Shown here in pieces: positions 1 to 64,000 of a DNA stretch of 64,000 nucleotides. The notes under the pieces were generated by a model. That model did no database searches and was not told the DNA's origin. It saw only the letters and a program-made list of their open reading frames with translations. The stretch is from positions 1,178,001 to 1,242,000 of the forward strand of contig NC_015727.1 in assembly GCF_000219215.1 (NCBI RefSeq), in the 5' to 3' direction. Numbering within the stretch: the stretch's first letter is position 1; each line of letters begins with the position of its first letter. The translations under genes were made by a program, and so were the position numbers. Source of the DNA: Cupriavidus necator N-1. GTDB lineage: Bacteria; Pseudomonadota; Gammaproteobacteria; Burkholderiales; Burkholderiaceae.

Positions 1-1
1 T

Positions 2-988
2 GAGCACTGGCAATCGGACCGCGCCGATGAGGACGAGTTGCTGACGCTGCCAGTCAGCCACCTGGCTGGCATGCGCGCGATGAACCAGGCCGTGCGGCTG
101 GGCCGCACCCTCGCAATGCTGGCGCGCTGGGACGCTAACGCCGCGCTGGAATTAATCGAAAGGCTGCGGCTGCGCTCATGGGCGGCCGTGCCAACGATGC
201 TCGCGGAGTTATTCGCGCGGCCCGATATCGATCAGCGTGACCTTTCCTCGCTGACGCGCATCTACGGCGGCGCGTCAGCCATGCCGGAGGCGCTGGCGCG
301 CAGGATGCAATCGCGGCTCGGCATTCCATTTCTGGAAAGCTACGGCCTCACGGAGTTTTGCGGCATGTCGCACAGCAATCCGCCGCAGGCCCCAAGGCGA
401 CAGTGTGCCGGGGTTCCCGTGATCAACTGCGATGCCCGCGTGATTAATCCCGAAACGGGCGTCGAGTTAGGGACCAACGAGCCAGGCGAGATCGTCATGC
501 ACGGACCGACCATGTTTGGCGGCTACTGGAACAAGCCGGAAGCGACGGCCGCGGCCTTCATCGAGCTCGACGGCAAGCGGTTCCTACGCAGCGGCGACCT
601 CGGCTACCATGATGAGGACGGCTACTTCTATATTACGGATCGGCTCAAGCGCATGATTAATGCATCTGGCCTGAAGGTGTGGCCCGCCGAGATCGAATCG
701 ATCCTATACGGGCACCCAGCCGTGCAGGAAGCGTGCGTGATCTCCGCCTTCGACCCGCATCGCGGCGAAACGGTAAAGGCGCTCGTGGTGCTCCGCCCTG
801 CTTCGCGCGGCACGGTCCAGCCACAGGCACTGGTCGACTGGGCCCGAGGGTGCATGTCTGCGTACAAGGTGCCGCGCACGGTGGAGTTTGTCGATAGCTT
901 GCCAAAGACGTCGACGGGAAAAATCCTCTGGCGCGAAATGCAGTTGGAGCAGGACGAGCGGGATCGGGAGGCGCGGGGGCAAGTTTAA
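2..988 (+). CDS. AMP-dependent acyl-CoA synthetase/ligase, 5' end outside window
   Basis: The reading frame is open from base 2, so the N-terminus lies outside the window. The visible 328 residues are the C-terminal part of an ANL-superfamily ligase, which activates a carboxylic acid with ATP and joins it to CoA. Visible motifs are GGASAMP, YGLTE (A5), GEIVMHGPTMFGGYW, the SGDLGYHDEDGYFYITDR hinge region (A7/A8) and PKTSTGKILWREM, which carries the catalytic lysine (A10). The substrate cannot be told. It converges on the thiolase/acyl-CoA dehydrogenase pair and may feed it with an acyl-CoA; that link is inference. An intrinsic terminator follows. Confidence 0.9.
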   Translation, partial: EHWQSDRADEDELLTLPVSHLAGMRAMNQAVRLGRTLAMLARWDANAALELIERLRLRSWAAVPTMLAELFARPDIDQRDLSSLTRIYGGASAMPEALARRMQSRLGIPFLESYGLTEFCGMSHSNPPQAPRRQCAGVPVINCDARVINPETGVELGTNEPGEIVMHGPTMFGGYWNKPEATAAAFIELDGKRFLRSGDLGYHDEDGYFYITDRLKRMINASGLKVWPAEIESILYGHPAVQEACVISAFDPHRGETVKALVVLRPASRGTVQPQALVDWARGCMSAYKVPRTVEFVDSLPKTSTGKILWREMQLEQDERDREARGQV

Positions 989-1013
989 AGGTTGGGGGCT
1001 GTTCCTGATGCAG

Positions 1014-1043
1014 AGGCCGGTGTGGTATTTGCCGGCCTTTTTT
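1014..1043 (+). terminator. Rho-independent terminator of the acyl-CoA ligase gene
   Basis: A perfect 7-bp stem (AGGCCGG/CCGGCCT) with an 11-nt loop runs into six T residues, 25 bases after the ligase stop codon. Confidence 0.8.
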
Positions 1044-1400
1044 GGTTCTCATATGAACGCGCCTGGTCTTTCCAGGTGAACGCAAGGTCAGGCTCGACAG
1101 AGGGTTGGTTGCAGACTCATACATGGCCCCACCCCTCTTTGCCAAATGACCTGCTCTACGGCGCACAGGAGATGGATTGCTTATATACATACAGCCTGTA
1201 CGTTGGCGCTCGTATGCGCCTGGCCCCAATGGATTGCGCTCGGTGACACCTTCATATATCCACGGCCTTGTCGGCCCTAAGTCTGCGCAGGATTTGTCAC
1301 CGACGGTCCAACGTGTTTGCCATTGAGTCAAATCACTTGTGCAATTGATGATGGGTTCAATTCTTCCTTTTGTTGCTGGATCTCTGTTACATAGCGAGTC

Positions 1401-1510
1401 TCACGCGGGTGCGTAGTCTTGCTCCTTGGCTAACAGCACCCAGATCGTTCGGGCGGTCTTGTTCGCCAATGCCACTATTGCGATATTCGTGCCGCGTCTG
1501 TCCCGCTCCC
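1401..1510 (-). mobile_element. IS110/IS1111-family transposase remnant (C-terminal end)
   Basis: Minus-strand translation gives RGTNIAIVALANKTARTIW followed by VLLAKEQDYAPA and a stop. This is the usual tail of IS110/IS1111-type transposases, and the 21286-21582 remnant ends in nearly the same motif. Nothing upstream in the same frame continues the protein, so it is a fragment. Confidence 0.65.
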
Positions 1511-1918
1511 CCGAAATTGCTGATCACGCGCCCCGAAATACGCACCAACAAGCGCGATGCTCGTGATGGACTCCCAAGTAGCCTAATAGCTACGTTTCCA
1601 TGCCCCCGTCTCTCGAGACGTCATGATCGCATGGAGTATCGAGAGACGGGGGAGGGATGGGGCCATTCCACTATATCCGGCCTCATCGTGCAGGCCATGC
1701 CTGCGGGTCCTGATGGAATTCGCCGAGAGCGCTCTCACACCAAAGCAGGCCTGCGCTCTTGCAGTCCACCCTGTCACGCCACCATCTATCCGCTTACCAT
1801 CGCAACTTGCTGACGAGGATTCGTCAGGCGTACAAGCTACACCGGCTTCACTGATAGGTGGTTCTTTTCAAATGTGGTTCCGTGCACTAGCAGCGCCTAG
1901 GCAGTGCCATTCTGTTGG
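1511..1918. other. Non-coding debris between two IS110 fragments
   Basis: No convincing gene. On the minus strand, roughly 1740 to 1640, a stretch around GAATTCCATCAGG and GATGAGGCCGGAT resembles the non-coding tail after the other IS110 remnant near 21740-21800. It is therefore probably IS-derived flank. Confidence 0.4.
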
Positions 1919-2275
1919 CTAAGGCCACGGCGGCGACGTTGGTCGGTCGTCTCTGGCGCAGACGATCGCACCAGATTCCCCTTCTCTTTCGATTGGAATA
2001 GCATCCGTGCGCGAGCGCTGGTAAACATCGCGGCGGATGCTAATGCCTCCGAGCTGGACCTTGCCCGCTGTACCGGTCTGGCAAGGTACCAGGCCGAGGA
2101 AGGCGGCCAGCTCTCTTCCTGACTTGAAGGCTTTGGCGTCTCCGGCGGTAGCAGTTGGCGCAGTGGCCGTGAGCCTGCCTATGCCCGGGACGACGGCGAC
2201 CGTTTGACAGTCCACTTGGTGCTTCTTGCAATCAGTCAATTGCCGTTCCAGCCGGTCATCTACCAGGTCTGTTCC
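1919..2275 (-). mobile_element. IS110-family transposase remnant (C-terminal domain)
   Basis: Minus-strand translation contains VPGIGRLTATAPTATAGDAK, then FKSGRELAAFLGLVP and GGISIRRDVY. These are the helix-hairpin-helix and transposase_20 motifs of IS110 enzymes (the usual form is GLVPRQ...GGISKRGD). The N-terminal DEDD domain is absent and the frame ends early. The coding match extends upstream to about 2275. Confidence 0.75.
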
Positions 2276-2303
2276 CAGTACAAGCCTCCAGTGTCACCCT
2301 AGG

Positions 2304-2344
2304 CAAAAGAGAAGCCGCCGGACGCATTCAAGCGTCGCGGCGGC
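2304..2344 (-). terminator. Terminator downstream of the thiolase gene
   Basis: The imperfect hairpin 2314-2344 has arms GCCGCCGGACGC and GCGTCGCGGCGGC around ATTCAA. Read on the minus strand it is followed by a T-rich run (TTCTCTTTTG). It lies 25 bases beyond the thiolase stop. Confidence 0.65.
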
Positions 2345-2368
2345 CGAAGTCCGACTCTGTACAGAAGC

Positions 2369-3556
2369 TTAGTTCTTGCCGTAGAGCGTCACCACGCAGG
2401 CGCCGCCCAGACCGATGTTGTGGGCGAGTGCGAGTCGCGCACCCTCCACCTGGCGCTTGTCGGCGCCGCCGCGCAACTGCTGCGTCAGCTCATAGCACTG
2501 CGCCAGGCCGGTGGCGCCTAGGGGGTGCCCCTTTGACAGTAGGCCGCCCGAAGGGTTGATGACGACCTTGCCGCCATAGGTGTTGTCGCCGTCGCGGACG
2601 AACTTCTCGGCACCGCCTTCGGGGCAGAAGCCCAGCGTCTCGTAACTGATGACTTCGTTCTGCGCGAAGCAGTCGTGCAGTTCGCACACGTCGATATCTT
2701 CGGGACCCACGCCCGCTTTTTCGTAGACATTGCCCACAGCGGCGCGCGTCATGTGCGAGCCAACCCAGCTCAGCATCGAAGGCGGATCGAACGCCTCGGG
2801 CGGATCGGTGGTCAGGGACTGCGCGAGAATCTGCACGTCGGTGCGCAGGCCATGCTTGCGCGCAAAGCGCTCCGAGACGACGATTGCCGCCGCCGCGCCG
2901 CAGGTGGGCGGGCACGCCATCAGCCGCGTCATGACACCGGGAACCATTACGGTGTCGGCCATCACCTCCCCGACGGTCAGTACCTTGCGGAACAGCGCCA
3001 GCGGGTTGTTGGCGGCATGCCGGCTCGCCTTGGCGCGCACCGCTGCGAACGTTTCCATGCTTGCGCCGTACTTCTCCATGTACTCGCGCCCGGCACCGCC
3101 AAAAGAACGCAGCGCCTGGCCGAGGTGGCTCATGTCTTCGGTCAGCGACTTCAGCACGGGCAAGAAGCGCGTGCGCGGGGGAGGACGGTCGTCCCAGTGC
3201 ATCTTCAGCGCGCCCGGCTGCATCTGTTCGAACCCCAACGCCAGCACGCAGTCGGCGTCGCCCGATGCAACGGCCTTGCGGGCCAGGTATAGCGCCGTTG
3301 AGCCCGTCGAACAGTTGTTGTTGACGTTGACCACCGGGATGCCGGTCATGCCAACCTCGTACACCGTGGTCTGGCCGCAGGTGGAATCACCGTACACGTA
3401 CCCGGCATAGGCTTCCTGCAGTTGCTCGTAGCCGATGCCGGCGTCGGCCAGGGCCAGCCGCACGGCATCGGCACCCATCTCGAAGTAGTTCTTGCTGGCG
3501 CCCGGCTTCAGGAACGGGATCATGCCCACGCCGGCGACTATGACTTTCTCACTCAT
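2369..3556 (-). CDS. Thiolase-family protein (lipid-transfer/SCP-x type acetyl-CoA acetyltransferase)
   Basis: 395 residues, normal length for the SCP-x-like thiolase branch. These enzymes catalyse thiolytic cleavage or condensation of acyl-CoA. Visible landmarks are the nucleophilic Cys at about residue 82 (NNNCSTGS), the HDCFAQNE motif near 294, the NPSGGLLSKGHPLGATG motif with His 344, and Cys 387 in GLGGAC. The start lies 45 bases after the acyl-CoA dehydrogenase stop, so the two are probably co-transcribed. Many members of this branch are annotated only as lipid-transfer protein, so activity on a given substrate is not assured. Confidence 0.9.
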   Translation of the reverse strand: MSEKVIVAGVGMIPFLKPGASKNYFEMGADAVRLALADAGIGYEQLQEAYAGYVYGDSTCGQTTVYEVGMTGIPVVNVNNNCSTGSTALYLARKAVASGDADCVLALGFEQMQPGALKMHWDDRPPPRTRFLPVLKSLTEDMSHLGQALRSFGGAGREYMEKYGASMETFAAVRAKASRHAANNPLALFRKVLTVGEVMADTVMVPGVMTRLMACPPTCGAAAAIVVSERFARKHGLRTDVQILAQSLTTDPPEAFDPPSMLSWVGSHMTRAAVGNVYEKAGVGPEDIDVCELHDCFAQNEVISYETLGFCPEGGAEKFVRDGDNTYGGKVVINPSGGLLSKGHPLGATGLAQCYELTQQLRGGADKRQVEGARLALAHNIGLGGACVVTLYGKN

Positions 3557-3601
3557 GGTTCAACCTGTTATTGAGACGGATTGCGGGAAATCGGTGGCGG
3601 T

Positions 3602-4741
3602 TCACAGCTTGCGTGAGATAAGGTCGCGCAGCACTTCGCTGGCGCCCCCCGCGATGCGGCAGACGCGGTAGTCCGTGAACGCGCGGGCGATCGGGTACTC
3701 AAGCATGTAGCCGTAGCCGCCATGGAGCTGGACCATGTCGTCGATGCATTTCCACAGCGTCTCAGTGGCGAAGAGCTTGGCGATAGCCGCTTCCTGGACG
3801 GTGAGCTTGCGCTTCATGTGCTCGCCGATGTAGTAGTCGACCATGGTCCGCACAGCTACCGATTGGGCCTTGACGTCGGCCAGCTTGAACTTGGTGTTCT
3901 GGAAATCCCAGACTGTCTGGTTGAAGGCGCGGCGGTCCTTGACGTAGTCCACCGTAATCTGCAGCAGCCGTTCGATGGCAATGGCGGCATAGATCGAGAT
4001 CAGCAGGCGTTCCTGCGGCAGCTCCTGCATCAGGTATGCAAAGCCGCCGTTCTCGTCGCCGAGCCGGTTTTCCACGGGCACGCGCACATTGTCGAAGAAC
4101 AGTTCGGCCGTGTCGGCGCCGGGCTGGCCCACCTTGTCGAGCTTGCGGCCGCGCTTGAACCCCGCGCGAGTGGCCTCGACCATGATCAGGCTGACACCTT
4201 TGGCGCCCGCCGCCGGGTCCGTCTTGCAAACAAGCATGATCATGTCGCAGTTCAGGCCGTTGCTGATGAACGTCTTGCTGCCGTTGATTACGTACTCGTC
4301 GCCATCGCGCACTGCAGTGGTGCGGATGGCCTTGACGTCGGATCCGCCGCCCGGCTCGGTGATGCCCACCGCCATGATGGTCTTGCCAGCGCAGATATCG
4401 GGCAGCCATCGCGTTTTCTGCGCTTCGGTGCCTAGACGCACGATGTAGGGCGCGATGATGTCCGAGTGGATCGAGAAGCCCGCACCCGAGATTCCTGCGC
4501 GATGCATCTCCTCCATGACCACCGCCGAGTGGCCAAAATCGCCGCCGCCGCCGCCGTATTCCACGGGGACCGACACGCAGAGCAGCCCTTCGCGGCCTGC
4601 CTTGAACCAGGTATCGCGGTCTGTCTTGCCGGCCTTGTCCCACTCCGGCTGGCGCGGCGCGCACTCGCGCTCGAAGAACCTTCGCGCCATGGGACGCAGC
4701 ATTTCATGGTCTTCCCGGAAGACCGTGCGATTCACTTCCAC
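3602..4741 (-). CDS. Acyl-CoA dehydrogenase
   Basis: A flavoprotein family that oxidises acyl-CoA to 2-enoyl-CoA and passes electrons to ETF. GITEPGGGSD marks the FAD/substrate region and GGYGYMLEYPIAR the C-terminal helical domain. The position of the C-terminal catalytic Glu of short/medium-chain enzymes reads AGGASEV, so the base is more likely the Glu in QELPQERLLIS, as in long-chain and isovaleryl-CoA dehydrogenases. I chose the GTG at 4741 (379 aa) because AAAGGAG sits 7 bases before it and the protein then starts VEVNRTVF. An upstream ATG at 4759 and a longer frame to 4861 are possible. It is paired with the thiolase. Confidence 0.9.
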   Translation of the reverse strand: MEVNRTVFREDHEMLRPMARRFFERECAPRQPEWDKAGKTDRDTWFKAGREGLLCVSVPVEYGGGGGDFGHSAVVMEEMHRAGISGAGFSIHSDIIAPYIVRLGTEAQKTRWLPDICAGKTIMAVGITEPGGGSDVKAIRTTAVRDGDEYVINGSKTFISNGLNCDMIMLVCKTDPAAGAKGVSLIMVEATRAGFKRGRKLDKVGQPGADTAELFFDNVRVPVENRLGDENGGFAYLMQELPQERLLISIYAAIAIERLLQITVDYVKDRRAFNQTVWDFQNTKFKLADVKAQSVAVRTMVDYYIGEHMKRKLTVQEAAIAKLFATETLWKCIDDMVQLHGGYGYMLEYPIARAFTDYRVCRIAGGASEVLRDLISRKL

Positions 4742-4869
4742 TGTCAAGCTCCTTTCCATGAGTAAGGTTCCGGCGGCGCGCTCCGATCCAGGCGCGCCTC
4801 TCGGATACCTCTCATGATGTCCAATCCAGCGTTGCAATTCACTAGCCGGATTGGGCAGCAAGGCAGCCG

Positions 4870-7632
4870 TCAGTGGGGTCTCGACGCCGAATCCATCTCA
4901 AGATCGCGCATGCGGGCCACCGCTTCGTCCCGCTCTGACACGCCGAGCTTGCTGTAGATCTTGCGCAGATGCCATTTGACCGTGTGGGACGTGACCCCCA
5001 GCACGCGCGCAATCTTCTTGTTTGGCATGGCCTGGGCGACCAGCGCCAGCACTTCGCGCTCCCGGACGTTGAGCACGTCCGTCGTGCCACCGGCATCGCG
5101 CAGGGCCGGCTGCGCGGCCGCTTCGCGCGTGCTGGCCGCCGCAGCCACGAGGCGCTTGGCGTAAAACGCCAGCACCGGGTCTAGCGCGTCAGGAGCCTGG
5201 GCTTCGAGCATGGCCGGGATCTGGTCCGACACGTCGAGCAGGCTGCGCATGAGGCCGAGCTGGTGGCCAAGCCGCAGTGCCTCGAGCAACTGCCGGCGCG
5301 CCGCATCGGCGTCTCCGCGTCCGTGGTAAGCCACCGCGAGCGCTGCGTGGGCGGCGGCCATCGCCGCGCCCCGCCCCGCAGCCCTGGCGTCTTCGAGCAG
5401 CGGTTTCAGGCAGGCAATAGCACCGTCGTAGTCCTCCCAGTGCAGGTCTGCCGCTGCACGTGCGGCGTCGGCCACCCGCCGGATTTCGGCGCCGGTGCCG
5501 AGTGCCGCCGTGGCGTACCGCCGGCCGAGTGCGGTCAGCGATTCCAGAACCTCGATGGCCTCGGTGGTCGCGCCCTGCTCCAGTAGCATGCGCAGCCGCA
5601 GCGCCAGCGCGTGGGCCTGCATGCGGTCGAGCCCGCGCCGGCTGGCATAGTCGTCGAGGCGATCCAGCTGCTCGAGTGCCTCAAGGCGGTGGCCGAGCCG
5701 CCAATGCGCCGCCGCCACGGCCAGAAAGCCGCGCAGCGCCGCGTCAGGTACCGACGTCCGCTCCACCATGTCGAGGCATGGCTCCAGCTGCGTACACACT
5801 TCGTCGAGTTCGTTGAGCTCATAGAGCACTTCGCCGAGTATCCCATCGACAACGGCGCCCACGTCGATATAGAGCGTGTCGTGCCGGCCCACCTCGTGCT
5901 GCACCGCACGCAATGCGCGCTCGGCCTCCACCATGCGCCCTTCGAGGGACAGGCTCATGCCAGACAGCGCTTGTGCCGTCATTCGGCGCGCCGGCGCCAC
6001 GTTGCGCTCCGCGCCTTCCTGCAGCAGCGCGCGAGCCGCATCGTAGTGGCCATGGTGCATATGCATCCACGCCAGCAGGTGGGCGCGGCCGGCGAACGCG
6101 AACGCCTGGGCATCATCGGGGATCGCTTCGAGCAAGGGTGCGATAGCATGGATCGATTCGGAGTCGTCGCGTTGCAGCGCCAGCGCTGCCTGCAGGACGC
6201 GCACAGCAAAGCGCTCGCCCACGCCCAGCGCATCGAGGTCCGACTCGAACCGGCGCAACGCCGCATCGACTGCCCCAAGGTTGCCGGCGTACATGGCGAG
6301 ATAGGCTGTTACGAGCCGCAGCGGAAAACGAGCCTGCACCTGTTCCGCGGGCAACCGGCGCACCAGGCTAGACACCTCGGACAGTTCGCCACGGCCCATC
6401 ATTTCCACCGCGCAAGCCTCAACGATATCGGCCGCTGCCTGCACCTCCCCGGCTTGCACGGCATGGCGCACCGCTTCGTCGATGTGGCCGCGCGCGCCAA
6501 ACCAGCGCCACGCGGCGCCATGCAGCGCGAGCCGGTCGGCAGGTGGCATTTCGTCAAGGCGGTGCGACAGCACCTCGCGCAGCAGCGGGTGTACGCGATA
6601 CCAGGTTTCGCGGTCCTGGCTACGCACTTGGCTGATAAAGAGATTGTGGTCGTCGAGCCGCGTCAGGCGCGACGTCATGGCCGCTACCGCCTGCGGCACG
6701 CCGAGCAGCGTCGCGCAGAGCGACGCGCAGAACTGGCTGCAGGTTGCCGCAATGGTCAGCAGCTGCAGGTCTTCCGGCCGCAGGTTGTCGAGCACTTCGC
6801 GCTCGAAATAGCTCGCAAACGCCTTGGCATCGCGCACGCGCACACGTGCATAACCACCGCCCTGCTTGGCATGCATGTCCACCGCGAACAGCTGCAGCCC
6901 GGCCACCCAGCCATCGGTCAGATCGTGCAGCACGCGCGCGTCGCGCCGATCGATGTGGCCCAATTGCTCGCGCAGGAAGCGCTCGGATTCCTCGGGAGTG
7001 AAGCGCAGGTCGTGAAGGTCGAACTCAACCACAAGCGACTGCGCGCGCAAACGCGCCAGCGATAGCGGAAACGCGCTGCGCGAACTGAAGACCAGATGCA
7101 GATTGGGCGGAGCGTAGTCGAGCAGGCATTGCAGCGCCTGACAGATCTGCGGACTGTTCAGGTATTGCAGATCGTCGACGATCACTGTCAGATCGCGCTG
7201 CCGGGCGGCAAGCGCCTCGACCAGGGACACGACCCAGTGTTCGAAATCCGCGCCATCGCTATCGCGCCGCATCAGCAGCGCCGCGTCGCGCACCACTTCA
7301 CCGTCCACCATCCCAATGCCTGCCAGCAGGCAACTGAAGAAGCGCGTGAGTTCGTTGTCTTCCGCGGCGAGCGAGAGCCAAGCGACATCGAAATCAAGTG
7401 TCAGCAACGCTTGCCGCAACGCCACCAGGCTGCACGTCTTGCCACTGCCGGCCGGGCCTTGCAGAACAATGCAACGCTGGCGCCGCGCATCGAGGAGGCG
7501 CTGATGTAGCGCATCCCGTGAAATTAGGCGGCGGGTCGCACGCGGGGGAACCAGTTTCGTACTGGCGACGGCCTCGATGGCAAGACCCGGGGACTGGTCT
7601 GCCGCCCGGGAGTTGGTAGCGTGCTCGTGCAT
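4870..7632 (-). CDS. MalT-like LuxR-family (LAL) transcriptional regulator
   Basis: 920 residues, typical of large ATP-binding LuxR regulators. Walker A is at 59-66 (GPAGSGKT) and a Walker B-like VIVDDLQYL lies near 150. A long alpha-helical TPR-like middle follows, with a LuxR helix-turn-helix in the last ~65 residues (LNVREREVLALVAQAMPNKK onward). Such proteins are usually ATP- and inducer-dependent activators. The gene lies directly upstream of, and on the same strand as, the acyl-CoA dehydrogenase and thiolase, with 128 bases between. It is the obvious candidate regulator of that pair. Confidence 0.93.
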   Translation of the reverse strand: MHEHATNSRAADQSPGLAIEAVASTKLVPPRATRRLISRDALHQRLLDARRQRCIVLQGPAGSGKTCSLVALRQALLTLDFDVAWLSLAAEDNELTRFFSCLLAGIGMVDGEVVRDAALLMRRDSDGADFEHWVVSLVEALAARQRDLTVIVDDLQYLNSPQICQALQCLLDYAPPNLHLVFSSRSAFPLSLARLRAQSLVVEFDLHDLRFTPEESERFLREQLGHIDRRDARVLHDLTDGWVAGLQLFAVDMHAKQGGGYARVRVRDAKAFASYFEREVLDNLRPEDLQLLTIAATCSQFCASLCATLLGVPQAVAAMTSRLTRLDDHNLFISQVRSQDRETWYRVHPLLREVLSHRLDEMPPADRLALHGAAWRWFGARGHIDEAVRHAVQAGEVQAAADIVEACAVEMMGRGELSEVSSLVRRLPAEQVQARFPLRLVTAYLAMYAGNLGAVDAALRRFESDLDALGVGERFAVRVLQAALALQRDDSESIHAIAPLLEAIPDDAQAFAFAGRAHLLAWMHMHHGHYDAARALLQEGAERNVAPARRMTAQALSGMSLSLEGRMVEAERALRAVQHEVGRHDTLYIDVGAVVDGILGEVLYELNELDEVCTQLEPCLDMVERTSVPDAALRGFLAVAAAHWRLGHRLEALEQLDRLDDYASRRGLDRMQAHALALRLRMLLEQGATTEAIEVLESLTALGRRYATAALGTGAEIRRVADAARAAADLHWEDYDGAIACLKPLLEDARAAGRGAAMAAAHAALAVAYHGRGDADAARRQLLEALRLGHQLGLMRSLLDVSDQIPAMLEAQAPDALDPVLAFYAKRLVAAAASTREAAAQPALRDAGGTTDVLNVREREVLALVAQAMPNKKIARVLGVTSHTVKWHLRKIYSKLGVSERDEAVARMRDLEMDSASRPH

Positions 7633-8059
7633 GTCTAACGCTGTTATTACTATCCAGGCAGCACGGGCAGTGCTGCAGAAGTTCGTCTCACCTTATAACG
7701 TACGCCGACAAGGCAGTCGAGCGCCGACTTTTCGCCGCCTGCTGGCCGGAAGTTCCTGTGCCTGCTCAGGCACTCTTAACAAGCGGCACCGACCGCACAT
7801 GCATTTAGCCTCGCATGCCTGCGATAGGACGGATGAATCGGCCGTGGACACGGTTAAGCGATACGCGTGGAATCTGTACGTATGTACAGTATTTAGATCC
7901 ACGATGCAAACAACGGCGCTTCATTAGCATATGTTCACTATTTTGTCAAAGCGAGGTCAGCGGGCCTTGACGTCCTTCGGATATGGGCGGGCTGCGACTC
8001 TACGGCGTATGCTGCCTCACCTCTTTCACTGAACCGCCCCGGGAACCGTGGAGGGCTTG
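7633..8059. other. Intergenic region upstream of the LAL regulator
   Basis: No gene seen. It should hold the regulator's promoter. The only clear structure is the palindrome at 7874-7889. Confidence 0.5.
7874..7889. promoter_or_regulatory. 16-bp palindrome, possible operator
   Basis: CTGTAC-GTAT-GTACAG, a perfect 6-bp inverted repeat about 240 bases upstream of the LAL regulator start. It could be a protein-binding site, but there is no second copy in the window to support it. Confidence 0.3.
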
Positions 8060-8223
8060 ATGCGGTTGCGCCGACGGTTATGATGAAAGGCGTAGACGGC
8101 ACGGGCAAACGGATCAAGCTGCATCGACTGCTCGACCAGGGCAACCAACCCATTGATGCCGAGGCGGAAGTCCACCGCATTGCGGTGCAGGTAGACCTGC
8201 AGGTCAGCGTCGAGCCGGAACAT
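8060..8223 (-). mobile_element. IS66-family tnpB (Orf2) remnant, truncated
   Basis: Translation from the ATG at 8223 gives MFRLDADLQVYLHRNAVDFR and continues LGINGLVALVEQSMQLDPFA to RRRNRIK. This is the conserved N-terminal part of IS66 TnpB. Homology stops abruptly after RNRIK, so about half the protein is missing. Its ATG overlaps the stop of the preceding fragment (ATGA), the usual IS66 tnpA/tnpB arrangement. Confidence 0.85.
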
Positions 8224-8414
8224 CAACGCGCTCCCAACGCTTCGATCATCGCCTTCACCAGGGCAACGTCCTGCCCACCGCATTCGAGTTCGACCGTCAC
8301 GCCGTTGGGCAACCGCGCCGTGAGTACAGCAGGCGTCAAAGATGGACGCGGCGATGGCTGGGGGCCGGTAGGCGCTTGGGCCGGCAGCCATTCCAGCGCC
8401 ACCGCGGATTCCAA
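8223..8414 (-). mobile_element. IS66-family tnpA (Orf1) 3' remnant
   Basis: The frame ends LTPAVLTARLPNGVTVELEC, then GGQDVALVKAMIEALGAR and stop. This is the C-terminus of an IS66-type accessory protein. The helix-turn-helix N-terminus has been replaced by the IS5-like fragment. Confidence 0.7.
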
Positions 8415-8456
8415 GCGCCATCCCAGCTACCGATACCCCTGGCCGTAGACATGCCT

Positions 8457-8776
8457 CGCCATCGGAACAGCAAGTTGTACTGCGTTTGCTCCATCAGTTG
8501 GCGTTCGGACCGGATGCTATACAGAACCTGCAGCAGCATCGCGCGCAGCAGCTTCTCCGGCGCAATGCTCGGGCGTCCGCCCTTGATGACCATGGTGCGG
8601 ACCGGGCGCAACGGATGCGATTGCGGCACGAAATCTTCGAGTCGCCGCATGGTGAACAGGCTTTCGGTGAAGGTGTCGGCGCCGCGCATGAATCTCGGAT
8701 GGAGTGGTGTCCGGTAATCAACGCTTTGGCACGCTACCGCGCTGACTTCGGGCTAGGTATTTCAGCAGCCTGTTAG
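8457..8776 (-). mobile_element. IS5-family transposase 5' remnant with internal deletion
   Basis: From the ATG at 8689 the translation reads MRGADTFTESLFTMRRLEDF, then VPQSHPLRPVRTMV, then IKGGRPSIAPEKLLRAMLLQ to QTQYNLLFRW. This is the N-terminus of a common IS5-group transposase. Intact relatives, as I recall them, have about 20 more residues between RTMV and IKGGRPS, so an in-frame deletion is likely. Homology ends at about 8457, where IS66 sequence begins. The stretch up to 8776 (AGGCTGCTGAAAT on the minus strand) resembles an IS5-type terminal repeat. Confidence 0.8.
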
Positions 8777-8785
8777 GCGGCTTGC

Positions 8786-9610
8786 TCAAGAGCCCCCGGA
8801 TATCTCACTTTCCAGCCGTCGCATCCGCGCCTGTATCGTCGCCGCAAGTTCCATCAGTGGCTCTGCCAAAGCAGCCTCGACAGCCTCGGCATCCTCTTGG
8901 GTCGATACACTCACATTTAAGGCATGGACTTCATAGCCGCCGATGTGTAATGGCGTCGCCATCGCAATGACCTGAGGCTGCCATGAAGCAACACAGTAGC
9001 CCTTTTCTCGCACCGAAAGGACTGCGACCTCGATTTCCCGACGCAAGCTCCGCCAGCCGCGGCCCTGGTGTTTTTCAGCGAGAGCCAACAACATCGCGCT
9101 GAACGCCTCAGGTGCAAGCGTCGCAAGGTAGGCACGGCCCAGCGACGTCAATGCCATCGGGATACGCTGCCCGCTCACCACCGTTCGTAACGACTGTCGC
9201 CGGTTGTAGCGAAACGACTCGAGATAGACCATCTCATCCCCGTCGGGCGCCGCCAGGCCGACGTTAATCTTGTGGCGCATTGCGACCTCAACCATCATTG
9301 GCGCCGCGACTTTGAGGACCTGCGAGCTGTCTCGCATGGCGTGTGCCATGCTGAGCACCGGCACAGCGAGGCGATATGCTCGAAACTGCGGAATGTATTC
9401 GAGCATACCTGTCTCAATCAACGACTGCGTCAGCCGGCTGACGGTCGACCGGGACAAACCGGTGCGCTCCGCAATCTCACTGTTGCCTAGCATTGAGGAA
9501 CCGGCGCGGAAGGCGCGCAGTACGGCAATGCCGCGTTCGAGCGAGCGATTCGGCGTTGCCTTGCCCTGACCTGGTTTTATCCGTTCAATGCTGAGAATGC
9601 TGTTTGACAT
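8786..9610 (-). CDS. IclR-family transcriptional regulator
   Basis: 274 residues. The N-terminal winged helix-turn-helix lies at about 23-85 (SLERGIAVLRAF, NSEIAERTGLSRSTVSRLTQ) and the C-terminal IclR effector domain at about 100-265. IclR proteins usually control aromatic or organic-acid catabolism. The gene is on the same strand as, and just downstream of, the 10.7-16.9 kb operon and is its likely regulator. A purine-rich GGAAAG lies just before the ATG. Its stop is about 10 bases from an IS5-type remnant, but the protein looks complete. Confidence 0.93.
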   Translation of the reverse strand: MSNSILSIERIKPGQGKATPNRSLERGIAVLRAFRAGSSMLGNSEIAERTGLSRSTVSRLTQSLIETGMLEYIPQFRAYRLAVPVLSMAHAMRDSSQVLKVAAPMMVEVAMRHKINVGLAAPDGDEMVYLESFRYNRRQSLRTVVSGQRIPMALTSLGRAYLATLAPEAFSAMLLALAEKHQGRGWRSLRREIEVAVLSVREKGYCVASWQPQVIAMATPLHIGGYEVHALNVSVSTQEDAEAVEAALAEPLMELAATIQARMRRLESEISGGS

Positions 9611-9647
9611 GAAAGCTTTCCAAGACTCATCAGACCGTCCGGACGGT
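9610..9647. promoter_or_regulatory. Palindromes in front of the iclR-type gene
   Basis: Two perfect palindromes precede the gene. GAAAGCTTTC (9611-9620) overlaps the ribosome-binding region. ACCGTCCGGACGGT (9634-9647) lies 24 bases upstream of the start. Autoregulatory IclR binding is plausible but inferred. Confidence 0.4.
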
Positions 9648-9670
9648 AGCTGGCATGACTCCAGGGAATG

Positions 9671-10650
9671 CTACTCGATGCGGATCTCCTTGTCCTTCAC
9701 CACCTGCTTTCACCGGCCGACCTCTTGCTCGGCGACCGCGCGTAGGTCCTGAGGTGAGCCGATGCCTCCCACCACGCCTTCGCGCCCCAGCCGGTCACGA
9801 AATGCACCGGAGGCTGACGCTTGCACGATAGCCCGATGCAGCGCAGTGACGACATCGGGCGGCGTCCCCTTTGGCGAGAAGACACCGTACCAAACCTCGG
9901 CACTGTAGCCTTTGACAGCTGCCTCCGCCACCGCAGGAACATCGGGAAAAGTTGGGGAACGCGTGGACGAAGTTACTGCGAGTGCTCGCACTCGACCGTC
10001 GCGGATCAATGTTGCAGCGCTAGCCATCGTCGCGAACGCAACATCAATATGGCCGGCCAACAGATCGGAAAATGGGGCACAGAGCCACCGTATGGCACGT
10101 GCACAAGCCGGATGCCTGCCATGGGTTGGAAATACTCGGCTGCCAAGTGGACGGACGTGCCGTTGCCCGCCGAGCCATAGGTCAGCTTCCCCGGATTCGC
10201 TTTGGCTTCACGCAACAAGTCCGCTGCCGATCGGATCTTCTGTCGTTGCGCACCAGCACCACGTTCGGCGCCCGGCCGAGAGTGCGACCGGTTCGAAGGC
10301 CTGGATGCCATCGTACGGCAGCTTGATGCCGATGCTGGCAACGATGGAAAACGCACTGGTGGTGAGCAACAGCGTATGGCCATCCGACGGACTCTTACTC
10401 ACCACGTCGCTGCCCATGATCGAACCGGCTCCAGGCTTGTTCTCAACGATAAAAGGCTTGCCGAGGCTACGCGAAAGTTCATCGCCCCAGCGAGCGTGCT
10501 ATCACATCAGTGCCACCGCCAGCCGGAAACGGAACAATCACGCGAACCGGTCGCTGGATACGATTCCGCACGCGCTCCTATGGACAAAACAGACAATGCG
10601 GCAACTAGTACGACGTGTAGCAAGCTGCCTAATGGGTTGATCCTTTGCAT
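9671..10650 (-). pseudogene. Decayed Bug-type (TctC family) periplasmic receptor gene
   Basis: Fragments of one Bug receptor lie in order but in different frames. They are a signal peptide from the ATG at 10650 (MQRINPLGSLLHVVLVAALS, ending ARAESYP), then GKPFIVENKPGAGS and MGSDVVSKSPSDGHTLLLTT near 10417, then KANPGKLTYGSAGNGTSVHL, then AGHIDVAFATMAS to AVAEQEVGR. At least three frameshifts are needed. A TGA at 9710 stands where most relatives have a Trp codon, and the frame continues KQVVKDKEIRIE to a TAG at 9671. It was the last gene of the operon above it (34 bases after the MmgE/PrpD stop). Confidence 0.88.
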
Positions 10651-10684
10651 GATACTGGTGTAGTCGAGAAGAATGCCGGGCCCT

Positions 10685-12019
10685 TCACGCAAAAAGTTCG
10701 CGGATACTTTCGGATTCAACATGCCAAATACGCCCTGCCAGCCGACGTGCGGCTTCAACGCCCACAATCGGGGACGCCAGTTCCATCAGCTTGCCGTCGA
10801 GATCCGCGTCCGACAACGGATCCTCGGGATCGCCCTTCCGATTTTGCTGAAGGTAGTCGGCTTTGGCGCCGTCCAAGGTTTCGATCTCCACCCTGGCTGC
10901 GCGCTTGAAAGGAAACCATTCATCGATTTCCGGATCGACCACGATTGTCATGCAATCCATTAGCCGGCGCGTCTCATCGTCCCGCAGCCGCTCCGGTGTG
11001 TAGGCCGGCAGGCGTACGCTGCCATGTACCAGTGCGGTAGCGACGATGTACTTGAGGCTGAACTTGGCCTCGTTCTCCGTCTGGGGATCGAGGTAACAGG
11101 CGATCTCCAATGCAGGACGGTAGGTAGCAACGTGAATGTGCCGGATCTGCGAGGTGTCAATGCCAAGCTTCGCTTTCAGGGCGAGTGCGCCGTCAATTGC
11201 CGCAAAGGTGTGGCCACAGCCGATATGGTTCTTGAAGGTTAGTCGGCAGATATGGAAATCCGTGCCCAGTGTCGCGGCCAACGCGCCCCATTCCGGGCCG
11301 TCAGACATAGCACGGCCAATTCCCGTCTCGCCGTCAAGCACATCGAGCGAACCCGTGATACCGGCAACGGCAGCACGGGCAGCCAGCACGCCTCCCTCTG
11401 CCGCGCGGCCCACGTGCAGAGGCTTGGACATCGAGTCCATGCGGAATGCCTGCTGCAGTCCGGCGGCAAAAGTTGCCGCGGTTGCCAGCGCGTGCGCAAG
11501 CTGCTCCTCGGTCGCGCCATAGATACACGCGGCCGCTGCCGCCGCGCCGAAGGTTCCAACGGTGGCGGTGCTATGCCAGTAGCGATAATGCGCGCGGCCC
11601 AGTACCACGCCAATGCGGGTCGACACTTCATAGCCAACCACGATACCCTTCAGCAGCAGCTCACCGGCGGCGCCTACGTCCTGCGCGGCAGCGATCGCGG
11701 CGGCAATGGTCGGAGCACCGGGGTGATACATCGCGTCGCGAAAGCTGTCGTCGATTTCGGCAGCGTGAGCGGCGGCGCCATTGAGCAACGCCGCAACGCG
11801 CGCCGTGACATGTTGCCCCCCAGGCAGCGTGGCGTTGCCCCGGCCGAACTCCTCTTCCAGCGCACCTCGAAGTCGCCGTACCGCCTCCGCGTCAAGGCCC
11901 GGGAACAGTGCTGCATGCCAGTCGATCAGCGCGCGCTTCGCATGGTGAAGTACCTCGACGGGTAGCGGTCCAGCTTTTACGGTGCTGAAGAATGGCCCAA
12001 AAGCCTCTGTTGCGTACAT
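10685..12019 (-). CDS. MmgE/PrpD-family protein
   Basis: 444 residues, normal for the family, which includes 2-methylcitrate dehydratase, cis-aconitate decarboxylase-like proteins and many unassigned members. Typical motifs are HAAEIDDSFRDAMYHPGAP near 85-105, YRYWHSTATVGTFGAAAAAA near 145, KPLHVGRAAEGG near 200 and FKNHIGCGHTFAAIDG near 260. A strong Shine-Dalgarno (GAGAGGAG) precedes the ATG. It lies downstream of the alpha/beta hydrolase gene with 30 bases between. The operon has no methylcitrate synthase or lyase, so a PrpD role in propionate metabolism is unlikely; the substrate is unknown. Confidence 0.9.
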   Translation of the reverse strand: MYATEAFGPFFSTVKAGPLPVEVLHHAKRALIDWHAALFPGLDAEAVRRLRGALEEEFGRGNATLPGGQHVTARVAALLNGAAAHAAEIDDSFRDAMYHPGAPTIAAAIAAAQDVGAAGELLLKGIVVGYEVSTRIGVVLGRAHYRYWHSTATVGTFGAAAAAACIYGATEEQLAHALATAATFAAGLQQAFRMDSMSKPLHVGRAAEGGVLAARAAVAGITGSLDVLDGETGIGRAMSDGPEWGALAATLGTDFHICRLTFKNHIGCGHTFAAIDGALALKAKLGIDTSQIRHIHVATYRPALEIACYLDPQTENEAKFSLKYIVATALVHGSVRLPAYTPERLRDDETRRLMDCMTIVVDPEIDEWFPFKRAARVEIETLDGAKADYLQQNRKGDPEDPLSDADLDGKLMELASPIVGVEAARRLAGRIWHVESESIRELFA

Positions 12020-12049
12020 GGATTCTCCTCTCAGCCGGCCCTGGCCGGC

Positions 12050-12892
12050 TTATGTCAATGTCTGAGCGCGCTGCCGCAGCCACGCGTTCAGCATCGTGTT
12101 GACTTGTTGGTGGGCCTCATATTGCACCCAATGCCCGGCGTGCGGGACCAGGTGGACGCTGACTGGGTGAGCTCCTGCTGGCGCCCCTTCGCGAGCGTTT
12201 CGGGCGACTTCCGAGAGCGATTCAGGTGACATGGTCACGTCCTTCTCGCCCCAGATCATCAGTATTGGTCCGGCAAAGCGGGTAAGGGCGTCCTGCAACC
12301 CGCCGGCACGCGAAATCGGCTTGCTGCGGAAACGCGTCGCACGGCAAGCTTCGATATGGATAGTCACGGCTTCGCCACCGATCCCCGCTGGTTCGGCAAT
12401 CATGAATGCCGCCAAGTTGTGGCGCATTGCATTGGCCAGCGCCGCAGGGCTTTCACAGCGGCGCCAGTCGACGAGCGCCTGTGTCATGCGTCGTGGCCCG
12501 CCATGGCCAGCCGGCCCGATCAGCGCCAGACGATCGACGGTCACCTGAACCAGGCCCGCATGGGTTGCCAGGTGTGCCGCCACCAGCGCTCCAAACGAGA
12601 AGCCCACCAGGTCAACGCAATCTAGCGGCAACTGAGCCAGCGAGCGGGCCAGGACATCGACGAAGCCAGGCAAATCCGAGCATGGTGCGGGCCCAGCCTC
12701 GCCAAAACCCGGCATGTCGGGCACCAGTAGCCGGCGTGTCCGGGAAAGCGGTTCGATATTGCGCGCCCAATGCTGCCAGTTTCCGTGACCGCCGTGGAGC
12801 ATGACGGTAGTCGGTCCGGCCCCAAAGCTTCGCCAGACGACCTCGCAGCCGTCCACTGAAGTCACCAGCGCACTCTCCCGCTCACCGCGCAT
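12050..12892 (-). CDS. Alpha/beta hydrolase
   Basis: 280 residues with a full catalytic triad by motif: Ser99 in GFSFG, Asp218 in IWGEKD and His254 in HAGHW. The oxyanion segment is MLHGGHGNWQHW. The layout resembles C-C bond or ester hydrolases of meta-cleavage and lactone pathways, but the substrate cannot be read. The ATG is preceded by GAGG and begins 12 bases after the stop of the acyl-CoA synthetase gene, so the genes are co-transcribed. Confidence 0.88.
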   Translation of the reverse strand: MRGERESALVTSVDGCEVVWRSFGAGPTTVMLHGGHGNWQHWARNIEPLSRTRRLLVPDMPGFGEAGPAPCSDLPGFVDVLARSLAQLPLDCVDLVGFSFGALVAAHLATHAGLVQVTVDRLALIGPAGHGGPRRMTQALVDWRRCESPAALANAMRHNLAAFMIAEPAGIGGEAVTIHIEACRATRFRSKPISRAGGLQDALTRFAGPILMIWGEKDVTMSPESLSEVARNAREGAPAGAHPVSVHLVPHAGHWVQYEAHQQVNTMLNAWLRQRAQTLT

Positions 12893-12904
12893 GCCGTTGC
12901 CTCA

Positions 12905-15007
12905 TTAGCGATTGCCGCCGTCGGTCAGTATCGCCACGCCGTCGGCGGCCACAACGCCCTGCCCTTCCGGTAGCACGAACACAGGATTGATCTCGGCCTC
13001 AATCAGCCTGTCGCCAAGCGTTGCGACCATCCGCGAGAAGGCGACAATGGCGTCGGCCAGCGCATCCACGTCCGCCTTCGGCCGGCCGCGGTAGCCCTGC
13101 AGCAGGGGAGCCGTCTTCAGCCGCTGGATCATTTCCAGTGCCGCCTGGCGCGTCAGACCGTGGCCGGTGGGCAACAGCCGCAGCGTGGCATCACTGAACA
13201 GTTCCGCGGTAACCCCACCCATGCCAAGGAGGATGGCGGTACCAAGCGCATCCCGGTGCATGCCGAGAATCACCTCCACTCCGCCCTTGACCATCTCCTG
13301 CACCAGGTAACGCTGAGGTACGATTCCCGTGGCGGACTGTACGTCCGAAGCCATCTTTGCGAGCCGCCCTGCCACTTCGGCGGGCGAAACATTGACGGCC
13401 ACGCCGCCGACATCGCTCTTGTGCGTGATCTCGGCCGATAACACCTTTAGCACGACATTGCCGCAGAAGCCCTCCGCGGCCGCCCGCGCCTGATCGCCGT
13501 TGGTGACGACAACCTCCTTCGCAACCGGCACATCAAAGCCGGCGAACAGCGTCTTTGCCGCAGCTTCGTCAAGCGGGCCGGTACCGAAGGTGTGCAGATC
13601 CGGCAGCGGCAGCGAGGAAGTCCCCACTTCTTCGTCCGCCCCAACTTCGCTCGCGCGGAGCATCGCATCGAATGCTACCGTGCATGCCTCTGGCGCTGAG
13701 AATGCCGGCACGCCACGCCGACTGAGCAGCGATGCGACTTCCGGCGCATGCGGGCTGACATATGCAATCACCGGTTTGTCGCTGTCTGGCAGACAGTCAC
13801 GGATCGCATTGGCCATCAGGTCCGGCATTGCCAGGCTTGACGAACCCACGATCACCGATACAGCGTCATAGCTCGGGCTTTCCAGCAGGATCGAGATTGC
13901 GGCACGCAGCAGATCGGGCTGCAGCCCAGCCAGGGTCACATCGATCGGGTTGCGGTCGAGCGCTGCATGGTCCCCCTTCTGCAATGCCCGCAGCTTCGCC
14001 GCGGTCTCTTCGTCCGGTGCCGGCGTCTCGAAGCCTGCCACACCCAGGCTGTCAGAGACCAGCGTCCCAGCGCCGCCGGTCGAGGTCAGGATGGCGATGC
14101 GCTTGCCGCGCAGCTTGCGGCCCGTAGCCAGTGCCGCAGGCATGTCGAGCAAGTCGGAGAAGGTTTGCGCGCGGATCACGCCGACTTGCTCGAACAGAGC
14201 GTCGTACATACGGTCGGCGCCGGCCAGTGCACCTGTGTGGGAGACCGCGGCGCGTGCCCCGCTTTCGGAGCGGCCAATTTTGAACGCCACCACCGGCTTG
14301 CCGGCGCGCGCCGCCTTCAGCGCGGCGCGGCGGAACGTGTCAGGGTTGCGCACGCTCTCGACATAGAGCGCGATCACGCGGGTGGCCTCGTCGTCGGCCA
14401 GGTAGTCGATAAAATCGGCCAGGTCCAGGTCGACTTCGTTGCTGGTGGAAATCAGCTTGCTCAGGCCGATACCCCGCGCCGCGGCGCGTGACAGTAGGGC
14501 GCCGAGGATACCGCCGCTCTGCGATACCACGCCAATGCTGCCAGACGGGAACTGGTCCATCTCCAGCGCGCCGCTGGCCGACAACGGAATATTGTCGGTC
14601 AGGTTGACCAGCCCGATGGTGTTCGGCCCCAGCAGGCGCATGCTGCCGGCTGCTTCAATCAGCTCGGCCTGGCGCCGAGCGCCCTCCGCGCCGGTCTCGG
14701 TATAGCCGCTGGCCAGCACGATGGCAGCTCCTGCACCGCGAGCAGCCAGGTCGCGCACCGCCAGGTGGGCACGCTCGGCGCCCAGCAGCACGATGCCGAC
14801 ATCCGGCACTTCCGGCAGCGAGGCGATGTCGGGATAGCAGCGCAGGCCGTCGATCGATTCGACCTTGGGGTTGACCGGGTAGATCGCCCCGCTGAAGCCG
14901 TGCTTGCGCAAGTAGGACACCGGACGGCCGGCGGTTTTGGTGGGATCAGCGGAAGCCCCGATCACGGCGACACTGCGCGGCGTGACAAGTCGTTGGATGG
15001 CGTTCAT
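12905..15007 (-). CDS. NDP-forming acyl-CoA synthetase (acetate--CoA ligase family), single-chain
   Basis: 700 residues from the ATG at 15007, which matches the family start MNAIQRLVTPRSVAVIGASA; an in-frame extension to 15109 overlaps the upstream gene and is unlikely. Domains in order are a CoA-binding Rossmann fold (1-130), succinyl-CoA-ligase-like domains (about 150-440) with the phospho-His loop AAVSHTGALAGADRM, and an ATP-grasp domain (about 470-700, VVLKVLSAEITHKSDVGG, QEMVKGGVEVILGMHRD). It makes acyl-CoA from acid, CoA and NTP, releasing NDP and phosphate. It begins 4 bases after the enoyl-CoA hydratase stop, so translation is probably coupled. Confidence 0.92.
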   Translation of the reverse strand: MNAIQRLVTPRSVAVIGASADPTKTAGRPVSYLRKHGFSGAIYPVNPKVESIDGLRCYPDIASLPEVPDVGIVLLGAERAHLAVRDLAARGAGAAIVLASGYTETGAEGARRQAELIEAAGSMRLLGPNTIGLVNLTDNIPLSASGALEMDQFPSGSIGVVSQSGGILGALLSRAAARGIGLSKLISTSNEVDLDLADFIDYLADDEATRVIALYVESVRNPDTFRRAALKAARAGKPVVAFKIGRSESGARAAVSHTGALAGADRMYDALFEQVGVIRAQTFSDLLDMPAALATGRKLRGKRIAILTSTGGAGTLVSDSLGVAGFETPAPDEETAAKLRALQKGDHAALDRNPIDVTLAGLQPDLLRAAISILLESPSYDAVSVIVGSSSLAMPDLMANAIRDCLPDSDKPVIAYVSPHAPEVASLLSRRGVPAFSAPEACTVAFDAMLRASEVGADEEVGTSSLPLPDLHTFGTGPLDEAAAKTLFAGFDVPVAKEVVVTNGDQARAAAEGFCGNVVLKVLSAEITHKSDVGGVAVNVSPAEVAGRLAKMASDVQSATGIVPQRYLVQEMVKGGVEVILGMHRDALGTAILLGMGGVTAELFSDATLRLLPTGHGLTRQAALEMIQRLKTAPLLQGYRGRPKADVDALADAIVAFSRMVATLGDRLIEAEINPVFVLPEGQGVVAADGVAILTDGGNR

Positions 15008-15011
15008 GGTG

Positions 15012-15806
15012 TCAGATCTTGCTGGCGGCTTTATTAAGGAAAGCCAGCACGGACTCGCGATGCTCGGTGCTGGTGTAGCAGATGCCCTGCGCCTGGCTGC
15101 CTTGCGCAAATACCTGGTCGGCGGGAAGTTCGAAGGACTGATTCATGATGCTCTTGCCCAGCGCGATGGCGGTGGCCGAGCCCTGGCTCAGCTCTGCCGC
15201 CCACGCCAGCGCATCGCCGATCAGCGTTTCGGGCTTGCTCAGGCGGTCTGCAATGCCCAACGCCTTGGCTTCCTCCGCCTCGACTTTTCGACCCGTGAAG
15301 ACCAGCTCCTTGGCAGTCGACAAGCCTACGCGGCGCGGCAGGAAATACATGCCGCCGCCATCCGGGATCAGCCCGCGGTTGATATACGACCACGAGAACG
15401 ACGCCGATTCGGAGGCCACGACGAAATCGCAGCATAGCGCCGTATCGGCACCCAGGCCCGCCGCGGCGCCATTGACCGCCGCAATCGTGGGCTTCGGCAT
15501 GGTATGCAGCAACTTTACAGTGTGGTGCACCCGCTGTTGGCGGCTCCACCCGTTAAAGCCAACTTCACCCTGCGGCGCTTCCATACGGCGCTGCATCCCG
15601 GCCACGTCGCCGCCCGCGCAGAAGCCCTTGCCGTTGCCGGTGAGCACCAGTGCGCGGATTGCCTTGTCGGCCGCGACGCGCTCCAGCGCATCGATGAATT
15701 CCGTACGCATGTCATCACTCATGGCATTGCGCTTGTCCGGACGGTTGAAGGCGAGCAGCGCGATGCCCGATTCGATCTTCAGTTCGATCAGGGAATAGTT
15801 GTCCAT
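15012..15806 (-). CDS. Enoyl-CoA hydratase/isomerase family protein
   Basis: 264 residues with crotonase-fold motifs. GNGKGFCAGGDVAGM and NGAAAGLGADTALCCDF form the oxyanion hole, followed by IPDGGGMYFLPRRVG. Crotonases hydrate, isomerise or cleave acyl-CoA thioesters, and the exact reaction is not predictable here. It sits between the Bug receptor and the NDP-forming acyl-CoA synthetase in one operon, consistent with work on a CoA ester made by that synthetase. Confidence 0.92.
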   Translation of the reverse strand: MDNYSLIELKIESGIALLAFNRPDKRNAMSDDMRTEFIDALERVAADKAIRALVLTGNGKGFCAGGDVAGMQRRMEAPQGEVGFNGWSRQQRVHHTVKLLHTMPKPTIAAVNGAAAGLGADTALCCDFVVASESASFSWSYINRGLIPDGGGMYFLPRRVGLSTAKELVFTGRKVEAEEAKALGIADRLSKPETLIGDALAWAAELSQGSATAIALGKSIMNQSFELPADQVFAQGSQAQGICYTSTEHRESVLAFLNKAASKI

Positions 15807-15856
15807 AGCTTGATTCGGTTCTGTGTCTGCGATGCGTTCTGTAGTCTTGGCCGCGC

Positions 15857-16852
15857 TCAGTCGGCGGTGATGTTTGCTTCCTTGATAATCTCGCTCCAGC
15901 GCTGGCTCTCGGCCTTGACGTAGCGGCCAAATTCGTCCGGCGTGCCGCCACTCACGGCGAGGCCCTCTTTCTCGGCGCGCTTGCGAAATGCTTCGGTACG
16001 CACGGCCTTTTTTGCCGCCGCGTTCAGGCGCGTGATCACCGCCAGCGGCGTACCCGCCGGCACAAACAGGCCATACCAGCTATCGGCCACGTAGTTGGGC
16101 ACGCCGCTTTCGGCGATCGTCGGCACCTTGCTCAGCGCCGGCGCCTGTGAACGCTGCGCGGTAGTGACCGCCACCGCGCGCAGCTTGCCGCTCTCCAAGT
16201 GCGGCGCGACCGCAGCCGCCGTGGCGAACATCACGTCGACCTGTCCGCCGAGCAGATCCGTAATGGCCGGACCAGCGCCACGGTACGGAATGTGGTTGAT
16301 CTCGACCTTCGCCATCTTCTTGAACAGTTCGCCTGCCAGGTGCGCGGAGGTACCCGCGCCCTGCGATGCATAGTTCAGCTTGCCCGGCTTGGCCTTTGCG
16401 GCGACGATCAGGTCCTGCACGGTCTTGATCGGGCTGTCCGGTTTGACTACCAGAACATTGGGTGAGCGCCCCACCAGTATGACCGGCGAAAAGGCCTTGT
16501 CGGTATCGAACGGCAACTTCTTGTGCAGGCTCGGATTAACGGCGTGGGCCATGGTCGCCATGACCAGCGTGTAGCCATCGGGCGCGCTTTTGGCCACCGC
16601 ATCGGTCCCGATGATGGTGCTACCGCCAGGCTTGTTGTCGACGATGACGGGCTGGCCCAGATCCTCGCCCATGGTGATACCCATTGCCCGCGCCACCAAG
16701 TCGGTGCCGCCACCGGGGGCAAATGGCACGACCAGGCGAATCGGCTTGTCGGGGAAAGCTGCCAGTACAGGGAGCGGCACGGCGGTGACCATCATGAAGG
16801 GGATGGCAGCCTTGGCAAGCTGGCGGACGAATCCGGTACGGATCGAATGCAT
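15857..16852 (-). CDS. Bug-type tripartite tricarboxylate transporter substrate-binding protein (TctC family)
   Basis: 331 residues: a signal peptide of about 31 residues (hydrophobic core AAIPFMMVTAVPLPVLA), then FPDKPIRLVVPFAPGGGTD, the standard Bug start that forms part of the ligand pocket. DGYTLVMATMAHAVNPSLHK and VPAGTPLAVITRLNAA are also family hallmarks. It is periplasmic and usually binds a carboxylate. No TctA or TctB membrane genes are nearby, as is common for Bug proteins. AGGAG precedes the ATG. It is the first gene of the operon running down to the PrpD gene. Confidence 0.95.
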   Translation of the reverse strand: MHSIRTGFVRQLAKAAIPFMMVTAVPLPVLAAFPDKPIRLVVPFAPGGGTDLVARAMGITMGEDLGQPVIVDNKPGGSTIIGTDAVAKSAPDGYTLVMATMAHAVNPSLHKKLPFDTDKAFSPVILVGRSPNVLVVKPDSPIKTVQDLIVAAKAKPGKLNYASQGAGTSAHLAGELFKKMAKVEINHIPYRGAGPAITDLLGGQVDVMFATAAAVAPHLESGKLRAVAVTTAQRSQAPALSKVPTIAESGVPNYVADSWYGLFVPAGTPLAVITRLNAAAKKAVRTEAFRKRAEKEGLAVSGGTPDEFGRYVKAESQRWSEIIKEANITAD

Positions 16853-17014
16853 GGAGTGTCTCCTGGAAGGATTTGAAACGCTGCCGGCTTATTCACCAAC
16901 CTACGCCGCGTGCGTCTTATTTGTTGGAGATAGCTTAGGCTTTGTCACGTTGACATTCACCCCCGCAATTCCACTGTATGGAATTTGCATGTATCGACAA
17001 ACCGCCCCAACGAG

Positions 17015-17049
17015 AAAAAGCCCGGCAGAGCGCACAAACTCTGCCGGGC
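17015..17049 (-). terminator. Strong Rho-independent terminator after the truncated Bug gene
   Basis: A perfect 11-bp stem (GCCCGGCAGAG/CTCTGCCGGGC) with an 8-nt loop, followed on the minus strand by five T residues. It separates the truncated Bug gene from the promoter region of the next operon. Confidence 0.85.
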
Positions 17050-17135
17050 CCACGCCCTCTCCAGACCAGTCCCAGAATGCCAGCCCGAAGATTGAGGACT
17101 CTAACCAGACGCCGGAGGGCGATCCGGCGAAAACC

Positions 17136-17936
17136 TTACTCGGGCTTGACGTTCCGCTCCGCAATCAACTTGGACCACTTTCCCCCGTCCGCGCGGATCC
17201 GATCGGAGAACTCCGCCGCGGTGGACGGCGCCGGCGTCAATCCCATCTTCGTGAGATTGGCCTTGACGTCCTTGTTTTCCAGTATTCTTCGGACGGCGCC
17301 ATTCAGCTCCTGCACAATCTTGGGAGGTGTGCCAGCGGGGACCATCAGACCGTACCAGTTTTCGGCATACACGCCCTTGATGCCGCTTTCGTCCAGAGTC
17401 GGGACGTCCGGCAGGTAAGGTAGTCGCTTGGCCGTGGTCACTGCGACAGGCTTTAGCTTCTTGCCATCGACGAACGGCACAAGCCCCGACGCATCGCCAA
17501 AGAATGCGTCGACCTGCCCGCCGATCGTATCGGTGATGGCCGGCGCTGCGCCCTTGTACGCCACATGCAAGAACTCCGCCGAGGTCGAGGCCTTGAACAG
17601 TTCGATCGCCATGTGCTGCATACTGCCAATCCCTGACGATGCCAGCGACACCGAACGGCCCGTACGGCTCTGGGCCACGAGGTCCTTGGCGGAGTTCACC
17701 TTGGACTGCAGGGGCACCACCAGGACCTGGGGTGTCGTGACCACAATGGATACCGGCACCAGGTCCCGCTCCGGACGATAGGACAGGTTTTTATACAGCG
17801 AAGGGTTGATAACGATCGCTCCAGCGCTGGTCAGGAAGAACACCGAGCCATCTGCCGGGCCCTTTGTCACGGCACTGACTGCGATGGCGCCGCAATTGAT
17901 GGCGCAGTTTAAAGAACCGCGCCACAATTGCGCCAT
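17136..17936 (-). pseudogene. 5'-truncated Bug-type receptor gene
   Basis: The frame encodes an otherwise good Bug protein from about residue 16 on (GAIAVSAVTKGPADGSVFFL, NPSLYKNLSYRPERDLVPVS, HVAYKGAAPAITDTIGGQVD, ENWYGLMVPAGTPPKIV). The signal peptide and the N-terminal lobe (the YPxKPIRxVVPFxPGG region) are missing. The first ~15 residues come from the repeat-rich promoter region of the Fic gene. Without a signal peptide it cannot serve as a periplasmic receptor. It was probably cut when the Fic locus joined here. Confidence 0.8.
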
Positions 17937-17960
17937 TCTTTAAGCGAACTGCGCACGTCC
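17888..17960. promoter_or_regulatory. Repeat-rich promoter/operator region of the Fic locus
   Basis: Inverted repeat TTAAAGAA (17909-17916) and TTCTTTAA (17936-17943) is nested within GCGCAGTT...AACTGCGC, and CAATTG occurs on both sides (17893-17898, 17924-17929). The predicted winged-helix N-terminus of the Fic protein suggests autoregulation here; that is inference. Confidence 0.4.
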
Positions 17961-18016
17961 GACATGTTCCCTGCCCACGCCCTGCTAGAAGTATCCGGAA
18001 AGCCTCCGCGGGACTA

Positions 18017-19334
18017 ATGCTTACCGAGTTGCTGGCACAGCATCCCGACGTTGCACGGCGGACAGCACAACGCTGGATGAGCCAATGGATCGATGATCGA
18101 CAGATCATGGCGATCGGCAAAGGTCGCGCCCGTCGTTATTTCGCTGCGAAAGCGACCAAGTTTGCCGCTGCCTCCCCGGAGGAAGACCGTTTCCCGGGTT
18201 ACATTCCGCTTTCCGCCGATAGCCCGCGACATCGTGGCGTATATCGATCAGCCTCCGGAGGCGCGCAAACCTGTGGGGTACCAACGCGACTTCCTTGACG
18301 CCTATCAGCCCAATGTCACACGGTACCTGTCGGAATCGCTTCGGCGTGAGTTACACAATATGGGCAAGACGGCGCAGGCTGATGCGCCCGCTGGAACCTA
18401 CAGCAGGGCCATCCTGAACCGGCTACTGATCGACTGGCATCGAGTCATTTTGAGGGCAACACCTATTCCCGCCTCGACACCCGGGAGCTGATCGAGCACG
18501 GGAAGGCGGCGCAAGGCAAGGCGGCCATCGAAACACAGATGATTCTCAACCACAAGACTGCCATCGAACTGCTGGTGGAGAACATCGGTACGGTAGGTTT
18601 CGACCGCTATACCTTGATGAACCTGCATAGTGCCTTGTCGGAAAACCTGTTGCCCAACCCTGCCGATGAAGGCCGTATTCGACAGCACGCCGAAGACATT
18701 GGCAGAAGTGTTTCCCCTGTCAGCACCACAGCAAATTGAGGAAGCACTAGATGTCCTGCTCGGGAAATTGAATCAGATTGCCGATCCCTTCGAACAGTCA
18801 TTCTTCGCGCTGGTGCACCTACCATATCTGCAACCATTCGCGGGCGTGAACAAACGAACCTCGCGCCTGGTGGCTAATCTGCCGCTGTTCCGCGAAAACC
18901 TTTGTCCGCTCACATTCCTGGATGTACCGGAGCAAGCTTATAGTCGCGCCATTCTCGGCATGTATGAAATGACCCGCGTCGAATTGCTGCGCGATCTCTA
19001 CGTTTGGGCTTACGAGCGCTCAACGCAAGAGTACCTGGCCATCAAGCAGGACCTGGCGGAACCCGATCCGCTACGCTTTGCCTGGCGTGATGTGATCAAA
19101 CAAACGATCCGTGACGTCGTTCTGCAACCCGATCAGGATGCGCTATCCGTGATTCGGCAGGCCGTCATGGCAAGAGTGCAAGAGGCTAATCGTGACAACG
19201 TGGAAGCGCTGATCGTAGAAGAACTCCCAACTGATTGCTCGCCGCGCAGCGAGAATTACTGGCCTGGGAAGTCCACGCTCAACGAGGGAAAGGACATGGT
19301 GAGCGGCACACGAGTTGCTGGTAGGCCGCGGTAA
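18017..19334 (+). pseudogene. Fic/DOC-family protein with N-terminal winged helix, frameshifted
   Basis: Four consecutive frames encode one protein. It starts MLTELLAQHPDVARRTAQRW (helix-turn-helix) to about 18225, then ARDIVAYIDQPPEARKPVGY to about 18440, then EGNTYSRLDTRELIEHGKAA and FDRYTLMNLHSALSENLLPN to about 18705, then VFPLSAPQQIEEALDVLLGK to the end. The Fic motif region reads YLQPFAGVNKRTSR, so Gln stands where Fic/Doc AMP- or phospho-transferases have the catalytic His (HxFxxxNKR in Doc). Three frameshifts make it non-functional. The last ~25 residues look unrelated to the family. Confidence 0.8.
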
Positions 19335-19461
19335 AGCCACCCGAGGTAATCACGCCGGAGCAGCCAGCCAGAGCATGAGAACCATCAAGTTATGCCTGGC
19401 GGCAAAGATTGTCAGCTTCATGTCGACTCCAATTATTCACAGCTACGGACCGCGCTGACAA

Positions 19462-20424
19462 TCAGTCTTCTTTCATATTGGCTGCGCGCGCGATCGGGCC
19501 GAGGCGAGCCTTTTCGCCTGCCAGAAACGTGGTGAAGTCTGCCCGCGTCCCGCCCATCGGCTGGATACCTTGCGGGATCAGCCTGGCCCGCAGTTCAGGT
19601 GACTTGATGGCGGCGTCGATAGCCTTGTTCATCTTGTCGAGGATCGCATCAGGCGTACCACGCGGTGCGAATACGCCGGACCAGTGACCGATGAATACGC
19701 TGGGATAGCCGAGTTCTGCGGTGGTGGGCACATCCGGCATCGCGGCAATGCGGGTATTCCAGGTGGAAGCGATCGGTCGCAGCTTGCCGCCCTTGACCTG
19801 CGGAAGAACCACAACACTGGCTTCGGAGGTGGCGTCTACTTGTTTGCCGACAACGGCGACCATACCTTCGGAGCCACTCTTGTAGGGAATGATCTCAAGT
19901 TTTGCGCCGGTCGCCAGCTTCAGCATTTCCGCGACGAAGTGCGGCGTGCTTCCGGTGCCCGCCGTAGCGAAATTCAGGCTCCTGCCGCCCTTGCCGCTGG
20001 CAACCAGACCCTTGAGGTCCTTGATCGGAGAGTCGGCGGGCACCACGATGACCGACGGACTGACGGCCAGCATGGCGACGGGCACCAGGTCTTGCTCCTT
20101 GTACGGCAGGTGGGCCTTGATCATGCCGTTGGTGATCACGCCGGCTGCCGGTGCCAGGAAGGTATAGCCGTCCGGCGCGGACTTGGCCACATAGTCGGCA
20201 CCCAGTACCGAACCGGCGCCAGGCTTGTTCTCTACGATGATAGGCTGGCCCAGTTGCTTGGACGCCGCATCGGCCACGGCGCGCGCAACCAAGTCGTTGG
20301 CGCCGCCAGGACCAAACGGTACAACGAACTTTACAGGCTTTGCGGGCCAGGTTTCAGCCCAGGCGGTCAAGGTGCATGCAGTCAGGGTAAGGGTGAGCGC
20401 GAGATGGCGAACGGCGATTTTCAA
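19462..20424 (-). CDS. Bug-type TctC-family substrate-binding protein
   Basis: 320 residues, full length: a signal peptide of about 23 residues (LALTLTLTACTLTAWA), then ETWPAKPVKFVVPFGPGGAN and GADYVAKSAPDGYTFLAPAA, with the C-terminal GVFAPRGTPDAILDKMN. The start codon is TTG, preceded by CGGAGA at good spacing. It is divergent from the broken LysR gene at 20550, the normal regulator-receptor pairing. With that LysR defective and no enzyme gene beside it, this receptor is an orphan. Confidence 0.93.
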   Translation of the reverse strand: MKIAVRHLALTLTLTACTLTAWAETWPAKPVKFVVPFGPGGANDLVARAVADAASKQLGQPIIVENKPGAGSVLGADYVAKSAPDGYTFLAPAAGVITNGMIKAHLPYKEQDLVPVAMLAVSPSVIVVPADSPIKDLKGLVASGKGGRSLNFATAGTGSTPHFVAEMLKLATGAKLEIIPYKSGSEGMVAVVGKQVDATSEASVVVLPQVKGGKLRPIASTWNTRIAAMPDVPTTAELGYPSVFIGHWSGVFAPRGTPDAILDKMNKAIDAAIKSPELRARLIPQGIQPMGGTRADFTTFLAGEKARLGPIARAANMKED

Positions 20425-20522
20425 CGTAAGTCTCCGAGATCAATCTGTTTATGTGCGCTTTGCGGCACGTCATCACGTCCCGTTCAGGCATTGCAAGAAT
20501 ATTCGGAGACGACTAATCTGTG

Positions 20523-20532
20523 AATTGCAATT
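20523..20532. promoter_or_regulatory. AATTGCAATT palindrome in the LysR-Bug divergent promoter
   Basis: A perfect 10-bp palindrome lies between the divergent LysR remnant and the Bug gene, 18 bases before the LysR start. It could be a remnant LysR site. Confidence 0.3.
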
Positions 20533-20549
20533 TTCCGATGATCTGATGC

Positions 20550-20885
20550 ATGTCACGCATTAATCTTGCCCTGAAAGATCGGCAGGTGTTTGTCGCTATC
20601 GTCGAAAAAGGAAGCTTCCGTATGGCCGCCGAATCACTGATCGAGAAACTGGAAAAGTCGCTTCGCTTGCTGGACCGCACGACACGACGCGCGGAAATGA
20701 CAAACATCGGTAGGCAATTCCTGGAGGAAGCACGCGCAGCTCTGGATATCCTTGATAATGCGGCATTCTGGCTCGGTGACGAGGCCACGCTTCAACGCGG
20801 GCTGGTGACAGTGGCTGCTATACCGCCTGCTGCGCTGCATTTTCTGCCCCAGGCTGCTTCCTTCTGGCGATCACGCCGATGTTAG
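20550..20885 (+). pseudogene. LysR-family regulator remnant lacking the recognition helix
   Basis: Starts MSRINLALKDRQVFVAIVEK, then GSFRMAAESL jumps straight to IEKLEKSLRLLDRTTRRAEM. The segment holding the recognition helix (usually SQSALSRRI) is missing in frame. Linker-helix sequence follows (GRQFLEEARAALDILDNAAF) and the frame ends at about residue 107 (ALHFLPQAA...), so the effector domain is lost. It has a deleted DNA-binding helix and a missing C-terminus. Confidence 0.85.
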
Positions 20886-21159
20886 CGGAGGCGACCACGT
20901 CACCGCTGCACTCCGGCAGCGCCATGGTGTACGAACTCACTACCGAGCAAGTCTTGCTGGAAAAGAATGCAGACGAGATCGCGCCGCTCGCCTCGCCTGA
21001 CGCGCACGGTAGGTCGGTATCACACAAAGGCGGCCTGCGGCGCGCCAGCGCCACAGTCTCCACTACCAAGACGCACGGGTCCGCCGCGCGGCAACCTTTG
21101 AAGAGTGCGCGCGCGCCCACTCACGGCGCAGCAGCGGCAGTGAGAAGCAGATCAAAGCC

Positions 21160-21582
21160 CCACCGCGACAGCGAAGTCAGCCGCAGATTGGCGGAAATCC
21201 CGGGAATCGGGCCCATCACAGCGAATGCACTGGTGGCTTCGATCGGCGATGCAAGTTGCTTTAGCTGTGGTCGGCAATTGGCAGCATGGATAGGGCTGGT
21301 ACCGCGCCAACATTCCAGCGGCGGAAATCAACGTTGCTCGGCATCAGTAAGCATGGTGATTCCTATCTGAGGACGTTGCTAATTCACGGCGCACGAGCGG
21401 TATGCCGTTACGCTGTCACCAAGCCGAAGCCTTCTTCTGAGTGGGTCATGAAAGTACAACATCGGAACCTCAATATCGCCGCGGTAGCATTGGCCAACAA
21501 GAATGCTCGGATCGTTTGGGCACTGTTAGTCCACAGGCGTAAGTACCAGGCGGATTACACGCCTGCCACGGCAAGCGCGTAA
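21160..21582 (+). mobile_element. IS110-family transposase remnant, frameshifted
   Basis: The frame to 21370 gives RRLAEIPGIGPITANALVAS, then IGDASCFSCGRQLAAWIGLV and PRQHSSGGNQR. The protein then continues in another frame as LLGISKHGDSYLRTLLIHGA, RAVCRYA and NIAAVALANKNARIVWALLV to a stop at 21582. Together these are the C-terminal domain of an IS110 transposase with one frameshift near 21330. The N-terminal DEDD half is absent. Confidence 0.85.
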
Positions 21583-22065
21583 TCCGCCTGGCCAAGTTCC
21601 ACCAAGGATATTGCGAAGGAGCCCACCACCGATTGCACTGGCAACAATGAAGTGATGGCAAGACAGGTCAGACCATGGTTGGCAGAACCCGCGTTATACA
21701 GCGCACTCCGAGTGCACCCTTCTGATTGGGGAGCCAACCAGCGGATTCCATCAGGGCCGGCGGTCAATTCCCACATATGAGGCCGGATGTATGGCCGCAA
21801 TCTCCACCCTCGAACCATCACACCTTGAAAACCTGGCAGTCCCGGGGGCGTACATGTATGTATAAGGAAATGACTTCAACCGGGGTTTCGTCAACCACGT
21901 ATTCCCGGGCGACGACAATAACCGGCTGTTGTGTGTAGCGTCGTGCAAATAGCGCTTGCATTTTGCCCTCCCACTAAATGTCGTCTCCCAGCTGCGGAAC
22001 TTGAAACGTCTTCACGACAGTCGTGAACCACTTGTTTCCTGCGAAGCCGCCCTCCCCTTCGGATT
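21583..22065. other. IS110 flank and non-coding sequence
   Basis: No gene seen. The first 240 bases are probably the non-coding tail of the IS110 remnant, because a similar stretch occurs near 1640-1740 on the minus strand. Nothing recognisable lies between about 21830 and 22065. Confidence 0.4.
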
Positions 22066-22439
22066 TCATGCCCGCGTCGTCGACAGGGCTTTGACCAAAT
22101 CTTCGACCTTGAACGGCTTTTGGCAACGCGGGACATCGCGATAGGCCGACGCAATGGCTTCGGCGCCGTAGCCCGTCGCGAAGGCAAAGCGGATTCCCCG
22201 GCTTGCCAGCGCGTCGGCAATGGCATAGGACCGCTCCCGTGCAGGTCGATGTCGAGGAGCGCGGCGTCCAGCGTCGTGCCTTGGCTATCGATCAAGGCGA
22301 GAGCCTCTTCAGCCCAGCCGACCGGTCCAATCACCTCGGCGCCCTCGCCTTCGAGCAAGAGCTTGATTGCCTGACTAACCCCGTAGTCGTCCTGGATGAC
22401 CAGGATACGACGGCCTTGCAGAGTTGGCACATGATCCAT
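22066..22439 (-). pseudogene. Single-domain response regulator with one-base frameshift
   Basis: From the ATG at 22439: MDHVPTLQGRRILVIQDDYG, SQAIKLLLEGEGAEVIGPVG and DAALLDIDLHG, a receiver domain with the phospho-acceptor Asp in LLDID. After DLHG the frame is lost. A one-base shift restores ERSYAIADALASRGIRFAFA, TGYGAEAI and CQKPFKVEDLVKALSTTRA to a TGA at 22066. A G lost from a GGGG run (CACGGGAGCGG) explains it. A histidine-kinase fragment lies just upstream. Confidence 0.8.
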
Positions 22440-22451
22440 GGGCGCCTCCCG

Positions 22452-22650
22452 TTAAGCTTCCTTCCGCTGCTGCCCAACGGTCTGCGGCGGTTCCAGCGGC
22501 ACCTCGATCCGGCACCGTACGCCGCTTCAAAGCGAAGCTGCGTGAGGGCCTTGAGCGTGAAGGTCAGCGCCTTCTCGATCAACTGCCGTCCGTAGCCGCA
22601 TCGCGTCGTTTCGGGCACTGCAGCCGGCCCAACGCCCGAGCAGCGGCCCC
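22452..22650 (-). pseudogene. HWE-type sensor histidine kinase C-terminal remnant
   Basis: Minus-strand translation gives PETTRCGYGRQLIEKALTFT, then LKALTQLRFEA. After a frame change it reads CRIEVPLEPPQTVGQQRKEA and a TAA at 22452. This is the end of the ATPase domain of HWE/HisKA_2 kinases. Upstream catalytic sequence is missing. It ends 12 bases before the response-regulator start, the usual operon order. Confidence 0.6.
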
Positions 22651-22793
22651 ATACGCCCAGAGCCCTTTTCAATGTAAGTTTGTTCCTACAGGGAAAAAAT
22701 CCAATCTCCGAGAACACGTTTCGTGGCTGCCTGCTCAACAGACGAGCCTCCCAGCACTACGCTGAAATCGTGGTGGTTGACGAGAGTACAGCC

Positions 22794-24005
22794 TTGTATC
22801 AGCTATATGAACTTTGCAATGCTGCGTGGGCGCCGTTTCTTCCCTGGCTTCATGCAAGCGCGACCTTCTTGAGCGCTCTTGAAAACGCACCGATGGCCGC
22901 CCCAGCCACCCATCTCGCTGCCGGGTGTCAATTGCTGGTGCGACTTTGCAAGCGCTATCCTAAGAGGCCATTTGGCCTGACCCAAGTATCGATCGACGGT
23001 CACCAGGTTGCGGTCAGCGAAGCGGTGGTATTGGACAAGGCGTTTTGCCGCCTGCTGCACTTTGAGCGCGCAACTCCTTATCGCCATCCGGTCGTCCTGC
23101 TCGTCGCGCCGCTTTCGGGCCACCACGCCACGCTGCTGCGCGAGACGGTGCGGGCGATGTTGCCAGACTTCGACGTCTATCTCACCGATTGGCGCGACGC
23201 TCGCCAAGTTCCGCTCGCCGAGGGTGCCTTCCATCTTGATGAGTATGTCGACTATGTGCGCGAGTTCATCGGCTACTTGGGACCGGACATTTATATCGTC
23301 TCCGTATGCCAATCGACCGTGCCGGTGCTCGCCGCGGTATCCCTGATGGCAAGCCATGGTGAGCCCACACCGAAAAGCCTCACATTGATCGGCGGTCCGG
23401 TTGATGTGCGGCGTGACCCCACAGTGGTCAATACGCTGGCATTCAATAAATCGCTCGATTGGTTCGAACGCCAAATGATCGACACCGTGCCTTCTATGTA
23501 CCCTGGAGCCGGCCGCAGAGTCTGCCCGGGCTTTCTTCAGCATTTGGCCTTCATCGCAATGAATCCCGATCGCCACCTGAAATCGCACCTGAACTATTAC
23601 TTCGATTTAGCGGCAGGCAAAACCGAGTCGGCCAGTATGCATCAATGCTTCTACGACGATTTCAACGCCGTGCTCGACATGGATGCTGAATACTATCTGG
23701 AGTCCGTGCGGGTGGTCTTCCAGGAATGTCGCCTGGCACGCGGCATTTGGCGCGTGCCAGGCGAGCACGTACGCCCGGGCGATATCCGGTCCAGTGCCCT
23801 AATCACCGTTGAAGGCGAGCACGACGACATTTGTGGCCGTGGCCAGACCCGAGCAGCACACGATCTTTGCACAGGTATCGACGACTCACGCAAGCATCAT
23901 CTGACCGCTCGCGGCTGCGGCCACTACGGGATCTTCTCCGGCGCTCGGTGGCGCACCCGGATCTATCCACGCATTCGCGCTCTCATCTATGGGTATGCCG
24001 CGTGA
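22794..24005 (+). CDS. phaZ: Intracellular poly(3-hydroxybutyrate) depolymerase
   Basis: About 403 residues. It belongs to the PhaZa1/PhaZ-type intracellular depolymerases, which act on native amorphous PHB granules with a catalytic Cys. The nucleophile is Cys172 in VCQSTVP, the Asp lies in VEGEHDD and the His in RGCGHYGIFSG. The frame is open from 22680, but homology to the partner gene starts at LYQLYELCNAAW, so the TTG at 22794 (LYQ corresponding to MLYQ) is preferred; its ribosome-binding site is weak. It converges on a second phaZ 37 bases away. Confidence 0.88.
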   Translation: MYQLYELCNAAWAPFLPWLHASATFLSALENAPMAAPATHLAAGCQLLVRLCKRYPKRPFGLTQVSIDGHQVAVSEAVVLDKAFCRLLHFERATPYRHPVVLLVAPLSGHHATLLRETVRAMLPDFDVYLTDWRDARQVPLAEGAFHLDEYVDYVREFIGYLGPDIYIVSVCQSTVPVLAAVSLMASHGEPTPKSLTLIGGPVDVRRDPTVVNTLAFNKSLDWFERQMIDTVPSMYPGAGRRVCPGFLQHLAFIAMNPDRHLKSHLNYYFDLAAGKTESASMHQCFYDDFNAVLDMDAEYYLESVRVVFQECRLARGIWRVPGEHVRPGDIRSSALITVEGEHDDICGRGQTRAAHDLCTGIDDSRKHHLTARGCGHYGIFSGARWRTRIYPRIRALIYGYAA

Positions 24006-24042
24006 CCGTTTCAGGCTTCGGAGTCTTGTAATTGATAAGAAA

Positions 24043-25308
24043 CTAGCTTCCCGAGCCAAGCGCGGAGGCAGTAGCCTGTCGTATCAGAGCGCGGATGCCG
24101 GGGTATATCTCGGAGTGCCATCGGGGGCCACAGAAGAGGTCATAGTGGCCGCACCGGCGCGCCGTCACGTGCCGCTTGTCGCGGGCGGCAAGGCCCCGGC
24201 ACAGACCGTGCGCTGCGTGGGTCTGCCCGCTGCCGGAAATGGCGTCGTGTTCGCCTTCAATGGTCAGTAGTGCAGTAGTGCGGATGTCTTGCGGGCGCAC
24301 GGGCTGGCCTCGCACGAACCAATTGCCGCGCGCCGGACGAAACTCCTGGAACACGATCCGGATGGTATCCAGGTAAAACTCAGCCGCCATGTCGAGCACC
24401 GCATTGTACGTATCGCAAACGCGCCGGTATGCTTCGGCACGCTCGTAGTCACCCCTTGCGAGCTCCAAATAGTAGTCCTGATGCGACGCCACCAACAGCC
24501 CCGGCTGGGCTGCCGCCAGGCCGGCAAGTTGCAGGAAGCTCGGGTACACCTTGCGACCGGCGCCGGCGTAGCGACCGGGCACCGTGTAGATCAAGTTCCG
24601 TTGAAACCATGCGAGCGTGTGGTCTGCGGCCAGCCTTCCGACCGCAGTGGGGCTGCAGCGCGCATCGATCGGCCCGCCGATTAGGATCAGACTCCTTGGG
24701 GTCGGCTCATCGGCGCTGGCCAACAAAGAAATTGCGGCCAGGGCTGGCACGGTGGCCTGGCAGATGGCAAGCACGTGCAGTTGTTCCGACGAGCCGATCT
24801 GACGGATAAACGCCTGCAGTTCGATCACATAGTCATCCAGGTGGAACGGCCCTTCCGCAAGGGGAACGCGGCGCGCATCCGTCCAGTCCGTCACATAGAC
24901 GATATGCTCCGGCAAAAGGGCTTGGACGACCTCGCGAAGCATGACGGCGTGATGCCCTGCAAGCGGCGCACAGACCAGCACAGCGGGTCTTGGCTGGCAA
25001 GTGTCGGCGCCAAGTGCGAGCGGATCAGCTGCAAAGCGCAGCAGACGGCAGAATGCCCTGTCCAGCACAACTTGTTCGATCACAGGGATGACGCGGCCGT
25101 TGTGCTGGACGGCAGCGATGCCGAACGTCGGCTTGTCGTAAGTTTTGCCGAGGCGGTACAGCATTTCGTAACCCGCGGCCAAGGCGGGGGCGCCCGGTAC
25201 CTGCGATAGGGGGCTGTTATGATCGGCAAACGCGTTGGCTGCGCTCGCCGCCCACGCAGCGAATGGCGCGAGCAGCGCGCATTGATACTCCATGAACTGG
25301 TACAGCAT
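24043..25308 (-). CDS. phaZ: Intracellular poly(3-hydroxybutyrate) depolymerase
   Basis: 421 residues from the ATG at 25308, chosen over 25329 because GGAGG lies 6 bases before it and the protein then starts MLYQFMEYQ. Catalytic Cys183 in AICQATVP has the same number as in Cupriavidus PhaZa1. The Asp is in IEGEHDAI and the His in RCGHYDLFCGP. It cleaves stored PHB in the cytoplasm. It is clearly homologous to the convergent neighbour (shared RVPLAEGPFHLDDY, SLILIGGPIDAR, YNAVLDMAAEFYLD), but well diverged, so it is not a recent duplicate. Confidence 0.93.
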   Translation of the reverse strand: MLYQFMEYQCALLAPFAAWAASAANAFADHNSPLSQVPGAPALAAGYEMLYRLGKTYDKPTFGIAAVQHNGRVIPVIEQVVLDRAFCRLLRFAADPLALGADTCQPRPAVLVCAPLAGHHAVMLREVVQALLPEHIVYVTDWTDARRVPLAEGPFHLDDYVIELQAFIRQIGSSEQLHVLAICQATVPALAAISLLASADEPTPRSLILIGGPIDARCSPTAVGRLAADHTLAWFQRNLIYTVPGRYAGAGRKVYPSFLQLAGLAAAQPGLLVASHQDYYLELARGDYERAEAYRRVCDTYNAVLDMAAEFYLDTIRIVFQEFRPARGNWFVRGQPVRPQDIRTTALLTIEGEHDAISGSGQTHAAHGLCRGLAARDKRHVTARRCGHYDLFCGPRWHSEIYPGIRALIRQATASALGSGS

Positions 25309-25792
25309 GGAAACCTCCAGGAAGTACACCGGGCTAGTCGGCGATCACGATCCGATTTCCAGAACGATGGGAGCCGCTGTCTAGGCGGACTTGCCACGGT
25401 TCGCGTTTGTGGCGGCCGGCGCCTCCGCTGATGCGCCGGGCTGGACCAGAGTTTCACTATAGGTCGGGCAGGTATTGCTGCGGTGCCAAGGATGGAGCAT
25501 CGTCCAGCTGTGAACGAAAGCCTGCGCGCTAGTACGGAACTTAAGCATTCGGTACCCTCGCCGCTGCTTTGCCAATTGCTGAACGAACCGGCTATACCGC
25601 CAGCTTGTACAAAGCAAAGTCGCCACCCCATCACCACCCCCGGGTCGCTTAGTCTCGGCCCGCACTAGAATGCGGTAACGCTAGCAGTTCGTTCGTGAGC
25701 CACCTTGCGGAACGACATGTACGGTGGTGAATCTGACCCCGCCGACATTGCAGCGTAGGCGGGGTGAAAACGTACGGCAAAAAGGAAGAGCG
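25309..25792. other. Intergenic region upstream of the minus-strand phaZ
   Basis: No gene seen. It holds the likely phaZ promoter. The only structure noted is a hairpin at 25736-25765 (ACCCCGCC/GGCGGGGT, 14-nt loop) next to the hisC fragment. Confidence 0.45.
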
Positions 25793-25918
25793 CCGGTACG
25801 GGTTCTCCGTGGCGTCGAGCTTGACCAGACCGCGCGAATCCGGCACATGGTAGGCGCCCATGGCGGGTATGTCGTCACGGACGATGCGTCCGATCAGGGC
25901 GGGCTCTACGGCTGACAG
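25793..25918 (-). pseudogene. hisC: 5' fragment of a histidinol-phosphate aminotransferase gene
   Basis: Minus-strand translation reads SAVEPALIGRIVRDDIPAMG, then AYHVPDSRGLVKLDATENPY R. This is the characteristic HisC N-terminus. The codon at the expected start is CTG rather than ATG, and homology stops after ENPYR, so only about 42 codons remain. No other his gene is nearby; the fragment was probably left by a rearrangement. Confidence 0.75.
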
Positions 25919-26506
25919 GGAAACTCCAGTTTTGACTCACCTTGCACATCACGGGGGAGGCCACCCAGCAGCACGGCGAGGCGGTGACGCATCAAACCGG
26001 AAAGCTCCAGGCGACGGAGATGCCAACATAGGTAATCGTACTGCGGCCCCTGTATTCAGCCCATTACATAGCAACAACCGCGCAGGCAGGCGAGCCGATT
26101 GTGATCTGTCAGGCATAATTTCGATACCGGACCGAAGGTCTACGGTGGCATCGAAGAGGGCCTCATATGGAACGGAGAGGAGATCACAACGAAGACCTGA
26201 TCGGGAGACCGGCCGAAATCTGCAGTACCCAGGGGGCAAAGCTGCCAGCGTCAGCCACAAAAATCGGAAATTGCCCGACACCGGAATCGCCCTCCTTCAC
26301 CTAGAACGAAAACATGTTTTAACACGGAGGAGGTGTTTGGATGTCTGGCAGAACCGTTCGCGTAGGCCGACCTGCATCTCGGCGATGTGGGTTAGGTATC
26401 GCTCGCCGGGCCAGCTATCCAAACGGGCCTGTCTGACCGCACATCAATCGCGAGCGCCTGCAATCGCCCCCCCAGGGCAATAGGACGGCGATGGACAAGA
26501 CTGCGG
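25919..26506. other. Non-coding stretch downstream of the MFS gene
   Basis: Nearly 600 bases with no recognisable gene, RNA or repeat. The open frames here have no family-like composition. Confidence 0.4.
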
Positions 26507-27769
26507 CTATGGGGCCGCTCTCGCTCGTGCCTCACCTGTTGCATGGGTTTCGCTCATCCGCACCGCTGCAACCACACCCGACAGCAAGGTCAGCGCCGCG
26601 ACCAGCCAGATCGCCGTCGGCACGCCGAACATATCCGCAGTGATACCGGCCAAGAGAGCTCCCACCGCGTAGCCAAGGTCACGCCAAAGCCGGTAGACGC
26701 CCACTGCGGAAGCGCGCCAGGGAGGGTGGGCTACGTCGCCGATCGTGGCGAGCAAGGTTGGATAGACCATCGCCGTGCCGATTCCAAGCAAAGCGGCACC
26801 CAGACCAAACACGTGGAAATCTGCTGCTACTGCGGTGACGGCAATCCCCCCTGCCTGCAACCACATCCCCGACACGATCAGCCACTTGCGGCCAATCTTG
26901 TCCGAAAGAGCTCCGGTGATAATCTGCAAAGCGCCCCAGATTGCTGGATAGATCGCAGCTAGCACGCCGATTTGCGCCAGCGTCATCCCTGCTGCGGCAA
27001 AGACCAGCGGGAACAGGCCCCAGGCCATGCCGTCGTTAAGGTTGTTGACCAGCCCGGCCTGGCTTACGCTGGAGAGATTGCGATCGGTCAGCGATGTGCG
27101 GCGGAAAATCTCGGCGTGGCTGAGCTTGTCCGCAACTGCTTGAGGATGGTGCTCACGCAACTCGTGCACGACGTGGTCCCGGGTTTCGCGAACCGCAAGC
27201 GCGGAAAGCAGCAGCCCGGCAGCAACGTAGACGACGCCCAGGTAGAAGGGTTCGGGCCTGAGACCGAAGTGGGCGGCGGTCCAACCAGTGGCCAGTGCGC
27301 TGGCTGCCACCGCGAAGTATCCGGCAAATTCGTTGAGTCCCATGGCCAGGCCGCGCTGCTTCGGGCCGACCAGGTCGATCTTCATGATGACTGTGGTGGA
27401 CCACGTCAGCCCCTGGCTCACGCCCAACAGGACATTGGCTCCGACCACCCAATTCCAGTTGGGTGCCCACATCAGAATGAATGGGACCGGTATGGCGACC
27501 AGCCATCCGGCCACCAAGACTCGCTTTCGGCCGAAGCGATCGGAAAAACGCCCGGCAAAGTAGTTCGTCAGTGCCTTGGTGAGTCCAAACACCACGATGA
27601 AGGAAAGAACCGACGTGCGCGCCGCGATGTGGAATTCCTGCTCGGCAATGGCCGGCAGGATACTGCGCTCTAGGCCCACCATGGCACCAACAAATGCGTT
27701 GACGAGGACCAGCAGCGAAAACTGGCCGAGGTTCTCACGCAGCCCGAGGCGGATCTGCGCCGCGTTCAT
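26507..27769 (-). CDS. MFS transporter of the sulfur operon
   Basis: 420 residues, twelve-helix MFS permease by hydrophobicity. The motif-A loop is GRFSDRFGRKRVLVAG and the second-half repeat is GALSDKIGRKWLIVSG. It starts 3 bases after the stop of the metallo-beta-lactamase-fold gene, so it is co-transcribed and perhaps translationally coupled. Its place in an ArsR-rhodanese/persulfide-dioxygenase operon suggests export of a sulfur species or linked ion, but the substrate is inference. Confidence 0.9.
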   Translation of the reverse strand: MNAAQIRLGLRENLGQFSLLVLVNAFVGAMVGLERSILPAIAEQEFHIAARTSVLSFIVVFGLTKALTNYFAGRFSDRFGRKRVLVAGWLVAIPVPFILMWAPNWNWVVGANVLLGVSQGLTWSTTVIMKIDLVGPKQRGLAMGLNEFAGYFAVAASALATGWTAAHFGLRPEPFYLGVVYVAAGLLLSALAVRETRDHVVHELREHHPQAVADKLSHAEIFRRTSLTDRNLSSVSQAGLVNNLNDGMAWGLFPLVFAAAGMTLAQIGVLAAIYPAIWGALQIITGALSDKIGRKWLIVSGMWLQAGGIAVTAVAADFHVFGLGAALLGIGTAMVYPTLLATIGDVAHPPWRASAVGVYRLWRDLGYAVGALLAGITADMFGVPTAIWLVAALTLLSGVVAAVRMSETHATGEARARAAP

Positions 27770-27772
27770 GCC

Positions 27773-28510
27773 TTAGCACCCCCAACCCAGATTTGCCTGC
27801 ACCATGGCTTCCATGTTGGCGGGTTGAGCGGGGATCTCCCTGGTCACGTATTCGACGAAAGCGGATTTCTCCAAGGTGAGCGCTGCGTTCCAGCGCTTCT
27901 CGAAGCCAATGGTCGACGCAGGCTTGCCAGACAAGCCGACGCCGCACGCGCTGCCAGCCTGGTGCCCCGGGTAAATCTCGAGATCTGCAGGCAGCGTCAG
28001 CAACTTCTGATGCAGGCTGTCATAAAGCTGGGCGGCCATCTCGCGTTCCATGCCAGCGAGGTCGGGGCGTCCGACGGCCCCCACAAACAGCGTGTCTCCA
28101 GTCATCACAAACCATGGCTCGTCGCCTCGGCGCAGGTCGCGCACCAGCAGACAGACGCTGTCGGGTGTGTGCCCGGGAGTGTGCAGGACGTCGACCAGCA
28201 CATTGCCGGCCTCCAGTCGCTGGCCATCGACCAGCGGCGCGAAGTCGAATGCGACCCGTCCCTTGTTGCTTTCGTGCAGGTAGTAGGGCGCATAGACCTG
28301 ACGCGCCAGTGCCGGACCCCCGGAGTAGTGATCGGCGTGTACATGGGTGTCGATCACATGGGTAATCACCACGCCCCCCTTCTTGGCCTCGGCAATGAAC
28401 CAGGCGTCGTCACCGGCGACGACGTCGACGGCAGCTGCCTTGCCGACACCGGCGCATCCGAAGAAATAGGACAGCGTGGCGTTTTCTGCGGGGCGTTGCC
28501 GGAAGAACAT
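27773..28510 (-). CDS. MBL-fold hydrolase, persulfide dioxygenase-like (ETHE1/Blh type)
   Basis: 245 residues from the ATG at 28510, preceded by AGGAG at 6 bases; a longer in-frame start at 28594 would overlap the regulator gene. The metal-binding motif is THVHADH at 55-61. HTPGHTPDS, GDTLFVGAVGRPDL and YPGHQAG follow, the pattern of ETHE1-like persulfide dioxygenases, which oxidise glutathione persulfide to sulfite. A glyoxalase-II-like role is the alternative. The sulfur-sensing regulator just upstream favours persulfide oxidation. Confidence 0.88.
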   Translation of the reverse strand: MFFRQRPAENATLSYFFGCAGVGKAAAVDVVAGDDAWFIAEAKKGGVVITHVIDTHVHADHYSGGPALARQVYAPYYLHESNKGRVAFDFAPLVDGQRLEAGNVLVDVLHTPGHTPDSVCLLVRDLRRGDEPWFVMTGDTLFVGAVGRPDLAGMEREMAAQLYDSLHQKLLTLPADLEIYPGHQAGSACGVGLSGKPASTIGFEKRWNAALTLEKSAFVEYVTREIPAQPANMEAMVQANLGWGC

Positions 28511-28535
28511 AACTGTCTCCTGTGTCCAAGCGCCT

Positions 28536-29201
28536 TCATGGGTTGCCCTGAAGCTCGATGGGCAACCCGTGGGCCCGCCACTCGGCCACGCCATCGGTCA
28601 GATGGAAGGCATGGTAGCCCTTGCTGCGCAGGAACTCGACAGCGTCCTTGGCCATCAGGCAGAAGGGTCCTCGGCAGTAGGCAACCACAGGCATGTCTTT
28701 GGGGATCTCGGCAAGCCGCTTCTTAAGCTCGCCCAGCGGCAAGGAGCGAGCATGCGGTAGGTGGGCCGCGGTGAACTCATCGGCAGGGCGTACATCCAGC
28801 ACCAGCACCTCCCCTGCCCTGGCCTTCCTCAGGATGGCGACCCGGTCAAATCCTTGAAGGTCATCGTCATGCTCGACGATGGTCGCCAGTGCCACCTGCA
28901 ATTCGACCAGCCGCTCTTCGGCTTCGGAACGCAAGGTCACCCAGAGGTCGGCCACACCGGTGCTGGCCAGCCGGTACACGACATACTTTCCATCCTTGCG
29001 AGTCTCGGCAAGGCGGGCCCCGCGGAGTTCCTTGAGATGGGCACTAGCCAGCTTCACGCTGATTCCCGCTTGGGCAGCTAGTACCTCGACCGTCTTCTCG
29101 CCCTGGCACAGGAGTTCGATGAGCTCCAGCCGCTTCGGGCTGGCTACAGCTTTCCCGATCCGGGCGACCTGCTCGTAAAGGTGATTCTTCAACTCTCTCA
29201 T
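28536..29201 (-). CDS. ArsR-family regulator fused to a rhodanese domain
   Basis: 221 residues with two domains. Residues 1-95 form an ArsR/SmtB winged helix (VLAAQAGISVKLASAHLKEL, then GKYVVYRL) with one Cys at 32 (ELLCQGE). Residues 110-221 are a rhodanese domain with the active-site loop CRGPFC (Cys176, Cys181). The rhodanese part can carry a persulfide, so the protein probably senses or passes sulfane sulfur while repressing its own operon. It is the first gene; the persulfide dioxygenase-like gene starts 25 bases after its stop. A perfect palindrome lies just before its ATG. Confidence 0.93.
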   Translation of the reverse strand: MRELKNHLYEQVARIGKAVASPKRLELIELLCQGEKTVEVLAAQAGISVKLASAHLKELRGARLAETRKDGKYVVYRLASTGVADLWVTLRSEAEERLVELQVALATIVEHDDDLQGFDRVAILRKARAGEVLVLDVRPADEFTAAHLPHARSLPLGELKKRLAEIPKDMPVVAYCRGPFCLMAKDAVEFLRSKGYHAFHLTDGVAEWRAHGLPIELQGNP

Positions 29202-29207
29202 GCAATC

Positions 29208-29227
29208 ATTCTAGTGAATATTAGAAT
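29208..29227. promoter_or_regulatory. Candidate ArsR-type operator
   Basis: ATTCTAGTGAATATTAGAAT has perfect 6-bp arms (ATTCTA/TAGAAT) and an 8-nt spacer. It lies 7 bases upstream of the ArsR-rhodanese start. AT-rich ATTC...GAAT palindromes are typical sites of sulfide-responsive ArsR proteins (BigR/SqrR). Placement over the translation-initiation region fits repression. Confidence 0.65.
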
Positions 29228-29580
29228 TATGGCAAGATTTCGCAGCGAAGGACCTAGTGGGCCGTGGCAAGCGCATCGCTGTCGTGGGCAACCGACCTTC
29301 GCTCAGCAAGTTGAGCCAAGGCAACCTCGTCTAAAGCTAGTCGCGGCAATTCCACTACGCGTTCGGTCGTCGCGGGCCTCTAGGCGAATGAGCATTCGGG
29401 TCGTCGTAGTGTCGTTTGGAAGAGGTCCGCGATTGAAGCATGAAGGCGACTCGGGAGGAGGAAATCCTCGTCGAAAGCCCGAATGGGTACGAAAGTCGGC
29501 CATAGCGGTCGCATTTCTCTCTTTGGAATGATTCCGGTGGCGAGAATCGGCGGCCGATGTGTCGCCCCATTTTCCGGAGG
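29228..29580. other. Intergenic region between the sulfur operon and the IS256 element
   Basis: No gene seen. It should contain the sulfur-operon promoter near its left end. The rest holds nothing recognisable. Confidence 0.4.
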
Positions 29581-30952
29581 TGTCAGGAATTCTGTGTGCT
29601 GAGGTCGGTTAAATAGATCTCAGCGTAGGGCGTTGGTGAAGCGGTCACCGAAGAGAATGGCGAACTGGTTGGCCGCTTGTTTCCAGGTGATGGGCGGCAT
29701 CTTCCAATCTTTCTCGATGTTGCGCAAGGCCAGGTACAGCAGCTTGCTGGCGGCTTCGTCGCTGGGGAAGTGGCCCCGGTTCTTGACGATCTTGCGCAAC
29801 TGCATGTGCATGCTCTCGATGGCATTAGTGGTGTAGATGATTCTGCGCACTTCCGGCGGATAGGCGAAGAACGGGATGACCTGCTCCCATTGCCGCCGCC
29901 ACATGTCGGCCACCGTCGGGAATTTGCGGCCCCAGTCGCTGCCGGCAAAGGCATCCAGCGCAGTGGCAGCGGCATCGGCATCGGCCGTGGCAGCCTGGTA
30001 AATCGGCTTGAGCGCGGTCGCCAGGCCCTTGCGATCCTTCCAGCTCGCCAGGTTGAGCGAGTTGCGGATCAGGTGGACGATGCAGGTCTGGATTTGCGCG
30101 GCCGGGTAGACGGCCTCGATGGCCTGGGGGAAGCCGCGCAGGCCATCGACGACGGCGACCAGGATGTCCTCCAGGCCGCGGTTCTTCAGTTCGTTGAAGA
30201 CCTTGAGCCAGAACTTGGCGCCTTCGGTCTGCTCGATCCACAGGCCGAGGACTTCCTTGCGCCCATCGGCGCGGATGCCCAGCGCGAGGTACACCGCCTT
30301 GTTCCTGACGGTGCCTTCGTCGCGGATCTTCAGGCGCAGCGCGTCGAAGTAGACAATGGGGTACATCGCCTCCAGCGGGCGCTACTGCCATTGTTCGACC
30401 TCGGCCAGCACTTCGTCGGTGATGGTGGAAATCAGGTCAGGCGAGACCTGCAGCCCATACAGTTCCTGCAGATGGCCCTGAATCTCACGCACGCTCATCC
30501 CGCGTGCATACATGCTGATTACGTGGTCGTCGAAGCCGGACAGCCGGCGTTGGTACTTGGCGACCAGTTGCGGCTCGAAGGTGGCTTGCCGGTCGCGCGG
30601 AATGTCCAGTTCCAGCTCGCCGTTGGGCGTGAGGACGGTCTTTGCACTGCTGCCGTTGCGGTGATTGCCGCTCTTGCCTTGCTTGGCCTCGCTGGCCAGA
30701 TGGTGCGTCAGTTCGGCGGCAAGCATACGCTCGGCCAACTGCTTCTTGAGCAGGCCGGCCAAGCCTGATTCACCGAGAATCGACTCGACGTCCTTGTTCT
30801 GTACCTGAGCCAGCAGTTGATCGATCAACTCATCCGGAAACAGCTTCGGCGCGCTCGATTTCTTGCTCTTCTTGGTCATGCTTGTTGTTTCGGTCATAAG
30901 GGCGTTTCTTTCGATATCGTCTCATGACCTCAACACACAAGAAATCTGACAG
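29581..30952 (-). mobile_element. IS256-family insertion sequence
   Basis: The element is bounded by 26-bp imperfect terminal repeats, 29581-29606 (TGTCAGGAATTCTGTGTGCT...) and 30927-30952, which match at 20 of 26 positions in inverted orientation. Together with the transposase frame they define a unit of about 1372 bp. I see no clear flanking target duplication. Confidence 0.85.
29620..30897 (-). pseudogene. IS256-family (Mutator-type) transposase interrupted by an in-frame amber codon
   Basis: A 425-codon frame starts MTETTSMTKKSKKSSAPKLF at 30897 and runs to 29620. At 30382-30384 a TAG interrupts it after EVEQWQ; the same frame resumes RPLEAMYPIVYFDALRLKIR, so no frameshift is involved. 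Both halves match IS256 transposases, with DDE residues in YFDALRL, VVDGLRGF and TTNAIESMH. All three acidic residues lie in the C-terminal half, and the N-terminal half holds the DNA-binding region. A single point mutation probably inactivated it, unless the TAG is read through. Confidence 0.88.
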
Positions 30953-31098
30953 GCTCGGCGAACTAGAAACCGCTCTCCTCCAAATGAATCTGGAAAGCAG
31001 CGGGCACGCCGACTCTGCCGTTTTGGATCATAGTTGGCAAGGTTGGCATCAAGTATTTCTACGGCTCTATCGAAAATGCGATTCTGCTCGCGCGTCCC

Positions 31099-32847
31099 TC
31101 ACCTTATATGTGAGGCACGCTCTGTCGGCACTCTCCTTACCCATTCGCGATCCACAGAAGGATGATCCCGCCCCTGAATAGTGATTACATTGTCTGTTTC
31201 ACAGATGGCGCCCCTTCGATGTGTAATGGCGAGGACCGTAACATCACCAGCAAGCTTACGGATATGAGCCATGATTCCTGCCTCTGCCGCCTCATCCAGA
31301 GCGGAGCTCGCCTCGTCGAGGAACAGAAATTGCGGTTCGCCGTACAATGCCCGAGCAATGGCAATACGCTGGCGCTCGCCACCGGACAGCTTCAGGCCTC
31401 GCTCTCCTACGTACGTCGAGAATCCGTCGGGAAGCTCCTCAATCCGCTCAAGGATCGCCGCCTTTGCGGCAGCTTCGCGCAAGCGCGTCTCGCAAATCGG
31501 CCGTCCCAAGGCTATGTTCACCTCAAGCGTATCGTTTAACAGCATCACTTCCTGCGGTACGACGCCGACAGCACCATACCAGTCCCGACGGTTGATCTTC
31601 CTTAAGTCGACCCCGTCAACTCGAATCGCACCGCTCGAGGGCTCCACCGCTTTAAGAGCGAGCTTTAATACCGTTGACTTACCTGCACCGCTCTCACCAG
31701 CAATAAACGTGATCGAGCCCCGTTCTGCCACGAAATTGACGCCAGCAATTCCGCGTCCATCCGTGTAGGTGAAGTGCACGTCCCGAAACTCTAGACGGCC
31801 CCTATCGGCAAGCGGTTTGCCTCGACTCAGTGTTGAATCGTCCTCTTCAGGGTAAATCCAAATGCGGGAAAATGGCTTCAATTGAACATACGAACGCATC
31901 AAGCTCTCAAGGGCAAGCCCCGCCATCTCAAAGGGCCGGTTAAGTTGAAGCAGGAGCGTGTTGAAAAGCACGACGTCGCCGACAGAGACCACGCCGGCGC
32001 GATAGCGCGGAAGGAAAATGAAGAACGTAATGACGAACTGAAGCGCAAGTGCAACGCCGTAGACGCTAGCATAGGCGATCCTCTTCAAGCAGTACCTTCG
32101 CCAATTGGTAAAAACCTCTCTCGCCCCCCTACTGAATCGACTACTCATCCAATTCGTGCTACCAAAATAGCGCAGCGTTTCGATTGATGAAATCGCGTTA
32201 CCAATCAGCTGCGCATTTTGTTGACCAGCATTAGTCGCCGTCTCAAGGTGCGGTCTCGACCAGATGTTGGAGAAGTAAGTCAACATTATGACTATCAAAC
32301 CGTAGACCAGCACGATTAAAGCGATTCGCGAATCAATCACCGCACCCAGAATAGTCAATGTCAGCGCGAGTTGAACGAAACCCGGAATCAGTACTATCAA
32401 CCCCACTTGTACAATCAGATCGAGCGCCTGTGTCCCCTGCATTTGCGCGGACTGAATCTCAGCGGGGTTGTGTTCCAAAAAGAACTGCGGCGGCTTCTTT
32501 AGCAGTCGGTCGAAGAAGCTGGTCGACGCAATAAAGCGCAGATTCTCAGCACTCATTGCAGCCAGGTAGGAGACCGTGCTTTGCAGAGCAAAAGTCAGAC
32601 CGGTCAAAACCGCATAGACGAGGAAGCCTGTCGAGAGTGCCCCAAGCCAGCCGTCGCCAGTCATACGGTCGACAAGGCGCGAGAACAAATAGGGACCGGA
32701 CACCGACGAGAAAGACGATCCGAGAATGATAATCGCAATGACGATGAATGGAGCACGGGAAACTCTCCATAGATCTCGGAAAATAACACCGATCGGAGTG
32801 GCCACCATGCGCCGCGCGCCATCCCTCTCCATGATTCGCTCTACCAT
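31099..32847 (-). CDS. ABC exporter, fused permease and ATPase
   Basis: 582 residues. The N-terminal six-helix transmembrane domain covers about 30-320 and the C-terminal nucleotide-binding domain starts near 350. Walker A is GESGAGKST, the signature LSGGERQR, Walker B FLFLDEAS and the H-loop AITHR. Half-size type IV exporters of this build move lipids, drugs or peptides outward. There is no peptidase C39 domain. The gene is visibly more AT-rich than its neighbours, suggesting recent transfer. It follows the small unknown ORF by 81 bases on the same strand. The start is uncertain because a second ATG at 32832 is also possible. Confidence 0.9.
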   Translation of the reverse strand: MVERIMERDGARRMVATPIGVIFRDLWRVSRAPFIVIAIIILGSSFSSVSGPYLFSRLVDRMTGDGWLGALSTGFLVYAVLTGLTFALQSTVSYLAAMSAENLRFIASTSFFDRLLKKPPQFFLEHNPAEIQSAQMQGTQALDLIVQVGLIVLIPGFVQLALTLTILGAVIDSRIALIVLVYGLIVIMLTYFSNIWSRPHLETATNAGQQNAQLIGNAISSIETLRYFGSTNWMSSRFSRGAREVFTNWRRYCLKRIAYASVYGVALALQFVITFFIFLPRYRAGVVSVGDVVLFNTLLLQLNRPFEMAGLALESLMRSYVQLKPFSRIWIYPEEDDSTLSRGKPLADRGRLEFRDVHFTYTDGRGIAGVNFVAERGSITFIAGESGAGKSTVLKLALKAVEPSSGAIRVDGVDLRKINRRDWYGAVGVVPQEVMLLNDTLEVNIALGRPICETRLREAAAKAAILERIEELPDGFSTYVGERGLKLSGGERQRIAIARALYGEPQFLFLDEASSALDEAAEAGIMAHIRKLAGDVTVLAITHRRGAICETDNVITIQGRDHPSVDREWVRRVPTERASHIR

Positions 32848-32928
32848 AGCTCAAACAGTAATCGCAGGGCTTCACTTAGAGCCGCAGTCAGCCAGCGAGT
32901 TCCTTGGAATTATGACTTTCGTACTTAT

Positions 32929-33288
32929 CTAGGCGATGTACTTCGCATAAGATTGCACAAACATTTCCAATCGAAGCATATTTAGTACGATTCCTACCTC
33001 ACCCGTAGTGACAATATTTGCATTCTCGGTGACGGTATCGTCGATCCATTTATCCTCGATTTCGATTGTAGACGCGACAGTCCCGCGTCGGAGGTAGCAT
33101 TTCACGAGTCCTTCATTGTTGCGAAAGAACGAAAATACCAGACCCGATGATGGCCGCTTTGTTCCACGCCAAGCTACCCACGATGTAATCGATTGTGCAA
33201 ATGCCCTTCTTATCTGGATTCTGTCGTAATCAGCTGGGAACGTTCTGTGAACGGGCTCACCCAGAACGCCGGCCAGGATGTTCTGCAT
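32929..33288 (-). CDS. Hypothetical protein upstream of the ABC exporter
   Basis: 119 residues from the ATG at 33288, or 135 from a TTG at 33336; a stop lies just above that. I do not recognise the family. Visible parts are a basic N-terminal half (DYDRIQIRRAFAQSITSWVA), a hydrophobic FSFFRNNEGLVKCYLRR stretch and an acidic/amphipathic C-terminus ending EMFVQSYAKYIA. There is no signal peptide or cysteine pair. Base composition is AT-rich like the exporter gene, which supports a shared origin and real coding. Confidence 0.4.
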   Translation of the reverse strand: MQNILAGVLGEPVHRTFPADYDRIQIRRAFAQSITSWVAWRGTKRPSSGLVFSFFRNNEGLVKCYLRRGTVASTIEIEDKWIDDTVTENANIVTTGEVGIVLNMLRLEMFVQSYAKYIA

Positions 33289-33490
33289 GAACAAACGGGT
33301 GAATAAACCTTGGCGTAAGACGGATCTCCGCGGCAATCGCGCAGGCCTGCGCCCAAAAGATCAGCAACAAACCCCGTCCCAGCGTGGCGAGCCATGCACC
33401 TGCAAGCAACGGCTGTCCCGATCAGTTTATTTGGGCGGCCGGCTCGTCAAAGGCGATGCTGGCTTGCCATCCGACAGTTCATGCCATCAT

Positions 33491-33523
33491 ATGGTCTGAT
33501 GACATCAAGATCAGACGGACCAT
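33491..33523. promoter_or_regulatory. Overlapping inverted repeats at the GntR gene start
   Basis: ATGGTC (33491-33496) pairs with GACCAT (33518-33523), and TCTGAT (33495-33500) pairs with ATCAGA (33510-33515). The right arm includes the regulator's start codon, so binding would block its translation or transcription. The ATGGT half-site recurs in the 34442 palindrome. Confidence 0.5.
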
Positions 33524-34250
33524 GCCAACAAGCGAACCCATTCAACGACGCCGCCTATTTGAGGACGTGCTGGACAGGCTAACCGAGCGCATCCGCAACG
33601 GCGAGATCGCCCCAGGCGAACAGCTGCCCGCCGAGCGCGATCTCATGGAGTACTACGGTGTAGGTCGACCAGCCATTCGCGAGGCGCTCCAGGCGCTGGA
33701 ACGCGCCGGGATCATTGAAATCGCGCACGGCGAGCGCGCGCGGGTCGTGATCCCGACCCCGCAACGCCTGATTCAGCAGATCGGCGCCGGTGCGCAGCAT
33801 CTGCTGCGCTCTGACCCGGACTCGCTGGAACACCTGAAGGGCGCGCGTGTGTTTCTGGAATGCGGGATGGCGCAACTCGCCGCCGCCAATGCGACGCCTG
33901 ACGACATCCAGCGCCTGCAAGCCCGCCTGGAAGAACAGCGCCAGGCCAAGGACGACTCGGCGCTTTTCCTGACGCGCGACATGGCCTTCCACTGTGAACT
34001 GGCACGCATCAGCGGAAATCCCATTTTTCCCGCCATCGTCCAGGCCTTGTTCGAGTGGGCGCGCGAGTACTACCGAGGCATCGTGCGTGCACCCGGCGCC
34101 GAGGCGTTGACGCTCGCGGAACACCAACGTGTCATCGACGCAGTGGCCTCCCATGATGGCGATGCGGCTTCGCGCGCTATGCGCGAGCACCTCACGCGAG
34201 CCAACGCGCTCTACCGGACCCTGAACGGCTCCACAGCGGCTATCTCGTAG
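33522..34250 (+). CDS. GntR-family (FCD, NanR-like) transcriptional regulator
   Basis: 242 residues from the ATG at 33522, which begins MPTSEPIQRRRLFEDVLDRL; the open frame extends to 33384, but that part has no homology. The N-terminal winged helix (GEQLPAERDLMEYYGVGRPA, IREALQALERAG) is followed by an all-helical FCD domain with the metal/ligand residues expected in FHCEL and EHQRVIDA. Several stretches resemble E. coli NanR (INNGERARV there, IAHGERARV here). It most likely represses the sugar-acid operon just downstream; a GGTAT palindrome sits in that promoter. Confidence 0.92.
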   Translation: MPTSEPIQRRRLFEDVLDRLTERIRNGEIAPGEQLPAERDLMEYYGVGRPAIREALQALERAGIIEIAHGERARVVIPTPQRLIQQIGAGAQHLLRSDPDSLEHLKGARVFLECGMAQLAAANATPDDIQRLQARLEEQRQAKDDSALFLTRDMAFHCELARISGNPIFPAIVQALFEWAREYYRGIVRAPGAEALTLAEHQRVIDAVASHDGDAASRAMREHLTRANALYRTLNGSTAAIS

Positions 34251-34298
34251 CCGCCGCCGCTTTACCTCCCATCTCCTGGTGGCAGCGTTTGCCGGCCC

Positions 34299-34320
34299 GG
34301 CCGGCTTGTTGAAGCCGGCC
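34299..34320 (+). terminator. Hairpin after the GntR gene
   Basis: A perfect 9-bp stem (GGCCGGCTT/AAGCCGGCC) with GTTG loop lies 48 bases past the stop. There is no clear T-run, so it may be a weak terminator or attenuator. Confidence 0.45.
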
Positions 34321-34441
34321 CGCGCGTTCCCTACCGCTGGTTCACGCCAGTTCTAGCCCTGGCATTCCGCGTCTCCTCTAAGCGCTTTTCCGTGCCCATT
34401 TTGGGGCTCACGTAAACCCCGACAAAATGCCGCTTGGCATG

Positions 34442-34462
34442 ATGGTATACTCATCATACCAT
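34442..34462. promoter_or_regulatory. Candidate NanR-like operator of the sugar-acid operon
   Basis: A perfect 7-bp inverted repeat, ATGGTAT (34442-34448) and ATACCAT (34456-34462), lies about 80 bases upstream of the transporter start. GGTATA is the half-site known for E. coli NanR, and the neighbouring regulator is NanR-like. Confidence 0.6.
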
Positions 34463-34540
34463 TACACCAAGACAGCAGCGGAAGACTGCGTCAAGACGCC
34501 GTCCGACGACCGGGCCGGCGTGAGACCTACAGGAGACAAC

Positions 34541-35893
34541 GTGGAAAACACTGGAACCACCGCCACCGAGCGGTCCGCGATCCGCAAGGTATCGCTCCGG
34601 CTCGTACCCTTCATTGCGTTGATGTTCTTCATCAACTTCCTGGACCGGACCGCCATTTCCTTTGCCGGCCCCAACGGCATGACGAAGGACCTGGGCCTGA
34701 GCGCCGCGCAGTTCGGTTTTGCTGCCGGCGTGTTCTTCGTCGGTTACATCCTGCTGGAGATTCCCAGCAACCTCGCGCTTCACAAATACGGCGCCCGCCG
34801 CTGGCTGGCTCGCATCATGGTGACCTGGGGCATCGTCGCCATTCTGTTCACCTGGGTCAGCAGCATCGAAGGCCTGTACCTGCTGCGTTTCCTGCTGGGC
34901 GTTGCCGAGGCCGGGTTCTTTCCCGGCGCCATTCTCTTCCTGAGCATGTGGGTGCCGGCCCGCCATCGCTGCCACGTGCTGGCGCTGTTCTATCTGGCGC
35001 AGCCCCTCACCACTGTCATCGGCGCGCCAGTTGCCGCGCTGCTGATCGAGGCGCACGGCCTGTTCGGGCTGGCCGGCTGGCGCATTATGTTCTTTGGCGT
35101 GGCGGTGCCGGCCGTCGTAATTGGGGTGGTCGCGTGGTTCTACCTGGCCGACAAGCCTGCGCACGCCAAATGGCTGACCAAGGCGGAGCGCGACTGGCTC
35201 AGCGCTGAACTGGACAAAGAAGAGAAGATCAAGCCCCACTCGCATGGCCACATGGCTGGCCAGGCGTTGCGCGACAGCCGCGTCTGGGTTCTGGCGCTGA
35301 CCTATTTCGGCCTGATCTACGGCCTGTATGCCCTCGCGTTCTTCCTGCCCACCATCATCGGCGGCTTCGAAGCGCAATACGGCACCAAGTTCGACGTCTT
35401 CCAGAAGGGCTGGATCACGGCCATCCCCTATCTCCCGGCGGCGCTTGCACTGTTCCTGTGGAGCCGCGATGCAACCCGGCGCGGCGTGCGGCCGTGGCAT
35501 GTGGGCGTGCCCGCGCTGATCGGCGCCGTCAGCATCCCCGCGGCGCTGTACATGCAATCGCCCGCCGCGACCGTGGCTGTGATCACTGTGACGGCCTGCG
35601 CCATTTTCTCCGCCCTGCCCAACTTCTGGTCGATCCCGGCGCGCTTCCTTTCCGGTGCCGGCGCCGCAGCGGGTATTGCGCTCATCAACACCATCGGCAA
35701 CTTTGCGGGCTTCGCCGCCCCGTTTGTGACCGGCGCGGTCAAGGACGCGACGGGCTCCTACCAGGTGCCCATGTTCATCGTCGGCGGCTTCATGCTGCTT
35801 TCCGCGGTGCTCGTCTTTGCCATCTCCGCCCGGGAGAAGCAGCCCGCGCCAGAGCGAAACAGCGTGCTGGAACCGAAGGCCAACCTGAAATGA
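34541..35893 (+). CDS. MFS transporter, anion:cation symporter (ACS) family
   Basis: 450 residues from a GTG at 34541, supported by AGGAGA just upstream; the longer frame from 34427 would cover the operator palindrome. ACS-family marks are [48 protein letters not shown] and LINTIGNFAGFAAPF. Members import sugar acids and aromatic acids with protons. It is the first gene of the operon with the oxidoisomerase, RuBisCO-like protein and kinase, so the substrate is probably a branched or tetronic sugar acid. Confidence 0.93.
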   Translation: MENTGTTATERSAIRKVSLRLVPFIALMFFINFLDRTAISFAGPNGMTKDLGLSAAQFGFAAGVFFVGYILLEIPSNLALHKYGARRWLARIMVTWGIVAILFTWVSSIEGLYLLRFLLGVAEAGFFPGAILFLSMWVPARHRCHVLALFYLAQPLTTVIGAPVAALLIEAHGLFGLAGWRIMFFGVAVPAVVIGVVAWFYLADKPAHAKWLTKAERDWLSAELDKEEKIKPHSHGHMAGQALRDSRVWVLALTYFGLIYGLYALAFFLPTIIGGFEAQYGTKFDVFQKGWITAIPYLPAALALFLWSRDATRRGVRPWHVGVPALIGAVSIPAALYMQSPAATVAVITVTACAIFSALPNFWSIPARFLSGAGAAAGIALINTIGNFAGFAAPFVTGAVKDATGSYQVPMFIVGGFMLLSAVLVFAISAREKQPAPERNSVLEPKANLK

Positions 35894-35941
35894 ATTCGCA
35901 GCGCATTGGTATCGCGATGCCTGCCCAACTGGAGAACCAGC

Positions 35942-36772
35942 ATGAAAGAGAAGATCGCCCTGTTTGGCGCCGGCGGCAAGATGGGTGTGCGCCTGGCCAA
36001 AAACCTGCTCAAGTCGGACTATCGCGTCAGCCACGTTGAGGTGAGCGAGGTCGGCAAGAAGCGCCTGAAGGACGAACTCGGCCTCGAATGCGTGAGCACC
36101 GAAGCCGCCCTGGACAATGTCGATGTGGTGATCCTGGCCGTGCCCGATACCATCATCGGCAAGATCGCTGCCCAGATTGCCCCTCAGCTGAGGCCCGGCA
36201 CCATGGTCATGACGCTCGATGCGGCCGCACCGTTCGCGGGTCACTTGCCCGACCGGCCGGATCTGACCTACTTTGTCGCTCACCCGTGCCACCCGTTGAT
36301 CTTCAACGACGAGACCGACCCCGAGGCGCGCCGCGATTATTTCGGCGGCGGCGCCGCCAAGCAGTCGATCACCAGCGCGCTGATGCAGGGCCCCGAGGAA
36401 GCATTCGACCTGGGCGAAGCCGTGGCGAAGGTGATCTATGCCCCGATTCTCCGTTCCTATCGCCTGACCGTCGACCAGATGGCCCTGCTGGAGCCGGGCC
36501 TGTCGGAGACGATCTGCGCCACCCTGCTCCAAGTGATGCGCGAAGCGATGGACGAAACCGTTCGCCGCGGCGTGCCGAAGGAAGCGGCGCGCGACTTCCT
36601 GCTCGGTCACATGAACATCCTCGGCGCGGTGATCTTCAACGAAATTCCAGGCGCCTTCTCCGATGCCTGCAACAAGGCTATCGAGTTCGGCAAGCCGCGG
36701 CTGATGCGCGACGACTGGATCAAGGTCTTCGACCGCGAAGAGATTGCCGAGAGCATCCGCCGCATCACCTGA
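35942..36772 (+). CDS. apnO: D-apionate oxidoisomerase-like NAD-dependent dehydrogenase
   Basis: 276 residues from the ATG at 35942 with GGAG ahead. The N-terminal Rossmann motif is LFGAGGKMG (8-16), followed by an all-helical C-terminal domain like 6-phosphogluconate/3-hydroxyisobutyrate dehydrogenases (YFVAHPCHPLIFNDETD, GHMNILGAVIFNEIPGAFSD). Genes of this type next to a RuBisCO-like protein and a DUF1537 kinase match the D-apionate pathway, where ApnO converts D-apionate to 3-oxo-isoapionate. The assignment rests mostly on context; another sugar-acid dehydrogenase is possible. Confidence 0.75.
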   Translation: MKEKIALFGAGGKMGVRLAKNLLKSDYRVSHVEVSEVGKKRLKDELGLECVSTEAALDNVDVVILAVPDTIIGKIAAQIAPQLRPGTMVMTLDAAAPFAGHLPDRPDLTYFVAHPCHPLIFNDETDPEARRDYFGGGAAKQSITSALMQGPEEAFDLGEAVAKVIYAPILRSYRLTVDQMALLEPGLSETICATLLQVMREAMDETVRRGVPKEAARDFLLGHMNILGAVIFNEIPGAFSDACNKAIEFGKPRLMRDDWIKVFDREEIAESIRRIT

Positions 36773-36843
36773 CCCCACAGCCAACCGAGGCGAGCCATGC
36801 TGCCGGGCCGACCGGCGGCAGGAACCCAGAGCAGGAGCAAAGA

Positions 36844-38088
36844 GTGAGCGAACGAATCTACGCCAGCTACTGGCTGGAAACCGGCGACGACCCCCGGCGC
36901 GCGGCCGAGGTCATCGCCGGCGAACAGTCGAGCGGCACCTTTATCGCATTGCCGAATGAGACGCCCGAACTCAAGCAGCGCTCGGGAGCGCGCGTCGAGC
37001 GCCTCGAAGTGCTGGAGACCGTCGACAAGCCGAGCTTGCCTGGCGGGATGCCATCTGATGTCTATCGCCGCTGCGCGCTACAGATCTCGTGGCCACTCGA
37101 GAATCTCGGCCCGTCGCTGCCGAACCTGGTGTCCACCATCGCGGGCAATCTCTTCGAACTCCGGCAGGTCAGCGGGCTGCGCATCACGGACCTGCAACTG
37201 CCGGCTTCATTTGCCCGCGCGTACCAGGGACCGGCTTTCGGCATCGACGGCACACGGAAGCTGGCCGATGTCACAACCGGTCCGCTGATCGGCACCATCA
37301 TCAAGCCGAGTGTCGGGCTCTCCGTCGAGCAGACGGCGCAGCAAGTCCGGGAACTGGTGGCCGGTGGCATCGACTTCATCAAGGACGACGAACTGCAGGC
37401 CGACGGCAGCTTCTGCCCCTTTGACGAGCGGGTGAGCGCGGTGATGCGCGTGGTCAACGAGGCAGCGCAGCGCAGCGGCCGCAAGGCGATGGTCGCGTTC
37501 AACCTGACTGGTGACCTGGACCAGATGAAGCGCCGGCACGACCATGTGCTGGCACAGGGCGGGACTTGTGTCATGGTCTGCCTCAACTCGGTCGGCATCG
37601 TCGGGTTGCAGGAACTGCGCCGGCACAGTCAACTGCCCATCCATGCCCATCGCGCGGGTTGGGGGTACCTGTCGCGCAGTCCCGCCCTCGGCTGGGACTA
37701 TGCACCCTGGCAGAAGATCTGGCGGCTTGCCGGCGCCGATCATCTTCACGTGAACGGCTTGCGCAACAAATTCAGCGAAGCGGACGAAAGCGTCATTGCC
37801 GCGGCAAAAGCGGTGCTCGCGCCAGTCATGCCCGAGGCCGCCATGCCGGCCATGCCAGTCTTCAGTTCGGGACAGACCGGCCTGCAGGCCGAGGACACTT
37901 ATCGGGCCCTGGGGACGACAGACCTGATCCACACCGCGGGCGGCGGCATCTTCGGCCATCCGGCCGGCGTTTCCGCAGGGGTGGAAGCCTTGCGCGAAGC
38001 GTGGGTCGCGGCAGTCAACCATATTCCGCTGGCGCGGCATGCGGCCACCAGCAGCGCGTTGCGCCAGGCTATGGAGTTCTGGCGATGA
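36844..38088 (+). CDS. RuBisCO-like protein (3-oxo-isoapionate-4-phosphate decarboxylase or transcarboxylase/hydrolase type)
   Basis: 414 residues from a GTG with AGGAG 6 bases before. RuBisCO large-chain fold. The carbamylated Lys180 and metal ligands Asp182/Glu183 are kept in FIKDDE. Lys154 in IIKPSVG is kept, but the second Lys of the RuBisCO IKPKLG motif is Ser, so CO2 fixation is not expected. IHAHRAGWG and VFSSGQTG line the phosphate site. It is flanked by ApnO-like and DUF1537 kinase genes, pointing to the 3-oxo-isoapionate-4-phosphate step. Which of the two known RLP reactions it performs (OiaX or OiaT) cannot be read from motifs. Confidence 0.88.
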   Translation: MSERIYASYWLETGDDPRRAAEVIAGEQSSGTFIALPNETPELKQRSGARVERLEVLETVDKPSLPGGMPSDVYRRCALQISWPLENLGPSLPNLVSTIAGNLFELRQVSGLRITDLQLPASFARAYQGPAFGIDGTRKLADVTTGPLIGTIIKPSVGLSVEQTAQQVRELVAGGIDFIKDDELQADGSFCPFDERVSAVMRVVNEAAQRSGRKAMVAFNLTGDLDQMKRRHDHVLAQGGTCVMVCLNSVGIVGLQELRRHSQLPIHAHRAGWGYLSRSPALGWDYAPWQKIWRLAGADHLHVNGLRNKFSEADESVIAAAKAVLAPVMPEAAMPAMPVFSSGQTGLQAEDTYRALGTTDLIHTAGGGIFGHPAGVSAGVEALREAWVAAVNHIPLARHAATSSALRQAMEFWR

Positions 38089-39479
38089 GCGCATCCTCGA
38101 CCGCTGGCCTGCCTGCGGGCTTGCTGCTGACCTACTATGGGGACGACTTCACCGGCTCCACCGATGCCATGGAAGTCATGGCGGCGGCCGGCATTCCCAC
38201 CGTGCTATGCCTGGAGCCGCCCACCGCTGAACTGCTCAAGCGCTTCCCTGAGGCACGCTGCGTCGGCCTTGCGGGTTCCGCCCGCGGCCGTAGCCCCGAG
38301 TGGATGGAAACTGAATTGCCGAAGGCATTCGCCAGCCTGAAGCAGCTTGGCGCGCCGGTCCTGCAGTACAAGATCTGCTCGACCTTCGACTCCTCGCCCG
38401 CCATCGGTTCGATCGGAAAGGCCATCGACCTGGGCGTGCAGACAGTCGGCGGTCGATGGGTACCGATGGTGGTTGGCGCGCCGCGGTTGAAGCGCTACCA
38501 GTTGTTCGGCAATCTGTTTGCCGCCATCGGCGGTGAAGGCTTTCGGCTTGATCGCCACCCGACCATGTCGCGTCACCCGGTGACGCCGATGGCGGAGGCC
38601 GACTTGCGCGTGCACCTGCGCGAGCAGTCGGCGCGCCCCATCACGTTGGTCGACATGGTGCGGCTGCAAGCGGGAATGGGAGCCGGGCACGTCGCTGCCC
38701 ACGCCGCTGACAACAACAAGGAGGCGCCGGTCGTGCTGATCGACGTGCTGGACGACGCGACCCTGCTCGCAGCCGGCCAACTGGTCTGGGAAGGCAAAGG
38801 CAGCGGTGTGTTCACGGCCTCGTCGTCCGGCTTGCAGTACGCGCTCACGGCATACTGGCGCCAGCGCGGCTGGATTTCGCCGCAGGCTGGCCTGCCCCCC
38901 GCCGCGCCCGCATCGGTCATCGCAGTGGTGAGCGGAAGCTGCTCTCCGGTGACGGCCGCACAGATCGAGTGGGCTGCCCGCAATGGCTTTACCACCGAAC
39001 GCGTGGACCTCTGGAAGATCCTGCACACCGAGACGGCGCAAGCAGAAATCGAACGTGTGGTCGAGTTGGCCTGCAGCAGCATCCGGCAGGGAATCAGCCC
39101 AGTCGTCTACACCGCCATGGGGCCGGACGATTCGGCCGTCATCGGCTTCGACACGCTCGCACGCGACGCCGGCCGGACCCGGGCCGATGCCGCGCGGTTG
39201 GTGGGTACCACGCTGGCGGAGGTCATGAAACGCCTGCTTGATCGCACCGGACTCAGGCGAGTCGTTGTGGCAGGCGGCGACAGTTCCGGGGAGGTGGTCA
39301 GCATGCTCGGCATCGCGGCGCTGGCAGTGGAAGCCGCCATGGCACCGGGCGCCCCCCTTTGCCGCGCTTACTCGCGTTTGCCGCAGCGGGACAGCATGGA
39401 GATTATCCTCAAGGGCGGACAAATTGGCGACGATTCGTTCTTTGGGAAGGCATTGGCCGGCGGCGCATTCAACGGCTGA
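38085..39479 (+). CDS. oiaK: DUF1537-family four-carbon/branched sugar-acid kinase (3-oxo-isoapionate kinase-like)
   Basis: 464 residues. The start ATG overlaps the RLP stop (ATGA), giving translational coupling. The N-terminal domain carries YYGDDFTGSTDAMEVM, the acidic substrate site of DUF1537 kinases. The C-terminal nucleotide-binding domain has GPDDSAVIGFDTLA and VVVAGGDSSGEVVSMLGI. The family phosphorylates threonate, erythronate, 3-oxo-tetronates or 3-oxo-isoapionate. The ApnO-like and RLP partners favour the last, by context rather than by residues. Confidence 0.82.
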   Translation: MSASSTAGLPAGLLLTYYGDDFTGSTDAMEVMAAAGIPTVLCLEPPTAELLKRFPEARCVGLAGSARGRSPEWMETELPKAFASLKQLGAPVLQYKICSTFDSSPAIGSIGKAIDLGVQTVGGRWVPMVVGAPRLKRYQLFGNLFAAIGGEGFRLDRHPTMSRHPVTPMAEADLRVHLREQSARPITLVDMVRLQAGMGAGHVAAHAADNNKEAPVVLIDVLDDATLLAAGQLVWEGKGSGVFTASSSGLQYALTAYWRQRGWISPQAGLPPAAPASVIAVVSGSCSPVTAAQIEWAARNGFTTERVDLWKILHTETAQAEIERVVELACSSIRQGISPVVYTAMGPDDSAVIGFDTLARDAGRTRADAARLVGTTLAEVMKRLLDRTGLRRVVVAGGDSSGEVVSMLGIAALAVEAAMAPGAPLCRAYSRLPQRDSMEIILKGGQIGDDSFFGKALAGGAFNG

Positions 39480-39495
39480 CGGCGGCCGCATCGCG

Positions 39496-39860
39496 CTATC
39501 GTCTTTCCAGCTGCGCCAGTGCATTCAGCAGGCGCGCACGCGCGGAGGCTGCAGGCGCACGGAGGGCATCACGATGATGATGGGCATGGCCGGCGGCCGG
39601 TGTCCGGGCAGCAGCTCAACCAGCGTGCCGCCTGCCAGTTCTTCACCGACCATCTTGTCCGGGACCTGGCAAATGCCCAAGCCGAGCACCGCGGCGGCGA
39701 CCATGCCCTCCCCGTCATTGACCTGCAGGCGCTGGCACGGCGCGATTTCCGTCATGCGGTGCGCGTCCATCAGGTGCCAGGGACGCTGGCGTCCAGAACT
39801 GGGCAGGCAAAAGACGATGGGTGCATATGCGGGATCGTAGGTAAATAGGAGAGTAGCCGC
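39496..39860 (-). pseudogene. LysR-family effector-domain remnant
   Basis: Minus-strand fragments read YDPAYAPIVFCLPSSGRQRP, WHLMDAHRMTEIAP, RLQVNDGEGMVAAAVLGLGI, CQVPDKMVGEELAGGTLVEL and PPAMPIIIVMPSVRLQPPRV. This is the C-terminal lobe of a LysR regulator. The helix-turn-helix half is gone. A frame change near 39530 separates it from its natural end (LLNALAQLERR, stop at 39496). Confidence 0.75.
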
Positions 39861-40196
39861 GCGGAATTGAACAGCGTGAATGCCAAGTCAGCAGACTCAG
39901 GTACACGCCGTCGGCAGGTCGCACTGGTCAGGGAGATCGGCCTGCGTCGGCAGTACTTGGAACTCGGCTTCTCGCCGCTCGCGGGCCGCGTCTTGGAGGT
40001 GCCGCTCTTCACAAGCGGCCCGTGTACGTTCGAAGGTGCTTCGCCGCCTGGACATCGGCGAGGCCACCTTGAGTGGCATCGCCGAATGACTGAAGTCGCG
40101 CGATCTCATTGCGGTGTCGCACGATCAGCCCGACCGCATCTAGTCGTCCCATTGACCATTACCGGTCGATTCTGTTGCAAGGACATTCTCCGAAAG

Positions 40197-41168
40197 TCAA
40201 AGCTGGCGAGTCATCTCCGCATGGGTTGCCCTTACAGTTGCCTTCGACTGCGCCCTGCGTTGAAGATGTGAGATAAATCTTTCCGCCACGTCCGAAAGTG
40301 GCTCATCTTTGCGGGTCAGCACGCCGAATGCTTTCAAGTCCAGCCCGATGACGATCGGCAGCGTTGCCAGCAAACTCGCCCTGACGTGATCCCGCACGAC
40401 CGATTCCGGCAACATCGCGACGGCGTCACCGGACTGTAAGAGTTGCAAGGTGGCAAAAATCGAAGAGCACTCGATCACGTCTTCCGGAGTGGACACGTGC
40501 GCCTGCGCGAATTGCTCTTCCAACATCAAGCGGGCCGGGCTGGTTAGTGTCTGTAGCACCCATGGCCAGCGCACCAGTTCGTCCCAATTCAGTTGCTCAC
40601 ACCGCGCGAGCGGATGCCCATTGCGAACGACGATGCGTAGCGGTTCGTCCGACAGCGCCGAGAAGTCGAACTTGTTGTGGTCCAGTGGCCCGGTGAATCG
40701 GCCCACGGCGAGTTCGATCTCGTGCCGCTCCAGTAGAGCGCCAATCTGGTCACTGGTCTCACCAAGGATTCGCACATTCAGGCGGGGCCGTTCGCGCTTG
40801 ATATCCGCCACCGCTGCGGCGACGAGATCCGGGGCCGCCCCCATGATCGCACCGAGAACGAGATGGCCATGGCCACCCCGCCGCTTGGTTTCGAGATCCT
40901 CAAGAAAGCGGGCCAGGCTAGCCTGCGTTTGCCGCGCGTATGTCACCACCTCCTGCCCCAGCGGCGTCGCCCGCATGCCGCGCGCGTGACGCTCAAAAAT
41001 GGGGAAGCCAAAGGCTTGCTCGATATCCGCCAGCATCTTTGTGGCTGAGGGCTGGGTCACATTGATGAGCGCCGCAGCCTGATTCAACGTCGGTGTGTCG
41101 CTTAATGCACTCAGCAGAGCCCAGTGCTTGAGTTTGAGACGGTTCACCAAGCGGGGCGTCAGCGACAT
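40197..41168 (-). CDS. LysR-family regulator of the L-rhamnonate cluster
   Basis: 323 residues. The N-terminal winged helix at 10-75 (TPTLNQAAALINVTQPSATK, MLADIEQAFGFPIFERHARG) resembles the GbpR/CbbR-like subgroup often tied to sugar metabolism, and the periplasmic-binding-like effector domain spans about 95-300. It is divergent from the FAH-family hydrolase gene with a perfect LysR-type palindrome between them, which supports control of that operon and of itself. The effector is probably L-rhamnonate or a pathway intermediate (inference). Confidence 0.93.
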   Translation of the reverse strand: MSLTPRLVNRLKLKHWALLSALSDTPTLNQAAALINVTQPSATKMLADIEQAFGFPIFERHARGMRATPLGQEVVTYARQTQASLARFLEDLETKRRGGHGHLVLGAIMGAAPDLVAAAVADIKRERPRLNVRILGETSDQIGALLERHEIELAVGRFTGPLDHNKFDFSALSDEPLRIVVRNGHPLARCEQLNWDELVRWPWVLQTLTSPARLMLEEQFAQAHVSTPEDVIECSSIFATLQLLQSGDAVAMLPESVVRDHVRASLLATLPIVIGLDLKAFGVLTRKDEPLSDVAERFISHLQRRAQSKATVRATHAEMTRQL

Positions 41169-41183
41169 TTACAGTCTCCTTCA

Positions 41184-41200
41184 TATTCCGAAACGGAATA
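41184..41200. promoter_or_regulatory. LysR box in the divergent rhamnonate promoter
   Basis: TATTCCG-AAA-CGGAATA has perfect 7-bp arms and contains the T-N11-A core. It lies 15 bases from the LysR start and 83 from the hydrolase start. Confidence 0.7.
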
Positions 41201-41283
41201 GCTTCTTCGTATCTTTCGATTGGAATGATATAGCGGGCCCGCATACAGTTCAACGCATTCCACACCGACAGACAGGAGACACA

Positions 41284-42147
41284 ATGAAGCTGATCCGCTA
41301 TGGCGCGGCAGGCCAGGAACGGCCAGGTATGGTCGATGCACAGGGCCGCATCCGCGATCTTTCTGCCCACATTCCCGATGTCACGGGCGACACGATTTCC
41401 CCGCAATCGGTGGCACGCTTGGCCGCCATAGATCCGGCGACTCTGCCGCTGGTAGAGGGCTCACCCCGCGTTGGTCCCTGCGTTGGCGCGGTGGGCAAGA
41501 TGGTTTGCGTCGGCCTGAACTATTCCGACCATGCGGCGGAATCGAATATGGCGATACCGACCGAACCGGTGCTGTTCATGAAAGCCACCAGCGCAATCGT
41601 GGGCCCCAATGACGACGTCGAAATCCCACCCCGCGCTGAAAAGGTCGACTGGGAAGTGGAACTCGGAGTGGTGATCGGAAAGACCGCGCGATACGTGTCG
41701 AAGGCCGATGCGCTGGACCACGTGGCCGGCTATTGCATCGTCAACGATGTTTCGGAGCGTGCCTACCAACTCGAACGCGGCGGCCAGTGGGACAAGGGCA
41801 AGAGCTGCGACACATTCGGCCCGCTGGGCCCCTGGCTGGTGACCAGGGACGAAGTGCCCGACGCGCAGGCGCTCGCACTCTGGCTAGAAGTAGACGGCAA
41901 GTCCTACCAGAATGGAAACACGAGCACAATGATCTTCGACGTGCCGACGCTGGTGTCCTATATCAGCCAGTTCATGAGCCTGCAGCCGGGCGACGTGATT
42001 TCCACCGGCACGCCGCCGGGCGTGGGCTTCGGCCAGAAGCCCGTTCCAGTCTACCTCGGCGCGGGCCAGGTCATGCGGCTCGGCATCACTGGGCTCGGTG
42101 AGCAGCGCCAGCGCACTGTCCCTGCCAATGTAGAGGGCGCACAATGA
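41284..42147 (+). CDS. Fumarylacetoacetate hydrolase-family protein (2,4-diketo-3-deoxy-L-rhamnonate/fuconate hydrolase-like)
   Basis: 287 residues from the ATG with AGGAGA ahead; the longer frame from 41095 runs back into the LysR gene and is not real. Metal ligands by FAH pattern are Glu124 and Glu126 in VDWEVELG and Asp155 in IVNDVSER. GLNYSDHAAE and STGTPPGVGFG are typical of the diketo-acid hydrolase and ureidoglycolate-lyase-like branch. With an SDR and an L-rhamnonate dehydratase in the same operon it fits the last step: cleavage of 2,4-diketo-3-deoxy-L-rhamnonate to pyruvate and L-lactate. Confidence 0.87.
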   Translation: MKLIRYGAAGQERPGMVDAQGRIRDLSAHIPDVTGDTISPQSVARLAAIDPATLPLVEGSPRVGPCVGAVGKMVCVGLNYSDHAAESNMAIPTEPVLFMKATSAIVGPNDDVEIPPRAEKVDWEVELGVVIGKTARYVSKADALDHVAGYCIVNDVSERAYQLERGGQWDKGKSCDTFGPLGPWLVTRDEVPDAQALALWLEVDGKSYQNGNTSTMIFDVPTLVSYISQFMSLQPGDVISTGTPPGVGFGQKPVPVYLGAGQVMRLGITGLGEQRQRTVPANVEGAQ

Positions 42148-42896
42148 ATCAGCTTGACATGAAAGGCCGCGTGGCCATCGTCACTGGCGGCGCTCAGGGC
42201 ATCGGTTACGCCGTGGCGGAACGCATGCTTAGGTCGGGCGCCGAGGTGGCACTGTGGGATATCAACGAAGTCCAACTCACCACGGCTCGTAACGCTCTGG
42301 CCCAATTCGGCAAGGTCACCACCGAAGTGGTTGAACTGACCGACGAAGCTTCCGTGGGTGCCGCCACGAAGGCGACTCTGGGCAAGCTCGGTCGCATCGA
42401 TGTCCTGGTCAACAGCGCTGGCATTACGGGCGGCAACGGCTCGACCTGGGAACTGGAACCAGAAGTGTGGCGCCGTGTGATCGAGGTGAACCTGATCGGC
42501 AGCTACCTGACGTGCCGCGCCGTCGCGCCTCAGATGATCAAACAGGCCTATGGGCGCATCGTCAACATCGCGTCTGTGGCCGGCAAGGAGGGAAACCCCA
42601 ACGCGTCACACTACAGCGCTTCCAAGGCTGGCCTGATCGGGTTGACCAAGTCGCTCGGCAAGGAATTGGCTAAGAGCGGTGTACTGGTTAACGCGGTTAC
42701 GCCTGCCGCTGCCAAGACGCCGATCTTCAATTCGATGAAAGCCGAGCATATCGAGTTCATGTTGTCCAAGATCCCCATGGGGCGCTTCCTTGAAGTAGAC
42801 GAGGCCGCCTCGATGATCACCTGGCTGACTACCGAAGACTGCGCCTTCAGCACTGGGGCGGTGTTTGACCTCTCTGGCGGACGCGCCACCTATTGA
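42144..42896 (+). CDS. SDR-family oxidoreductase (2-keto-3-deoxy-L-rhamnonate/fuconate dehydrogenase-like)
   Basis: 250 residues of a classical short-chain dehydrogenase: cofactor motif TGGAQGIG at 14-21, VNSAG at 89-93, catalytic Ser144, Tyr157 and Lys161 (YSASK). Asp39 in LWDIN suggests preference for NAD(H). The ATG overlaps the hydrolase stop (ATGA), so the two are coupled. In the diketo-hydrolase pathway an SDR oxidises 2-keto-3-deoxy-L-rhamnonate at C4 to feed the hydrolase, which matches this position. Confidence 0.88.
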   Translation: MNQLDMKGRVAIVTGGAQGIGYAVAERMLRSGAEVALWDINEVQLTTARNALAQFGKVTTEVVELTDEASVGAATKATLGKLGRIDVLVNSAGITGGNGSTWELEPEVWRRVIEVNLIGSYLTCRAVAPQMIKQAYGRIVNIASVAGKEGNPNASHYSASKAGLIGLTKSLGKELAKSGVLVNAVTPAAAKTPIFNSMKAEHIEFMLSKIPMGRFLEVDEAASMITWLTTEDCAFSTGAVFDLSGGRATY

Positions 42897-43001
42897 GCCT
42901 GGACGCAGGCCTGCATAAGACAGGTCGCGATTCCATGGACCAAACATTACAAAAAAGGGCGCGCAGGCCCGCAAGGCAGCCGCGCCCCGGAGACACACAT
43001 C

Positions 43002-44318
43002 ATGAATGCCCATCGTCCGGCCATTGAGTCGGTAACCGCCAAGGCGATCGTACGCCTGGTGCCTTTTCTACTGCTGATGTACGTGCTTGCCTTTCTCGAC
43101 CGCGCCAACGTCGGCTTCGCAAAGAAGGCTTTCCAGCTCGATACTGGCATCTCCGATTCAATGTTTGCACTCGGCGCCGGTGTGTTCTTTCTCGGCTACG
43201 CGTTACTCGAAGTGCCGAGCAATTTGATCATGCACCGCGTTGGCGCCCGCATCTGGATGTCGCGGATCATGGTGACGTGGGGAATGGTTTCCGCTGCACT
43301 GATGTTTGTCCACAGTGAAACCGCCTTTTATGCACTGCGCTTCCTACTGGGGGTAGCGGAGGCCGGATTCTTTCCCGGCGTCATCTACTATTTGACGAAG
43401 TGGTTCCCGGCGAGTGCACGCACCCGCGTGATGGGGATGTTCTACTTTGGCGCGCCCCTGGCATTCATCTTCGGCAGCCCGCTCTCTGGCATGCTGCTCG
43501 AACTCGATGGTTTGCTAGGCTTCAAAGGCTGGCAATGGCTTTTCATGGTCGAAGGGCTGCTCGCGAGCATTGTGGGCGTGTGGGCGTACTGGTATCTCGA
43601 CAATACCCCACGCGATGCGAAATGGCTGTCCCCCGCCGAGCGCGATGTCCTCGCTTTGGCCATCGATAGCGAAGAGCAAATCAAATCCTCGCACGGACCG
43701 AGCACAGTATTGCGCGCGTTGGGCAATGGTCGGGTGCTGTTCCTATCGCTCATCTACTTCCTGATTCAAGTCAGCGTGTACGGCGTGGTGTTCTACCTGC
43801 CAACGCAAGTGGCGGCGCTGCTGGGTAAGAAGGTCGGCTTCGAAGTCGGCCTGGTAACAGCGATCCCATGGGTCTGTGCGCTCGCGGCGGCTTACTTCCT
43901 TCCCCGAATGGCCGAGCGGCGCGGACACCATGAGCGCATCGCGCTCGCCACGCTGGCCGTGGCGGCCGCCGGCATCGCGCTCTCAGTCAATGCGGCATCT
44001 CCGATCGTCGCACTGATTGCCCTGTGCTTCGCGGCCGCCGGCTTCATCGGGGTGCAGCCGCTGTTCTGGACCTTCCCGACAAACTACCTCGGGGGAGCCG
44101 CGGCTGCTGGCGGCATCGCTCTGATCAATTCGCTCGGCGCACTCGGCGGCTTTGTCGCGCCGAACGTCAAGACGTGGGCGGAGCATGCCTTTGCATCGCC
44201 GAGTGCCGGGCTCAATCTTCTCTCCGTCACCACTGCGATCGGCGCAGTGCTGTTCCTGAAACTCCGAAGCCCGAGGGCTGCCACTCCCGTGGCAAATCCT
44301 GGAACGCACTCGGCTTGA
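43002..44318 (+). CDS. MFS transporter, ACS family (probable L-rhamnonate importer)
   Basis: 438 residues with ACS motifs [57 protein letters not shown] and a final [15 protein letters not shown]. It is homologous to the transporter of the 34.5-39.5 kb operon and sits between the SDR and dehydratase genes. GGAGA precedes the ATG. Sugar-acid import is the family role; L-rhamnonate is inferred from the operon. Confidence 0.93.
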
Positions 44319-44383
44319 ACCCGAGCGGTTCGCCCCCGAACACCTCTGACCAAACAAACTGAGCCTTTTGTAGGAGTTCCCAC

Positions 44384-45571
44384 ATGTCCATGCCTACCAT
44401 CAAGCACGTTCGCGCTTTCACGCTGCGCGGCGCTGGCGCTGACTATCACGACCAGGGTGATGGTCACTGGATTGACGATCACATCGCCACGCCAATGTCC
44501 AAGTATCCCGAGTTCCGGCAGAGCCGCCGGAGTTTTGGCCTCAACGTCCTTGGCACGCTGGTGGTCGAGATCGAGGCGAGCGATGGCACCGTGGGCTTTG
44601 CTGTCACGACCGGCGGCGAGCTCGGCTGCTGGATTGTCGAGAGGCATCTCGCCCGCTTCATCGAGGGCCAGAAGGTGACGGACATCGAGAAAATCTGGGA
44701 CCAGATGTTCAACTCGACGCTTTACTACGGACGAAAGGGTATCGTCCTCAACACCATCTCGGGCGTGGACCTGGCGCTGTGGGATCTGCTGGCCAAGATC
44801 CGCAAGGAGCCTGTCCACGCGCTGCTTGGGGGTCCGGTGCGTGATGAACTGCAGTTCTACATGACGGGCGCGCGGCCCGATTTCGCCAAGCAGCAGGGCT
44901 TCATCGGCGGCAAGCTGCCGTTACACCACGGCCCCGCGGAAGGCAAAGAAGGCCTGAGGAAGAACTTGGAACTGCTCGCTGACATGCGCGAAAAATGCGG
45001 CCCGGACTTCTGGCTGATGTACGACTGCTGGATGAGCCTGGATGTTGACTATGCTACGCGTCTCGCTCAGGCCGCGTACAACGAGTTTGGGATGAAATGG
45101 ATCGAGGAGGCCTTGCCGCCCGACGATTACTGGGGCTACGCCGAGCTACGTCGCAATGTACCGCGCGGCATGCTCGTGAGCACCGGTGAGCATGAGGCTA
45201 CGCGTTGGGGCTTTCGCATGCTACTGGAGATGGAATGCTGCGACATCCTGCAACCGGATGTCGGCTGGTGCGGCGGCATTACCGAGCTGATCAAAATCTC
45301 CGCATTGGCCGACGCGCGGGGCAAGCTGGTGGTCCCTCACGGCTCGTCGGTCTACAGCTATCACTTTGTCATCACGCGCCACAACAGCCCATTTGCTGAA
45401 TTCCTGAATATGTCGCCGGGCGCGGACGAGATCGTGCCGATGTTCCATCCGCAATTGCTTGACGAGCCAGTGCCAGTGAACGGACGAATGAAGGCCTCCG
45501 CGCTGGATGCGCCCGGGTTCGGTGTGCGCCTCAACCCCGAGCTGCCGTTGCACCGGCCATTCGAGCGCTGA
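44384..45571 (+). CDS. rhmD: L-rhamnonate dehydratase
   Basis: 395 residues, family length, enolase superfamily. It dehydrates L-rhamnonate to 2-keto-3-deoxy-L-rhamnonate. It has the strongly conserved RhamD stretch [20 protein letters not shown], then [20 protein letters not shown] and [15 protein letters not shown]. Metal ligands are in [17 protein letters not shown] and [11 protein letters not shown], and the catalytic His in [15 protein letters not shown] precedes the ATG. It is the last gene of the operon. No L-rhamnose dehydrogenase or lactonase is present, so the cluster handles the acid itself. Confidence 0.93.
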
Positions 45572-45828
45572 GGCTCATCCGAACAGGCGCATGGGACGCC
45601 AACCCGTGGGCGATTGCGCTCAGAAAAAAGCGCGAGGCGGCGCCGTCCTGGATAATAAGGCACCGTTATCGGACCTTATCGGCCCGCCGCCGCTTCCCTG
45701 CGGCCTCAGCGAGCAGCCCCTAACCATTGTTGACCCTCGGGGCAGCCCAACGGCAGTAGCTGGCAACTTCGGTCACTGGCAGTGTACTGATTGGACGACG
45801 AGTTGGCCGGGACGCAGACGTCCGTCAG

Positions 45829-46050
45829 CCCTGAGCGAGCGACTGCTGCAGGCGCAGACGGACATAGGAGCGGCACTCGGCTGCGTCAAGGTTGCCGGAC
45901 TGCTGAAGGAGATCGACGGGTGGACCGGCTTCACCCGCGATTTTTCTTACCAAAGACGGGTGAGCTGGTGGTCGGTCAATTGGAAACCGCGCTTGAGCTT
46001 TTTTTTGCTCAACAGCGAGGCCCTTGTGCTGCAATACTGTCCGATTTCTG
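45829..46050 (+). mobile_element. Tn3-family transposase remnant
   Basis: One frame gives ALSERLLQAQTDIGAALGCV, then KVAGLLKEIDGWTGFTRDF, which resembles the conserved segment of Tn3-type TnpA. A shifted frame continues FFLPKTGELVV. Homology then fades. No terminal repeats were seen, so this is a small scar of about 130-220 bases. Confidence 0.5.
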
Positions 46051-46111
46051 AAGCGTGCCACACTGGAGCCCCACGGCCCCGCTCCGCCCGGGGCTGAGTC
46101 CGGCCAGCGCC

Positions 46112-47584
46112 TTAAGCCAGCTTCAGGTTCACATTCTTGGTGTACGTAAACTCCAGCAACTCGGCAAAGCATTCCTCACGGCCTATGCCCGACTGCTTCA
46201 CGCCGCCGAAAGGCGCACCCATGAAGTGCTGGCTGGAGTTGTTGATCCACACATAGCCCGTGTGCATGCGTTTGGCTGCACGATGCGCCGTGTTCAGGCT
46301 TTGCGTCCAGATCGAGCCAGTCAGGCCAAACTCCACGCCATTGACCTGCTCGAACAACGCGTCTTCGTCGCTCCACTTGAAAACCGACATGATGGGGCCG
46401 AACACTTCTTCCTGAGCCAAACGCATGTGCGGCTTCATGTCGGCGAACACAGTGGCTTCGTAGAAGAAGCCGTCCTTCAGAGCAGGGGCGTCCGGCTGCT
46501 TGCCACCGCACACCAGCCGTCCGCCATCTTCCAGACCCTTAGCCACATAGCCCTGCACTTTTTCCAGTTGTGCACGGCTGACGAGCGAGCCCATCGTGGT
46601 CTCGGGGTCTGTCGGGATCCCGGGCTTGTGGCGCTGCGGCAGCAACTGGACGATTTTCTCCAGTACCTGGTCATGGATGGACTCATGCAGAAAGACGCGG
46701 CTGGTGGAGCCGCAGCTCTGACCCGACCAAGTGAAGTTCATACCTCCCAGGATGCCGTTCACAAGTTTGTCGAGATCCGCATCGGGGTAGGCAATCAGCG
46801 CGTTCTTTCCGCCAAGTTCCAGTAGTACAGGCTTGAGGTTGTCCGAAGCGGTCTTCATGACGGCACGGCCTGTGGGCACTCCGCCAATCAGCGTGATCTT
46901 GCGCACCAGCGGGTGCCGTGCCATGGCGTCGCCGCATTCACGACCGCCGCACAAAAAATTCGCAACACCGGCCGGAAAGATATCGCCCACCAGTTCGGCT
47001 AGCCGCAGGATGGACAGCGGCGCCTGGTCGGGCGACTTCACCACCACGGTGTTGCCGGCCGCCAGCGGCGCGGCAAGGCGTGCAGCGGCAAACATGAGTG
47101 GGTGGTTATACGCCACGATACGGGCGATAACGCCTAGCGGCTCCTGCATGGTGTAGTTCAGGTTGCCGTCGCCCATGGGGATGGTCTCCCCTTTGATTTC
47201 CGTGGCCAGGCCTGCGAAGTACTCCAGACAGTCGGCAGCAAAGGCCGCGTCCATGGCCAGAGCCGACACCGGATTGCCATTGTTGAGCGAGTCCAGCAGC
47301 GCCAGCGGCTTGGCATGCTCGCGCAACACCGCGGCGGCCTTGCGCAGGTAGCGCCCCCGCTCGACGGGTGGCGTGGCGGCCCAGGCTGGAAAAGCTGCAT
47401 GGGCCGCCTGCACCGCGGCGGCCACATCGGCCTCATCGGCAAGCGGCGCAGTGGTAATGGTCTCGTTGTAAGCCGGGTTGATGGTCTCGGCGTAGCCGCC
47501 CGCCTTGGGGGTGTGCCACGCACCGCCGTAGTACAGTTCGCGTCGCGTCGGCAAGACGCCGGGGGGAATTTCGTGTGCGCGCAT
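46112..47584 (-). CDS. NAD(P)-dependent aldehyde dehydrogenase
   Basis: 490 residues, full length. Visible motifs are the catalytic Cys in SGQSCGSTSR, the Glu in LELGGKNALI, the NAD-site ITLIGGVPTGRAVM and EEVFGPIMSVF. It oxidises an aldehyde to the acid. It is the last gene of the class II aldolase-Bug-ThDP enzyme operon (46 bases after the ThDP gene), so it probably oxidises the aldehyde released by that decarboxylase or lyase. Confidence 0.93.
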   Translation of the reverse strand: MRAHEIPPGVLPTRRELYYGGAWHTPKAGGYAETINPAYNETITTAPLADEADVAAAVQAAHAAFPAWAATPPVERGRYLRKAAAVLREHAKPLALLDSLNNGNPVSALAMDAAFAADCLEYFAGLATEIKGETIPMGDGNLNYTMQEPLGVIARIVAYNHPLMFAAARLAAPLAAGNTVVVKSPDQAPLSILRLAELVGDIFPAGVANFLCGGRECGDAMARHPLVRKITLIGGVPTGRAVMKTASDNLKPVLLELGGKNALIAYPDADLDKLVNGILGGMNFTWSGQSCGSTSRVFLHESIHDQVLEKIVQLLPQRHKPGIPTDPETTMGSLVSRAQLEKVQGYVAKGLEDGGRLVCGGKQPDAPALKDGFFYEATVFADMKPHMRLAQEEVFGPIMSVFKWSDEDALFEQVNGVEFGLTGSIWTQSLNTAHRAAKRMHTGYVWINNSSQHFMGAPFGGVKQSGIGREECFAELLEFTYTKNVNLKLA

Positions 47585-47630
47585 AGGTTCTGTGTCCTCA
47601 ACAATAGAAATGCCGGGCGCCGGAGCGCAA

Positions 47631-49436
47631 TCAGTCCTTCGACCGCGTCAGGCCCGCCGTCATGGCCGGGCTGTAGCCGGTTTGCACCACCACGTCGACC
47701 ACCACGGTCTCGCCCTTCTTGACTGCTGCGATGGCATCGCGCAGGACTTCTTCCAGTTCGGCGGCGTCCTCGACTGGGCCGATGCCGGTAAGCCCCTGGC
47801 CGCGCGCCATCATGGCGAGGTCGGGCGGTGGGTCGCTGATGCGCTGGCCTATCCAGCGGTTCTCAATCGGCCGCTTGCGCTGGCGCGCGACGCGCTCCTG
47901 GTGCACCTCGTCGTTGAAGAATGAACGGTTGTTGCACACCACCATCAACATTGGGATGCGTGCATTGGCGGCCGTCCAGAGCGCGTTGACGCCCATCATG
48001 TAGTCACCGTCGCCGATCACCGCGACCGGTAGACGGTCGCTGCCTTTGAGGGCCAGCGCAGAGCCTATCGACATGCCGGGGCCCGAGCCGATGCCCCCGC
48101 CGCCGTCGTACCCTAGAAAGTCCAATGGGTGCCGGAAGTCCCACATCTCGCCACTCCAACTCAACGGCAGGCGCATCAGGCAAACCTCTTGCTCACCAAC
48201 GGCGCGCTTTAAGGTGGCCGCCAGCGTGGTCACCGTAATGTTGCTACCGCTGGTGGCGCCTGGCACGGGCAGCGTCACTGAGACCGGGGGAAGCGGCCGT
48301 TTGGCGGGCGCCGGCGTTTCGCGCGGCTTGACGTGCTGGTTCAACAAGGCCACGGCCGGCTCAGGCTCGCACAACATGAAGACATCGACCGGCGGCAGGC
48401 CCTGGTGGTCCATGCTCCAGCCATTGTGGCTGTAGTGGTCCACGGAGACCTGGATGATCTTGCTGCCGACGGGCTTGTCTCCCCAGGCCTGCTTCAGCGT
48501 TCCTGAAAGATCCAGCCAGTCCAGGCTGAGCACCACGTCGGCTTCGCGCAAGACTTCCTGTGCATTAGCTGTGAGAAAGGCACCGCTGGGCGCTGCGTGC
48601 AGCGGGTGGTCGGTCGGAAAGGCCGCGCCGACACGCAGGTCGGTCAGCACTTCAGCGTTCAGAGTTTCGGCCAGCTGGATGCGCTGCTCCCAGCCTTCGA
48701 CGTCGCGGGACACGCGGCCCATCAGGATCACCGGGCGGCTGGCTTCTGACAGAAGCGCTGCCGCCTGCGCCACGATGTCATCCGAAGGCCGGGCCGGCGG
48801 CGGCGCGAGATAGCGCGCCGGCTCGGGAATCGCCGGCCGCTCAGCCAGCCTCGATTCCTGCAGTGCCGCATCAAAACAGACGTAGACCGGGCCCTTGGGT
48901 GCGGTGGTGGCAATCTGGCGGGCCCGCAGAAGCGCTTCGTGCGCGGACGGAATCGAAGCCGGCTGCGCATCCCACTTGATAAAGTGGCGCACCAGCGCGG
49001 CCTGGTCCTGCGCCGTATGAATCCAGTCGATCCACGGCCGGCGCTTGTTCGCGTCGACCGGTCCGGTGGCACCCAGCACAATGACCGGCACGCGATCCAC
49101 CCAGGCATCGAAAATAGCCATGGAGCCGTGCATCAGCCCGACATTGCTGTGCACAATGGCCACCAGCGGCTTGCCAGTAACTTTGGTGTAGCCGTGCGCG
49201 ATGGCCACCGCATGCTCTTCATGGAGCACCACCATCATCTGCGGCTTTTCATTGCCCAGGTGGTTCACGATACTGTCATGCAGGCCGCGAAAACTTGCGC
49301 CGGGATTGAGCAGCACATAGGGGATGTTCATCGCGCGCAGCATGTCGGCAATCGCGTCACTGGCCCAGACGGCTTCATCCGGTTCGGAAGGCGTAGGAAT
49401 ATCGCGGCGTACGGAGGGACCGGATGGAACGTTCAT
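47631..49436 (-). CDS. Thiamine diphosphate-dependent enzyme (acetolactate synthase/benzoylformate decarboxylase superfamily)
   Basis: 601 residues from the ATG at 49436 (GGGAG ahead). It has three ThDP-fold domains: N-terminal Pyr domain with the activating Glu in LHEEHAVAIAHGY, central domain near 200-350, and C-terminal PP domain with the ThDP/Mg motif IGDGDYMMGVNALWTAANAR ending at NN. It cleaves or joins 2-oxo-acid carbon skeletons. It has no biosynthetic acetolactate-synthase small-subunit partner. Lying between a Bug receptor and an aldehyde dehydrogenase, it is more likely a catabolic decarboxylase or lyase. Confidence 0.9.
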   Translation of the reverse strand: MNVPSGPSVRRDIPTPSEPDEAVWASDAIADMLRAMNIPYVLLNPGASFRGLHDSIVNHLGNEKPQMMVVLHEEHAVAIAHGYTKVTGKPLVAIVHSNVGLMHGSMAIFDAWVDRVPVIVLGATGPVDANKRRPWIDWIHTAQDQAALVRHFIKWDAQPASIPSAHEALLRARQIATTAPKGPVYVCFDAALQESRLAERPAIPEPARYLAPPPARPSDDIVAQAAALLSEASRPVILMGRVSRDVEGWEQRIQLAETLNAEVLTDLRVGAAFPTDHPLHAAPSGAFLTANAQEVLREADVVLSLDWLDLSGTLKQAWGDKPVGSKIIQVSVDHYSHNGWSMDHQGLPPVDVFMLCEPEPAVALLNQHVKPRETPAPAKRPLPPVSVTLPVPGATSGSNITVTTLAATLKRAVGEQEVCLMRLPLSWSGEMWDFRHPLDFLGYDGGGGIGSGPGMSIGSALALKGSDRLPVAVIGDGDYMMGVNALWTAANARIPMLMVVCNNRSFFNDEVHQERVARQRKRPIENRWIGQRISDPPPDLAMMARGQGLTGIGPVEDAAELEEVLRDAIAAVKKGETVVVDVVVQTGYSPAMTAGLTRSKD

Positions 49437-49469
49437 GGAAACTCCCAGGTAAAAATACAAAGAAGAGAA

Positions 49470-50447
49470 TTACTCTGGCTTAATGTTTGCGGCCCTGATC
49501 ACCTCTGCCCAACGCTTCTGGTCGCTGGCGATCAGTCTGGTGAATTCTTGGGGCGTGCTGGTCTCCGCATAGATGCCCTGCTCGGCCAGCTTGCCCTGTA
49601 CATCGGGCAGCGCCAGCGAGCGGCGCAACTCAGCATTGAGCTTGTTGATGATGGCCGGTGGCGTCTTGGCTGGGGCAACCATACCGATCCAGATATCGCT
49701 TTCGAAATTGGGAAGCGTCTCGGCAATCGTCGGCACCTTCGGAAGCAGCTCGACGCGCTTCGCGCCACTGGTGCCAAGCGCGCGCAGCTTGCCGCTTCGG
49801 ATGAACGGCAGGGCTGAATTGATCGGGCAGAACATCATGTCCACATTGCCACCCAACAAATCTACGAGCGCGGGGGCCGAGCCTTTGTATGGAATCTGGG
49901 TGATGCGGGTTCCTGTCATGGACTTGAAGACTTCCGCTGCCATGTGCTGCGGGCTCCCCGAGCCGGCGGACGCATAAGAAAGCTTCTCGGGGTTGGCTTT
50001 TGCCAGCGCAATCAATTCGGCGACCGAAGTTGCCGCCACCTTGCCTGGCGACACCACCAGCACCATGGGCACGCGACCCAGCAGGGTGATGCCCGTCAGG
50101 TCCCGGCTCACCTCAAATGGCAGCCTGGGATACAGAACCGGGTTAACCGCCACGGTCTGATTGGGTGCAACGGCGATGCTATAGCCGTCGCCTTCGGCCC
50201 TGGCTATGAAATCGGTGGCGATATTGCCTGCGGCACCCGGCTTGTTTTCAACGATGACGGGCTGGCCAAAAGACTCGGACATTTTCTGCGCCAGGATTCG
50301 GGCAAGCACGTCATTGGATCCGCCGGGCGGCAGCGGCACGACGATGTGGATGGGCTTGGTCGGGTAGGTCTGCGCCGAGGCAGGTACGCCAATGATCACG
50401 GTGGCAAGGCAAAGGGCAAGCATCCCTGTGCCGGGATTGAATTTCAT
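49470..50447 (-). CDS. Bug-type TctC-family substrate-binding protein
   Basis: 325 residues: signal peptide (LALCLATVIIGVPASAQT), then YPTKPIHIVVPLPPGGSND, VENKPGAAGNIATDF and the C-terminal AKTPPAIINKLNAELRR. AGGAG precedes the ATG. It is co-directional with the class II aldolase gene upstream (290-base gap) and the ThDP enzyme downstream (33-base gap). It presumably captures the carboxylate that this operon degrades. Confidence 0.94.
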   Translation of the reverse strand: MKFNPGTGMLALCLATVIIGVPASAQTYPTKPIHIVVPLPPGGSNDVLARILAQKMSESFGQPVIVENKPGAAGNIATDFIARAEGDGYSIAVAPNQTVAVNPVLYPRLPFEVSRDLTGITLLGRVPMVLVVSPGKVAATSVAELIALAKANPEKLSYASAGSGSPQHMAAEVFKSMTGTRITQIPYKGSAPALVDLLGGNVDMMFCPINSALPFIRSGKLRALGTSGAKRVELLPKVPTIAETLPNFESDIWIGMVAPAKTPPAIINKLNAELRRSLALPDVQGKLAEQGIYAETSTPQEFTRLIASDQKRWAEVIRAANIKPE

Positions 50448-50737
50448 GTCTTGTCTCCTGTATTTACTGCGGGTGGGGCCCTGTCAGGTTGCGGGCCCTT
50501 TCGCGTTAGAGCGCGTGCAGTAAAGACGCAGCAATCGCTCGTCCACGTCACCGCATTCCGGCATATTTGTTATCGTCAGTAGCGCCGTCGGCTGGTGTTT
50601 CCTGTTTTCGTGATTCGTGCGTGACCTTTATGAGTTCCTCTCGAAAAGCCTTTGCTTACGGTTCGAGAGCGATGTGGGCATCAGTAATAGACGCGCCGGT
50701 GTTGGCAGCAAGCGACACGCACCGGCACGCGCCCAGG

Positions 50738-51532
50738 TCAGCGTCCGTCCACGGCGCCGGTGCGCTGCACCCGCATCTTCCAAAGCGCCCATGGACGTTC
50801 GATTTGCGTTTCGATATTCCGGCAGGCAGTATCGGCTTCGCCCTGGCTGAGGTAAGTCACCTCGCCAAGCCGCATAGCGCCCACCTGTAGCTGCGCATTC
50901 ACTTCTGCGTAGACCGCTCGGTAGACGGCGTGCTTGAGCGTGGGACCGACGACGGTGGAACCATGGCCCCGCATCAAAACAAACGACGCCTCGCCAAGCT
51001 TCTGCGCAAGCGCAGCGCCAAGCTTGCCATCGCGGATCAGCAGGTCGGTCGCGTCGCCGGCAGTTTCGCGAATCTCGAAGATCGGTGTTCCAGCGCCCAG
51101 GAAACCGCTCATATGGCATACGGGCCTGAAGGGGGTGTTCTTGACGACGCTGAATGGAAGTACGGTAGGCGAGTGGCTGTGCACGATGGCGTGCACGTCG
51201 GGTCGGGCCCTGTAGATCTCGCCATGGATGAATCGCTCCAGGTAGATGGCGCGCCCCCCCGCGTTGACTGGAGACCCGTCCAGCTTGAACTCCACAATGT
51301 CGTCTGGCGTAACAGTGGCGGGTGCCATGTTCCTCGCCAGCAGAAACCGGCCTGGATCCTTGTCGTGCCGGACGCTGACGTGGCCAAAGGCATCGACAAT
51401 GCCCTGATCGAACAAGATGTGATTGGCGCACACCAGGTCTTCGATCAACGTGTCGCTTGCGGAGCCGGAAGGACGATCGAGATCTTCAGCGTAGTCGACG
51501 CTGCTGCCGGGATTGGTATGGGAGTTGCACAT
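50738..51532 (-). CDS. Class II aldolase/adducin-family protein
   Basis: 264 residues. Zn-binding histidines by pattern are HSHSPT (near 117-119) and RGHGS (near 193). The family start ANHILFDQGIVDAFGHVSVR is a hallmark. Members are fuculose-type aldolases, 3-oxo-tetronate-4-phosphate decarboxylases (OtnC) or decarboxylases of aromatic diols, so the reaction is open. It leads the operon with the Bug receptor, ThDP enzyme and aldehyde dehydrogenase. The LysR gene ends 149 bases upstream, with a palindrome in the gap. Confidence 0.88.
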   Translation of the reverse strand: MCNSHTNPGSSVDYAEDLDRPSGSASDTLIEDLVCANHILFDQGIVDAFGHVSVRHDKDPGRFLLARNMAPATVTPDDIVEFKLDGSPVNAGGRAIYLERFIHGEIYRARPDVHAIVHSHSPTVLPFSVVKNTPFRPVCHMSGFLGAGTPIFEIRETAGDATDLLIRDGKLGAALAQKLGEASFVLMRGHGSTVVGPTLKHAVYRAVYAEVNAQLQVGAMRLGEVTYLSQGEADTACRNIETQIERPWALWKMRVQRTGAVDGR

Positions 51533-51638
51533 GGAGGGCCTAGTCTCAGGTTGGCGAATGTGGTTCGATTCGCGTCCCGGGACATACGACGCCGCACTAC
51601 TGCCCGGAACGTCGTTACAGCTTAGACTTGGGTTGATG

Positions 51639-51655
51639 ATAGGTCTATTAGCTAT
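51639..51655. promoter_or_regulatory. Possible LysR site before the class II aldolase operon
   Basis: ATAGGTCTATTAGCTAT has ATAG/CTAT arms. It resembles the palindrome on the other side of the LysR gene (ATAGC...GCTAT at 52642-52657), suggesting one regulator for both. Confidence 0.4.
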
Positions 51656-51681
51656 TTAGGCCTTGATCCATACTCCACCAA

Positions 51682-52626
51682 CTATGATTTGAGATGCACC
51701 TGCAGGGCGTTGTTTTGCGGCGCGGCGTCGCGGATGAACTGCAAGAGCGCTGCCTGAAAAGCGGAGAAGCGCTTGTCTTCCCGGTACACCACGTAGGATG
51801 GAATCTTCATTGGCAAGTCGGGGCGATCAAGGACCACCAGGTCTCCGCGTGCCACATCGGCGCGGATCGAGGAAGCAAGCATGAAACTCAGCCCGATGTC
51901 CTGCCGGACCGCGTGCTTCATCGCTTCAGGATGCCCCAGCTCCAGCACGACCCTGCGGTTCTCGAGGCCATGCTTGCGCAGATGCGTGTCCTCCAATTCA
52001 CGCCTTGCCAGATTCCGTGGCGTGCTGATAAAGGGCGCCTGATGAAGGTCGAGTTCCTTTGACGGTTGTTTGACCCAGCGGCTGCCCGGCGCGCATACCA
52101 GCAAAAGGTCTTCCTCCCACAGCGGAATCGCCGTCAGCCCATCCAGATCTTGCTTTGCCGTCAGCAGGATTACCGCAAAATCGCAGCCCCCTATGCGCGT
52201 CGCGTCCACTGCCGCTTGCGGGTTTGAAATCTGAACGGTCACCAGTCCGTTGGGGTGCTGCCGGTAGAAATCCACTATCAGTGGCGGCAATGCATAGGAG
52301 CCGATCGACATCGACGTTGCAACGACCGCGTTTCCGGCACCCCCGCCCTCAAGTCCTGCGAGCTCCCGCTCGATCTCGCGCGTCCGCGTGATGACTTCGG
52401 TCGCCCAACGATAGACACGCTCTCCTGCTTCGGTGAGCGCGATGTTCCTGCCGGCACGCGCCACCAGGGGATACCCCAGCCGGGCCTCCATGCTGCGCAG
52501 GTGCGCAGTGACGACGGGTTGCGCAATGCACAGCCTGTCGGCTGCGCGCGTCACACTGCCGAGCTCCGCCACGGTGCAGAAAACTTCAAGTTTCTGGAAA
52601 GTGAGATATGGGTCGAATCCGCGCAC
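51682..52626 (-). CDS. LysR-family transcriptional regulator
   Basis: 314 residues from a GTG start. The N-terminal winged helix spans about 9-68 (TVAELGSVTRAADRLCIAQP, VVTAHLRSMEARLGYPLVAR) and the effector domain about 95-300. It is divergent from the Bug-porin pair at 52.7-55.1 kb and lies upstream, on the same strand, of the aldolase-ThDP-aldehyde dehydrogenase operon. It is well placed to control both. Similar ATAG/CTAT palindromes flank it on both sides. Confidence 0.92.
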   Translation of the reverse strand: MRGFDPYLTFQKLEVFCTVAELGSVTRAADRLCIAQPVVTAHLRSMEARLGYPLVARAGRNIALTEAGERVYRWATEVITRTREIERELAGLEGGGAGNAVVATSMSIGSYALPPLIVDFYRQHPNGLVTVQISNPQAAVDATRIGGCDFAVILLTAKQDLDGLTAIPLWEEDLLLVCAPGSRWVKQPSKELDLHQAPFISTPRNLARRELEDTHLRKHGLENRRVVLELGHPEAMKHAVRQDIGLSFMLASSIRADVARGDLVVLDRPDLPMKIPSYVVYREDKRFSAFQAALLQFIRDAAPQNNALQVHLKS

Positions 52627-52640
52627 GCGCCTCCTCCATC

Positions 52641-52658
52641 CATAGCTGGATTGCTATG
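52641..52658. promoter_or_regulatory. Palindrome in the LysR-Bug divergent promoter
   Basis: CATAGC-TGGATT-GCTATG has perfect 6-bp arms. It lies 15 bases upstream of the LysR start and about 100 upstream of the Bug start. Confidence 0.6.
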
Positions 52659-52760
52659 TGATTACGGTATAAGAACTATTTGAAGATATGGATGAGGTTA
52701 CCCACAATTGCAGCCACAAACAACATGGTGGCCTGGCATCAGGCCCTCGCAGGAGACAGC

Positions 52761-53813
52761 ATGGACTGCACGACCTTTATCAATCGCGTTTCTTGCCGGC
52801 CCCGCGGTAAGTCATGCCCTGCCTCGGAAAGGGCACCGTTGGCCAAGGTCGCAGCAGCCACGCTCGCGGCAATGCTCTGGTCGACCGTAGTGGTCCAGTC
52901 CGCCTTCGCGGCAGAAGACTATCCCACCAGGCCGGTCCGCATTGTTGTGCCCTTTCCCGCCGGCGGCGGAACGGACAGCATTGCTCGCGTACTCGCAAAA
53001 TCCTTCACGACGGATACAGGACAACCTTTTATCGTAGAAAACCGCGCCGGCGCGTCCGGGAACATCGGCCTCGATGCCATCGCGAAATCGCAAGCAGACG
53101 GCTACACCATTGGCCTCACCACCAGCAATCTCACGATGAATGGCGCGCTGTACAAGCGGTTAGCCTTCGATCCGCAGCGAGATTTCCAGCCGGTCTCGCT
53201 GATTGCCTCGTCCCCGCTCGTCATTGGTGTATCGAACACGCTTGGCATATCGGCATTGTCGGCCCTTCGCGCCAAAGCGAAAGCGTCTGGCCAGCCGCTC
53301 GCATACGCATCGTGCGGAAACGGCACACCGCAGCATTTCGCCGGCGCCATGCTCGCCGCGGCGTGGAATGTACGCTTCGTCCATGTTCCCTACAAGGGCT
53401 GTGCGCCGGCATTGGTCGATGCGTTGGGCGGCCAGGTGCCCATCTTTATCAGCACGGTAGCCAATGCGCTTCCGTATAGCCGCGATCCCCGTATCGGAGT
53501 GCTGGCGGTCACCGGTCATGACCGCAGCAGGTACATTCCGGCGGTACCCTCAACGTCGGAACAAGGCGTGACCAGCCTGGATATGCGCGTGTGGTTCGGG
53601 CTCATTGCCCCGAACGGCCTGCCTGAGCCCGTTCTGAAGAGACTGGTCGCGCTCACGTTGGCCGCAATGAAAAAGCCTGAGGTGCGCAAGATCCTCGAGG
53701 CCCAGGGATATGACGCGGTGGGTTCAGATCCGGCAACTTTTGCCGCGACAATCGCGACCGAAATCCCGTTCTGGAAGCAACTCGCGGCGAAGTACGCGAT
53801 ATCTCTCGAATAG
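52761..53813 (+). CDS. Bug-type TctC-family substrate-binding protein
   Basis: 350 residues from the ATG at 52761, chosen because AGGAG lies 5 bases before it. A long basic N-region leads to a hydrophobic core and the cleavage site QSAFAAEDYP, then TRPVRIVVPFPAGGGTDSIA, VENRAGASGNIGLD and HVPYKGCAPALVDALGGQVP. It is divergent from the LysR gene and followed by a porin gene, forming an uptake module (outer-membrane pore plus periplasmic binder). The inner-membrane transporter is not encoded here. Confidence 0.93.
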   Translation: MDCTTFINRVSCRPRGKSCPASERAPLAKVAAATLAAMLWSTVVVQSAFAAEDYPTRPVRIVVPFPAGGGTDSIARVLAKSFTTDTGQPFIVENRAGASGNIGLDAIAKSQADGYTIGLTTSNLTMNGALYKRLAFDPQRDFQPVSLIASSPLVIGVSNTLGISALSALRAKAKASGQPLAYASCGNGTPQHFAGAMLAAAWNVRFVHVPYKGCAPALVDALGGQVPIFISTVANALPYSRDPRIGVLAVTGHDRSRYIPAVPSTSEQGVTSLDMRVWFGLIAPNGLPEPVLKRLVALTLAAMKKPEVRKILEAQGYDAVGSDPATFAATIATEIPFWKQLAAKYAISLE

Positions 53814-53991
53814 TGCTTGCTTGCTGCCCGTTCCGGCAGCACAGAAACGTCAATCCACAAGTCGTACTTGGACCTGGGAGCCGACGCGGACATGCGCCGC
53901 ACCGCCTGCCTCAGTGCGCCCACTCGCGCCGCGCTCACTGCGCGGCGCAGCGTTTTCCCACCCTGCGTGCAATAAGAAAATGGAGAATTCC

Positions 53992-55080
53992 ATGAGAAGA
54001 ACACTGTGCCTCGGCATTCTGCTGGCGACATCGGCACAGCTTGCCGCCGCGCAATCGTCGGTTACGCTCTACGGCGTAGCCGACATCGGCCTCGAGTACC
54101 TCAGCAATGCCAATGCGCAAGGCGACAAACTGTTCCGGATGACCTCGGGCAATGTGTCCGGCTCGCGCTGGGGCTTGCGCGGCGTCGAGGACCTCGGCGG
54201 CGGCGCCAAGGCGGTCTATGTCCTGGAGAGCGGATTCGACCTCGACGCCGGCACCTCCAGCCAGGGCGGCCGGCTCTTCGGGCGGCAGGCCTTCGCCGGG
54301 CTGGAAAACCAGTGGGGCCGCGTCACACTCGGGCGGCAGCAGAATGCACTGTATGACCTTCTGATCAACTATGAGCCAATGGTGCTGGCCGCGCACTATT
54401 CCGCGCTGATGATGGATCCCAACTTCGTCGGTCGCTACGACAACACTGCCAAGTACACAGGGAAGTTCGGGCCCGTGACCGCCGTCGCGCTGTACAGCTT
54501 TGCCAGGGGTACCACCATCACCAGCGGCGGCGCCAGTTCGCTTGCCAGTGAAACCGCGGGCGACCTCAAGAGCGACCGCGCCTTCGGCGGCGGGCTGGAA
54601 TACGCGGGCGGCCCCTTCGGCCTGACCCTGATCTACGACCAGCAGCAAGGCACGCGCGGCCTCACGGGCCAGAATTCTGGACAGCGCGACCGCCGCCTTG
54701 CAGCGGCCGGCAACTTCAGCTTTGGCAGTTCCACGCTGTTCGCCGGCTATCGCTGGTTCAGCGGCAATATCGGGCTGGCGGCGACCGCGCCAGGCCGCCG
54801 GAACGATGTTTATTGGCTGGGTTACCGCCTGCAGGCCACACCGGCCCTGAGCCTCACAGCGGCCGGCTATTACTTTAACGACAAGCGCTCTGGGCAAGAC
54901 CCGTGGAGCCTGGTAGGGTCAGCCAACTATGCGCTGTCCAAACGCACCGACGCCTTCCTGACCATCGGCTATGCGCGCAACAGGGACAACTCCAATCTCG
55001 GTCTGAACGGCTTCGGCAGCACCATCGCGGCCGGGCAGAACCAGACTGGCGTCACACTGAACCTTCGACACAAATTCTGA
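53992..55080 (+). CDS. Gram-negative general porin (Burkholderia/Neisseria type)
   Basis: 362 residues from the ATG at 53992 with GGAG 6 bases before; upstream frame to 53710 runs into the Bug gene and is not coding. Signal peptide MRRTLCLGILLATSAQLAAA is followed by QSSVTLYGVADIGLEYLSNA, the typical porin N-terminus. GSRWGLRGVEDLGGGAKAVY and RLFGRQAFAGLENQWGRVTL follow, and the C-terminal Phe (NLRHKF) is needed for outer-membrane assembly. It is a 16-strand trimeric porin by family. It is probably co-expressed with the Bug gene. Confidence 0.94.
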   Translation: MRRTLCLGILLATSAQLAAAQSSVTLYGVADIGLEYLSNANAQGDKLFRMTSGNVSGSRWGLRGVEDLGGGAKAVYVLESGFDLDAGTSSQGGRLFGRQAFAGLENQWGRVTLGRQQNALYDLLINYEPMVLAAHYSALMMDPNFVGRYDNTAKYTGKFGPVTAVALYSFARGTTITSGGASSLASETAGDLKSDRAFGGGLEYAGGPFGLTLIYDQQQGTRGLTGQNSGQRDRRLAAAGNFSFGSSTLFAGYRWFSGNIGLAATAPGRRNDVYWLGYRLQATPALSLTAAGYYFNDKRSGQDPWSLVGSANYALSKRTDAFLTIGYARNRDNSNLGLNGFGSTIAAGQNQTGVTLNLRHKF

Positions 55081-55111
55081 CGGCGGCCCGGCCGCTCGCA
55101 AGCCCGATAAG

Positions 55112-56673
55112 TTACTTGAGCAGCCGTTGACTTAAGCTGACCACGACACCGAGTCCACCAATGACCGCAATCACGGAAAAGTGGTCAAGGTTTGCGAGAA
55201 GATTTGCCTGTTGAGCCAAGGACTGCGCGACCAGCGCCACGGCGACTCTGCCTGCGTCCGCTTGCCCGAGTACGGTCGACACCTGGCTTGCCAGGTGGTC
55301 GACAGCCTGTAGATAAATGGGGTTGCCGAGATGGATATTTCTGGCCAGCGCGTCGTAGTGCACTGTCGACCGCCATTGCTGTCCGATAGTCGCCAGACTG
55401 ATTCCTAGCGCCAGACCGATCTGCGCCAGCATATTTTTAGCTTGCTGGGCATGGGAGAACACCGTTTCGTCGTACTGGACATCCCTGAATGTCTGGATTG
55501 CAGCATTGGCCATGACAAACATCATGAAGACCCCGTTTAGCAGCAATGCCGGCAGGATATCCAGCCAGAGGTTGGCTGCAGGCGTGAGCCCGGACAGAAG
55601 CCAGCCGAACGTCGCCAGCGCGCCGAAGCCAATCACAAAGAATTTACGAGGACTCGGATACTTTGGCAGAAGTCGCGCCAGGATAAACCAGCTGACGAGA
55701 GCCGAGGCCAATCCCATTGCCTGAAACTGCCCAACAGTCTGCCACGGATACCCAAGTGTCCGTTGCAACAGGGCTGGAAGCACATAGTTATCCGCACCGA
55801 GAATGACGTAGCAGCAGGTGAAAAGCAGAACGCCTGCGACATAGCGTGGATTTAGCAGCGCCCTGACTCTGATCAAAGGAGTCTCGCGTCGATGCTCGGC
55901 GCTGACATAATGAGAGCAACGACTGCAACTGAAGCGGTCAAAAAAATGGGAATGCCGTCGCTGTAGAAATCGTAGTAGGTCCGTTGGAGCGAATAAAGCA
56001 GAAGGAATGCACCGCTAGCCAGCAACATTAGCAAGACGGGATGCGATTGCGACTTATCACTGTCACTTGACGACGGCGACTCACCATCGAAAACCGCCGT
56101 CACCAGTACAAACACTACCGCTGAGGCGCCGACCACGATCCAGAATATCGAACTCCAGTTATCGTTCGCCACCGAAACCGATGCCAACCACGGCGCGGCC
56201 GCGGTACCGGCGGCGAGCGCAACAGCGAACGCCTTGATCCCGGTAAATCTTTGCGGGCCAGGATGAATGTGATTGACCATGATGCGCGCCGAGGTCATGA
56301 ATGACGCCCCACCCAGTGCCATCACGAGACGGCCAAGAAGGAATTCACTATAAGCTTGACTTGATCCGCAAATGACCGCTCCGATCATGAAGATGCTCAA
56401 CGAGTACTGCAAAAACCTACGCCATCCCAGGCGCTCTACAAACCAGCGCTGCTGGGATATAGCCATGACGGCAACGCTTGCGTAGGCTGCGCTGACCAGG
56501 CTGAATTCTTCTGGCCCGGCCCCGATCTCGCCCATGATCGGAGCAGACGCGAACGCAATCATGCCGGTCTGGAGGAACTCGATGCCGTTCAGCAGGAATA
56601 TGGTAAGGAGGAGAAGCTGCGGCTTTCTCGATGGTTGGCTCACGATGACTCCCGATCTGGATCGAAGTGACAA
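55112..56673 (-). pseudogene. DHA2-type MFS drug exporter (EmrB-like), split by one frameshift
   Basis: Two frames overlap at TTGA (55873-55876). The first (from 56673) encodes LNGIEFLQTGMIAFASAPIM to SDGIPIFLTASVAVVALIM, the first half of a 14-helix exporter. The second continues YVSAEHRRETPLIRVRALLN to SLSQRLLK. A single shift near 55905 would join them into about 520 residues, the normal EmrB length. No obvious slippery sequence was seen, so mutation or sequencing error is likelier than programmed shifting. It begins one base after the HlyD-type gene stop. Confidence 0.8.
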
Positions 56674-57846
56674 CTAGAGATTCGCTTGGATAAGCTTGTC
56701 CACCATTTCGTCTGCGTTCGCGAGTTCGTTGGCAAAAATATCTGTCTTGTAGGATTGCGGACTATGCCCTTTCTCCGCTACAGCCCTACCATCCCGCTTC
56801 GTGGTATTGACGATCACCTTCATCGACAGGCCAACGCGCAGAGGATGGGCGGCGATCTGAGATGAATCTAGCGCTATCCTCACCGGCACTCGCTGGACAA
56901 CCTTGATCCAGTTGCCGGTCGCATTTTGGGCAGGGAGCAGGGCGAACGCACTGCCGGTGCCGGCATCCTGACCGACCACGACCCCTTGGTACTCAATCTC
57001 CCTCCCGTACACATCCGTAATCAGGGCTACAGGTTGACCAATGCGGATATGCCTGAGCTGGGATTCCTTGAAATTGGCGCTCACCCAAAGATGGTCCAAC
57101 GGCACCACAGACATCAGTCCCGTGCCGGCATTAACGCGTTGCCCGACCTGGACGCTACGCTTGGTCACAACACCGCTTACTGGTGCCCGAATAGTTGTGC
57201 GTTGCAGTGCAACATATGCGTCTCGCACTTGCGTTGCCGCGCTCATTACGTCGGGATGTGATGAAACCTTCGTCCCGTCGATTTGAGCGCGACTCCCCAC
57301 CAACTGCTGCTCGGCCGCTTCAAAGGCGGCCTTGGCGACGACGAGCGCGTCTTCGGCGTGATGCAGTTCCTCTCCCGAAATCGCTCCGCTCGCTACCAGA
57401 GCCTTGCGCCGCATGACATCTGCTTGCGCCTTGTTCAGATCCGCTGCCTTCAGGTCACGATTAGCCTTGGTCTGGCTTGCAGCGGCAAACTGACCGCGAA
57501 CCTGCCTGACCGCTCTCGCGAGAGCAGCTTGAGCGCGGGCGAGCGAGAGTTGCGCGTCAACATCATTCAAGTGCACCAGTACCTGGCCCTCCGCGATGTA
57601 ATCGGTGTTGTCTGCGCCAATCGCAGTGACGACACCGGAAATCTGTGGCGTCACCTGCACGATGTTCCCCTCCACGTAAGCATCTTCAGTCGTCTCCTGA
57701 TTGCGTGCGGCGCCATACCAGAAAACTGCTACGATGGCCGAAGCGATTGCCACACCGACCGGAATCACAATGTTCAGCAGCTGGCGCTTACGCGGCTGAT
57801 GACTTTTAGCCGTTGGTGCTTCAGGGTCGTTTTCCGGGTGTGCCAT
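56674..57846 (-). CDS. HlyD/EmrA-family membrane fusion protein
   Basis: 390 residues: an N-terminal membrane anchor (about 25-48, LLNIVIPVGVAIASAIVAVF), then TTEDAYVEGNIVQVTPQISG (barrel-sandwich half), a helical hairpin at about 95-200, TTIRAPVSGVVTKRSVQVGQ (second barrel half), and beta-barrel VPVRIALDSSQIAAHPLRVG. It bridges an inner-membrane MFS pump and an outer-membrane channel. GAGG precedes the ATG. It is the only intact gene of this three-gene efflux operon. Confidence 0.93.
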   Translation of the reverse strand: MAHPENDPEAPTAKSHQPRKRQLLNIVIPVGVAIASAIVAVFWYGAARNQETTEDAYVEGNIVQVTPQISGVVTAIGADNTDYIAEGQVLVHLNDVDAQLSLARAQAALARAVRQVRGQFAAASQTKANRDLKAADLNKAQADVMRRKALVASGAISGEELHHAEDALVVAKAAFEAAEQQLVGSRAQIDGTKVSSHPDVMSAATQVRDAYVALQRTTIRAPVSGVVTKRSVQVGQRVNAGTGLMSVVPLDHLWVSANFKESQLRHIRIGQPVALITDVYGREIEYQGVVVGQDAGTGSAFALLPAQNATGNWIKVVQRVPVRIALDSSQIAAHPLRVGLSMKVIVNTTKRDGRAVAEKGHSPQSYKTDIFANELANADEMVDKLIQANL

Positions 57847-57884
57847 GTTTGCCTCGCATCCAGCATTGCCATGCTCGATCGGCG

Positions 57885-59370
57885 TTACTGCTCCGTACTT
57901 TCTTCCGGGACATAGCCGCCGCCAAGCGCGCGAATTAAGTCGACTGTCAATTCACGCCCGCGCGCCTCTTGCTCGACCTGAAGCCGCTTTTGTGTAAGTA
58001 CCAGGCTCTCCGCAGAAAGCACCTGGAGGTAGTTACCGACACCACTCTTGTATCGATTCGTTGAGAGCTCGAAGGCTTCCTGCGCCAGGATGAGGGCTTG
58101 GTGTTGCTCGTCGATTTGTTCCCTGAGCCATTTCATTGACGTTAGCTGATTGACTACGTCGTGTACCGCGGCAATGAGATTTCCGTTGTACTGTTCGACC
58201 GCAATGTCATACTCCGCCTGGCGTGCCGCCAAGTTTCCCCGGAGGCGGCCTCCGTCGAAGATAGGAAGTGAGATCGCGGGCCCCACTCCTATGACACGGC
58301 TGCCTGCGGTGAGAAGATCCGGCAATCCAAGACTCTGGAAGCCCATGAACGCTGTCAGACTAACGTTCGGGTAGAACTGCGCCTTCGCCACCTTGATGTC
58401 TTCACTAGCCGCTTCAACGCGCCACCGCTGCGCTACCAGATCAGGGCGCCGACCAATGAGTTCTGCGGGGATATTGCTCGGCAGTGAAACTGGCGTGGAC
58501 AGGTTTAGTCGTGGACGGGAGATGGCCATGCCCCAGTCGGGGCCTTCGCCCACGAGCTGTGCAAGTTGTGCCTCCGTCAGCGCGATGAGTTCATTGAAGC
58601 TCGCGATGGCGCTTCGTGTGGCGGGCAGAGCGGCCTCTGCCTGCTTTAACTCCATTTTTGAGTCGATTTGTGCAGCAACTCTCTGCTGGGTAAGTTGCAG
58701 AATTTTCTCGCGCTCTTTCAATGTGGCTTCGGCAAGGTCTCTTTGCGCATAACCGTGCGCAAGCCTGAGATAGGTGCGCGCAATCGATGTTGTGAGTAAC
58801 AACTGTGCTGCGTGATAGTCAACTTCTATTCCCTGCGCTCGATTCAGGGCGGCTTCAAACGTTGCCTGGTTCTTCCCCCAGAAGTCTATTTCGTAACTCG
58901 CCCAGGCTCAGATCGCTAAAGACGTCCCGGCTGCCGGCCAGTGGCTTCGGCACCGTGCTATTTGCACTGTATCGCTGTCGGGTGCTCTTCAAGCTCGCCC
59001 CAACTTGCGGAAAACGATTAGCACCGGCGACTCCAACAAGGGCTTCTGCCTGGCGGACGCGGGCCGCTGCCAGGCGTAGACTTGGTTGACCGCTCAATGC
59101 CCTCCGCTCGAGCTCGTCTAACTGGTGGTCACCAAACGTCGTCCACCAAGCTTCACTCGGCCAGGATTCAGGGGAGATTGAAGTGCTCTCCAAACTCCGA
59201 CTGGTAGTCAACCGAGCCGCGGTATCTAATGCTGAATTCCTTGCCAGACCTCCGGAACTCAAACACGAAGCCAGCGTCACCGTCGCGGCCGATGCGAGGA
59301 TCACCCTGAGCCCCCGCTGCAATAGTGAGGCTGGATATGGAACTGGTCTGGGATGCGTTCTCACGGTCAA
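57885..59370 (-). pseudogene. NodT-family outer-membrane efflux lipoprotein, frameshifted
   Basis: The first frame (59370 to 58855) has a lipobox in ASAATVTLASC and the OMF N-terminal repeat (RALSGQPSLRLAAARVRQAE, ALVGVAGANRFPQVGASLKS) to DVFSDLSLG. The second frame continues SYEIDFWGKNQATFEAALNR, VDYHAAQLLLTTSIARTYLR to the stop at 57885. One base shift near 58900 restores an outer-membrane factor of about 490 residues. The start is TTG 59370 or GTG 59364, with no clear ribosome-binding site. It was the first gene of the efflux operon. Confidence 0.82.
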
Positions 59371-59435
59371 ACGTCACCGGATCTCAGGTTGGCAGAACCT
59401 CACGTCGAAGTTCTGCCAGTCTTCCAAGAACGCTT

Positions 59436-60020
59436 TTAGCCTTGAAGCGCTGTCATCAACACTTGCACCAATTGGCCGCCTTCTGGCGTAGCCCAGCTTC
59501 CGGCGAGTTCTGCAATCAGCTGGTTGGTGGTGGTCAGCGTCACGCCGCCTTTATCCATCCGCCGCAATGCGATGTCATCGGCCATGACACTTGGTGAGCC
59601 ACCACCATCTGCAACTACCTGAACTTCATACCCATCGCGCACCAGACTCAGCGCCGGATAGACCGTGCAGACGTCATTGGTGACACCGGCAATGATGAGC
59701 TTCTTACGGCCCGTAGCTTTGACGGCGGCGGCGAAGTTTTCATCGTCCATGGCGTTGACGATACCCAGGCGCTTGACGCGGGAAGCAAACTCGGCGGGCA
59801 GGATCTGCTCCAGTTCACTCAACAGCGGCCCCTGAGCGTACTCCTCCATGCTGGAAGTCAGTACCACCGGGAGCTTCAGGATGCTTGCCGCCTTTGCGAG
59901 CATCAGCGCATTGCGTTTCATCTCTTCGAACGGAATAGATTTCACCCATCCCATAGTCCCCACTTGGTGATCAATCAACAGCAGCGCGGCATTGTTGGCA
60001 CTGAATTTTTCGTACGTCAT
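59436..60020 (-). CDS. Isochorismatase-family cysteine hydrolase (YcaC-like)
   Basis: 194 residues. Catalytic triad by pattern: Asp17 in LLLIDHQVG, Lys83 in VKRLGIVNAMDD and Cys118 in GVTNDVCTVYPA. The family hydrolyses amides, ethers or isochorismate. The YcaC-like branch is of unknown substrate and is often linked to nitrile/amide use or oxidative stress. AGGAG lies 7 bases before the ATG. It is divergent from a LysR gene with a palindromic LysR box between. Confidence 0.92.
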   Translation of the reverse strand: MTYEKFSANNAALLLIDHQVGTMGWVKSIPFEEMKRNALMLAKAASILKLPVVLTSSMEEYAQGPLLSELEQILPAEFASRVKRLGIVNAMDDENFAAAVKATGRKKLIIAGVTNDVCTVYPALSLVRDGYEVQVVADGGGSPSVMADDIALRRMDKGGVTLTTTNQLIAELAGSWATPEGGQLVQVLMTALQG

Positions 60021-60184
60021 GATGAATCTCCTGGCTGTAGGGCTGGGGCACTAACGCCCCAGGATTGGGACTGTTTTCAATGTCGGTCGCAATGTTGTCG
60101 CTGATTCACGCTTGCTTTTTGTTGTAGCCGCATTCTTGTCGCCGCAGCCCCTCTAAAGCCAGATGGCTCAGTTAAAACCAATGT

Positions 60185-60199
60185 ATAAACCTGGTTTAT
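60185..60199. promoter_or_regulatory. LysR box between the isochorismatase-like and LysR genes
   Basis: ATAAACC-T-GGTTTAT is a perfect 15-bp palindrome containing the T-N11-A core. It lies about 100 bases before the LysR TTG start and 165 bases from the hydrolase start. Confidence 0.65.
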
Positions 60200-60286
60200 G
60201 CTTCTCCGGCGTGCGGCACACGCAATCTGGTGTTACCGCGGGCGAAGACGGAGCACCTTCTGCGGTTGACCGACCAGGGAGAAACC

Positions 60287-61219
60287 TTGAAAGACTTAAA
60301 CCTGCTTTATGTGTTTGAGGCGCTTTGGAGAGATCGATCGGTCACTGCGGCCGCGGAGAATCTGGGGCTCACCCAGGCGGCGGTCAGCAGCGCCCTGAAG
60401 CGGCTTCGGGCGGAATATGGGGACCGGCTGTTCATGCTGGTCGGCCGGCGGATGGAGCCGACGCCTCTGGCCACGGCAATTGCGGGAGCGCTGCTCGACT
60501 CTCTGTCGACAATCCGCAAGACTACTGGCACCTTGATGCCCTTTGACCCAACGCATGCCAGGCGTCAATTCACGATGCGCACACGGGATATAGGCGAAGT
60601 CGTGTTGCTGCCACGCATTCAGCAGGAACTACTGCGTGCCGCACCGCAGAGCTGCATCCAGACCGTCTACGCGCCGATCGACGAAACCCTGTCCGCTCTT
60701 GCGACCGGCCGCATGGACGTTGCGGTAGGCTATCTGCCGGCTCTCGAACGCAATATCTACAAGTGCCCGCTGTTCCAGGAGGAATACATTTGCGTGATGC
60801 GGGCTGGCCATCCGCTTGCAACGAGACCCGACCTCCCCCTCGAAGCGTTCCTGGCACAGGACCATCTATTAATTACCTACTCGGGCAGTGGGCATATCCT
60901 TCTCGAGCGCGCCCTGCTCGAGGCCGGAGCAAAATCGCGCATCAAGCTGCGCATGCCGCAGTACCTGGCAGCTCCCCACGCCCTTCTTGCCTCCAATCTG
61001 ATCTGGACAGCGCCTCAAGCCCTGGCCAATGTGCTGGCTCGTTTCTACCCTCTGGTCCTTCGCCCCCTGCCGTTGGCCCTGGAGCCATTCGAGATTGCAC
61101 TTTACTGGCATCAACGCTTCCACAAAGATCCCGCGAATATCTGGTTTCGCAGCCTTGTCATCGAAGCGATCAAGGGCATCCCATGGCCGGAAGGCCCAGC
61201 AGCGCCGCCTCAGAGATAG
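60287..61219 (+). CDS. LysR-family regulator (NodD/NahR-like subgroup)
   Basis: 310 residues from a TTG at 60287, giving the typical start LKDLNLLYVFEALWRDRSVT with AGGGAGA just ahead; a GTG at 60230 would add 19 unconserved residues. The helix-turn-helix is AAAENLGLTQAAVSSALKRL and the effector domain starts near 95. It is divergent from the isochorismatase-like gene and probably controls it. Its stop overlaps the convergent epoxide-hydrolase-like gene end by about 10 bases. Confidence 0.9.
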   Translation: MKDLNLLYVFEALWRDRSVTAAAENLGLTQAAVSSALKRLRAEYGDRLFMLVGRRMEPTPLATAIAGALLDSLSTIRKTTGTLMPFDPTHARRQFTMRTRDIGEVVLLPRIQQELLRAAPQSCIQTVYAPIDETLSALATGRMDVAVGYLPALERNIYKCPLFQEEYICVMRAGHPLATRPDLPLEAFLAQDHLLITYSGSGHILLERALLEAGAKSRIKLRMPQYLAAPHALLASNLIWTAPQALANVLARFYPLVLRPLPLALEPFEIALYWHQRFHKDPANIWFRSLVIEAIKGIPWPEGPAAPPQR

Positions 61220-62190
61220 AGCATCGCGTCGTGCTCCCCATCCGCGTAAGGCGCGAAGAACGCCTGGAGCGCCTCGAGCATGGCCTCCGGTTTCTCTTCC
61301 GCCGGATAGTGGCCACTGCCCGCGATGATCACCGACTGCACGTTATCCGCCACCGTCCTCAGTTCCGCTTCCACGCTGCCGCCACAGGCCAGTTCGCCGG
61401 CGAACGCCAGCACTGGCAGCGTTAGCTTCGCACTGCGCGCACGTTCACGATTCTGAGGGATCGATTCGTCTATCGCCCGGTAATAGTCGAAGCTTGCACG
61501 AAGCGCGTTTGGATCGCGCCTGAGTTGCTCGATGTAGAACGCTCTCGCGTAGGCGGGAACAGCGTCGGGAGAGCCGGCCTTCGTCGCAAACTGGTGGCCG
61601 AAATAGATGGACTCGCGTCCCTCGACGAGGCGCTCATTGACCTCGCGCGCACGGTTGAAGTTGAAGTGCCAAAGGAAATCGCTCAGCCAACGTTCGTTGG
61701 GGAGAAGTGGTGGCGAGTCCGATACGCCTGGAATGAGCGCTTCACCGAGCGCGATCCGGTCTATCCGGCCAGGTTGGTCGTACGCCATCGCGAAGCCAGT
61801 CCACATCCCGATGTCGTGGCCGGCCATAGCGAAGCGCTCAAAGCCTAGCGCATCCATCAGCGCGAACATATCGGCGGCGAGCGTCTTGGAGTCGAAACCG
61901 GTTGCCGGCTTGTCCGAGAGTCCCACGCCGCGGGGATCGACGGCGATAACCGTAAAGGATCGCGCCAACGGCAGCATCAAGTGCCGCCATGCGAACCAGT
62001 TCTGCGGCCACCCGCCAAGCAGTAGCAGCGGCGCCCCCTGGCCGCCGATGACGGCATGCAGGGTAAGGTCGCCAGCCGGGACCAGATAGCTTTCAAAGAC
62101 ATCCGTAAATCCTGCCGCCAGTTGGGGAACATCGTGTACTGAGCCGTACCCGGCTGCGCGTTTCATCCTTTGAATCAACGGGATATTCAT
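61210..62190 (-). CDS. Alpha/beta hydrolase, epoxide hydrolase/dehalogenase-like
   Basis: 326 residues from the ATG at 62190 (AGAGAG ahead); an in-frame ATG at 62232 is also possible. The nucleophile is Asp126 in AGHDIGMWTG, the pattern of epoxide hydrolases and haloacid/haloalkane dehalogenases. The oxyanion loop reads GGWPQNWFAW in place of HGxP. The C-terminal His lies in GSGHYPAEEKPE. The natural substrate is unknown. It is divergent from the LysR gene at 62466. Confidence 0.88.
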   Translation of the reverse strand: MNIPLIQRMKRAAGYGSVHDVPQLAAGFTDVFESYLVPAGDLTLHAVIGGQGAPLLLLGGWPQNWFAWRHLMLPLARSFTVIAVDPRGVGLSDKPATGFDSKTLAADMFALMDALGFERFAMAGHDIGMWTGFAMAYDQPGRIDRIALGEALIPGVSDSPPLLPNERWLSDFLWHFNFNRAREVNERLVEGRESIYFGHQFATKAGSPDAVPAYARAFYIEQLRRDPNALRASFDYYRAIDESIPQNRERARSAKLTLPVLAFAGELACGGSVEAELRTVADNVQSVIIAGSGHYPAEEKPEAMLEALQAFFAPYADGEHDAMLYL

Positions 62191-62465
62191 CAGGTTCTCT
62201 CTTTCTGCGGAAGACGCTGTACGTTCGCTCATGACCGGACGACGTCGCTTGGTGCGCCCGCATCATCGGCGCGCGAACGGGTCATCGGGGCCATGACCAG
62301 GCGGTTGGGCAGGGAATGGCGACCAATGCGAATGGGGGCAAATAGCTGGTTCATGCTGCGCTGTGCTCCGAAGTGATTGGTTGATGTAAAGCATCATCCG
62401 GCAAATCACTCGCGGGATAAATATGGCAAAATTGAATTGATTGATCCACTCATGGAGCAGTCAGA

Positions 62466-63344
62466 ATGGAACTGCTGAACGACATGGCCCTGTTCGTGGA
62501 GGTCGTCAAAGCCAGGAGCTTTCGCCGGGCGGCCGAGGCAATCGGTGTGCCGAACTCGACACTGTCGCGCCGCATCAGCTCCCTGGAGAAGGCGATCGGG
62601 CTGCGCCTGCTGCATCGCACCACACGCAAGATCGAGCTGACCGAAGCTGGCCAGGTCTATTTCGAGCGCTGCAAGCGCATCGTCGACGAGGCGCGGCTTG
62701 CACACGAGCAACTCGGCGAAATGCTGGCGCAGCCCAGTGGCGTGCTGCATGCCTCGCTGCCGGTGGATTTGGCCAATATCTTGCTGGCGCCGCTGATCGC
62801 GGAATTCGCCCACCGCTATCCTGGCATCGGCTTTGAATTCGACCTCACGCCGCGGCGCGTCGATCTGGTGGCCGAGCCATTCGATGTCGCGATCCGCATG
62901 GGGGAACCGCCAAGTTCGAACCTGATCGCGCGCCGCCTCGCCCGCCTGCCCCGCTATCTTTACGCTTCGCCGCAGTACATCGAACGCTTCGGCGAGCCAA
63001 GCCAGCCGGCCGATCTTGTACGGCATGAGTGTCTGCGGCTGCGCACAACGGAAGCCAGCGCATGGACACTGAAGGACGCGACGAAAACGGTTGAAGTCGC
63101 AGTCGGCGGCCGGTTCTTGCTCAACAGCGTCGGCATGATCCGGCGCCTCGCGACGCTCGACCTCGGCATCGCCGTATTGGCGGAAGCAATCATTGGTGAC
63201 GACGTGGCCAATGGACTACTGCGTCGAGTGCTGCCACAGTGGCAGGCCACACCCATCCCCGTCTATGCCATGACCGAGACGCGTCTGCTGCCGGCGAAGA
63301 CGCAGCGTTTTATCGAGTTCCTGCGAGAGCGCTTGGAGCAGTGA
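62466..63344 (+). CDS. LysR-family transcriptional regulator
   Basis: 292 residues. The N-terminal winged helix is SFRRAAEAIGVPNSTLSRRI, SSLEKAIGLRLLHRTTRKIE, and the effector domain covers about 88-288 (YPGIGFEFDLTPRRVDLVAE, DVAIRMGEPPSSNLIARRLA), as in the CrgA/DmlR-like subgroup. It is divergent from the epoxide-hydrolase-like gene (275-base gap), its probable target. Confidence 0.93.
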   Translation: MELLNDMALFVEVVKARSFRRAAEAIGVPNSTLSRRISSLEKAIGLRLLHRTTRKIELTEAGQVYFERCKRIVDEARLAHEQLGEMLAQPSGVLHASLPVDLANILLAPLIAEFAHRYPGIGFEFDLTPRRVDLVAEPFDVAIRMGEPPSSNLIARRLARLPRYLYASPQYIERFGEPSQPADLVRHECLRLRTTEASAWTLKDATKTVEVAVGGRFLLNSVGMIRRLATLDLGIAVLAEAIIGDDVANGLLRRVLPQWQATPIPVYAMTETRLLPAKTQRFIEFLRERLEQ

Positions 63345-63437
63345 GACCGCTCTCACCGGGGTCGCAACGTGCCATGACGATCCCGGAGTTGACCGGCGCT
63401 TCCGTGGCTCATTCCCTTCAACTGGCAGCGGCCTACT

Positions 63438-63452
63438 ATTGATACAATCAAT
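63438..63452. promoter_or_regulatory. LysR box before the last LysR gene
   Basis: ATTGAT-ACA-ATCAAT is a perfect 15-bp palindrome containing T-N11-A. It ends 20 bases before the ATG at 63473, a position suited to autoregulation. Confidence 0.55.
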
Positions 63453-63472
63453 TCGTCCACCCCGACGCAACG

Positions 63473-64000
63473 ATGAACAAGCTCTACTCACTGGACCTGA
63501 ATCTCCTGCTGGTTTTTGATGCGATGCTCCGTGTCGGCAGCGTGTCCAGGACCGCAGAGGAGATGGGGCTGACCCAGCCGTCCACGAGCAACGCGCTCGC
63601 GCGCCTGCGGAATTTCTTCGGCGACCCGCTGTTCGTGCGTTCTGATGGTGCCATGAGGCCAACGCCGCTGGCCTTGCAAATGGCGGAACCGGTCCAGGAG
63701 GCGCTGGGACAACTCCGCCGGGCGATCGAGGACAAGCGGTACTTCGACCCGATGACCTCCTGTCGGCGTTTTTCCATCTGTATGAACGAAATGGGACAAC
63801 GCGTCTTTTTGCCGAAGATCGTCACCCGCTTCGCCGAGATCGCGCCCGGGGTAGATCTCGAGGCTATGGAAATGACATCGCAGCTAGCGCAGGCGGCGAT
63901 GCCAAATGGCGACGTGGACCTTGTGATCGGCTATTTTTCAGATTTCGGGCCGAGCTTTTTCCGCCAGCGCGTGACGACAGGTCATTACGTCGCCGTTGCC
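63473..64000 (+). CDS. LysR-family regulator, 3' end outside window
   Basis: The frame starts MNKLYSLDLNLLLVFDAMLR and is open to the window end (176 codons). The helix-turn-helix is TAEEMGLTQPSTSNALARLR, followed by FFGDPLFVRSDGAMRPTPLA and the first part of the effector domain (VDLVIGYFSDFGPSFFRQRV). It belongs to the NodD/NahR-like subgroup, like the regulator at 60287. The target lies outside the window. Confidence 0.9.
   Translation, partial: MNKLYSLDLNLLLVFDAMLRVGSVSRTAEEMGLTQPSTSNALARLRNFFGDPLFVRSDGAMRPTPLALQMAEPVQEALGQLRRAIEDKRYFDPMTSCRRFSICMNEMGQRVFLPKIVTRFAEIAPGVDLEAMEMTSQLAQAAMPNGDVDLVIGYFSDFGPSFFRQRVTTGHYVAVA

Follow-up and report, generated by a model that had tools for sequence, protein, structure and literature searches.

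D-apionate is the acid derived from apiose, a sugar of plant cell walls. Carter et al. reportedly described, in 2018, a D-apionate block of Xanthobacter autotrophicus with the RuBisCO-like protein (RLP) OiaT. On the regulatory side, NanR of E. coli is an FCD-type GntR repressor with a GGTAT-rich operator. Two RLP reaction types are known from D-apionate clusters, as the initial annotation had stated: a review excerpt links transcarboxylation/hydrolysis of 3-oxo-isoapionate-4-phosphate with the RLP of X. autotrophicus and decarboxylation with that of K84, a pairing that follows the order of naming in the review sentence (PMC6302742). An excerpt of another report describes a Rhodobacteraceae strain that grows on D-apiose and whose apiose cluster has the decarboxylase type (PMC11747546). 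To which of these systems does a new RLP operon belong? The window analysed here, 64,000 nucleotides of Cupriavidus necator N-1 (genome of 8.48 Mb in four contigs), contains five genes at 33522-39479 in the order GntR/FCD regulator, MFS transporter, ApnO-like protein, RLP and DUF1537 kinase (Table 1). Judged by its genes, this is very probably an OiaT-type operon for D-apionate catabolism, with known chemistry and thus a further example of a known system; the main addition made here is a candidate operator that appears to be common to OiaX and OiaT operons.

Table 1. Features of the N-1 operon, with positions in the window
Feature	Position	Strand	Basis
NanR-like GntR/FCD regulator	33522..34250	+	PRK03837 306.9 bits; GntR + FCD domains
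Candidate operator TGGTAT-N7-ATACCA	34443..34461	.	in front of MFS gene; core recurs at NanR loci
MFS (ACS-type) transporter	34541..35893	+	MFS_1 1.6e-45; 78% identical to G451 MFS
ApnO, D-apionate oxidoisomerase by orthology	35942..36772	+	PGDH_C; PDB 5t57_A; 82% to G451 gene
RuBisCO-like protein (RLP), OiaT type assigned	36844..38088	+	clade, 74% to G451, residues
OiaK, 3-oxo-isoapionate kinase (DUF1537)	38085..39479	+	NF042436 769.3 bits

The five-gene arrangement proposed earlier is borne out, as Pfam recovers all five families far above chance: GntR (1.2e-19) and FCD (2.7e-28) in the regulator, MFS_1 in the transporter, PGDH_C (1.1e-73) in the ApnO-like protein, RuBisCO_large (2.6e-65) in the RLP, and SBD_N (6.2e-49) and NBD_C (2.5e-38) in the kinase. 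The RLP gene begins with GTG, and its stop codon shares the four bases ATGA (38085-38088) with the start of the kinase gene, in agreement with the translational coupling that had been noted. The MFS gene also begins with GTG (34541), with AGGAG just before it. An alternative in-frame ATG for this gene is possible at 34427; the candidate operator would then lie inside the gene.

What kind of RLP is this? The N-1 genome has two proteins of the RuBisCO superfamily, one RuBisCO and the RLP of the operon. The latter is not itself a RuBisCO, scoring 253 bits against the form III model TIGR03326 (cut-off 497.45) and having S at 177 and I at 173. MtnW, a grouping that would have spoken against a role in D-apionate use, is likewise ruled out (161.3 bits with TIGR03332, cut-off 513.6). 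Four organism-named matches with 93-96% identity (P0009, P0014, P0015, P0017) are all from Cupriavidus. For comparison outside the genus we used the genome labelled G451, which we take to be X. autotrophicus Py2, presumably the same strain as ATCC BAA-1158; its genus group holds named Xanthobacter genomes. In G451, too, the RuBisCO superfamily is represented by a RuBisCO and a single RLP. This sole RLP is encoded within an MFS-ApnO-RLP-DUF1537 block and is therefore most likely the X. autotrophicus protein that was assayed. The order of the block is that of N-1, with identities of 78, 82, 74 and 59%, respectively. One difference is that a divergent LysR gene is found in Xanthobacter and a NanR-like gene in N-1.

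The initial annotation held that the RLP could not be typed from motifs and suggested a tree with characterised proteins. Such a tree, built from 94 of 117 RLPs after 23 near relatives had been removed by hand, puts the N-1 RLP and the Xanthobacter proteins together in a clade of 34 rows (SH-aLRT 100) and the five OiaX proteins in a separate group. In a 24-row bootstrap tree, where 12 of 21 inner branches lack strong support, the N-1 RLP falls with Xanthobacter in an 8-row clade supported at 100/100. Gene order, trees, NCBIfam score and four active-site positions together place the RLP with Xanthobacter and away from OiaX, so that a protein considered untypable can now be assigned to the already described OiaT (transcarboxylase/hydrolase) type.

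Could the protein nevertheless be a decarboxylase that reached OiaX activity separately, giving L-erythrulose phosphate and CO2? The two RLP types are close in substrate and chemistry, and OiaX (NF042437) is the best-scoring NCBIfam model for the N-1 RLP. However, the score is 445.6 bits, far below the cut-off of 700, while the five proteins above that cut-off, a reference set from one family code (f44), reach 772-786 bits and are 42-43% identical to the N-1 RLP. Forcing three Cupriavidus RLPs together with the five OiaX proteins costs 44.4 log units and is rejected (p-AU 0.003, for a group defined in the light of an earlier tree). Residues also differ at positions 60, 123, 177, 327 and 379. 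What surrounds the two kinds of RLP is similar in that an OiaK-type kinase and a NanR-like gene accompany both, but TIM-like genes are present in all three OiaX loci scanned for neighbours (L027, L028 and L030; L031 and L032 lie outside the scan), with DhaK and DhaL in L027 and DhaL in L030. These neighbours would fit an erythrulose-phosphate product. None of the TIM, DhaK or DhaL genes occurs in the N-1 operon, and DhaK has no match in the N-1 genome (the control query was detected in 3 of 14 genomes). OiaX identity is thus ruled out by score, clade, topology test and residues, and a separately acquired decarboxylase activity seems very unlikely to us.

The active site of the OiaT-type protein was read from an alignment to the RuBisCO of the N-1 genome, with positions numbered as in spinach RuBisCO. 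The N-1 and Xanthobacter RLPs retain E60, T65, N123, K175, K201, D203, E204, H294, R295, H327, K334, S379, G381, G403 and G404, and share the changes W66F, T173I, K177S and G380S. The KDDE metal site (K201, D203, E204) is therefore kept and one active-site lysine is lost, the S of IKPSVG occupying the K177 position, just as first described. Is this loss informative? Among the matches listed, all 71 ApnO-linked relatives have S at position 177 and all five OiaX proteins have A; of the other 41, 35 carry S and 6 carry N. The lysine is lost throughout the whole set, so its loss is not special to the N-1 RLP and does not type it. Four other positions are more telling: where the N-1 RLP has E60, N123, H327 and S379, all five OiaX proteins have D, G and Q at the first three and G (four) or C (one) at 379. 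These residues set OiaX off; they do not distinguish OiaT from the 41 RLPs that have no ApnO in their vicinity.

The neighbouring genes point in the same direction. The ApnO-like protein has Rossmann and PGDH_C parts, is an orthologue of ApnO in the Xanthobacter block (82%) and is the only PGDH_C protein found in the N-1 genome; over the 276 residues of the printed alignment it does not differ from PDB entry 5t57_A. No model named ApnO is among the NCBIfam matches of the operon proteins. The kinase exceeds the OiaK cut-off of 700 bits, as does that of G451 (806.3 bits). Kinases of seven plasmid-borne relatives score 299-577 bits with the same model, and those of loci L036, L077 and L028 score 582, 565 and 466. 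Among the matches listed, the MFS, ApnO, RLP and kinase genes occur together in 25 of 117 loci (two of the 25 being one contig), 24 times in the N-1 order, counts that lean to close relatives (the best 80 of 541 relatives' genomes were scanned), come from short stretches beyond which an absent gene may lie, and include two loci (L149 and L174) whose RLP repeats that of another locus exactly. The earlier reading of a D-apionate-type operon, with ApnO, DUF1537 kinase and RLP, is supported.

Might the substrate of the operon instead be some other branched or four-carbon acid sugar, as must hold for the RLP-DUF1537-TRAP loci that lack ApnO, or an acid derived from hamamelose? Such loci exist: 15 of the 117 have a TRAP permease at least 50% identical to that of L008, with ApnO in none of the 15, among the matches listed. 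In addition, an RLP acting as an oxygenase is reported for hamamelose-derived acids, and excerpts of two papers mention a hamamelose RLP (PMC10176493, PMC8914248). The N-1 operon, however, does contain ApnO, its kinase is above the OiaK cut-off while those of TRAP loci L003, L007, L008 and L009 score 577, 428, 448 and 299, and the block as a whole matches that of Xanthobacter. We regard a different substrate as highly improbable, and the RLP-DUF1537-TRAP operons without ApnO are set apart as a group of their own.

How would the D-apionate operon work? The MFS carrier would take up D-apionate, and ApnO, going by its orthology, would oxidise it with migration of the hydroxymethyl group to give 3-oxo-isoapionate, which OiaK would phosphorylate. 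The RLP is predicted to act on 3-oxo-isoapionate-4-phosphate at its K201/D203/E204 metal site, the transcarboxylation/hydrolysis class being carried over from the reported Xanthobacter protein. The likely course would be that CO2 is lost and the enediolate is carboxylated again at the neighbouring carbon and then hydrated, with cleavage presumably yielding 3-phosphoglycerate and glycolate. Glycolate could then enter GlcDEF: GlcE and GlcF are above their cut-offs in the N-1 genome and stand beside a GlcD-like gene, while the GlcD-like genes of this genome are below theirs. The Gfo/Idh/MocA gene of an apiose-type cluster in P. sprentiae, which we take to be ApsD, has no relative in the N-1 genome when used as a query; two control genomes are positive, at 78 and 81%. 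The strain may therefore use D-apionate but not D-apiose.

What controls the operon? The regulator exceeds the NanR subfamily cut-off (PRK03837, 260 bits) and resembles E. coli NanR in this and in a GGTAT-rich candidate operator; unlike NanR it is linked to apionate genes. This pairing had been called unusual, a reading that the survey does not support. With NanR-like loci taken as those with 40% or more identity, a threshold of our choosing, 60 of the 73 ApnO loci and all five OiaX loci among the matches listed carry a NanR-like gene. Ahead of the N-1 MFS gene lies the sequence TGGTATACTCATCATACCA (34443-34461). If as many as two mismatches are allowed, the 15-base core of this sequence recurs in the promoter regions of 27 of 67 NanR loci among the matches listed, loci that are not independent of each other, versus 3 of the 45 loci in which no NanR was detected; 200 scrambled motifs hit on average 0.04 and at most 2 NanR loci. 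The query came from Cupriavidus, and five Cupriavidus OiaT-type entries (the N-1 locus, L173, L174, L114 and L175) were excluded from the count. At one mismatch the numbers are 6 of 67 and 1 of 45, and 40 of the 67 NanR loci have no match at the two-mismatch threshold. In each of the five OiaX loci, a site with two mismatches lies 71-77 bases ahead of the RLP match.

It could be argued that the NanR-like gene merely adjoins the operon and regulates something else, given that a LysR gene takes its place in Xanthobacter and that, among the matches listed, the stretch examined lacks a NanR-like gene in 13 of the 73 ApnO loci. The linkage in the other ApnO loci and in every OiaX locus, together with the enrichment of the candidate operator in NanR loci, makes this unlikely, and the NanR-like protein is probably the repressor of the operon. 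It would hold TGGTAT-N7-ATACCA until a pathway metabolite binds. A search of the literature collection used here for apiose together with NanR, GntR or transcarboxylase found no paper. The picture may extend further: the NanR-like repressor and its operator could be a conserved control of apiose and apionate use in Proteobacteria, placed before OiaX and OiaT operons alike, with the RLP and the end product exchanged beneath it. The exchange would be readable from E60, N123, H327 and S379, kept where the RLP re-carboxylates and lost where it only decarboxylates. We see the chances for and against this generalisation as evenly balanced. The residues that mark off OiaX and the candidate operator should be useful for annotating many apiose and apionate operons. 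The NanR-like gene itself has no fixed place: depending on the locus it precedes the operon, follows it or is divergent to it.

How far does the operon extend as a unit? Similarity to L173, a Cupriavidus locus with an OiaT-type RLP, is confined to a single stretch (see table), and the operon is thus a block between unrelated flanks. About 3 kb ahead of it lies a fragment of a transposase gene. At the other edge, the kinase gene stands tail to tail with a LysR-like C-terminal stretch, judged by eye and lacking an intact start.

Features around the operon (window positions)
Feature	Position	Strand	Remarks
IS256-family transposase, first third or so missing	29620-30366	-	profile match 121-337 of 338
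Similarity to L173	33306-39831		
LysR-like C-terminal stretch	39480-39831	-	
Putative L-rhamnonate cluster	40197-45571		beside operon
L-rhamnonate dehydratase	44384-45571		score 767, cut-off 393, passed

The putative L-rhamnonate cluster also holds an SDR, a LysR gene, a second MFS gene and a hydrolase scoring 447, slightly below the 2,4-didehydro-3-deoxy-L-rhamnonate hydrolase cut-off of 500.

In the RLP tree, the proteins of the alphaproteobacterial Xanthobacter group (L072, L093, L094) are nested in a clade whose other members are mostly betaproteobacterial, and their block carries a LysR gene where NanR stands in the window operon. Together, this placement and this replacement suggest that the Xanthobacter block was transferred along with a change of regulator. 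Genome G055, presumably of the Rhizobiaceae (family code f44), has two RLPs (L029 and L030): one is of the OiaX type, and the second, 51% identical to the window RLP, has its own ApnO and NanR-like gene.

In 15 of the 117 loci (L003, L007, L008, L009, L033, L035, L038, L040, L079, L080, L081, L082, L145, L176 and L177), a TRAP transporter, its permease at least 50% identical to that of L008, accompanies the RLP and DUF1537 pair. A search within these locus stretches found ApnO in none of the 15; frequent partners are SDR (9/15), LysR (6/15) and pyruvate kinase (5/15) genes.
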